IMG/VR virus record: IMGVR_UViG_3300009180_000124
Location: 1-33,264 of that record
Source of the DNA: a virus
Strand: one strand, 5' to 3'
Length of the DNA stretch: 33,264 bases
Part shown: one piece after another, positions 1-33,264 of the stretch
How the letters are laid out: the number at the start of each line of letters is the position of its first letter
How positions within the stretch are numbered: position 1 is the stretch's first letter
Made by a program: the position numbers and the translations under genes
The notes under the pieces: model-generated
Seen by the model: the letters and a program-made list of their open reading frames with translations, nothing else
Told to the model about the DNA's origin: nothing
The model's database searches: none

Positions 1-2442
1 ACTACTGGGCCAACATTAACCCGCACTACTATTCTATCGTCTTCTAACTCCAATACGGCTGTATCTACTTTTACTTCTCCGCTTTCTGTTTGGGTGGACT
101 ACCCCGCTGGTAAGTCTGTATATAAAGATGCAAATGGTGTAATTACTGGCTACCCAATTTCAGGCGGCACAATAGATAACACAGTTATCGGTGGAACTAC
201 CCCTGCGGCTGGTACATTTACTACGATTACAGGACAGACAGGGCGGTTAAATGGTACTGGGCAAAATTTATTTACACAATCACAATTATTTTCTACTTGG
301 AATGTAGCTTCTTTGGGTTTGGTTTCTGGGGGTTCTACAGACCCTTTAGGTACATCAACAGCTTCTACAATAATTGCCGATGGAACAACTGCGGCTCATG
401 CACTACAGCTTAATATTAACCAAAGTAATATTCCTATTACTACTTCTGTATACGCTAAAGCAGGAACTAACAACTTTTTACAAATTCGCCTTGGCTCAGA
501 TGGCGTTCCGTATGCCAACTTTAATTTATCAACTGGCGCATTAGGTACTGTTGCTGGCGGTACTGCGACTATCACAGCATCAACAAATGGTTTTTATCGT
601 TGCACATTTACCGTAACTTCTGCAACAGGAACGGCAATAGCATTTAATATTGTTACTTCAGGAACAGCCACAAGAAACGAATCTAACTCACTAGCAACTT
701 CTGTAATTATTTGGGGCGCACAATACGAACTTGGTACAACTGCAAACACTTACATCCCCACAACCACTACAGCAGTTTACGGAACTCCTACCCTATCTTT
801 TAGTGGAGTATCTACTCTAGGCTTAGAATCTAACGGATCATTATTCCTACAACCAGCAGGTACAGGCGCATTACAAGCCCAAGCAACTACTTCATCAGCA
901 GTAGGCGGTAACGCTAGGGGTGCTAATGCGGTTGATTGGCAGACTAGTAGAAGTGCGGCATCGCAAGTTGCTAGTGGCACTGCTTCTGTTATTGGTGGTG
1001 GACAGGGAAATACTGCAAGCTCTTTATATGCTTCTCTAGTAGGTGGATTGAATAATACTTCTAGCAATATAGGCACTTTTGTTGGTGGTGGTCAAGGCGT
1101 TACAGCAACAAGAGATTACGCAGTAGCCACAGGGGGTATATCAAATGCTTCAACAGGCTATTTCAACTTTATTGGTGGTGGTGCAAGTAATTCAGGAACA
1201 GCCAATGCCGCAGTAACAACTAACACAACAACTATTGCTTTAACTGCTCAGACTACTGTTTACTTGTCTTCTGCTAATGCCAACATCAGAGTAGGCGCAT
1301 TAGTAACTGGTACTGGTGTATCAAACTACACCTACGCCACCTCCACAGTAACTACTGGTACTCCAGCAGTAATGAACACTTCTACTATTAGCGGAACAAC
1401 GCTTACTGTTGGTTCTTTAGCATCAGGCACAATTATTGCTGGTCAAAGACTTACTGGTACTGGTGTATCTGCTGGTACTTATATTGTTAGTGGTGCTGGT
1501 TCTACTTGGACAGTTACTCCTTCTCAGACAGTAGCATCTACAACGATTACTGGTACAGCTTATACATTCACAATCAGCCAAAATGCTACAACTGCCGCTG
1601 GTGTTACTTTATCTTTTTACACACCTCATGGAGTAGTAGTCGGTGGTGGTAATAACCAAGCTACAGGTTCATATAGCTTTATTGGTGGTGGTGGTAATGC
1701 TGGCGTGTCATCAGAGCGAAATGTCGCATCAGGCGATTGGGGTTTTGTTGGTGGTGGTAGAAGCAATACAGCAAGTGGTATTGGTGCTGTTATTACTGGA
1801 GGCGGAATAGGCGCAAACGGAGTTTCTTTTCCTAATTTTAGCTCTGGTGCAAGCAGTTTTATTGGAGGTGGAGCAAATAATAACACTTCTAATAATTATG
1901 GCGGTATTTTGGCTGGATTTGGAAATATTTGTAGTGGAGTATCTGCTACTAACATTGGCGGCAGACAAACAACTGATAGAGGAATTAACGGAATTACTGT
2001 TATAAATGGAGGTGCAAACCCATTAGGTGCAAACGGCAATGACCAAGCCTGTATATTGACTCTTGCTCGCCAAACTACCGATGCAACTGCTACAGCCCTT
2101 ACTTCTGATACAGGTGCGGCAGGTTCTACAAACCAAGTAATCTTACCTAACAACTCGGCTTATTACTTTAAAGGCTCTGTTATTGCTAATGTAACAGGTG
2201 CGGCTAACGGTGCCTCATGGAGTTTTGAAGGTGCAATTATGAGAGGTGCTAATGCGGCATCTACAGTCTTTATTGGAACACCACAACTTAATAGAGTTGC
2301 CACTACTACTGGCGCAAGCACTTGGGTTATTGCCCTAACTACTGACACAACCAACGGCGGACTTAGAATTACAGTCACAGGCGTAGCCGCAACAACAATA
2401 CGTTGGGTCGCCAAAGTCGAAACTACAGAGGTAACATACTAA
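1..2442 (+). CDS. tail fibre / receptor-binding protein with YadA-like repeats (5' end outside window)
   Basis: The reading frame is open from base 1, so the start lies upstream; the GTG at 94 is only an internal codon. The first residues (TLTRTTILSSSNSN, then VDYPAGKSVYKD) resemble the N-terminal region of many phage tail fibres. A beta-sandwich, CBM-like stretch follows at about 255-770 and ends in a WGAQYELG...YIPTT signature typical of phage carbohydrate-binding jelly rolls. From about 980 to 1980 there are glycine-rich units (IGGG.N.ASG..S) like the left-handed rolls of YadA/Hep_Hag heads. The last ~120 residues form a conserved fibre C-terminal domain. It is homologous along its length to the next gene, with which it overlaps at TAATG. 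Expected role: trimeric fibre binding the host surface. The family assignment is by motif; receptor binding is inferred. Confidence 0.85.
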   Translation, partial: TTGPTLTRTTILSSSNSNTAVSTFTSPLSVWVDYPAGKSVYKDANGVITGYPISGGTIDNTVIGGTTPAAGTFTTITGQTGRLNGTGQNLFTQSQLFSTWNVASLGLVSGGSTDPLGTSTASTIIADGTTAAHALQLNINQSNIPITTSVYAKAGTNNFLQIRLGSDGVPYANFNLSTGALGTVAGGTATITASTNGFYRCTFTVTSATGTAIAFNIVTSGTATRNESNSLATSVIIWGAQYELGTTANTYIPTTTTAVYGTPTLSFSGVSTLGLESNGSLFLQPAGTGALQAQATTSSAVGGNARGANAVDWQTSRSAASQVASGTASVIGGGQGNTASSLYASLVGGLNNTSSNIGTFVGGGQGVTATRDYAVATGGISNASTGYFNFIGGGASNSGTANAAVTTNTTTIALTAQTTVYLSSANANIRVGALVTGTGVSNYTYATSTVTTGTPAVMNTSTISGTTLTVGSLASGTIIAGQRLTGTGVSAGTYIVSGAGSTWTVTPSQTVASTTITGTAYTFTISQNATTAAGVTLSFYTPHGVVVGGGNNQATGSYSFIGGGGNAGVSSERNVASGDWGFVGGGRSNTASGIGAVITGGGIGANGVSFPNFSSGASSFIGGGANNNTSNNYGGILAGFGNICSGVSATNIGGRQTTDRGINGITVINGGANPLGANGNDQACILTLARQTTDATATALTSDTGAAGSTNQVILPNNSAYYFKGSVIANVTGAANGASWSFEGAIMRGANAASTVFIGTPQLNRVATTTGASTWVIALTTDTTNGGLRITVTGVAATTIRWVAKVETTEVTY
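751..797 (+). repeat. 47-bp exact repeat, copy 1
   Basis: Identical to 3078-3124. It encodes the end of the jelly-roll domain (YIPTTTTAVYGTPTLS) in the first fibre gene. Confidence 0.9.
872..950 (+). repeat. 79-bp exact repeat, copy 1
   Basis: Identical to 3199-3277. It encodes the linker (LQAQATTSSAVGGNARG, then NAVDWQTSR) between the jelly roll and the glycine-rich repeats. Confidence 0.9.
1345..1391 (+). repeat. 47-bp exact repeat inside fibre insertion domain, copy 1
   Basis: Identical to 3669-3715. It encodes part of an insertion (STVTTGTPAVMNTSTIS) that interrupts the YadA-like glycine repeats in both fibres. Confidence 0.9.
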
Positions 2443-4751
2443 TGGCACTAGAATTTGACCAATTTACAAATACGCTTTCTGTAGAAGATACAGTCAACGC
2501 AAACTCATCTTTAAACCTAACAGGCCAAGGCACAGGTACAGTTAACCTAAAAGGTACTGGGCAGAATTTATTTTTACAGTCTAATGCGTTTACTACTACT
2601 TGGGCGAGTCAAGCTGATTCTGCAACAACAGGACAAACAGACCCATTTGGAGGGTCTACTGCTTGGACGCTTTTGGCTGATGGAACATCAAATTCGCATG
2701 GAACTATTCAATCAATTTCTTTGGTTTCAGGAATTACATATACACAATCTTGGTACCTTAAAAAAGGCACAAATAACTTTGCACAAGTAAGATTTAGTGC
2801 CACTTTTGGCGGAGCTTATGCTAACTTTGATTTAAATAATGGTGTTGTAGGAACGTTAGGGCAATCTTCTGGAAACACCCCAACATCTTCAATTACATCA
2901 GTTGGCAATGGTTGGTATAGATGTACTATTACTATATTAGGAAGCGTTTCTGGAAATGCGCCTTGTGGTGTTTATATTGTCACCTCTGCCTCTGCTGTTA
3001 ATGCTGAATTAAACACTCTAACAACTTCAGTTTTAGCCTATGGCGCACAACTAGAAATAGGTTCTATAGCTAACACATACATCCCCACAACCACTACAGC
3101 AGTTTACGGAACTCCTACCCTATCATTCTCTGGAGTATCAACTCTAGGCTTAGAATCAAACGGCTCATTATTCCTCCAACCAGCAGGAACAGGCGCACTA
3201 CAAGCCCAAGCAACTACTTCATCAGCAGTAGGCGGTAACGCTAGGGGTGCTAATGCGGTTGATTGGCAGACTAGTAGGGCTGGTGCTGGTGCAGTAGCTA
3301 GTGGAGCTTATTCTTCTATTTTATGGGGTAATAATACAACTGCTAGTGGTTTTTATTGTTCTGCTTCTGGAAACGGAAATGCTGCTCTTGGGGTTGCTTC
3401 TTATATTGGTGGCGGAAGTGCAAATAATGTTAATTCACCATATAGTACAGTTGTTGCAGGGTACACAAATACTTCCGCAGGATATTTTAATTTTATAGGT
3501 GGTGGCTTTACTAACTCTGGAACATCCGCTTCTGCTGTAACTACAAATACCACAACTATTGCAGTTAGCGCAGGAACAACTTTCTATTTATCTTCTGCTA
3601 ATGCTAATATTAAAGCAGGACAATTAATAACTGGTACTGGAATTTCTTCTTACACCTACGCAACATCTACAGTAACTACTGGTACTCCAGCAGTAATGAA
3701 CACTTCTACTATTAGTGGAACAACGCTTACAGTCGGCTCACTTTCTAGTGGAACAATCGTAGCAGGACAAGTCCTTACAGGTACAGGCGTTACCGCAGGA
3801 ACTTATATCGTATCTGGCTCAGGTCTTTCATGGGTGGTTAGCGTTTCTCAGACTGTTGCTTCAACCACAATCACAGGAACAGCGTACACATTTACCATCT
3901 CACAAAACGCAACTACAGTGGCTGGTGTAACCCTGTCTTTCTATACTCCGCATGGTGTTGTGGTTGGCGGAGGAAACAACCAAGCAACAGGAGCATATAG
4001 CTTTATCGGTGGCGGTGGTGATGCTGGAACTGCGGCCAATAGGAATAGTGCTGTAACTGATTGGAGTACGGTTGCGGGTGGTAGACAAAATACTGCTGGA
4101 ATTGGGACTAATCACTTTGTATTTATTGGTGGTGGAAACAATAACCAAGCAACAGGATTTGCTTCTGTAATTACTGGTGGCGCAAATAATATAGCTAACC
4201 AACAATATGCTATTGTTTCAGGCGGAATTAATAATGTTTCTAATGGTCAATTTTCTACTATTATTGGTGGTAGTTTTGGCACAAATAGAGGCATTAGTGG
4301 GATGGTTTCTTCTTCATACTCATTCGCACCTATTGCTCAATCAAATGGAATTACACAAGGAGGTAATTTAATTCTTGGTCGCCAAACTACAGACGCAACT
4401 GCCACAGCATTGGCTTCTGATTCAAGTGCCGCAGGTTCTACAAACCAAGTAATCATGCCTAACAACTCTGCTTACTTCTTTAGAGGTGAAGTAGTTGCTG
4501 GTGTAACTGGTGGTGGTAATACTAAAGGCTGGACTATAGAAGGTGTTATTAAGCGTGGTGCTAATGCTGCATCTACTACATTAGTAGGCTCTACCGTTTT
4601 ATCTTCTTATGGCGATGCTGGCGCAGCAACTTGGACTATTGTATTAACAGCCGATACTACCAACGGCGGACTAAGAGTAACTTTTACAGGGCAGGTGGCA
4701 ACAACAATCAGAACGGTGGCGCAGATTAGCACTACTGAAATGACTTATTAA
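2442..4751 (+). CDS. tail fibre / receptor-binding protein, tandem paralogue of the preceding gene
   Basis: This 769-residue protein starts at the ATG inside TAATG (2440-2444), preceded by an AGAGGT ribosome site; an upstream TTG at 2403 is not needed. Residues 1-40 are a short N-terminal segment, and about 41-215 a CBM-like beta sandwich ending YGAQLEIG...NTYIPTTTT. YadA-like glycine repeats (YIGGGSAN, FIGGGNNNQATG) follow, then the same C-terminal domain as the neighbour. The N-terminal tip differs from the upstream protein while the middle and C-terminus are shared, so the two may form alternate or stacked fibre segments. Three stretches of DNA are identical to the upstream gene, pointing to recent duplication or gene conversion. 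Phage fibre identity is well supported; the ligand is unknown. Confidence 0.85.
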   Translation: MALEFDQFTNTLSVEDTVNANSSLNLTGQGTGTVNLKGTGQNLFLQSNAFTTTWASQADSATTGQTDPFGGSTAWTLLADGTSNSHGTIQSISLVSGITYTQSWYLKKGTNNFAQVRFSATFGGAYANFDLNNGVVGTLGQSSGNTPTSSITSVGNGWYRCTITILGSVSGNAPCGVYIVTSASAVNAELNTLTTSVLAYGAQLEIGSIANTYIPTTTTAVYGTPTLSFSGVSTLGLESNGSLFLQPAGTGALQAQATTSSAVGGNARGANAVDWQTSRAGAGAVASGAYSSILWGNNTTASGFYCSASGNGNAALGVASYIGGGSANNVNSPYSTVVAGYTNTSAGYFNFIGGGFTNSGTSASAVTTNTTTIAVSAGTTFYLSSANANIKAGQLITGTGISSYTYATSTVTTGTPAVMNTSTISGTTLTVGSLSSGTIVAGQVLTGTGVTAGTYIVSGSGLSWVVSVSQTVASTTITGTAYTFTISQNATTVAGVTLSFYTPHGVVVGGGNNQATGAYSFIGGGGDAGTAANRNSAVTDWSTVAGGRQNTAGIGTNHFVFIGGGNNNQATGFASVITGGANNIANQQYAIVSGGINNVSNGQFSTIIGGSFGTNRGISGMVSSSYSFAPIAQSNGITQGGNLILGRQTTDATATALASDSSAAGSTNQVIMPNNSAYFFRGEVVAGVTGGGNTKGWTIEGVIKRGANAASTTLVGSTVLSSYGDAGAATWTIVLTADTTNGGLRVTFTGQVATTIRTVAQISTTEMTY
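3078..3124 (+). repeat. 47-bp exact repeat, copy 2
   Basis: Identical to 751-797, in the same reading frame and at the equivalent place in the second fibre gene. Confidence 0.9.
3199..3277 (+). repeat. 79-bp exact repeat, copy 2
   Basis: Identical to 872-950. Sequence diverges immediately downstream, at the start of the glycine-rich head repeats. Confidence 0.9.
3669..3715 (+). repeat. 47-bp exact repeat inside fibre insertion domain, copy 2
   Basis: Identical to 1345-1391. One mismatch follows, after which similarity continues (GGAACAACGCTTAC in both copies). Confidence 0.9.
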
Positions 4752-4771
4752 TTTTTAAAAGGAGCAATAAA

Positions 4772-5038
4772 ATGGCACTAAAACTATCAGTACCGACACA
4801 ATTTGGCCCATCAGCAGACGAAGCCTACGCTAAGATTACTAACTTCTATGGCACTAAAGACCAACTTCAGGTTCAGGTAGCTATTTACTACAACGAAGAA
4901 GCTCGTCAAGGCAACTTATCTACAGTCAAAGAGAACGCTCATTACATCGCTATGGAAGATTTAAAAGGCGATTTAATTCCAGCTATCTACGAAGTATTAA
5001 AGACTATGGCTGATTACCAAGGCGCTGAAGACTGCTAA
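4772..5038 (+). CDS. small conserved phage protein, function unknown
   Basis: An 88-residue acidic soluble protein with no signal peptide or membrane segment. A strong AAAGGAG site lies 8 bases before the ATG, one of the best ribosome sites on the plus strand. The N-terminal pattern (MALKLSVPTQFG, then EAYAKITNFYGTKDQLQVQVAIY) resembles small proteins often encoded among phage tail-fibre genes, with a likely beta-rich core and a C-terminal helix. It sits between the two long fibres and the 20-residue-repeat protein, so a virion or fibre-assembly role is plausible. I do not recognise a named family. Confidence 0.75.
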   Translation: MALKLSVPTQFGPSADEAYAKITNFYGTKDQLQVQVAIYYNEEARQGNLSTVKENAHYIAMEDLKGDLIPAIYEVLKTMADYQGAEDC

Positions 5039-5041
5039 GCT

Positions 5042-5884
5042 ATGTTCGGTAAACAGCCGATAAGCTCTGGGCCTTTTGTAGAAAGGGGTATTGTTAAGTG
5101 GGGGGATTCCATTACGGAACCTTTTATTATTGACGACATCCCTAGTACAGTTGCGTCTTTTAATAACAACATTACAGAACCTATAACCATAGCCGATACT
5201 GTAGATGGACTGCGCACACTTTTTGCCGTTGTTGTTGAAAACGCATCTTTCCTAGATAGCTCGTCTGTTTTAGCCGCTTTTGCAACTGCAATTGTTGAGG
5301 CTGTTAATTTAGCGGATTCTAGCGTAGTTATTCGCACCCACAACTCAGACCTTACAGAAGCCCTAACCCTAGCAGATACCCCTACCACCACAGCCGTATT
5401 TGCCAGCGTGGTTTTAGAGAACGTTAACCTAGCAGACTCTCAAACTGTAATAGCTAGTTTTGCTGTGATTGTATCTGAGGGTAGTGTTTTAGTGGACACC
5501 CAGTCAGTTCTAGCGGCTTTTGTATCCAGTCTGTCTGAAGCAATTACCCTAGACGACGCCAGCATAGCAATACGCATCCACAACTCAGATGCAGCCGAAA
5601 TTATAACCTTAGCAGACGCCCAGACGGTTATAGCGGCATTTAGTGCTTTAGTAGCGGAAAACGTAGCGATTGCAGATACTCCTGTAGTAATAGCCTCATT
5701 TAATAGTAAAATAGCTGAAAATTTGATATTATTGGACGATCCATTCCCTCGTGGTTGGTACAAAATTAATGATGGTCAAACAACAGCTTGGGCTTCGGTA
5801 AATAATTCAGATGCAAGTACTTGGGGAAATATTGATAATGCACAAACAGTTGTTTGGACTAAAGTTAACAATAGCTACCCATAA
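5042..5884 (+). CDS. virion structural protein made of ten 20-residue tandem repeats
   Basis: A 280-residue protein. Residues 26-225 are ten back-to-back repeats of exactly 20 residues, each opening with Glu and carrying a central hydrophobic-(A/D)-D motif (for example ENVNLADSQTVIASFAVIVS). A partial eleventh unit (ENLILLDD) leads to a Trp-rich C-terminus (residues 236-280) with repeated W...I/VN(D/N) units, a type seen in phage tail and neck proteins. It starts 3 bases after the preceding stop with only a weak ribosome site, so coupling is likely. An elongated beta-solenoid-like tail component is my inference; the repeat architecture is directly visible. Confidence 0.8.
   Translation: MFGKQPISSGPFVERGIVKWGDSITEPFIIDDIPSTVASFNNNITEPITIADTVDGLRTLFAVVVENASFLDSSSVLAAFATAIVEAVNLADSSVVIRTHNSDLTEALTLADTPTTTAVFASVVLENVNLADSQTVIASFAVIVSEGSVLVDTQSVLAAFVSSLSEAITLDDASIAIRIHNSDAAEIITLADAQTVIAAFSALVAENVAIADTPVVIASFNSKIAENLILLDDPFPRGWYKINDGQTTAWASVNNSDASTWGNIDNAQTVVWTKVNNSYP
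5117..5716 (+). repeat. 10 x 60-bp tandem coding repeat with a 240-bp superperiod
   Basis: The ten protein repeats keep exact 60-bp register with no insertion or deletion. Units 3-6 (5237-5476) and 7-10 (5477-5716) form two four-unit blocks: the variants SVLAAF, IR(T/I)HNSD, then AVF/AAF and VIASF recur in the same order, so CGCACCCA at 5333 recurs as CGCATCCA at 5573. DNA identity is diverged, suggesting an old duplication kept by selection on repeat length. Confidence 0.9.
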
Positions 5885-5893
5885 AGGATAAAC

Positions 5894-6721
5894 ATGACAA
5901 CTTTTTCAACAGCATTAAAGCTGGAGCTACCTGGCGACGGGCAACAGTCTGGAACTTGGGGGCAAACAACCAATAAGAACTTTGGAACCCTTGTAGAGCA
6001 GGCAATTACTGGTGTGCGTTCCATTTCCATGATTAATGCAGACTATACGCTTACCACCCTTAATGGAACCTCAGATGAAGCCCGTAACGCTGTAATTATC
6101 GCTACAGGCACAAATTCCAGTATTTGGAAAATTATTTGCCCATTAGTTAATAAGCTTTATGTTATTTCTAACCGGACTACTGGTGGGTTTTCTATTACTA
6201 TTGGCGGGGTAACTGGCACTTCTGTATCCATCTCCAATGGTGTAACAGCTCAGGTTTACTGTGATGGAACCAATTTCTATGCATCTCAGACTGGTTCTGC
6301 GGGCGACTTTGGAATTAGTGGTAATTTAACAACAAACTTTAACTCCACAACGGTTGGCAATAGCTTGGTTGGAGGAACGTTTTCTGTAACTGGAACTTCA
6401 ACTTTTACTGGGGCTGTAGCATTAAGTGGTGGCGCAACCTCTACTACTGTTACCTTACCAGACGCTACAACTAAAGTAGCTACAACAGCTTTTGTTGCAA
6501 ATGCATTAGCCGCCTGGGGTACAAGCGTTGCAATTACTGGCGGAACAATTACTGGAAACTATGGCTTAAATGCTTCTGGTTTATTTAATTCTGGCGGATG
6601 GAATGTAACTCCTAGCGGTACAAAACTATACTTTGCTTATAATGGAACTAATGTTGGATCTTTAGATTCTTCAGGCAACTTCCGCGCACTAGGAAACGTA
6701 TCAGCGTATGCTACCCCATAA
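5894..6721 (+). CDS. phage tail fibre-like structural protein
   Basis: A 275-residue protein starting at ATG after AAAGGATAAAC. The N-terminus (TFSTALKLELPGDGQQSGTW, then GQTTNKNFG) is a common phage structural signature. The C-terminal half has a TLPDATTKVATTAFVANAL segment, typical of tail fibres where it precedes the distal domain. Composition is Thr/Ser/Gly-rich without Cys clusters or membrane segments. It is the last fibre-like gene before the radical SAM gene. A tail fibre or baseplate-associated role is likely; its position in the virion is unknown. Confidence 0.8.
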   Translation: MTTFSTALKLELPGDGQQSGTWGQTTNKNFGTLVEQAITGVRSISMINADYTLTTLNGTSDEARNAVIIATGTNSSIWKIICPLVNKLYVISNRTTGGFSITIGGVTGTSVSISNGVTAQVYCDGTNFYASQTGSAGDFGISGNLTTNFNSTTVGNSLVGGTFSVTGTSTFTGAVALSGGATSTTVTLPDATTKVATTAFVANALAAWGTSVAITGGTITGNYGLNASGLFNSGGWNVTPSGTKLYFAYNGTNVGSLDSSGNFRALGNVSAYATP

Positions 6722-6729
6722 TTGGAGAA

Positions 6730-8172
6730 ATGATGCAATTTGAAATACATGCAGAAAAGAGTTCTAACGATAAAAAGATATTCTTTTACGACAACCAAAC
6801 AAACGTTTTAAAGAGCGAAGATGGTCTTGTATTCAAGTTTCCTGAAACAAACAAAGCATTACAACTTCCGTATGTTTCGTTTGATAAAGACACTCCACTT
6901 AAGAAGTCAAGAAACATCCAATTGCTTAAAATACAAATGGGGTTATCTTGCAACTACTCGTGCGATTATTGCTCGCAAAAGTTCGTTGAGCGTTCAGAAA
7001 CTACTACGGCCAAAGATATTGCTCCCTTTTTGGAAAAGATGAATGTCTTAGAATTTTCTGAAAAAGACGGATTAAAAGTAGAGTTTTGGGGCGGTGAACC
7101 ACTTGTATATTGGAAGACTCTCAAGCCATTAGCAGAAGCTGTTCGTGAGAAGTTTGCTGATTGGGAAGTAAAGCCACAATTTTCCATTATTACCAATGGA
7201 TCTATTTTTACCGAAGAGATTATTGACTGGTTGATGATGATGGACTTTTCAGTATCCATCTCCCATGACGGCCCAGGACAATCAGTTCGTGGCCCAGATC
7301 CATTTGATGATGAAGAAAAAAAGAAACTTATCCTTGGTTTTTATCGCATGATGACTCGATTAAAAAAGGGAATCAGTTTTAATCCAATGCTCAGCGCAAA
7401 AAACAAAAGCCGTAAAGCAATTTATGACTGGTTTGTTAAGCTTACCGGCGATACGCATATTCACCTTGGAGAAGGTAGTATTGTGGATGCTTATGATGAA
7501 GATGGATTAACCAATTCATTGCAGTCATTCCAAGAGCATTTTGATTTCCGTCGCCAAGCGTTTTCAGATTTTCATGTAACTGATGGAAACATTGGTTTTG
7601 TTGGTCAAATTCAAAAGATTGATGAATTTACAAATGCCGTATTAAATCAGGACAGCGCAGACTATCTGGGTCAAAAGTGCGGTATGGACAACGAGCATGT
7701 ACTTGCTGTTGACTTACATGGTAATGTACTAACATGTCAGAATGTATCAGCGGTAGAGGTATCCAAGAATGGGGAATCTCATTTAGGTGGCAACCTTGAT
7801 GATTACGAGAACGTAGCCATTAAGACCTCTACTCACTGGTCTAATCGTGAAGAATGTCCATCTTGTCCAGTATTGCATTTGTGCAAAGGTGCTTGCATGT
7901 TTTTGGACAACAAGTATTGGAAAACATCTTGCGCAAACGCATACTCTGATAATGTAGCTTTGTTTGCCTTGTCAATTAATAAGATGACTGGCTACATTCC
8001 AACATTAATTAAGGCAGAGGGTTTACCCTTAGATCGTCAAGACATTTTTGGTACACACTATACACACGTTGAGAAGCCAGTAAAGAAAATTATTCCAATT
8101 AAAGTAATTAGTGAAAAAGTTGGGTCTATTGACAATATTGAAGTATATGGAAAATCAAAGGTGGCAGTATGA
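6730..8172 (+). CDS. radical SAM/SPASM domain enzyme (candidate peptide maturase)
   Basis: A 480-residue radical SAM enzyme. The [4Fe-4S] SAM-binding motif C74-x3-C78-x2-C81 is present, followed by GGEP (121-124), ITNGS (154-158) and SISHDGPG (176-183), all expected in the TIM-barrel core. Residues 317-401 match the seven-cysteine SPASM motif in full: C317, G331-x4-C336, C376-x2-C379-x5-C385-x3-C389, gap, C401, so two auxiliary clusters are expected. This is the architecture of anaerobic sulfatase maturases and of enzymes making thioether or C-C bonds in ribosomal peptides. Two starts are possible; GGAG at 6724 fits the second ATG (6733) better. Its stop overlaps the ATG of the Asn/Cys-rich protein (ATGA, 8169-8172), suggesting that protein is the substrate. 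The family is certain; the substrate is inferred. Confidence 0.93.
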   Translation: MMQFEIHAEKSSNDKKIFFYDNQTNVLKSEDGLVFKFPETNKALQLPYVSFDKDTPLKKSRNIQLLKIQMGLSCNYSCDYCSQKFVERSETTTAKDIAPFLEKMNVLEFSEKDGLKVEFWGGEPLVYWKTLKPLAEAVREKFADWEVKPQFSIITNGSIFTEEIIDWLMMMDFSVSISHDGPGQSVRGPDPFDDEEKKKLILGFYRMMTRLKKGISFNPMLSAKNKSRKAIYDWFVKLTGDTHIHLGEGSIVDAYDEDGLTNSLQSFQEHFDFRRQAFSDFHVTDGNIGFVGQIQKIDEFTNAVLNQDSADYLGQKCGMDNEHVLAVDLHGNVLTCQNVSAVEVSKNGESHLGGNLDDYENVAIKTSTHWSNREECPSCPVLHLCKGACMFLDNKYWKTSCANAYSDNVALFALSINKMTGYIPTLIKAEGLPLDRQDIFGTHYTHVEKPVKKIIPIKVISEKVGSIDNIEVYGKSKVAV

Positions 8173-9065
8173 CATTACCAAGTGGCGGGACAATTGCAGT
8201 TAGCAATATTAATCAAGAGATTGGACAATCTCCATCATACTCATCAGATTTGAGTTTTTTGAATGGTTTAATTGTTTCAGTTCAACGCCCCGCTACACCA
8301 AATTTGTCAGCATTCTATTCATTAACATATTTTCAAAACACTACTCAGGGCAACTGTAGTAATGGTAACTGCACTAGCAACTGTAACTGCGGAAACATTC
8401 AATGCACAAATTGTTATATTGCTGGCACTGTAAATTGCACAAACTGCGATTCTCAACAATGGTTGCAAAACAACTGTAATTGCGCGTGTACTTATAACTG
8501 CACTACTGGCTTAGTAAGCTATAACTGTAACTGTGCATGTAATTGCTCTAAGATCATCTGCGCTAAGCTTTATGAGTTTGGCTTAATGGATTCCAATATT
8601 TGGGCAGCAGATCAGGCATATGGTCGTTGGTTACGCCAAAAAGATAAAGCTGTATATCGTGGCTATGTACGCTGGGCTAGAATCGTTACTGCATGGATGG
8701 ATGGTAAAGGCCCTGATTATATGTTCTGGATTAAGGACGATAAGAAGCGTTCTTTAGCTCAGAAAGAAGCTATTACCAAAATGGCTATTGATATTGGAAC
8801 TCCTTGGTCTGAGCATATGGCTTGGCTCATGGGCGCGCGTCCACAAGATAATATGCGTGGAAACATTCTAATGACTATTGGTAAACCAATTTGCCGTTTT
8901 GTGGATATGTTGCCTAGAAACAACAAACGCAATCGCAAGCATCATATAGCAACGCTATATATCATGTGGGCATTATTTTTCCTTAGTAGCTGGACTGCTA
9001 GCGGAATTGTAATTATTAACAAATTTGTTACTAAAACTAAAAGCTTTATTTTAAAGGTGGCTTAA
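8169..9065 (+). CDS. Asn/Cys-repeat virion-like protein with C-terminal membrane helix (candidate modified substrate)
   Basis: A 298-residue four-part protein. Residues 1-55 (LPSGGTIAVSNINQEIGQ...) match a short N-terminal domain common in phage tail/structural proteins. Residues 62-126 are an Asn/Cys-rich segment with 16 cysteines, 13 of them preceded by Asn (NCNCGN, NCNCAC, NCNCACNC). Residues 127-248 start with KIIC131 and form a helical domain (DSNIWAADQAYGRWL..., TPWSEHMAWL, GKPICRF) that resembles the C-terminal region of other phage Cys-rich proteins. Residues about 261-284 are a hydrophobic membrane helix preceded by a basic RNNKRNRKHH stretch. It starts at ATGA, coupled to the radical SAM gene. 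I infer that the Asn-Cys segment is modified by the neighbouring enzymes. A plain disulfide- or metal-binding structural protein is the alternative. Confidence 0.85.
   Translation: MTLPSGGTIAVSNINQEIGQSPSYSSDLSFLNGLIVSVQRPATPNLSAFYSLTYFQNTTQGNCSNGNCTSNCNCGNIQCTNCYIAGTVNCTNCDSQQWLQNNCNCACTYNCTTGLVSYNCNCACNCSKIICAKLYEFGLMDSNIWAADQAYGRWLRQKDKAVYRGYVRWARIVTAWMDGKGPDYMFWIKDDKKRSLAQKEAITKMAIDIGTPWSEHMAWLMGARPQDNMRGNILMTIGKPICRFVDMLPRNNKRNRKHHIATLYIMWALFFLSSWTASGIVIINKFVTKTKSFILKVA
8352..8546 (+). repeat. degenerate Asn-Cys coding repeat
   Basis: Codons 62-126 of the gene, built from irregular AACTGY units (AACTGTAACTGC and variants). Spacing between NC pairs varies from 0 to about 8 residues, so it is low-complexity rather than a fixed-period repeat. 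Both Cys codons are used, which argues for selection on the protein rather than recent slippage. Confidence 0.85.
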
Positions 9066-9368
9066 ATGATGGATGTTACTGATACCGAACTATATCGTCA
9101 GCATATTGTTCACTACTTTGATACTCAGCTAGGGCATGACATTATTACCCTTTCTGAAAAAGACAAGTTTCGTTTATTTCAGATGTTGACTGATTATGCC
9201 GACATTTTAGAAACTATTTTTCATCCTGGCATTCCAATCTTGGAGCATATTTTAGAAAAGCCTGGATACGCAGCAGCAGCTCATCCACATGAAGGCATTA
9301 ATCACGATCACGAATGCGAGATTATTTGCCAATACGATCAGTGGAAAGCCAGTGTTCAAACAGCTTAA
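9066..9368 (+). CDS. small protein of unknown function in the radical SAM cassette
   Basis: A 100-residue protein whose ATG follows the previous stop with no gap (TAAATG), behind an AAGGTGG ribosome site; a second ATG lies one codon later. The first ~70 residues look helical and amphipathic (ELYRQHIVHYFD, KDKFRLFQMLTDYADILETIF). The C-terminal 30 residues carry a His/Cys/acid cluster (AHPHEGINHDHECEIIC) that could bind a metal. It lies between the candidate substrate and two hydroxylases. A chaperone, leader-binding or metal-delivery role is possible, but no family is recognised. Its 3' end overlaps the next gene. Confidence 0.7.
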   Translation: MMDVTDTELYRQHIVHYFDTQLGHDIITLSEKDKFRLFQMLTDYADILETIFHPGIPILEHILEKPGYAAAAHPHEGINHDHECEIICQYDQWKASVQTA

Positions 9369-9891
9369 CGGCACATTTGACGAAGTAAAGTATCAAGCTT
9401 TAGAAGAGCAGATATCTTACGGGTCAATGATTGACAATGAATTTCGTGGAATTCAATACCGCAATGTAGGCAACATTGTTGGTCTGGATTTTGCAAGCGT
9501 TATTCCAGAAGAATATCGCAAGCATTTTGTACTGTCTGTTATGCGCATAAATACACATGTGCCACCCCATACAGATAGCTGTATTAAGGTTAGCATAAAT
9601 GCGTATATAAAAACAGAAGCTTGTAGGACTGTATTTTATGATGTCAATCCTGATGCAAAACCGTATCAAATTAATAATCAAACCAATGGTGTGCTATACG
9701 AATACCGTGATCTAAAGCCAGTGGATTCATTTATTTCCAATCCTGGTGAGACATGGGTGTTAGATGTTACTAAGCCACATTCAGTAGAGCCATTAACTAA
9801 GTTTGACGAGCGTATTGCTATTGCATATGGCACGGCAGATTTTACTTATGATGAAGTATGCAAAATGCTAAAACAAACGGAAAGCCTTTAA
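9352..9891 (+). CDS. putative Fe(II)/2-oxoglutarate-dependent oxygenase (aspartyl/asparaginyl hydroxylase-like)
   Basis: A 179-residue protein from the GTG at 9352. The alternative ATG at 9289 would add 21 residues, has no ribosome site and would overlap the previous gene by 80 bases. The double-stranded beta-helix facial triad is visible: H73-T-D75 in PPHTDSCIKVSINAYI, then NPGETWVLDVTKPHSV with H143, and R154 in DERIAIAYG as the likely 2-oxoglutarate anchor. The order and spacing match the aspartyl/asparaginyl beta-hydroxylase type (PF05118-like). It ends at TAATG, overlapping a second hydroxylase. Expected chemistry is O2-dependent hydroxylation; the Asn-rich neighbour is the obvious but untested target. 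Confidence 0.75.
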   Translation: MFKQLNGTFDEVKYQALEEQISYGSMIDNEFRGIQYRNVGNIVGLDFASVIPEEYRKHFVLSVMRINTHVPPHTDSCIKVSINAYIKTEACRTVFYDVNPDAKPYQINNQTNGVLYEYRDLKPVDSFISNPGETWVLDVTKPHSVEPLTKFDERIAIAYGTADFTYDEVCKMLKQTESL

Positions 9892-10673
9892 TGTTTTATG
9901 AAGAATTGAACTGCTTAGATTTTGATGTATTTAAGTTGCGTGGTCATTTATACACGGATGTATTTCCATTGGGAAAGCAAATTATTCAGGGCGAAGAATA
10001 TGAAACAGCGTCTTATAACGGTTTTGGCGGTTGGTCTATTACTTCCCGTACTGGTGATTGGCGAGATGGCTGGGAGTTCTTTCAGAATGATGAAGGCGAA
10101 GCAATGGAAGTTTATTTTCCAAAAAACGACAACAATTACAAAGCACTAAAGTTTTTTAATATTGCCCATTCAATGGAACATAAGAACCCTACCCAAGCCT
10201 ATGTTGGTGAAATTGCTCGTGTTATAGATCAAATAGAAGCATTAGGGTTAACACCTAGAAGAGTTCGTGTTAGTTGTTTGAAAGCAGGATCTAAGTCTTT
10301 AGTCCACAAGGATGGTGATGAAAGCGAATACATGGCTCGTATTCATATTCCAATTATCACAAACTCAAAGTGCGTATTCATTTGCGACGGAATAAATTTA
10401 CACATGGAGGCTGGTAAGGCTTATATGGCATGGGTAAACAAATGGCATCAGATCCGCAATGACTCAGATGAGGATCGTTACCATATTATTATGGATGCAT
10501 ATGACACCAAAGGCGTATCTAAGGGGTTCAAATATGAAGGTGACATTAGCCAACTAGAAGCTCATGCAGAATCAATGCGCAAAGAAATTGACGCCTCAGT
10601 ATTAACTATTGAAGAAGCCAAAAGATTTGAGGCTGTACGCCAGTCTTTTGTAACCAATAAAGCAAAAAAATGA
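9891..10673 (+). CDS. aspartyl/asparaginyl beta-hydroxylase family Fe(II)/2-oxoglutarate oxygenase
   Basis: A 260-residue protein starting at the ATG of TAATG with GGAAAG upstream; an in-frame ATG at 9858 would lie inside the preceding gene and is disfavoured. The catalytic core is clear: H139-K-D141 (LVHKDGDES), the family's RIHIP strand (R150-I-H152-I-P), then GKAYMAWVNKWHQIRNDS with H186 as third iron ligand and R196 in DEDRYHIIMD for 2-oxoglutarate. The N-terminal ~120 residues appear to be a substrate-binding extension (GFGGWSITSRTGDWRDGW). The C-terminal 50 residues are a charged helix. It is followed by an ATGA overlap with the holin, so it is expressed with the lysis genes. The family is well supported; the substrate is inferred. 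Confidence 0.85.
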   Translation: MFYEELNCLDFDVFKLRGHLYTDVFPLGKQIIQGEEYETASYNGFGGWSITSRTGDWRDGWEFFQNDEGEAMEVYFPKNDNNYKALKFFNIAHSMEHKNPTQAYVGEIARVIDQIEALGLTPRRVRVSCLKAGSKSLVHKDGDESEYMARIHIPIITNSKCVFICDGINLHMEAGKAYMAWVNKWHQIRNDSDEDRYHIIMDAYDTKGVSKGFKYEGDISQLEAHAESMRKEIDASVLTIEEAKRFEAVRQSFVTNKAKK

Positions 10674-10861
10674 AAAGAGCAATAAGATCAAAAACAATAT
10701 GGTTTTCAATTGCATTGGCAGTATTTGGCGCAATTATGGATAGTTCACCCTATCTTGAAAGATTGTTAGAGCCACAATATTTTTCAATGTTTATGTTGTT
10801 TTTAGCAATATCTGTTGCAGTTCTTAGAATTTATACAATTCAACCGTTGGGTGAAAGATGA
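10670..10861 (+). CDS. holin
   Basis: A 63-residue protein with a basic N-terminus (KRAIRSKT), two hydrophobic segments (about residues 10-25 and 38-56) separated by a short acidic loop (SSPYLERLLEPQ), and a short charged tail. Its size and layout fit a two-helix phage holin. Start and stop are both ATGA overlaps with neighbours (10670-10673 and 10858-10861). Position directly before a spanin-like gene and an endolysin makes this the membrane-hole protein that times lysis. Confidence 0.82.
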   Translation: MKRAIRSKTIWFSIALAVFGAIMDSSPYLERLLEPQYFSMFMLFLAISVAVLRIYTIQPLGER

Positions 10862-11262
10862 ATATTCAATATATAGCTATTGGGGCTGTGATTATATTTT
10901 TTGCTGGATTTGGTTCTGGCTGGAAATATGAACATGGTAAATTTATGGAGTTTAAAACTGCCATAGAGGTAGTGGTAGCACAACAAGAAGCCAAAGTTGA
11001 AAGCATTACAAAACAACAAAAACTGGTAACTAAAGGAATAAAAGATGAACATGAAGCGAAGCTTACTGCTGTGCGTAATTACTATAAGTCTACAAGCGTG
11101 TGGAATAACTCCAGTAGCGGTAAAGTGCCAGGAATTTCCATTACCCCCAGCGCAACTGATGTTATCTCCTCCTACAATGAACTTGCTGGAAAATGTGCAG
11201 AAACAACGTTAATGCTGGTTGATTTACAAAAATGGCTTAATGAACAGGTTGGAATTAAATGA
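10858..11262 (+). CDS. Rz-like i-spanin
   Basis: A 134-residue protein with one N-terminal membrane anchor (about residues 5-21, IAIGAVIIFFAGFGSGW). A long Lys/Glu/Gln-rich, probably coiled-coil periplasmic region follows (about 28-75) and then a C-terminal domain with a single Cys (GKCAET). This matches inner-membrane spanins of Gram-negative phages. No embedded or overlapping outer-membrane lipoprotein (Rz1) with a clear lipobox was found. Coupled on both sides by ATGA overlaps. Confidence 0.72.
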   Translation: MNIQYIAIGAVIIFFAGFGSGWKYEHGKFMEFKTAIEVVVAQQEAKVESITKQQKLVTKGIKDEHEAKLTAVRNYYKSTSVWNNSSSGKVPGISITPSATDVISSYNELAGKCAETTLMLVDLQKWLNEQVGIK

Positions 11263-11846
11263 ATTCCGATCAATTGAGTAAACTTGGCATTGAAAGTAAA
11301 TGGTTAAAGCCATTGCAAGATACATTTGCCAAATATGAAATTAACACACCGCAAAGAAAAGCGGCTTTTATAGGACAATGCGCACATGAATCAAACAACT
11401 TTCGATCTTTGGAAGAGAACCTTCATTACTCTGCCAATGGACTTATGCGTACATGGCCCTCAAGATTTCCTGATTTTGATGTGGCTGAAAAATATGCTAA
11501 CAATCCAGAAAAAATTGCAAACAAAGTTTATGCTGGTCGTTTAGGAAATTACAACGACGGTGATGGCTGGAAATATCACGGCAGGGGTTTAATCCAACTT
11601 ACTGGTAGAGACAACTATAAGTCTTGTGGAGAAGCTTTGGGGCAGCCGTTACTAGACAAACCTGAAATTGTCTTGCAACCAGAGTATGCTGTTATGTCGG
11701 CAGGCTGGTTTTGGAATAGAAAACAATTAAATGCCTTGGCAGATGCCTCTGATTTTGATACCATGACAAAGCGTATTAATGGCGGTTTAATCGGCTTGGA
11801 TGACCGCAAAGCTAAAATTGCAAAAGCATTGACAGTACTAGGGTAA
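11259..11846 (+). CDS. endolysin, GH19 family (chitinase-like muramidase)
   Basis: A 195-residue protein with GH19 signatures: AAFIGQCAHESNNFRSLEEN carrying the candidate catalytic glutamates E44 and E53, NKVYAGRLGN, and GDGWKYHGRGLIQLTGRDNY in the substrate cleft. GH19 endolysins cleave the glycan strand of peptidoglycan. There is no signal peptide, membrane anchor or separate cell-wall-binding domain, so it depends on the holin for release. Length is normal for phage GH19 lysins. It closes the lysis module, coupled by ATGA to the spanin gene. Confidence 0.93.
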   Translation: MNSDQLSKLGIESKWLKPLQDTFAKYEINTPQRKAAFIGQCAHESNNFRSLEENLHYSANGLMRTWPSRFPDFDVAEKYANNPEKIANKVYAGRLGNYNDGDGWKYHGRGLIQLTGRDNYKSCGEALGQPLLDKPEIVLQPEYAVMSAGWFWNRKQLNALADASDFDTMTKRINGGLIGLDDRKAKIAKALTVLG

Positions 11847-11854
11847 ATCCGCAT

Positions 11855-13792
11855 ATGCCATTACAAAAACTACAATTTAGACCAGGAATCAATCGAGAAG
11901 GTACTGATTACAGTAACGAAGGCGGGTGGTATGACGGCGATAAAATTCGTTTTCGCTCTGGATTTCCTGAAAAAATTGGTGGCTGGACACGAATTACTAA
12001 CAGTCAATATCTAGGTGTAGCCAGAGCTTTATGGAATTGGGTTGATTTGGATGGATCAAACTATCTAGGTATTGGAACTAATATTAAGTATTACATTGAG
12101 CGTGGTGGTGACTATAACGACATTACCCCGTTTTCAACCATTCAAACTACTTTAGGCGCTCCATCAGGCCCGTTTACAGCAACAACTGGTTCAGCAACAA
12201 TTACCGTAACAGATGCAACATATAGTCCGATAATTGGAGACTATGTGGTGTTTTCTGGATCTGCAAGTCTTGGTGGTAATATTACCGGCGCAGTGCTAAA
12301 CCAAGAGTATATTGTAGCTACAACGCCTTCCTCTACAACATTTACTATTGAAGCCAAAGATCCATCTACGGGTTTACCAGTATTAGCATCTTCTGGAGAT
12401 ACGGCCAAAGGTGGAGCTGTTGTTACTGCTTCTTGGGAAGTGCCAACAGGATTAAACGTTTTTGTTAGAGGAAACGGATGGGGAGCAGGCCCGTGGGGTC
12501 GTGGTGGATGGGGATCTGGATATAGTTCTGGTATTGGTCAGCAATTGCGATTATGGTCAAATGATAATTTTGGTCAAGATTTGGTAATTGCTCCTCGTGG
12601 TGGTGGTCTTTACTATTGGGTGGCAGCTACAGGCGTATCTTTTCGTGCTGAATCTTTAAATCGTAGATCAACAACTTTGGGATATCAAGGGCAGTTTGTC
12701 CCAAATAAAACCAATCAAGTGTTAGCATCCGCGATTCAGCGATTTGTAATTGCATTGGGTGCAAATAGTTACGATCCAACAAATTCAAATACAGTCTTTG
12801 ATCCAATGTTGGTGCGTTGGTCAGATCAAGAAAATCCATATGACTGGGTTCCTACAGCAACCAACCAATCTGGTGAGTTCCGTTTGTCAAGTGGATCATA
12901 TGTAATGTCAGCCCGTGCCACCAGACAAGAAATATTGGTTTGGACTGATTCTGCTTTATATTCTATGCAGTATCTTGGGCCTCCTTATGTATGGGGTTTC
13001 AATATTCTGATGGATAACATATCTGTTATGTCTCCAAACTCAATGATTACGATTAATAACGTAACCTATTGGATGGGTGCTGATAAGTTCTACATGTATT
13101 CAGGTCGTGTTGAAACATTACCCTGCTCATTGCGTCAATACATTTTTGCCGATATTAACACCGATCAATCGTATCAAGTGTTTGCCGGTGGAAATGAAGG
13201 ATATAACGAAGTATGGTGGTTTTATGTTAGCTCTGAAAGTGTTGATAATGCCGTAGATAAGTATGTAATATATAACTACTTAGATAGGGTTTGGTATTAT
13301 GGAACAATGGCTCGCACTGCTTGGCTTGATACTGGTATTAGACCTTACCCAATGTCGGCAGATTATAATAATCGCTTGCTATACCAAGAATCTTCAGTGG
13401 ATGATGTATCAGGATTAACGCCAGAACCAATTAATGCATATGTTCAGTCATCTGATTTTGATATTGGAGATGGGCATAACTTTGGATTTGTATGGCGCAT
13501 TTTGCCAGATGTAAACTTTAACGGATCAACAGTTAATAACCCATTTGTTACGATGACAGTTAAGCCACGCCAGAATTCAGGAGCGCCTTATGGTGCGGCG
13601 GATAACCCACGAGTAACAAGTGCTGATAATTATGGCGAATCACGGGTTTACAATATTCAACAATTTGATGGTCAAGTGTACACACGTTTGCGTGGTCGCC
13701 AGCTTGCCTTTAGAATTGAATCTACTGGCCTTGGAACATCTTGGCAGTTAGGTAGTCCACGAATTGACATTAGAAATGATGGGCGCAGATAA
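11855..13792 (+). CDS. conserved phage virion structural protein
   Basis: A 645-residue protein opening PLQKLQFRPGINREGTDYSN, then GGWYDGDKIRFRSGFPEKIGGW, a signature shared by many environmental tailed phages. Repeated beta-rich units with LRLWSNDNFGQDLV, LVRWSDQENPYDW and VWTDSALYSMQY suggest a propeller-like fold; a Gly/Trp-rich loop lies near residues 206-228. The C-terminus (RGRQLAFRIES...GSPRIDIRNDG) looks like a distal beta domain. The start has only a distant AGGG site. It ends in TAATG with the collar gene. A tail-hub or head-tail stabilising role is possible, but the exact part is not determined. Confidence 0.75.
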   Translation: MPLQKLQFRPGINREGTDYSNEGGWYDGDKIRFRSGFPEKIGGWTRITNSQYLGVARALWNWVDLDGSNYLGIGTNIKYYIERGGDYNDITPFSTIQTTLGAPSGPFTATTGSATITVTDATYSPIIGDYVVFSGSASLGGNITGAVLNQEYIVATTPSSTTFTIEAKDPSTGLPVLASSGDTAKGGAVVTASWEVPTGLNVFVRGNGWGAGPWGRGGWGSGYSSGIGQQLRLWSNDNFGQDLVIAPRGGGLYYWVAATGVSFRAESLNRRSTTLGYQGQFVPNKTNQVLASAIQRFVIALGANSYDPTNSNTVFDPMLVRWSDQENPYDWVPTATNQSGEFRLSSGSYVMSARATRQEILVWTDSALYSMQYLGPPYVWGFNILMDNISVMSPNSMITINNVTYWMGADKFYMYSGRVETLPCSLRQYIFADINTDQSYQVFAGGNEGYNEVWWFYVSSESVDNAVDKYVIYNYLDRVWYYGTMARTAWLDTGIRPYPMSADYNNRLLYQESSVDDVSGLTPEPINAYVQSSDFDIGDGHNFGFVWRILPDVNFNGSTVNNPFVTMTVKPRQNSGAPYGAADNPRVTSADNYGESRVYNIQQFDGQVYTRLRGRQLAFRIESTGLGTSWQLGSPRIDIRNDGRR

Positions 13793-14715
13793 TGGCATTA
13801 AATAGTAACAATAATTCTCCATTACGCGCAACTAAATCGCCTAACTTGCCTATTGGCCCAGTTGATTACGATCAACGCTTTCAAGATCAGTTTAGTAATG
13901 CATTGCGTTTATATTTCAATCAAATTGACAACTTTACGCAAGCGGTAGTTAATCCTAATTTTGGATCTACTGCCAATAGGCCAATAAGCACGGAGCAGGC
14001 TCCTTTGCCTATAGGATCTCTTTATTTTGATACAGATGTATCAACATTGTTTTTATGGGATGGATCAAATTGGGTTCCAGCAACTCCTGCATCGTCATCA
14101 CCCGTAACTTCATTTAGTGCTGGCTCTACTGGATTAACGCCAAACTCACCTACTACTGGTCCGGTTACATTATCTGGAACATTAGGGATAGGAAATGGCG
14201 GAACAAACGCAACTACTGCAAACCAAGCCCGTATTAACTTAGGAATTTCTGAGGTTATTGCTGGAACTATCTCTATGTGGCCTACAGCGTCAGCCCCTAC
14301 TGGATACCTATTATGCAATGGAGCGTCTGTTGCTACAGCAACTTATCCAACATTATTTGCTGTAATTGGATACACATTTGGGGGTTCTGGAAGTTCCTTT
14401 TTGCTACCTAACTATACCAATCGGATGCCTTATGGAACTACTATAGGCGCAACAGGTGGTACGGCAGATGCAATCGTGGTAAGCCATACCCATACAGCAA
14501 CTGTTACTGACCCCGGACATTTACATACCGTAAATTTAGCAGTTGTAGTAAGTAGTTCGGACACCATTAACGGAAGTGGTGGCTTTCCAAGAGGTGCTGG
14601 AACTACATCAACAGCTACAACTGGAATTTCTGTAGCTAATAGTACAACAGGTGTAAGTGGCACAAATGCTAACTTGCCGCCTTACCTCGGTATTAACTTT
14701 ATCATCAAGACTTAA
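13792..14715 (+). CDS. phage tail collar domain protein
   Basis: A 307-residue protein. The N-terminal ~110 residues form an attachment region (PLPIGSLYFDTDVSTLFLWDG, a frequent virion motif). Residues ~160-305 are a tail-collar domain (PF07484 type): ISMWPTASAPTGYLLCNG, YPTLFAVIGYTFGG, FLLPNYTNRMPYG, then the His-rich VSHTHTATVTDPGHLHTV and LPPYLGINFIIKT at the end. The paired HTH/HLH motifs commonly bind metal in short tail-fibre receptor tips. Start is the ATG of TAATG. Likely a short tail fibre or collar component. Confidence 0.88.
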   Translation: MALNSNNNSPLRATKSPNLPIGPVDYDQRFQDQFSNALRLYFNQIDNFTQAVVNPNFGSTANRPISTEQAPLPIGSLYFDTDVSTLFLWDGSNWVPATPASSSPVTSFSAGSTGLTPNSPTTGPVTLSGTLGIGNGGTNATTANQARINLGISEVIAGTISMWPTASAPTGYLLCNGASVATATYPTLFAVIGYTFGGSGSSFLLPNYTNRMPYGTTIGATGGTADAIVVSHTHTATVTDPGHLHTVNLAVVVSSSDTINGSGGFPRGAGTTSTATTGISVANSTTGVSGTNANLPPYLGINFIIKT

Positions 14716-14754
14716 CATGATAAACTCTATTAACTTTATATTAAAGAGGCGTGT

Positions 14755-16272
14755 ATGAGCCTACACCAATTAGCTAAGCATGTTCAAAACAAAGGCAGGG
14801 GTAAAGATACCCAGCTTGTTCATATGTCTCCCCGTGAAATCAACGGGTTACAAGCGCTTGCTAAAGCCCATGGTGGATCATTAACAATTAACCCAGAAAC
14901 TGGCCTTCCAGAGGCTGGTTTTTTAGAACAAGTATTGCCGATTGTTGCAGCCGCAGCAGCCACGTATTTCACAGCAGGCGCAGCCGCTCCAGCCCTTTCA
15001 GCCGCTTTAGGTAGCACAATGGCTGGTGGTATCCTTGCCGGTGCTGGTGCTGGCGCATTGATCTCAGGTGGAACAGCAGCAATCCAAGGTGGAGATGTCG
15101 GTAAATCTGCTCTTATGGGTGGTATTGGTGGTGCTATTGCTGGTGGCGTAGGTGGCATTGGTGGTGGTGGCGAAGGCGCAGTCATTGAGGGCGCTGGTTC
15201 AAGCATGACTCCGACAGCAAATGGACTGGCTGGATCTGCACCTCCTGTAGATGTAAATCAAGCAACAAATATTTTAAATACTGGGGCAACTCAAGTAGCT
15301 CCAATTAGCCCTGTGACGGGATCTCCAATTCCAGCGGGCAATGCTGGTGTTGGTATGCAACCAACTATGCCTGGTGCTGGTATACAGCCTCCGTTACAAG
15401 GAATGCCAATTGGTCAGGGCGCAGGCATTAGCCCTGGAATGAGTCCTGCTCAGATGTCCAATCCATCAGGTATTGCTGGATTAACAAATACTCCAGCTCC
15501 TAATGTTGGTCAAATTGCCAATGCCCCACAATCTCCTGCCAAGCCAGAAGGATGGTGGGCTAATCAATCGCCTTGGGAAAAGGCTGGTTACGCTACTGCT
15601 GGCGCTGGAATTGTTGCTGGCATGAATCCACAACAAGGAACAGCGACTACAGACACAACTGAAGAAGATTATTCTTTACAGCGTATTTCTCCAAACTTTA
15701 AAGGTCAAGAGCCAGTTCGTCCTAATCCATATTACAGAGCCAAATATCCTGTATATGCGGCAAATGGCGGTATTATGACTTTAGGCCAAGGTGGTGGCCC
15801 AGTAGAACGAATGAGTAATCAAGTGACTGGCGGTCAGTTCTACCCACAAGGTCAGCAAGAGCATACAAACTTTGCTACCCCAACTCAGATGCCTACCAGC
15901 TCTGAAGTAATTGCATCAGATTATCAGCCTAAAACAAACCCATTTACTGGTGCAGAAACAACAAGAATGGCGTCTGGTGGCATTTCTTCTTTAGGAGGGT
16001 ACTCAGATGGAGGTAGCCTACTAAAAGGCCCAGGAGATGGCGTTTCAGACAGTATTCCAGCTTCTATTGGTGAGAAGCAACCAGCTCGATTAGCGGATGG
16101 TGAGTTTGTATTGCCAGCGCGCATTGTTTCTGAGATCGGCAATGGCTCTACAGAAGCGGGCGCTCGCAAACTTTACGCCATGATGGATCGTATTCAATCT
16201 GGGCGCCGTAAATCTGTAGGTAAAGGCAAGGTAGCGGTGGACTCCAAAATGGAACGGGAGTTGTTAGTATGA
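14755..16272 (+). CDS. internal virion / ejection-type protein, Gly/Ala-rich
   Basis: A 505-residue protein; AGAGG precedes the ATG after a 39-base gap. A hydrophobic Ala/Gly stretch near residues 60-145 (VAAAAATYFTAGAAAPALSA, AGAGAGALISGGTAA) could insert in membranes. It is followed by a Pro/Gly/Gln-rich linker and two GGI-type motifs (15757-15801, 15967-16014). The C-terminus, PARLADGEFVLPARIVSEIG, then NGSTEAGARKLYAMMDRIQ, is a recurrent ending in phage structural proteins. Together with the next genes it probably forms the internal complex ejected with DNA. A membrane-spanning conduit role is inference. Confidence 0.7.
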   Translation: MSLHQLAKHVQNKGRGKDTQLVHMSPREINGLQALAKAHGGSLTINPETGLPEAGFLEQVLPIVAAAAATYFTAGAAAPALSAALGSTMAGGILAGAGAGALISGGTAAIQGGDVGKSALMGGIGGAIAGGVGGIGGGGEGAVIEGAGSSMTPTANGLAGSAPPVDVNQATNILNTGATQVAPISPVTGSPIPAGNAGVGMQPTMPGAGIQPPLQGMPIGQGAGISPGMSPAQMSNPSGIAGLTNTPAPNVGQIANAPQSPAKPEGWWANQSPWEKAGYATAGAGIVAGMNPQQGTATTDTTEEDYSLQRISPNFKGQEPVRPNPYYRAKYPVYAANGGIMTLGQGGGPVERMSNQVTGGQFYPQGQQEHTNFATPTQMPTSSEVIASDYQPKTNPFTGAETTRMASGGISSLGGYSDGGSLLKGPGDGVSDSIPASIGEKQPARLADGEFVLPARIVSEIGNGSTEAGARKLYAMMDRIQSGRRKSVGKGKVAVDSKMERELLV

Positions 16273-16742
16273 GCGGAGGCGGAAATAGCGGGATGTTAGG
16301 CTCTGTTAGCGCAGCTAATGAACAGAGTATGCCGACATATGGAAGCTTAGCTAAAGGCCCAGCAAGCTATACTCCAGCATCTACCAATGGTATATACCAA
16401 AGTTCTTACGATACTCCTCAACAGGCGCCACAACAGTCTTTGGGGCAAAATGTTCAAGAGTTAGGTCTGCAAGCGTTATATCAAAACATGATGGGGCAAA
16501 TGGCTCAATTTCAGCAAGCTCCTGCTCCACAACAGCAAATGCCAGCATATAGATCTCAAGCATTAAATTACCGTCCTGATATGCAAGCTATTCAAGCTAA
16601 TTTAAAAAATGTAGCTCCTAGCGTTCAAGAGCAACAAAGAATTGCAGCGGAAGAGGCGGCTAGATTAAAAGCAGAACAAGACGCATGGGATGCAGCGCAT
16701 CCACAACCAACGGATAATGGTTACTATGGCGGTGGCGGATAA
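16269..16742 (+). CDS. Gln-rich small virion-associated protein, function unknown
   Basis: A 157-residue low-complexity protein: Gly-rich start, Gln/Pro/Ala-rich middle (TPQQAPQQSLGQNVQELG, FQQAPAPQQQMPAY), a helical Glu/Ala segment (EQQRIAAEEAARLKAEQDAW) and a GGGG C-terminus. No catalytic motif or membrane segment. Coupled to both neighbours (ATGA at 16269, TAATG at 16740). Composition matches the larger Gln-rich protein two genes on, so a role in the same internal complex is likely. Confidence 0.7.
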   Translation: MSGGGNSGMLGSVSAANEQSMPTYGSLAKGPASYTPASTNGIYQSSYDTPQQAPQQSLGQNVQELGLQALYQNMMGQMAQFQQAPAPQQQMPAYRSQALNYRPDMQAIQANLKNVAPSVQEQQRIAAEEAARLKAEQDAWDAAHPQPTDNGYYGGGG

Positions 16743-17152
16743 TGCTGACAGTTAAGCCAGTATATACAGAATATGTACACGAGACTTGGCCTCTTGTAGA
16801 AGATTTATTTATTAGCGCCAATAAGCATGATGCTGGCGACTATACTATTGACCAGATCAAGGCTTTACTAGCTAGCGGTAGCTGGTTACTATTAGTAGCT
16901 ATAGATGAGAATAGTAAAATACATGGAGCGGCATCCATACATTTCTATAACATGCCTAATTATCGTGTAGCTTTTATTACAGCAATGGCTGGTAAAGCCG
17001 TTGTTACTGAGGATGTTTATCAGCAGATGTGCAAATTGTTTAAAGAAAATGGCGCCACCAGAGTTCAATGCGCCGCTAGAGAATCGGCAGCACGACTGTA
17101 TAAACAGGTTGGCATGGAAGAACGCCACATTATTATGGAAGCAAAATTATGA
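16742..17152 (+). CDS. GNAT-like acetyltransferase fold protein
   Basis: A 136-residue protein with the GNAT order: an N-terminal strand-helix (VKPVYTEYVHETWPLVEDLF), central beta strands (WLLLVAIDENSKIHGAASIHF, YRVAFITAMAG), then a helix and RESAARLYKQVGMEERHIIM near the end. The R/Q-x-x-G-x-G/A acetyl-CoA loop is not classical, so catalysis is uncertain. Similar small GNAT-like proteins occur within structural gene blocks of other podovirus-like phages. Joined by TAATG upstream and ATGA downstream, so it is made with virion proteins. It may acetylate a virion protein or serve structurally. Confidence 0.75.
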   Translation: MLTVKPVYTEYVHETWPLVEDLFISANKHDAGDYTIDQIKALLASGSWLLLVAIDENSKIHGAASIHFYNMPNYRVAFITAMAGKAVVTEDVYQQMCKLFKENGATRVQCAARESAARLYKQVGMEERHIIMEAKL

Positions 17153-18264
17153 GTATGTTTAGATCAAAGCATAGCGGTTGGACTTGGGAAGGCAAACGCA
17201 CACCATTTACAGGTGGTGGCGGTGGTGGCGGTCAAGCTCCTCCCACACAGACATATTCACAAACCTCTAACGTTCCTGAATATGCTCGTCCGTATGTAGA
17301 GAATATGCTTCAGTCTACACAGGCGCAGATCTATAACGACGATATGACAACTTTCCGTCCATATCAAGCTTATAGTGCCAACCCAGAAGACTATGTAGCT
17401 GGATTTAGCCCGCTTCAACAACAAGCGCAACAGTCTGCATATAACTTACAAACTCCTGGTCAGTTTGGTGTTGGTAGTCAAATGGCTGGCATGTCTGGCA
17501 TTGGCTCTATGGGTCTTGCTGGTCAAGCATCACAAACTGGTCAAAACTTTGCACAGCAGGCCACAAACCCATATGCTACTCAAGCATATATGTCTCCTTA
17601 CATGCAAAATGTGGTTGACTATCAGAAACAATCTGCGTTGCGTGATTACCAAGCCGCTCAACCAATGCGTCAAGCTAAAGCTACAGCCGCCGGTGCGTTT
17701 GGTGGTAGTCGTCAAGCTATTGAAAGTTCTGAAGCTCAAAGATCATTAAACAGCCAATTGCAAGGTATTGAAGCTACTGGCGCCCAAAATGCTTTTCAAA
17801 ATGCTCAAGCTCAACAGCAATTTGGTGCTAACCTTGGTTTACAGGGATTGCAAACTGGCTTACAGGGCTATGGTCAGGCTGGTCAAGCCGCATCTACATT
17901 GGGTAGCTTAGGCAACCAACAGTTAGCGGCTCAGCAAGGCATTATCGGCACTCAATCACAAATGGGTGGTCAACAGCAAGCTTTGGAACAGCAGAAGATC
18001 AATCAAGCAATTCAAGATTACGCTACAGCTCAGCAATACCCAATGATGCAGTTGGGAATGATGAATGCTATGTTGCGTGGTTTGCCATTACAGCAATCCA
18101 CTACCCAACAGTATCAAGCAGCTCCAAGCGCAGTATCTCAGTTGTCTGGTCTTGGTTTAACTGGTGCAGCAATGTACGGTATGGCTAAGAAAAATGGCGG
18201 TAAAATTAGCGAAAAAGAAGGTAGCGATCTTGCAGACCTACGCTTACATAAATTATTGGGTTAA
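17149..18264 (+). CDS. Gln/Ala-rich internal virion protein
   Basis: A 371-residue protein with a poly-Gly run (residues ~22-28), then SNVPEYARPYVENMLQSTQA, a signature found in environmental phages. A long Gln/Ala/Gly helical region follows (~90-310) with AYMSPYMQNVVDYQKQSALR and AAGAFGGSRQAIES, a common internal-protein motif. The C-terminus has MAKKNGGKISEKEG. No membrane segment stands out. It lies between the GNAT and the transglycosylase, where other podovirus-like phages encode ejection proteins. The exact function is unknown. Confidence 0.72.
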   Translation: MSMFRSKHSGWTWEGKRTPFTGGGGGGGQAPPTQTYSQTSNVPEYARPYVENMLQSTQAQIYNDDMTTFRPYQAYSANPEDYVAGFSPLQQQAQQSAYNLQTPGQFGVGSQMAGMSGIGSMGLAGQASQTGQNFAQQATNPYATQAYMSPYMQNVVDYQKQSALRDYQAAQPMRQAKATAAGAFGGSRQAIESSEAQRSLNSQLQGIEATGAQNAFQNAQAQQQFGANLGLQGLQTGLQGYGQAGQAASTLGSLGNQQLAAQQGIIGTQSQMGGQQQALEQQKINQAIQDYATAQQYPMMQLGMMNAMLRGLPLQQSTTQQYQAAPSAVSQLSGLGLTGAAMYGMAKKNGGKISEKEGSDLADLRLHKLLG

Positions 18265-18266
18265 GT

Positions 18267-20195
18267 ATGAACATTAATCATTTGGCTGACCAACTTAAAG
18301 ATGTTCCACAAAATCGTCTTGTAGGCTATGCACAGAATCCTAATAGCGTAGTGCCACAATTTTTGGCATTAGCTGAAATTCAACGTCGCAAGACTTTAGA
18401 ATCAGGATCACAACAAAAACCTCAATCTACTGTAGCTGAAGATGTATTAGCATCTGCACAGCCAATGATGCAGTCTCCACAAGAAGCTGGTGTAGATCAA
18501 CTTCCTACTGGTAGCCTATATCAGAATGACGAAACATTTAATGCAGCTAATGGCGGTATCGTGGCATTTGCTGGTGGTGGCATGTATGACACGGAAGCTA
18601 CTGAAGGTCAAGAATCAGAAGCTGATGAAATGGCTCGCTTGTATCCTGAAGCTTCATTTATGGATAAGATTAAGTCTGGTTTATCTAGTTCGTACATCGG
18701 CCAAAAAGCATCTCGTGCCATGGAAAAAGAACGTCCTACCCAGTTAGAAGCTAAAACTGGTGGCGGTCATAAATACGAAAGCGCAGTACTTGAAGAAGCC
18801 AAACGTCAAGGCGTTGATCCTAAGCTAGCGTTACATGTACTCTATAAGGAAACTGGCAATCTTGCTAATCCTGAGTCAGCTAAATCTAAGGCTGGTGCAT
18901 TGGGTGTAATGCAGTTAATGCCTAAGACAGCTAAAGGTCTAGGTGTAAACCCTAATGTTCCAGAAGAAAACATTGTTGGTGGTATTCGTTACCTCAAGCA
19001 GATGTCTGATAAATATCAAGATCCACGCCTAGCCGCCGCCGCATACAATGCAGGCCCAGGCAACTTGGATAAAGCTTTGCGTTCCCGTGGTGGCATTGAG
19101 AACTTACCAGGCGAAACACGCAAATACATTGTTGGTTTGGCTAATGGTGGCGCTGTAGCATTTGCTAATGGTGGCCCAACACAAGAAGACTTAGATAAAG
19201 CATTAGGTGCGCTGTCTAAGAATATGCCAGAAGATTACGATCAATATTCAGGCGAGCCAATGTCTCAGTCTGATTACTACCGTAAGCGCAAGATTGCTGA
19301 GAATGCAATTAAGTCTAATCTTGCTTTGCCAAAAGCGCCTATGAGTGAAGAACAGAAACGGTTGTACAAGTCTGCTTATGGTCAAGTGCCTCCTGCTCCT
19401 GTAGCCAAGCCTACAGTAGCTGAGCCTGCTAAGACATCAGAAGTTCCGCCATCTACTCAACCATTTACTCCTCCAACACCGCCACAAGTGGCTGTAAAAG
19501 AAGCATTGCAAGATACAAGCACTCCAGAAGCATTACAGAAGGAAGATGCGTTTGCTAAGCTGGGCGAGATCCTTGCCAAGAAAGAAGCTGGCTTAGGTAA
19601 AGAGCGTGAGCAGAATAAGTACCTTGGAATGTTAACTGCTGGTTTAGGCATGATGGGTGGAAAATCTCAATATGCATTAGAAAACATTGGTGCTGGTGGA
19701 CAGCAAGGCGTTGCTACTTACGGAGCGCTTAACAAGCAAACTGGCGATATGGAAAAAGATATCATGGCTGGTCAACTTGGTATGGCTAAATACAAGTCAG
19801 CCGCAGAAGCACAGAAAGCTTATCACGATGCAGTATTAGGTCAGCGTCAAACAGAGTTTGCAGGGCGGGATCAAGATCGTGACATTCAAATGGCTAATGC
19901 ATTTGAAAATCAACAGATTAAGGCGTTAGATGCTCGATATAAAGGCATGATGGGTTGGGGTGCAGATCCTAAACTTACGGCTGCTTATGAGCGTGATAAG
20001 GCGGCAATCTATACTGATCCACGTTATAAATCATTAATGAAACAAGCTTATCCTGGTGTTGATATGAATCCATTGCCATCATCTGCTACAATTCCAGCAC
20101 AAGCGATTGCGGCTTTGAAGAAGGATCCAAAGCTTAAAGATCAGTTTGAATCAAAATTCGGAGCAGGATCTGCGGCTACATATTTAGGGCAATAA
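18267..20195 (+). CDS. virion-associated lytic transglycosylase (SLT domain) protein
   Basis: A 642-residue protein. Residues ~170-270 form a soluble-lytic-transglycosylase domain: VLYKETG with the predicted catalytic E195, GALGVMQLMP (211-219), then AAAAYNAGPGNLDKAL. It would cut peptidoglycan locally while DNA enters the cell. A glycine motif occurs before and after the domain (NGGIVAFAGGG 95-105; ANGGAVAFANGGP 292-304). The C-terminal half is Pro-rich then helical (LGEILAKKEAGLGKEREQNK). Ends at TAATG with the giant downstream gene. The enzyme assignment is strong; ejection with DNA is inferred from context. Confidence 0.87.
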   Translation: MNINHLADQLKDVPQNRLVGYAQNPNSVVPQFLALAEIQRRKTLESGSQQKPQSTVAEDVLASAQPMMQSPQEAGVDQLPTGSLYQNDETFNAANGGIVAFAGGGMYDTEATEGQESEADEMARLYPEASFMDKIKSGLSSSYIGQKASRAMEKERPTQLEAKTGGGHKYESAVLEEAKRQGVDPKLALHVLYKETGNLANPESAKSKAGALGVMQLMPKTAKGLGVNPNVPEENIVGGIRYLKQMSDKYQDPRLAAAAYNAGPGNLDKALRSRGGIENLPGETRKYIVGLANGGAVAFANGGPTQEDLDKALGALSKNMPEDYDQYSGEPMSQSDYYRKRKIAENAIKSNLALPKAPMSEEQKRLYKSAYGQVPPAPVAKPTVAEPAKTSEVPPSTQPFTPPTPPQVAVKEALQDTSTPEALQKEDAFAKLGEILAKKEAGLGKEREQNKYLGMLTAGLGMMGGKSQYALENIGAGGQQGVATYGALNKQTGDMEKDIMAGQLGMAKYKSAAEAQKAYHDAVLGQRQTEFAGRDQDRDIQMANAFENQQIKALDARYKGMMGWGADPKLTAAYERDKAAIYTDPRYKSLMKQAYPGVDMNPLPSSATIPAQAIAALKKDPKLKDQFESKFGAGSAATYLGQ

Positions 20196-23100
20196 TGGCT
20201 AACTTTTTTGATCAGTTTGATCCCAAGGAAGAAGAAGGAAAAAACTTCTTTGACCAATTTGATAAGCCAGAAAGAAAGAAAGATACTGGCTTTACTGGCG
20301 CATTAAAAGCTGGCACTGAACGCTTTAAAGGCGATGTTGCTGCATTAGCTGGTCGCGCTGGATTAATGGATGTAGAGAAGGCTGAGCAGTACAAAAAAGA
20401 ACGCGAAGCAGAAGCAGAGGCATCTTTTGAGCCAACCCAAGAAACATGGGGTCAAGCTCCCGTTACCAAAGTAAAAGAATTGCTTGGTGGTTCTTTGCCT
20501 TACATGGCCGCTCCTGTAGTGGCTGGTGGCGCCGCGACTATTGCGGGTTTATCTGCACCTGTTACCGCTGGTGTAGCTGGGGCAGCATCATTGGCTCAGT
20601 TCACAGGATCAAACTTATCTCGTCAAATGGGCGAAGGTAAAAAACTAGCAGATACAAACTTGTTAGCCGCTGGAGCAGCCGCAGTTCCACAAGCTGCATT
20701 GGATATGATTTCCTTTAAGATGATGCCTGGTATCCAGCGCATATTCGGAACAGCCGGCAAAGAGATTACCAAAGAAACAGCTCAACAAATTGCCACAAAA
20801 GGATTGCTAGCTACTACTGGTGAATATGCATTGCAAACTGGTAAGACCGCTGGAATTGAGGGTGCTACTGAAGCAGCCCAACAATTCTTTGAGCGCTTAC
20901 AAGCTGGATTAAAGATTGACGACAAAGCAGCTCGTGATGAATACTTGGATAGCTTTATTGGCGGTGCTGTACTCGGTGGTACATTAGCCCCCGCTGGTAC
21001 ATTTGTTGATAGAAGCATACAGCAAGGAAAAGCACAAAAGATTATTGCAGACCAGCAAGCAGCTGAACTCCAAGCAAAAGCAGAAGAAGATCAAGCGAAA
21101 CAGACTGGCAATACAGAAGCTTATGCGGATCCAGAAGATAAAGCTCGCATTGACGCGGCTCGTTGGGCAGAAGCTCGTGCTAACTCTCCAACCATGCAAA
21201 AGCTTGATGCTATCGTTCAAAAGAAGAGAGACGCAGAAGCAGCGCAAAAAGCAAAACTAGATGAGATTGAAACTCGTTACTCTGCATTCTCTTTGAATGA
21301 GCCTGAGAATGGTTTGTATCGTGCGCAAACAGAAGAAGAGTTAGCCGCAGAACAAGCTAAGGCAGCAAGCTTTAGTAACATGCGCACAGTTGCCGTACAA
21401 AAAGACGGGCAGATCAAACTGTATGAAGGAACACTTACTCCAAATGGAAAGATGGTTAACGCCATTGATCCAGACTCAGGGAAAACCCTAACATTTAATC
21501 CTAACTCTAAGAATGTAGTGATTGATCCTACAGAGAAGGATATTTATGCGTTTGAAACTAAAGGTCTTAATGCTGATTTAAAGCAGATTTCTCAAGAAAT
21601 TAAAGATACAGAGAAGACAGTTAAAGAGTCTAAGTCTGAGTTTACAGACTGGGTAGCCAAAAATCCTATTCGTCAATCAGACATTATGGATATTTTGCCT
21701 GAAGCCGCTAGCCCATCCAAGAAGACTGGATTTAAGGTTAAACGTGGCGCTCAGAAGTTCTTTACAAAAGATGGTAGTCCATTGGATGACATCCTGGCTC
21801 GTGCGCTGGAAGATGGCATTATTACTCAAGAAGAGTTTGATAATCCATCTGATACATCTGGCGCTAATGCATTTATTGAAAAGCTTACACAAGCTTACAA
21901 TAAAGAGCCGGTAGAAACAGCATCAAACAAAGATTCATTTGCTCAGATTAATGTACTGGCAGAACAAAAATCACAGTTAGAAGAAGAGATCAACAGGCGC
22001 ATGGAGTTCTTAAATGCTCCTGAACTAATGCCAATGACTCCTGAAGAAACGGCCGCTACAGCAGCGAGTCCTGAAGCAACAGGTGTGCCTGAGTTTGCAG
22101 TACCTGAACAAGCGTTGCCATTGGTTACTGCGGAAAATACAGTGATTGAAGAAGCGCCAGTTCCAGCTCCAGCGTTCCGTGCCGAGATTGCTACACCATT
22201 TACAGATAAGTTCGTAGCTGATGAGAAGAAGCTAGCCCGTGATTTGCGTAAAGCATTGGATAAGATGGGTTTGAAAGATGTGGGACTCAAACTTGAAGAT
22301 ACATTAGAAGCTATGGTCGGCGGTAAGATGACTAAAGCTAATGCCACTTATTTCCAAAGCTTAATCAGTGTTGCTTTATCTGGCGATAATATGGTTCGCT
22401 CATTGACTCACGAAGCTATCCACGCTATGAAGGATTTAGGATTCTTCTCTGCCCGTGATTGGGCTATGCTTGAAGATATGGCTCGCAAGAAGTGGATGGA
22501 CAAATACAATATTTCAGAAGGCTATGCTGGTGAATCAGAAGAGATCCAGCTAGAAGAAGCAATTGCACACGCATTTGGCGATCGCGCTACTGAGTCAGCT
22601 CTAGTTAAATCACTGATGACTAAAGCATTAAACTTTCTCAAGCGCATTGGAAACTTCCTCCGTGCTAGAGGATTTCGTACAGTTGATGATATCTTTGGTG
22701 AGGCCGCTGAAGGCAAGTTGGCTCCTACTCAAGAAGCTACCGTTACTGAAGCCCGTGCTGAAATCCCAACAGCCGCTAAACTAAAGTCTTCATTGAATGG
22801 CGTAGATCCAGCATACGCACAGAAGATAATCTCTCAGTTCACCCAAGAGAAGGCTACAGTTCAGCAGAAGTTTGAGAACTTAAAGTCTAATTTCTTTGAG
22901 CGCATGATGACTGGTATCTTTGATGAGTTCCGTGCTATCAAGAAATACAGCCCTACAGCCTACATGCAAGCCCGTATGTCCAAGTCTATTGACGGTGGAT
23001 TACAGGGATTGCTAGAGCATGGTCAAGTATTTAATAATGGTGGTGCATTGGATATCGTTCCTGGCACCAAAGGTTTGATGCAGATTTTAGCTCCTGTAGG

Positions 23101-25354
23101 TTCAGAAGTAGATCAATATCAGATTTGGAAAGCATTGAATCGTGATGCTAATTTACCCGAAGAAAAGCGTTCATTTGCTCCTGACTTAATATCAGGACGC
23201 GATAAGCTAGCTCAAGGCATGCTCAATGGTAAGCCACGCAAAGATCTATACCAGTCTGTATTGAAAGAAGAACAAGAAATTAATAAGTCTGTATTAAAGG
23301 TTGCTTTAGATGCTGGCATCATTGATAAAGAAGGCTTTAATAGGTTTGCTAGCGACATATATTACATTCCTTTCTACAAGCAAATGGAAGATGGCGATGT
23401 TCAGTCCGTAAGTAATGCATCCAAGTTAACTGGTCAGACATTTAGCAAAGCATTAAAAGGTGGTGATAAGAAGACTAACGATCTGATGGAAAACGTCCTG
23501 ATGAACTGGTCACATATCTTATCAGCCGCCATGAAGAATCAAGCTGGTGTATCTACATTAAAAGCCGCTCAATCTATGGGTGTTGCTCAAAAGGCGAAGA
23601 TGGTTGCCGGAAAGTATCCATCCGATACAGTTAAAGTTATGGAGAATGGAAAAGCAGTTCATTATGAATTGAACGATCCAGACTTGGTTGATGCTATTGC
23701 TACTATCAGTTATCTTGGCCCCAAGTCAGCATTCCTAGATGTAGCTAAAGGATTTACTAACGCACTGCGTTATGGTATTACCATGTCGCCTGCCTATAAA
23801 GTACGCAACTTAATCCGTGACTCCATCCAGTCAGCTGCTATCTCTGAACTTGGAAATAATATGTTTAAGAACGTTTATGACGGTCTTGCTATGTCCAAAA
23901 AAGGTCATCCTACATTTATGTCAGCATTGGCTGGTGGCGGTATCTTTGAGATGGGTGTAGCCCACGAAGGAAACCAGGCTAAACTAATTAAGAATCTGAT
24001 AGATAAGGGCGTATCTATAAATACAATCCTAGATACTCCAGAAAAAATTAAAGCTAATTTGTCTAAAGTGTTGGATGCATACAACGAAATTGGTAATAAA
24101 TTTGAGAATGCTAACCGTTTAGCGCTTTATGACAAACTACGCAAGAGCGGTAAGAGCCATTTAGAGGCGGCTTATGCAGCCCGTGATTTAATGGACTTCT
24201 CAATGCAAGGTCAATTCCGTGCGGTGAAGATTATATCCTCAGTCGTTCCATTCTTTAATGCTCGATTACAGGGTCTGTACAAGCTTGGTAAGGACGGTGT
24301 GACACCTACCTATAGAGTCATCTGCAATGCAACTACAGGAAAGCCTATAGAGGCTTCTGATAAGCTTAAAGCAGCTCGCTTTATGACCATATCTAGCGCA
24401 GTAGCTCTTGCAAGCATTCTATTGTATGGAATGTACAAAGATGATGAAGACTTTCAGCGCCGTGAAGACTGGGATCGTGATAACTTCTGGTGGTTTAAGG
24501 TTGGAGATACTCAGTTCCGTATTCCCAAGCCATTTGAGATTGGCGCCTTGGGTACTATTGCCGAACGTACATACGAGCAGATCGCTGATGAGAATGTTGA
24601 AGGCAAGATCTTTGCTGAGCGCTTACATTCTATGTTGGCAGATACCTTCTCTATGAACCCTATGCCACAGATGATTAAACCAATGATTGATCTGTATGCC
24701 AATAAAGATAGTTTTACTGGCGCACCGATTGAATCAGGCGGTATGGAACGTTTATCTAAGCAAGAGCGCGTCAATAACAATACCAGCGGTATCGCTAAAG
24801 CATTGGGTGGTGTATCACAAGCCGCAGCTCAGGTACTTACATTCAACTCAGAAGCTGAAGGGTTATCTCCAGTTCAAGTTGATTACGCTATTAAGGCGTA
24901 TTTAGGATGGCTTGGTGCCACAACTACATCTACAGCAGACTTGGCGGTAGAACCATTCCAAGAAGGCACTAAAGTACATAAGCCATTGATTGATTCTGTT
25001 GCTATGGGATTTATTAAGACAGAACCACAAACTCAATCTAAGTACATGACTCAGTTCTATACCAATAATGCTCGTGTACAGTCTGCATTGGCTGATATGC
25101 GTCATTATGCTGAATTGGGCGACTCAGAAAAAATGCAAGAAATTTATGAAGAAAAAGGCGACGACATTAAAGTTGCCAAGATGTACGATCAGACAAGCAA
25201 ACAGCTTGCAGCATTACGCAAACAGTCGCGTATGATTGAGCAGAACAAAGAAATTGATTCAGAAGACAAACGAGCAGAGATGAACCGTCTTAAATTGCTC
25301 ATGTCAGACATGACTAAGCAAGTTGAGCAAATGAGGAAATCAGTAAAAAAATAG
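20195..25354 (+). CDS. giant polyvalent-like ejection protein with a zincin protease motif
   Basis: 1719 residues, the largest gene here. The N-terminus has two copies of NFFDQFD (residues 3-9 and 17-23). An Ala/Gly-rich hydrophobic region spans ~95-135 and a Lys/Glu/Ala coiled coil ~280-360. Residues 736-794 contain LTHEAIHAMKDLG with H739-E740-x2-H743 and a downstream EEAIAH (E787/E788) as possible third ligand, a zinc metallopeptidase signature. A membrane-type segment lies near 1395-1415 (MTISSAVALASILLYGMY), followed by WWFKVGDTQFRIPKPFEIG, a motif I associate with large polyvalent phage proteins. It probably enters the host with the DNA and may cleave a host or virion protein. The multidomain reading is moderately secure; protease activity is a prediction. 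Confidence 0.8.
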   Translation: MANFFDQFDPKEEEGKNFFDQFDKPERKKDTGFTGALKAGTERFKGDVAALAGRAGLMDVEKAEQYKKEREAEAEASFEPTQETWGQAPVTKVKELLGGSLPYMAAPVVAGGAATIAGLSAPVTAGVAGAASLAQFTGSNLSRQMGEGKKLADTNLLAAGAAAVPQAALDMISFKMMPGIQRIFGTAGKEITKETAQQIATKGLLATTGEYALQTGKTAGIEGATEAAQQFFERLQAGLKIDDKAARDEYLDSFIGGAVLGGTLAPAGTFVDRSIQQGKAQKIIADQQAAELQAKAEEDQAKQTGNTEAYADPEDKARIDAARWAEARANSPTMQKLDAIVQKKRDAEAAQKAKLDEIETRYSAFSLNEPENGLYRAQTEEELAAEQAKAASFSNMRTVAVQKDGQIKLYEGTLTPNGKMVNAIDPDSGKTLTFNPNSKNVVIDPTEKDIYAFETKGLNADLKQISQEIKDTEKTVKESKSEFTDWVAKNPIRQSDIMDILPEAASPSKKTGFKVKRGAQKFFTKDGSPLDDILARALEDGIITQEEFDNPSDTSGANAFIEKLTQAYNKEPVETASNKDSFAQINVLAEQKSQLEEEINRRMEFLNAPELMPMTPEETAATAASPEATGVPEFAVPEQALPLVTAENTVIEEAPVPAPAFRAEIATPFTDKFVADEKKLARDLRKALDKMGLKDVGLKLEDTLEAMVGGKMTKANATYFQSLISVALSGDNMVRSLTHEAIHAMKDLGFFSARDWAMLEDMARKKWMDKYNISEGYAGESEEIQLEEAIAHAFGDRATESALVKSLMTKALNFLKRIGNFLRARGFRTVDDIFGEAAEGKLAPTQEATVTEARAEIPTAAKLKSSLNGVDPAYAQKIISQFTQEKATVQQKFENLKSNFFERMMTGIFDEFRAIKKYSPTAYMQARMSKSIDGGLQGLLEHGQVFNNGGALDIVPGTKGLMQILAPVGSEVDQYQIWKALNRDANLPEEKRSFAPDLISGRDKLAQGMLNGKPRKDLYQSVLKEEQEINKSVLKVALDAGIIDKEGFNRFASDIYYIPFYKQMEDGDVQSVSNASKLTGQTFSKALKGGDKKTNDLMENVLMNWSHILSAAMKNQAGVSTLKAAQSMGVAQKAKMVAGKYPSDTVKVMENGKAVHYELNDPDLVDAIATISYLGPKSAFLDVAKGFTNALRYGITMSPAYKVRNLIRDSIQSAAISELGNNMFKNVYDGLAMSKKGHPTFMSALAGGGIFEMGVAHEGNQAKLIKNLIDKGVSINTILDTPEKIKANLSKVLDAYNEIGNKFENANRLALYDKLRKSGKSHLEAAYAARDLMDFSMQGQFRAVKIISSVVPFFNARLQGLYKLGKDGVTPTYRVICNATTGKPIEASDKLKAARFMTISSAVALASILLYGMYKDDEDFQRREDWDRDNFWWFKVGDTQFRIPKPFEIGALGTIAERTYEQIADENVEGKIFAERLHSMLADTFSMNPMPQMIKPMIDLYANKDSFTGAPIESGGMERLSKQERVNNNTSGIAKALGGVSQAAAQVLTFNSEAEGLSPVQVDYAIKAYLGWLGATTTSTADLAVEPFQEGTKVHKPLIDSVAMGFIKTEPQTQSKYMTQFYTNNARVQSALADMRHYAELGDSEKMQEIYEEKGDDIKVAKMYDQTSKQLAALRKQSRMIEQNKEIDSEDKRAEMNRLKLLMSDMTKQVEQMRKSVKK

Positions 25355-25366
25355 GGACTTTCCCTA
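25345..25366 (-). terminator. possible Rho-independent terminator for minus-strand transcripts
   Basis: Read on the minus strand: TAGGGA, loop AAG, TCCCTA, then seven T. It is a perfect 6-bp stem with three G-C pairs and a U-tract. On the plus strand the A-run precedes the hairpin, so it would not terminate plus transcripts. It overlaps the stop codon of the giant gene and lies about 1.4 kb beyond the last minus-strand gene. The stem is short, so this is tentative. Confidence 0.4.
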
Positions 25367-25435
25367 ATGTCACACAATTTCCTTAATAATCAATGTAATA
25401 TGCTGGTTAGTTCATATAAAACATAAGGAAACTAA

Positions 25436-26404
25436 ATGTCTGAAAGCTATCACTTAACTGATGCACAGTTTATTGAAGAATGGAATCAACTAGGTAGCCC
25501 AGCACTATTTGCTGAAAAACATAGGTTAAATCCAAGATCAGTAATGAATCGTCGTAGATCTATTGAATGTAGGTTGAATGTATCGCTTCCAACATTTAAT
25601 AGCCAACGGCAAGATGCGGTTGTCAAGCGCATTGAACAAACTCCTGGTCATGCTCGTCGTGGAATTGAGATGGAAAAAGGCAGAGTAGTAGTATTTTCAG
25701 ACGCTCACTTCTGGCCAGATGACTACACCACAGCCTACAAAGCGCTGTTGATGATTATTAAAGAATTTAAACCTCAAGTTGTAGTGGCTAACGGGGACGT
25801 GTTTGACGGATCTCAAGCATCACGACACCCAAGAATTGGTTGGTCACAGACTCCAACCGTTAAACAAGAGTTAGAGGCTTGTCAGGAGTTCATGGGCGGG
25901 ATTGAAAAGGCATCAAAAGGTGCTGAGCTTATTTGGACGCTTGGAAACCATGACGCACGTTTTGAAACATTTTTATCTGCTCAAACTGGTGCATACGAAG
26001 GAGTTCAAGGATTCACTCTTAAAGACCATTTTCCATTATGGAAGCCATGCTGGAGCTTTTGGGTAAATGATGATACTTGTATTAAGCATAGATGGAAAGG
26101 TGGATTTGCAGCAGGACGCTCTAATGCCTTGAATTCTGGGGTTAATATAATTACTGGCCATACACATAATCTCGCCGTCCAGCCAATCACGGATTATAAT
26201 GGCACTAGATACGGGGTACAGACTGGAACATTAGCGGATCCTGATGCCGAACAATTTGTACATTACACCGAAGATAATCCTAAAGACTGGCGTTCTGGAT
26301 TTGCATTGTTATCATTTGAGCGTGGCAGATTAATGTTGCCAGAATTAATTCAAGTCTGCGGTGAAGATGAGTTTGAATTTAGAGGGTGTATTAATAAGGT
26401 ATAG
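25436..26404 (+). CDS. calcineurin-like metallophosphoesterase with N-terminal DNA-binding-like region
   Basis: A 322-residue protein. Residues 1-45 look like a helix-turn-helix (DAQFIEEWNQLGSPALFAEK, then NPRSVMNRRRS). From 84 on it is a metallophosphoesterase with the full metal-ligand set: SDAH (D89, H91), NGDVFDG (G120-D121), GNHD (170-173) and GHTHN (241-245). Phage enzymes of this type can act on nucleic acid 5' or 3' ends or phosphoproteins; the substrate is not evident. An 81-base gap with AAGGA before the ATG separates it from the giant gene, the longest intergenic gap on the plus strand. I see no convincing sigma-70 promoter there. Confidence 0.85.
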   Translation: MSESYHLTDAQFIEEWNQLGSPALFAEKHRLNPRSVMNRRRSIECRLNVSLPTFNSQRQDAVVKRIEQTPGHARRGIEMEKGRVVVFSDAHFWPDDYTTAYKALLMIIKEFKPQVVVANGDVFDGSQASRHPRIGWSQTPTVKQELEACQEFMGGIEKASKGAELIWTLGNHDARFETFLSAQTGAYEGVQGFTLKDHFPLWKPCWSFWVNDDTCIKHRWKGGFAAGRSNALNSGVNIITGHTHNLAVQPITDYNGTRYGVQTGTLADPDAEQFVHYTEDNPKDWRSGFALLSFERGRLMLPELIQVCGEDEFEFRGCINKV

Positions 26405-26406
26405 CC

Positions 26407-26760
26407 ATGAGAATAACTCCAGAAGTCGTCAAGCATTTATATGCATCTCTTTACTGTTGTTATCCATTTAGCAAGTGGGACATGCCATTGCCGGAAGAGA
26501 TTAATTTTGTGGTGACTTCTGATCCTGAGTTAATGGGAACCTACCTTTACGATACTGGAGGGGATTATGAACATACCATTACTATCTCATCTGCTAGATG
26601 TGGTCACTACTACACACTCCTAACAACGTGCGCGCATGAAGCAATTCACATGAGTTTTCATAGGCAAAAGGGTGATAAGTGGATGCAACATGGCGCTCCA
26701 TTTAGAACTCGCTGTAAAATGGTTGGGCATGAATTGGGATTTGATCCTTTAGAGCTTTAA
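26407..26760 (+). CDS. SprT-like zinc metalloprotease domain protein
   Basis: A 117-residue protein with C76-A-H77-E78-A-I-H81, the HExxH zinc site, and a third His in KWMQHGAPFRTRC (H95), followed by the typical VGHELGFDP ending. This matches SprT-like minimal protease domains, which in cells cut DNA-crosslinked proteins. No zinc ribbon is attached. The gene begins 2 bases after the phosphoesterase stop and its own stop overlaps the stop of the convergent HNH gene. Function in the phage (protein processing or DNA-protein crosslink removal) is inferred. Confidence 0.82.
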   Translation: MRITPEVVKHLYASLYCCYPFSKWDMPLPEEINFVVTSDPELMGTYLYDTGGDYEHTITISSARCGHYYTLLTTCAHEAIHMSFHRQKGDKWMQHGAPFRTRCKMVGHELGFDPLEL

Positions 26761-27050
26761 GATATTTCTAAGCATCCATTTTCAAAAAGCCAGCCAATGG
26801 TAGCACGATGCGCATCCTCAAACATCTGTACCCGTTCTTCTTTTGAGAGTTTCGTTCCTTGATCGAGGGACGTGTGGCAGCTAAAACACAGGGCCGCAAT
26901 CCTATAATCATGGGCTTTAAGTCCTCTACCCTTGCCATCTCTAAGCTGATTGGAATGTGCAGCCACAACTGTTCCGTCTTGGCGACCGCATACTTGGCAT
27001 GGGGATTCTCTAACAATTTCAAGTAATTTTTTGTTTCTGTAAATAGTCAT
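26757..27050 (-). CDS. HNH-type nuclease, YbcO/DUF1364-like
   Basis: A 97-residue protein with CQVC (C18, C21), VVAAHSNQLRDGKGRGLKAHD carrying H32, and LCFSCH (C55, C58, H59), the pattern of the DUF1364 nuclease YbcO seen in lambdoid and other phages. Such enzymes are small metal-dependent DNA endonucleases, often near recombination genes. Its start overlaps the upstream winged-helix gene at ATGA (27047-27050). It is the last gene of the minus-strand arm. Confidence 0.85.
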   Translation of the reverse strand: MTIYRNKKLLEIVRESPCQVCGRQDGTVVAAHSNQLRDGKGRGLKAHDYRIAALCFSCHTSLDQGTKLSKEERVQMFEDAHRATIGWLFENGCLEIS

Positions 27051-27325
27051 TTTACTGCCATCATATTTCTAATAGCTTTTTCTACAATATCCATAGGTGT
27101 TAATACTTTTAACGCATCAGTGGCAATAAATCCTTCTGATATTTGCCATCCTCCACCAGTAAGTTTAATTACCGCACCGTTCACCATAAGAGTCCTTAAA
27201 TGAGACCCTACAGATGAACGGCTAAGGTTAACCTTAATGTCACTTGACATCACTCCTGGGTTCTTCTTGATGTACTGTAGAATTGCTAGTTTTTTGCTGT
27301 CCATAGTCAAAATATACCACTCCAT
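27047..27325 (-). CDS. winged helix-turn-helix DNA-binding protein
   Basis: 92 residues from the ATG at 27325; the second Met (27304, MDSKKLAIL) is an equally plausible start that shortens overlap with the small gene upstream. The core is a winged helix: KLAILQYIKKNPGVMSSDIK, then LSRSSVGSHLRTLMVNGAV (recognition helix) and KLTGGGWQIS (wing). Proteins of this size act as transcription regulators; in this arm it might control early expression or the nuclease it is coupled to. No operator could be identified. Confidence 0.72.
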   Translation of the reverse strand: MEWYILTMDSKKLAILQYIKKNPGVMSSDIKVNLSRSSVGSHLRTLMVNGAVIKLTGGGWQISEGFIATDALKVLTPMDIVEKAIRNMMAVK

Positions 27326-27401
27326 TATCTAATATCTTATAGCTGGGAGTTGCATATCCAGCCGCTTTAAGGGCTAGTATAACCTCTTCAATCTCCTCCA
27401 T
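27240..27401 (-). CDS. 53-residue small protein, function unknown
   Basis: Starts at the ATG of TAATG shared with the stop of the signal-peptide gene upstream, behind a GGGAG ribosome site about nine bases earlier, the same overlap style used elsewhere in this genome. The product begins MEEIEEVILALKAAGYATP and continues YKILDNGVVYFDYGQQ: an amphipathic helix then a beta hairpin. It overlaps the winged-helix gene in another frame by up to 86 bases. That overlap is the main reason for doubt. Confidence 0.5.
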   Translation of the reverse strand: MEEIEEVILALKAAGYATPSYKILDNGVVYFDYGQQKTSNSTVHQEEPRSDVK

Positions 27402-27697
27402 TACAAATAGCTCCCTGTAGGCTTCTTTTTCATTTGAAAGCGATTAATGGGGTAAGTTCTTAAATCCCCATCAGACCACTTAATAAATACATTATCGTCA
27501 TCAGAAGCCCAGCAACCAAGTATTGTTTTTCCATTTAAGGCATTAGAATAAGCGATAAAAGTGTCTTTAATGGTAGTGCATTGCATATCCGTCAAAGAAA
27601 TATTTCCGCCATTTTGATTTGGCATTTCAGCTATTATTCCTTTTGCGTGTACGTTTAGGGACAATATCAACAATACCGCCGTGAGTAGTTTTTTCAT
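27401..27697 (-). CDS. small exported phage protein with signal peptide
   Basis: A 98-residue protein. Residues 1-18 are a classical signal peptide (MKKLLTAVLLILSLNVHA, then KG). The mature ~80 residues contain two cysteines (MQCTTI, ILGCWAS) that could form a disulfide, and FIKWSDGDLRTYPINRFQ, a pattern common in small exported proteins of phages. It should reach the periplasm. Its start lies inside the 3' part of the upstream gene (70-base overlap, different frame). Superinfection exclusion or envelope modification are possible roles, without direct evidence. Confidence 0.75.
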   Translation of the reverse strand: MKKLLTAVLLILSLNVHAKGIIAEMPNQNGGNISLTDMQCTTIKDTFIAYSNALNGKTILGCWASDDDNVFIKWSDGDLRTYPINRFQMKKKPTGSYL

Positions 27698-27848
27698 TTG
27701 TATTTCTCGCTTTCATCATTGTGTCGGCCAGTGAATATGACAATTCAGCTAATGCTTGGTCGTTATATTCTCCTGGAATTTGTAGTAAACCATTCATTGC
27801 AAACATAGCAATTAAATCTCTAAGATATTCCTTGTCTTTATTTTCCAT
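27627..27848 (-). CDS. small phage protein, function unknown
   Basis: A 73-residue mostly helical protein: LRDLIAMFAMNGLLQIP, then ALAELSYSLADTMMKARN, a pattern found in many short phage proteins of early regions. The C-terminus is basic (VPKRTRKRNNS), which would suit nucleic-acid contact. It overlaps its upstream neighbour by 11 bases and the signal-peptide gene by 71 bases. No named function is known to me. Confidence 0.7.
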   Translation of the reverse strand: MENKDKEYLRDLIAMFAMNGLLQIPGEYNDQALAELSYSLADTMMKARNTNEKTTHGGIVDIVPKRTRKRNNS

Positions 27849-28116
27849 GCTTTACCAGTGCTTTCATTTGATCCGTTAACAGATCATTTAAACGCTTTTC
27901 CCCAATTAACAAAATGTTAGCTTGAGATTCGTTAATTAATTCACATGCGTCTTTTAATGCTTTGTTGTATCCACTATCAAATGCTTTAGTTCCAGCAAGC
28001 TTTTCCTCAATAGCGTCTCTAAGAAAAGGTGATGCTTTGCGATCTTTTGCCATAATACGCAATAGCCTAGAATGCTCTTGGCATACATATAAGCTATAAG
28101 GGACTAACGTTTCCAT
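27838..28116 (-). CDS. small protein, function unknown
   Basis: A 92-residue protein with GGAG nine bases before the ATG. Predicted largely helical and charged (RIMAKDRKASPFLRDAIEEK, later EKRLNDLLTDQMKALVKHGK). There is no Cys cluster, membrane helix or enzyme motif. It overlaps its upstream neighbour by 13 bases. Typical early accessory gene. Confidence 0.65.
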   Translation of the reverse strand: METLVPYSLYVCQEHSRLLRIMAKDRKASPFLRDAIEEKLAGTKAFDSGYNKALKDACELINESQANILLIGEKRLNDLLTDQMKALVKHGK

Positions 28117-28517
28117 TCTTTAAACTCCGCTAGTAATGCATTAAAAGTATGTCGTGCGTCAAAATTTGTTTTTAGATCAGCCCTAGATTGGATCTCTAAG
28201 GTTGCAGTTAACCATTCAACACAAGCATTTTCATTTTTCTCAAACAACTGACCTTGTTCGTGTAGGAATTCCCAGAACTTAGGATCCCGGCAGATCATGC
28301 CAGCCTGCTTGACAGCCTGAGCGGCCTCAAAATCTCCACGATTCATTGGCTCCTCAGTATCTGCCAGCCTGACCATAACGACCATATATCTGGAGCCTAC
28401 AAAGTCCCTAATTAGCTCTGTTGGAAGCTCATCTGGATGTATGGCTAAAGACATAACAATGCCGTCCTTGGTCTGTTTGAGAGCAATCTTCTTACCCTCA
28501 AATTGGCTGGTTTCCAC
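28104..28517 (-). CDS. conserved phage protein, function unknown
   Basis: A 137-residue protein starting with GTG at 28517, directly after the previous stop and behind AGGAAGAG; no nearby ATG has a site this good. The sequence SLAIHPDELPTELIRDFVGS, then RYMVVMVRLAD and MICRDPKFWEFL...SRADLKTN, resembles a phage protein family common near single-strand annealing genes. A fold with an N-terminal beta sheet and helical C-terminus is likely. A role in recombination or replication is suggested only by neighbourhood. Confidence 0.72.
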   Translation of the reverse strand: METSQFEGKKIALKQTKDGIVMSLAIHPDELPTELIRDFVGSRYMVVMVRLADTEEPMNRGDFEAAQAVKQAGMICRDPKFWEFLHEQGQLFEKNENACVEWLTATLEIQSRADLKTNFDARHTFNALLAEFKEWKR

Positions 28518-28796
28518 TTATACTCTTCCTGTAAATAAAGTTACGCAACGCTCCCAGAATGTACGAACACGCATAGATTCTTCGCTGTAATGACTCAACA
28601 ACTCTTCAAGAATCTCGTTATCTTTCATTTCTCCTGCTAAGGCTTTTTGCAAATTCTTGGCAAGAGTTTCCCAATCCACTGTGGCATCGTATGACATTAC
28701 AAGTTTTTTTGGCGCGTTCTTTGTGCCTGCTGGACGACCACGTTTTTTGGTGGAAATCTTAGCGGTTACTGCTGGTTTATTTGCTGGCTTATTCAT
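28518..28796 (-). CDS. small protein with AT-hook-like motif
   Basis: A 92-residue protein. The N-terminal 32 residues are Lys/Ala/Pro-rich with KKRGRPAGTKN (18-28), whose RGRP core is the AT-hook minor-groove-binding motif. The rest is helical (WETLAKNLQKALAGEMKDNE). The upstream gene supplies GAGGAG, and its last codons overlap this start by 8 bases. Likely binds AT-rich DNA; a regulatory or DNA-organising role is inferred. Confidence 0.7.
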   Translation of the reverse strand: MNKPANKPAVTAKISTKKRGRPAGTKNAPKKLVMSYDATVDWETLAKNLQKALAGEMKDNEILEELLSHYSEESMRVRTFWERCVTLFTGRV

Positions 28797-29034
28797 ATGG
28801 TAATTTCTCCTCTTGTTTTACATATGTATCTACTGCTAATGAAACAAATGTGTTACCGGTGCTTGGGTATGTACGATCCCAGGCAGACAACTTAATAACG
28901 ATCAAGCCGTCAGCGTCTGGTTTAAGACTAGCCAAATACTCTGGATCAATCTTGATATCTCCATACCAGTCTGGCGCCTTCTCGGAACGCTTTTCCTTAG
29001 TCTTGTTTAGTGTGCCTTTGTTTGGGTATGCCAT
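28789..29034 (-). CDS. small conserved protein next to the ERF gene
   Basis: An 81-residue protein with an excellent AAGGAG site 6 bases before the ATG. The pattern MAYPNKGTLNKTKEKRSEKA, then PDWYGDIKI and VIKLSAWDRT...TFVSLAVDTYVK, matches a short beta-rich family frequently adjacent to phage single-strand annealing proteins. It may bind single-stranded DNA or the annealing protein; this is inferred from position. Confidence 0.75.
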   Translation of the reverse strand: MAYPNKGTLNKTKEKRSEKAPDWYGDIKIDPEYLASLKPDADGLIVIKLSAWDRTYPSTGNTFVSLAVDTYVKQEEKLPYE

Positions 29035-29037
29035 TTA

Positions 29038-29772
29038 TTACTCCTTAGTTAATGATTTTTTGGTTGTTGTAAAGCTGGTCATTAGATCTGAATACTTGCC
29101 TTCGTCTAATTCTTTGACGATATCTAGTAATGAACGATTGTTTTTGAAGATGTTTGCTACGTCATCTGTAGTCTGTGCTAAACAAAGAATCTGTTTAACT
29201 CCCTCAGTCATAGCGTTGATCCATTCGGGGGTGCCTTGCTCAGCCTCTGGCGTTACTGTCCACTCACTTGGCTTTGGTTTTTCTGCGGTGGTAATATTAC
29301 CGGCTAGCTTAACTGGTGGCTTTGGGTCAGGAGTTACGCCGACTTTAGCTACTGGCTGTGGCTTAGTGGTTGTGTAAGCCTTAACTGGCTTGTCATCTGC
29401 CCCTAGGGTTGCATCTAAGGCGTCATGCTCAACGATCTCGAATGCATTAACCCAGAGGTAGCGACGCAAATATGTCTGTACAGCTCCTAGATTCTGGACA
29501 TCGTGGCATCCTTTTAATGCAGCAGATGACATTGGAGATGTAAATGTGGTAAATGAATCATCTTCTGTATCGTGAATATTAAGATACGCCATCTCAGGAG
29601 TAAAAGATATCATTCCACACAATCCAAGCTTAGAACAAATTGTTTGAATCTCAGGCAAAAAATCGCCAAGTTCAAAGTAATAGTAGCCTGCAAACTTATT
29701 ATGTCCAGACTTCTTTAGCTGAGTGTTTTGCAACATCAGTCGTGCCTCTTGTAATTTCTTATAAATGCTCAT
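29038..29772 (-). CDS. ERF-family single-strand annealing protein
   Basis: A 244-residue protein. The N-terminus has ERF-family features: IYKKLQEARLMLQNTQLKKS, then HNKFAGYYYFELGDFLPEI and the conserved VQTYLRRYLWVNAFEIVEHD block (~105-128). The C-terminal half is a Pro/Lys-rich linker (~140-180) and a short helical tail, as usual for recombinases with a variable end. ERF proteins anneal complementary strands in phage recombination. Coupled to the DUF3310 gene by ATGA and located downstream of a RecB-like nuclease, giving an exonuclease/annealase pair. Confidence 0.85.
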   Translation of the reverse strand: MSIYKKLQEARLMLQNTQLKKSGHNKFAGYYYFELGDFLPEIQTICSKLGLCGMISFTPEMAYLNIHDTEDDSFTTFTSPMSSAALKGCHDVQNLGAVQTYLRRYLWVNAFEIVEHDALDATLGADDKPVKAYTTTKPQPVAKVGVTPDPKPPVKLAGNITTAEKPKPSEWTVTPEAEQGTPEWINAMTEGVKQILCLAQTTDDVANIFKNNRSLLDIVKELDEGKYSDLMTSFTTTKKSLTKE

Positions 29773-29984
29773 TTGCTTTCCTTGGTTTCTACTTCAATTA
29801 ATTTTTCTGCGTAATGAATAACTTTTCTAAGATCATCAACTCCACCTTTATTTCTCCAGCGAGTAGTGTATTTAATAATATTTCCTTCAAGGTATCCTAG
29901 ATTATTAGCAACAATGTAATCCCATGGCTGTATAGAATTTTTAGAATAGTGATCTCCACCTATCTGTTTATCGTTAGCATTCAT
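29769..29984 (-). CDS. DUF3310 (SaV-like) protein
   Basis: A 71-residue protein with the hallmark IGGDHYSKNSIQPWDYI, then GYLEGNIIKYTTRW and KGGVDDLRKVIHYAEKLIE. This small conserved domain is widespread in phage early regions and is sometimes described as nucleotide-kinase related; its activity is not established. AGAGG precedes the ATG of TAATG at 29984; the end overlaps the annealase gene at ATGA. Confidence 0.9.
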   Translation of the reverse strand: MNANDKQIGGDHYSKNSIQPWDYIVANNLGYLEGNIIKYTTRWRNKGGVDDLRKVIHYAEKLIEVETKESK

Positions 29985-30199
29985 TAAGCCAACCTCTTAA
30001 CTCTATGAGAAGCATGCAAGATCCATTTGCTATCCATTTTTTCAATAGACCTCTTGATGGCCGCTTCATAACGTTTTCGCATATCCTCAATCTCTGCATC
30101 AGACATCCGCCCGTAATAGATTGATGAGCTTACTGGGTTAAAAACCTTTTCCTTTCCTATAACTTCATTTTTAAAGCTTTTCCATAATTGATTAAACAT
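29984..30199 (-). CDS. small basic protein, function unknown
   Basis: A 71-residue protein, AAGGA before the ATG of TAATG. Basic and helical (DAEIEDMRKRYEAAIKRSIEK), ending HASHRVKRLA. No family recognised. It lies between the RecB-like nuclease and DUF3310, in a coupled run, so it belongs to the early DNA-metabolism block. Confidence 0.65.
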   Translation of the reverse strand: MFNQLWKSFKNEVIGKEKVFNPVSSSIYYGRMSDAEIEDMRKRYEAAIKRSIEKMDSKWILHASHRVKRLA

Positions 30200-31071
30200 T
30201 ATTTTTCCTTTATGTATTGTTGATACTGGCTACAGAACGGCGCTACCTGGCAGAAGTTGGAGCATCGAGTACGATCACCTTCTCTGACTTCTAGCGTATA
30301 TCCTTTCCCAGCTTTTTCTAATGCATCTTCAGCCTCTTCTAAAACTCCGTGGACTGATTTAGCTCTTGAAGCACCTTCTTTTTTTACCGCATAAGTTGTT
30401 GGTTTCTCCCACATTTCTGCTGGAGTACATAATGGTAATTCTTCTTTTGCATCTGTTGCAAATAATCCCTCAGAATGAATGTGAATTCTGTTGCGAATAA
30501 ACGTCTCACGTTCTTCTAATGACCATAGCTTAACATCAATAACTACTACTTGGGATTGTGGATAACCCTGACGAGTCTTTGCCTCACGACGGCTCCAGTC
30601 ACGAATGATGGCCACAATAGCCAGCTTAGTAATGGGCGCTTGTTTAAGCTTTTCTACCAGCCATGCATAGATATTTAGTTGCTCTTCCCACTCCTTCTTC
30701 TCATTCATTACAGACCAGACGCTGACATTTTTGTAATCGTTGATCTCAATGCCATCTTCCTGGACAATCTGAAGGTCAATAGCGCCAGAGATATGCCAGC
30801 CATCTAGTTCGGCGTGTAGGCGTTGTTCTACTACATGGTTAGCATCAGCGCCCTGCTCCAATACGCCGTGTATAGCAGTGCCATATACCGAATAAATCAT
30901 ATCTGCTACATCAACTTCAATGTCATCGTAATGCGCATTGGTAAGTTGAACTATGCGAGGGCTATTCAATAGACCGGTAGCAGATATATGTGCCTTACCC
31001 TTTGTGTATGTTGGTCGTTGGACTACATTCACAAATGTCTGTGGTAAATTAAATTTATTTGTAATCTTCAC
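30199..31071 (-). CDS. PD-(D/E)XK exonuclease, RecB/Cas4-like with Fe-S cysteines
   Basis: A 290-residue protein starting with GTG. Core motifs: YGTAIHGVLEQG (H68), SGAIDL (D99), IEINDYKN (D112-Y-K114, the D/E-x-K element) and QLNIYAWL (Q131...Y135), all typical of RecB-family nucleases. Four cysteines, C215 plus C270-x3-C274-x5-C280, are placed as in AddB/Cas4 enzymes, which hold a [4Fe-4S] cluster. Its probable job is resecting DNA ends to supply single strands to the ERF-like protein. The start overlaps the upstream small gene by about 17 bases. Confidence 0.85.
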   Translation of the reverse strand: MKITNKFNLPQTFVNVVQRPTYTKGKAHISATGLLNSPRIVQLTNAHYDDIEVDVADMIYSVYGTAIHGVLEQGADANHVVEQRLHAELDGWHISGAIDLQIVQEDGIEINDYKNVSVWSVMNEKKEWEEQLNIYAWLVEKLKQAPITKLAIVAIIRDWSRREAKTRQGYPQSQVVVIDVKLWSLEERETFIRNRIHIHSEGLFATDAKEELPLCTPAEMWEKPTTYAVKKEGASRAKSVHGVLEEAEDALEKAGKGYTLEVREGDRTRCSNFCQVAPFCSQYQQYIKEK

Positions 31072-31231
31072 TTTTTAGCCAGTTCTTTAGTAGGATGAGT
31101 TCAACGATCATGTCTTCTACAACTATGACTGATTCTTTTTGTTTTCTTTTTAATAACAATTCATACAACTGCTTAGATCTACGGTTTAGGTGAATCAATT
31201 TATCTGAATAGTCAATCATCTTATCTTCCAT
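31055..31231 (-). CDS. 58-residue helical protein, function unknown
   Basis: Start chosen at the ATG at 31231 (MEDKMIDYSDKLIHLNRRSK), behind AAGGA about eleven bases upstream and just inside the end of the preceding gene. The longer frame up to 31339 would run through that gene's coding region. The product is charged and helical (LYELLLKRKQKESVIVVEDM, LLKNWLKSED), possibly a coiled coil or small regulator. It overlaps the nuclease start by 17 bases. Confidence 0.6.
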   Translation of the reverse strand: MEDKMIDYSDKLIHLNRRSKQLYELLLKRKQKESVIVVEDMIVELILLKNWLKSEDYK

Positions 31232-31568
31232 ATGGGGTATATCCTTGTCTGTTTCCGTTGTTGTCGCAATAGTTTTTTGTTCCGCTAGGGCTAATTGTTT
31301 CATATCCTGTACGGTTCCCGCTATTATCGTAAACCCCACCTCTTGAATTTGGATTTAACGCGCTGTTATCCCAATTCTGCGGAGAATTTTTCCAGTTTTG
31401 CGAGCTGTTGTTGTAGTTCATTTCACTGTTCTTCCAGTTCATGGGGCTGTTATCCCATGCGTTCTGGGCGCAAGCTGGCTTAGTAACAGCCATAAGCAAT
31501 ATCCCAAAAATAGAACCAATAATAGTAACTACTGCTCCATGCCAATAACCTTTTGCATATTCTTTCAT
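31221..31568 (-). CDS. membrane/secreted protein with NW heptad repeats
   Basis: A 115-residue protein starting at the ATG at 31568 (AAGGA six bases upstream, immediately after the previous stop). Residues ~11-28 are hydrophobic (GAVVTIIGSIFGILLMAV) and precede ACAQN, a plausible signal-peptidase site. Residues 37-71 are five heptads of the type N-(W/Y)-x-N-S-x-x (AWDNSPM, NWKNSEM, NYNNSSQ, NWKNSPQ, NWDNSAL). Two copies of DN(S/N)GNR(T/Q)GY follow at 80-89 and 101-110. NW-repeat proteins of this kind recur in environmental phages; their role is unknown. Likely periplasmic or envelope-exposed during infection. Confidence 0.75.
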   Translation of the reverse strand: MKEYAKGYWHGAVVTIIGSIFGILLMAVTKPACAQNAWDNSPMNWKNSEMNYNNSSQNWKNSPQNWDNSALNPNSRGGVYDNSGNRTGYETISPSGTKNYCDNNGNRQGYTPYGR

Positions 31569-31569
31569 A

Positions 31570-32319
31570 TTAAATCCTTGGTAATTTTCCATTAAACAAG
31601 TAAGCGCCACAATGAGTTAAGTTCACCCACGGGGCAGCCCAAACCGTAAACCCTTCCTGGCGAGCAATTTTGCAAAAATGATAATCCTCAGATAAAAGTC
31701 GATTAGACTGCTCGTCAATGCTAGTAACAAAAAACTCATCCATTACCTTTGGCTCTGTTTTTCCTTGCTCCACCATAGTTACCATGTCGCTTGTGTATGT
31801 TGGAACTTTACCTTGAAGATCTTCAAACACTTTACGCTGTATCAACATGAAGCCCGTACCACCATTTGAAATCTGCATTGGTTGATTAACATATCCAGTA
31901 GCCTCCTTTTCATCATCCACCGAATTAAACACAAATGCGCCTGTATAGTTTGACAACTTTTCCATTGGAACTCCCTGCTGTACTGCCGCATGAATCAACG
32001 GCCAATTTATCTCTTTTTTGGGATAAATGCCGCAGATAATATCTCGGCTAGCAGAAACCATCATTAAAATATCTATTGGGCTAAAACCAATATCCGAATC
32101 AATAAACATTAAATGTGTGCAATCAGACTCCAAAAAGTCATATGCTAAAGTATTCCTAGCTCGTGTGATGAGCGACTCGTTCATTAAATAGCTAAACTGA
32201 AACGGCACTTCATATTCTGCGAATGTATGAACCAAGTTAATCATTCCAAGTGTGTATGGGGCGTGGCACATACCGCCGTACATTGGTGTAGCTACAAATA
32301 TTTTTACTGGGCCTTCCAT
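31570..32319 (-). CDS. GT-A-type glycosyltransferase
   Basis: A 249-residue protein with KIFVATPMYGGMCHAPYTLG at the N-terminus, LITRARNTLAYDFLES, and CTHLMFIDSDIGF carrying the D74-S-D76 metal/nucleotide-sugar motif; ISNGGTGFMLIQRKVF and SEDYHFCKIARQEGF are typical acceptor-side elements. AAAGGAG precedes the ATG. It forms a pair with the next upstream glycosyltransferase. Possible acceptors are host surface glycans, phage DNA bases or virion proteins; the sequence does not decide. Confidence 0.83.
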   Translation of the reverse strand: MEGPVKIFVATPMYGGMCHAPYTLGMINLVHTFAEYEVPFQFSYLMNESLITRARNTLAYDFLESDCTHLMFIDSDIGFSPIDILMMVSASRDIICGIYPKKEINWPLIHAAVQQGVPMEKLSNYTGAFVFNSVDDEKEATGYVNQPMQISNGGTGFMLIQRKVFEDLQGKVPTYTSDMVTMVEQGKTEPKVMDEFFVTSIDEQSNRLLSEDYHFCKIARQEGFTVWAAPWVNLTHCGAYLFNGKLPRI

Positions 32320-32321
32320 TG

Positions 32322-33062
32322 TTACTCCTTTGTTGTTAATTGTTTACGCCATGGCAGGGATTTGTATCCCCTTTCCATGATTGTGTTGCCCTTTAAAAAA
32401 AATGCTCTTTGTCCCAAGCGAGATATCCGGTAATTAACCGTGTATTCGCCAGTACCAGCAAATTTAGTAAACTTCTGACTAGAATAGGCATATAAAAGCC
32501 TATCAGCAATATGAGTGTCATATAAAACATGGCTACATTTGACAAGAACTTCAGTCTTAAAGCAATAGCAATTCATATCTACAAACCTAAGCATATGGTC
32601 GTGATATGTGGGCGTTACACCAAGACTTTCGCAGTCATCATTACAAATAAATCCGCCAATTGGATCCACCACTTTTCGCAATGAATAACACCAATCAAGG
32701 TTATTGTCTTCAATCGTCTTAATCATAACTTCAATATGAGTAGGTTCAAACCAATTATCTTCGTCTAAGAATAGAGTGTAGTCTTGACTTACAAGATAAG
32801 GCATGGCAGCGTACACGCGGTGTCCATTAAAGAATCCAGGCAACGGTTTATCAAAAAACCATCGCGCTGGTCGTCCAGTATTTTCAGGCAGAATAATTAG
32901 CTTTTGACGGTGCAACTGTCGTTTAATCATTTCTCCCACTTTCATAGCGTGTTCTGTACCGTCCACCACGATCCAATGGTCTGCATCCTGACATCTGACG
33001 CTTTCCATAGCTTGCTCTAAAAACTTTGTCCCTACGGTTGGGGTTATTACAACTGCTGACAT
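32322..33062 (-). CDS. GT-A / family 2-like glycosyltransferase
   Basis: 246 residues from the ATG at 33062, preceded by ATAGGATAAAT; an ATG six codons earlier lies inside the preceding gene. MSAVVITPTVGTKFLEQAME is the usual first strand-helix, IVVDG follows, and YTLFLDEDNWFEP carries the D100-E-D102 motif. DNNLDWCYSLRKVVD and NCYCFKTEVL belong to the second half. Three bases separate it from the upstream membrane-protein stop. It probably works with the neighbouring transferase on the same glycan. Confidence 0.83.
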   Translation of the reverse strand: MSAVVITPTVGTKFLEQAMESVRCQDADHWIVVDGTEHAMKVGEMIKRQLHRQKLIILPENTGRPARWFFDKPLPGFFNGHRVYAAMPYLVSQDYTLFLDEDNWFEPTHIEVMIKTIEDNNLDWCYSLRKVVDPIGGFICNDDCESLGVTPTYHDHMLRFVDMNCYCFKTEVLVKCSHVLYDTHIADRLLYAYSSQKFTKFAGTGEYTVNYRISRLGQRAFFLKGNTIMERGYKSLPWRKQLTTKE

Positions 33063-33064
33063 AT

Positions 33065-33264
33065 TTATCCTATCGTCCAATGTGCTAAGCCAATGAAATA
33101 CATCGCTACTGCTACTGCCTCAACTAATAGCAATGGGGCGTCCTGTTGTAGAAAGCCAGCAAAAGTCCACAAAGCACTCCCTATCATTCCAAATACAAGA
33201 TTTAATGGGTAGATATTAAAACTTGTTAAAGCAATTCCTATAAGGCAAAAAATCGTTCCTGACC
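33065..33264 (-). CDS. small membrane protein (5' end outside window)
   Basis: The frame is open from the window edge to a TAA at 33065-33067, giving 65 visible residues: SGTIFCLIGIALTSFNIYPL, then NLVFGMIGSALWTFAGFLQQ and LLLVEAVAVAMYFIGLAHWTIG. Three hydrophobic segments fit a small multi-pass membrane protein of a type common in phage early regions. The downstream glycosyltransferase uses the AGGA in its last codons as ribosome site. Any link to glycan transport is speculative. Confidence 0.65.
   Translation of the reverse strand, partial: SGTIFCLIGIALTSFNIYPLNLVFGMIGSALWTFAGFLQQDAPLLLVEAVAVAMYFIGLAHWTIG

Follow-up and report, generated by a model that had tools for sequence, protein, structure and literature searches.

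Why would a phage encode a radical SAM/SPASM enzyme directly beside a protein with a segment dense in Asn-Cys pairs? The question is raised by a viral sequence of 33,264 nucleotides (IMG/VR record IMGVR_UViG_3300009180_000124, positions 1 to 33,264), which is called the window here. A first-pass annotation of the window had described a complete radical SAM/SPASM gene coupled through ATGA to a protein in which 65 residues contain 13 Asn-Cys pairs, followed by a small gene and two proteins with HxD...H...R triads. Open reading frames at 6730-8172 and 8169-9065 and their overlap agree with this description, and the triads are conserved among homologues.

Gene content of the locus

The features of the locus are as follows.

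6730..8172, + strand: radical SAM/SPASM enzyme, 480 aa, PHROG 1802 family; proposed NC-segment maturase
6949..6972, + strand: CX3CX2C motif of the radical SAM cluster; C74, C78 and C81 invariant in alignments
7678..7932, + strand: SPASM region; seven invariant Cys (317, 336, 376, 379, 385, 389, 401)
8169..8172, + strand: ATGA overlap coupling the enzyme and NC protein genes, read directly from the sequence
8169..9065, + strand: NC protein, 298 aa; proposed substrate, virion/fibre protein; 80 viral relatives, with the enzyme nearby in all
8169..8342, + strand: N-terminal folded domain of the NC protein, residues 1-58; common to long and short forms by alignment; AF2 pLDDT 80-91 over most of it
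8352..8546, + strand: NC segment, residues 62-126, 13 NC pairs; proposed modification site; mostly with AF2 pLDDT below 50
8547..9062, + strand: C-terminal all-helical exchangeable domain, residues 127-298; AF2 pLDDT mostly about 90 or more
9066..9368, + strand: small 100-aa protein of unknown function; conserved, with homologues similarly placed in many loci
9289..9891, + strand: 2OG-oxygenase-like protein 1 (hyd1), HxD...H...R; ORF start overlaps the preceding gene; triad conserved
9858..10673, + strand: 2OG oxygenase 2 (hyd2), Asp_Arg_Hydrox family (PF05118); H150, D152 and H197 conserved

The NC segment comprises 65 residues, including 16 Asn and 16 Cys. When it was shuffled 20,000 times, the mean number of NC pairs was 3.9 and the maximum 10, such that 13 was never reached; together with conservation, this rules out chance composition as the source of the segment. 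The residue preceding Cys in the repeat is Asn in 67% of cases, Ala in 21% and Asp in 7%. Cys rather than Asn is therefore the constant element, and the frequency of Ala indicates that Asn is not required. No fold is predicted for the segment by AF2. In the window it is not C-terminal but is followed by the helical domain, which is missing from short forms of the protein, is replaced elsewhere by an S74 domain, and also occurs on a cyanophage fibre-region protein that has no NC segment. Comparison of the helical domain with solved structures gave a best Z of 5.8 and nothing above common helical matches, and its viral matches are uncharacterised phage proteins.

Searches of Pfam, PHROG and NCBIfam profiles returned no family match for the NC protein of the window. 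Its earlier description as virion-like was nevertheless right in kind: the neighbouring genes are structural or tail genes, and relatives of the protein carry tail-fibre PHROGs, S74 or Hint.

Both oxygenases had been likened to Asp/Asn hydroxylases, which holds for one of them. Whereas hyd2 passes the Asp_Arg_Hydrox model PF05118 (45.9 bits, cut-off 22.6), hyd1 falls below it (12.1 bits, E 0.18). H94, D96, H164 and R175 of hyd1 are nonetheless invariant in 80 homologues, and H150, D152, H197 and the arginines of hyd2 are conserved at about 97%. Both ORFs begin (at 9289 and 9858) inside the gene before them, so that their true starts may lie further in.

Sequence and fold of the enzyme

The enzyme scores above the cut-offs for Radical_SAM (PF04055, 30.7 bits against 29.5) and SPASM (TIGR04085, 32.8 bits against 27), and residues 49-428 match PHROG 1802 (E 2.9e-62), as do the prophage homologues. 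Across an alignment of 42 diverse homologues, the CX3CX2C cysteines and the seven SPASM cysteines do not vary. Among NCBIfam profiles the best match is PapB (E 1e-24). However, profiles of many maturase families match and every one remains far under its cut-off, including PapB itself (NF047865, 87.3 bits against 340), the SCIFF maturase family of CteB (TIGR03974, 55.5 against 425) and the sulfatase maturases (TIGR03942, 54.3 against 349).

The AF2 model of the enzyme (pLDDT 91.7) is most similar among solved structures to CteB, with Z 23.6 over residues 1-421. ChlB, anSME (Z 20.2, nearly as close as CteB) and TigE follow, and the epimerase EpeE is also among the matches (Z 12.6). The N-terminal strands lie inside the CteB structural alignment; no Pfam match to an RRE was obtained at the locus, and neither an RRE nor a leader was identified.

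Reciprocal linkage of enzyme and NC protein

In IMG/VR, an NC-rich protein is present at 60 of 60 viral loci found by the enzyme alone, and the enzyme at 80 of 80 loci found by the NC protein. The case set beforehand against the pairing was an enzyme consistently found without the NC protein, and we saw the opposite. Distant enzymes (30-60% identity) in Pseudomonadota prophages are encoded just downstream of tail-fibre proteins with NCNCNC ends. An ORF with alternating Cys is present on the same strand in 69 of 81 prophage loci of such distant homologues, two of which look like chance; the comparison set of minus-strand ORFs gave 16 of 3168.

The reverse test was a search for the pattern NCNCNCxC, and its figures come from the matches listed. 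Among these, the enzyme accompanies all 29 plausible NC-tail ORFs that are followed by 4.5 kb of sequence or more, and 56 of 72 coding loci, the misses having little downstream sequence; the control loci have it in 1 case of 48. No enzyme accompanies twelve further pattern ORFs among the matches listed, each shorter than 80 aa and with internal runs; they resemble non-coding frames or small Cys proteins of an unrelated kind.

When enzymes were clustered at 70% identity and the 50 clusters with room for a partner were considered, an NC run was found nearby in 45. In three of the remaining five the run is broken or built on residues other than Asn, giving an alternating-Cys partner in 48; for the other two clusters (L203 and L204) no NC partner was found. 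The genome of Thalassobacter stenotrophicus carries three NCNCNC sites that are at most 0.9 kb from three full enzyme genes, whereas only 2 of 149 genomes in its family group have the enzyme. Linkage that is reciprocal and so strict suggests that the enzyme very probably modifies the NC segment. The enzyme-substrate pairing anticipated by the first-pass annotation is thus strongly supported, and it extends more widely than was foreseen.

NC segments at the tips of fibres

In many aquatic phages and prophages the enzyme gene is paired with that of a virion or tail-fibre protein, and the (Asn-Cys)n segment of this protein is usually at its tip. Among the matches listed, the run ends in a plain C-terminus in 105 distinct tails, while a Hint junction is found at or just after the run in 10 loci and S74 in one. 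Hint and S74 are self-cleaving domain families, and cleavage would thus leave the NC segment at the tip. The presence of tail-fibre, Hint and S74 domains on NC proteins also supports the earlier suggestion of a modified structural protein.

Two cultured phages provide named examples. In phage JWF, the NC gene gp28 lies between tail genes and the enzyme, whose homologue there is annotated as a sulfatase maturase; in phage 2-1, the NC gene is downstream of an annotated baseplate hub. By its annotation and first homology matches JWF had appeared to encode an enzyme without an NC protein, which is ruled out by the presence of NCNCDCNCNCSC before Hint in gp28.

Proposed mechanism

On the observed gene content, linkage, conservation and fold class, we consider it likely that the enzyme is a phage-borne maturase of the adjacent NC fibre-type virion protein, with a thioether ladder as the likely product and the oxygenases as accessories. 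Linkage makes the NC segment very likely to be the substrate. The protein would start with a folded domain, continue with an Asn-Cys segment that otherwise lacks structure, and end in an exchangeable part. Most likely, the enzyme would take hydrogen from Asn, Ala or Asp of the segment and join these residues to Cys sulphur, and the resulting ladder of crosslinks would make a rigid fibre tip. Accessory 2OG oxygenases may decorate the crosslinked segment, and in other lineages a halogenase or PP-loop enzyme possibly does so. The tip would come to form the C-terminus in one of two ways: the gene ends at the segment, or a Hint or S74 domain encoded after it is expected to cleave itself away. Counting against this reading are the internal position of the segment in the window protein, where removal of the helical domain is putative, the share of Ala before Cys, the lack of an identified RRE or leader, and clusters L203 and L204. 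By analogy, our guess is a thioether as the bond at Cys, hydroxylation of Asn by the oxygenases, and a role for the segment at the fibre tip.

Judged by linkage alone, the system has the RiPP property of a maturase with a dedicated, separately encoded substrate nearby. A broader proposal, which we rate at slightly less than even, is that Pseudomonadota phages and prophages modify their own virions through a RiPP-like pathway, comprising a dedicated radical SAM/SPASM family, thioether-crosslinked (Asn-Cys)n fibre tips, lineage-specific oxygenases, sometimes a flavin halogenase or PP-loop enzyme, and self-cleaving exposure where needed.

Alternative explanations

Linkage by itself fits crosslinking, formylglycine oxidation, epimerisation or another change at Cys equally well. 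Modification of the segment without a thioether, whether by oxidation of Cys to formylglycine (the product of anaerobic sulfatase maturases), by epimerisation or through another bond, is the less probable course but a substantial one. It would accommodate the structural matches to anSME and EpeE, the many maturase profiles matched far below cut-off, the annotation of the JWF homologue, and a Cys that stays constant while its neighbour varies among Asn, Ala and Asp. However, both the top profile (PapB) and the top full-length fold (CteB) are thioether makers, many clustered cysteines suit crosslinking, and the segment has no repeated sulfatase CxPxR-type motif. A simple metal-binding or disulphide-rich tip, with the enzyme as an assembly factor, could explain alternating Cys and a segment that AF2 leaves unmodelled, but the enzyme has a complete SPASM domain and none of its ten cluster cysteines varies, which implies catalysis and makes this improbable. 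Still more improbable is that the enzyme merely travels with the fibre type and acts on a small molecule, host protein or nucleic acid. Radical SAM enzymes have many functions, phages carry QueE-like members, and a QueE-like PHROG is a weak match here; near-perfect reciprocal linkage that persists despite unrelated fibres and differing gene orders and hosts, and three enzyme-NC pairs in the single T. stenotrophicus genome, argue against such a target.

The role of the oxygenases is more evenly balanced. A recognised oxygenase is present in 25 of the 50 enzyme clusters, drawn from several families, which makes these proteins accessory and rules them out as an obligatory part of the system. There is close to an even chance that they act on another part of the fibre, such as the C-terminal helical region, or belong to the generic gene stock of aquatic phages and sit close to tail genes. 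Consistent with this, hyd1 and hyd2 are limited to the group carrying the window-type helical domain, that domain occurs on the cyanophage protein lacking NC, and the prophage oxygenases belong to PHROG 81, a common phage family. Yet in many prophages oxygenases, which come from several Pfam groups, are encoded within one gene string, flanked by the NC fibre and the enzyme, and this suggests repeated recruitment. Other lineages have 2OG-FeII_Oxy_5- and Oxy_3-type proteins; a quick tree was used solely for the frequency of oxygenase label changes.

Comparison with known systems

To our knowledge, no virion protein has been shown to be matured by a radical SAM enzyme. Our search of the open literature found none, nor any description of such a virion-maturation system. 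If the preferred reading is true, enzyme-made covalent chemistry joins the receptor-binding or tip structures of phages, and a new radical SAM family comes with numerous natural substrates built on a simple repeat. The system is open to testing through the culturable phages JWF and 2-1, isolates of Limnohabitans, Thalassobacter and Polynucleobacter, and substrates of 94 aa. One such substrate is the NC protein of a Thalassobacter prophage (locus L187, 6947-7231), with its enzyme encoded at 7866-9095 and two oxygenases at 6214-6957 and 7219-7866.

Among the closest parallels are the maturases CteB/SCIFF and the ranthipeptide enzyme PapB, which share a radical SAM domain with a full SPASM domain, provide the best fold and profile matches, and have a Cys-rich substrate encoded next door. 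However, the phage enzyme is far under their NCBIfam cut-offs, and its substrate would be a virion protein rather than a short peptide. PapB links a Cys to the Asp beta carbon within CX3D (PMC9413430). Repeated CX3D/E of this type is not a feature of the NC segment, which instead consists of (N/A/D)C steps, with an isolated CTNCD alone fitting. The enzyme resembles anSME in its SPASM fold (Z 20.2), and anSME acts on protein Cys; it differs in its low score against that family (54.3 of 349 bits), in the many cysteines of its presumed substrate as opposed to one, and in that nothing of the sulfatase type was seen near the locus.

Asp/Asn beta-hydroxylases are matched by hyd2, with its PF05118 score and conserved catalytic residues, but not by hyd1, and the locus has no EGF-like substrate. 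Self-cleaving S74/Hint tail fibres are paralleled by S74 in locus L061 and Hint in JWF gp28, each directly after the NC run, although here cleavage would expose an NC tail and most NC fibres carry no such domain. Finally, the enzyme is a member of PHROG 1802, a "radical SAM domain-containing protein" entry listing no function, substrate or NC partner, which would gain a function if the pairing described here is true.

A radical SAM gene coupled to an Asn-Cys-rich gene

The window, a virus record of 33,264 bases, has genes for tail and lysis functions along with many other virion genes in a large set. Two of its genes, recognized from sequence, are joined by an ATGA overlap:

6730-8172, + strand: radical SAM enzyme whose SPASM domain is complete
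8169-9065, + strand: Asn-Cys-rich (NC) protein of 298 residues

The first-pass annotation had singled out this pair, and its description holds. All ten cluster cysteines of the enzyme are invariant among 42 homologues with identities down to ~30%, and residues 62-126 of the NC protein hold 13 Asn-Cys pairs, compared to a mean of 3.9 and a maximum of 10 when the segment is shuffled. Downstream of the NC gene come a gene for 100 aa and two others whose products carry HxD...H...R triads, both annotated as Asp/Asn-hydroxylase-like. The second of these two scores above the Asp_Arg_Hydrox cut-off; the first falls below it, though its triad is invariant among 80 homologues. Just upstream (5042-5884) lies a 280-aa protein that consists of degenerate repeats with an ExxxLAD motif at their core, and similar repeat proteins (cluster 4) are found upstream of prophage NC fibres.

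Pairing of the enzyme with NC proteins

The co-occurrence of enzyme and NC protein that the annotation proposed to look for is borne out in IMG/VR, which was searched separately with each. All 80 loci found with the NC protein carry the enzyme and all 60 found with the enzyme carry an NC-rich protein, almost always adjacent. Two gene orders were seen: that of the window (enzyme, NC protein with a helical C-terminal domain, small gene, hydroxylases), and one that starts with a short NC protein (126-160 residues), whose C-terminus is often CACACAC or glycine, and continues with the enzyme. Three loci (L078 8385-12037, L208 and L218) have two different enzymes of the family near each other.

Clustering of the enzymes at 70% identity gave 75 clusters, 50 with enough flanking sequence. 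A same-strand NC run accompanies 45 of these 50, and an opposite-strand run two. A fair count is 48 of 50 with a partner, because in L129 the NC protein is present with an interrupted run and both L218 clusters have a YCTCACSDCSC tail instead. No NC partner was found for L203 and L204 among these 50 clusters.

The reverse search began from DNA encoding NCNCNCxC, of which IMG/VR holds at least 120 stretches. We classed the motif as plausible at an ORF tip or within ORFs of at least 80 aa, and used the other stretches as controls. Among the matches listed, the enzyme is present for 56 of 72 stretches in plausible ORFs versus 1 of 48 controls, this one (L295) having its motif at a contig edge. 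Among the same matches, every plausible ORF with at least 4.5 kb downstream has the enzyme on the same strand (29/29; 22 + 5 + 2), and all those lacking it have less than 4.5 kb. One genome, G002, has three NCNCNC sites (C25, C32), each within 0.9 kb of one of three full-length enzyme matches; only 2 of the 149 genomes of its family group have the enzyme, and only G002 has the tip-type NC pattern. Proteins of 67-79 aa with DDYST followed by an NCNCNC-type tail (L279 11423-11662, L366 6394-6597, L286 2432-2635) lie near several weak, diverse radical SAM matches, and possibly represent a third, more divergent branch.

An enzyme profile run against one genome per species yielded 80 loci, mostly from Pseudomonadota, with a few metagenome bins labelled Bacteroidetes, Verrucomicrobia or Planctomycetaceae. 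Including phage JWF, 69 of 81 loci have a same-strand ORF containing three or more alternating Xaa-Cys steps, a count in which two positives (L161, L171) are apparent chance matches and several negatives start at a contig edge; of 3168 minus-strand ORFs, 16 carry the motif. These ORFs usually lie 1-5 kb upstream of the enzyme. Their products are long or short, often tail-fibre-like, with NCNCNC tails at the end. JWF, by its annotation an enzyme without partner, is ruled out as such by the alternating-Cys run of gp28, NCNCDCNCNCSC, immediately N-terminal to a Hint domain. Achromobacter phage 2-1 is arranged likewise, with a baseplate hub gene slightly upstream. Two partial enzyme matches in G154 (C4:1179931-1180458 and C4:368861-369388; model positions 241-425 only, 197-aa frames) may represent copies that have been split or degraded, or else some other protein.

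Composition and position of the NC run

In 250 distinct alternating XC runs, X is Asn in 67% (background 4.6%), Ala in 21% and Asp in 7%. Cysteine is the fixed element of the repeat. All three residues offer abstractable hydrogens at both the alpha and the beta carbon, which would fit sactionine- or ranthionine-type thioethers.

At most 12 residues follow the run in 105 of 182 distinct tails. The window-type helical domain follows in 61, a Hint-type CFPAGT/CFxAGS junction in 10 (two assigned by eye from the 'other' class) and an S74 chaperone domain in one (L061). Hint and S74 domains are known self-cleavers; if they cleave here, most NC runs would lie at or near a C-terminus. The window protein, with its helical domain, is an exception. 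This domain is a separate module, because it also occurs in a cyanophage fibre-region protein without an NC segment (SynMITS9220M01, 6669-8519), where it follows poly-proline and poly-arginine runs. No enzyme match was found in that phage.

Accessory genes

A recognized 2OG oxygenase lies near the enzyme in 25 of 50 clusters, as Asp_Arg_Hydrox (window type), 2OG-FeII_Oxy_5-like or Oxy_3 proteins, and these labels switch many times on a quick tree. Such oxygenases are common in aquatic phages. In prophages they are flanked by the NC fibre on one side and the enzyme on the other, alongside a conserved protein, c1 (median 287 aa, ~50 loci), that adjoins fibre and oxygenases, has no Pfam or PHROG match, and is possibly a chaperone or fibre partner. 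Some short-NC loci encode a tryptophan-halogenase-type protein (PF04820, E 6e-93), and in several a PP-loop protein with an SGGIDS motif lies 3′ of the enzyme together with a cupin:

L155 6620-7447; L143 5137-5964; L187 5312-6217: c1
L073 11594-12739 (L072, L074 similar): halogenase-family gene
L063 11213-12978; L075 11921-13688; L141 10510-12334: PP-loop protein and cupin

In L073 the enzyme and two 2OG oxygenases are followed by the PF04820 protein and a methyltransferase-like gene. One PP-loop/cupin locus is in a Polynucleobacter genome; across these loci there are weak asparagine-synthetase-like matches. Gene position suggests that oxygenases, halogenase and PP-loop/cupin proteins may act on the NC segment.

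Proposed mechanism and relation to known systems

The NC segment is very probably the substrate of the enzyme, which most likely crosslinks Cys to neighbouring residues of an otherwise unstructured segment (AlphaFold2 confidence is below 50 across most of it). Such crosslinks would produce a rigid tip, whose role, at a guess, is in receptor binding or stability. Whether the chemistry is thioether formation is an even call, and action of the oxygenases on the segment is slightly less probable than that.

The closest sequence profile to the enzyme is PapB (E 1e-24), yet the score is far below the family cut-off. PapB forms a bond from Cys to the Asp beta carbon (PMC9413430). The AlphaFold2 model (pLDDT 91.7) best matches CteB (Z 23.6, residues 1-421), followed by ChlB, anSME and TigE. 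Because of the low PapB score and the CteB-like fold, the enzyme forms a separate family, most like thioether makers and within no named family. In literature with partial coverage (few subscription journals and preprints), on radical SAM enzymes and phage tails, RiPPs of phages and tail crosslinks, we found no description of such a system. Maturation of virion fibres by an enzyme of this kind would be new as a system; the enzyme superfamily is already known.
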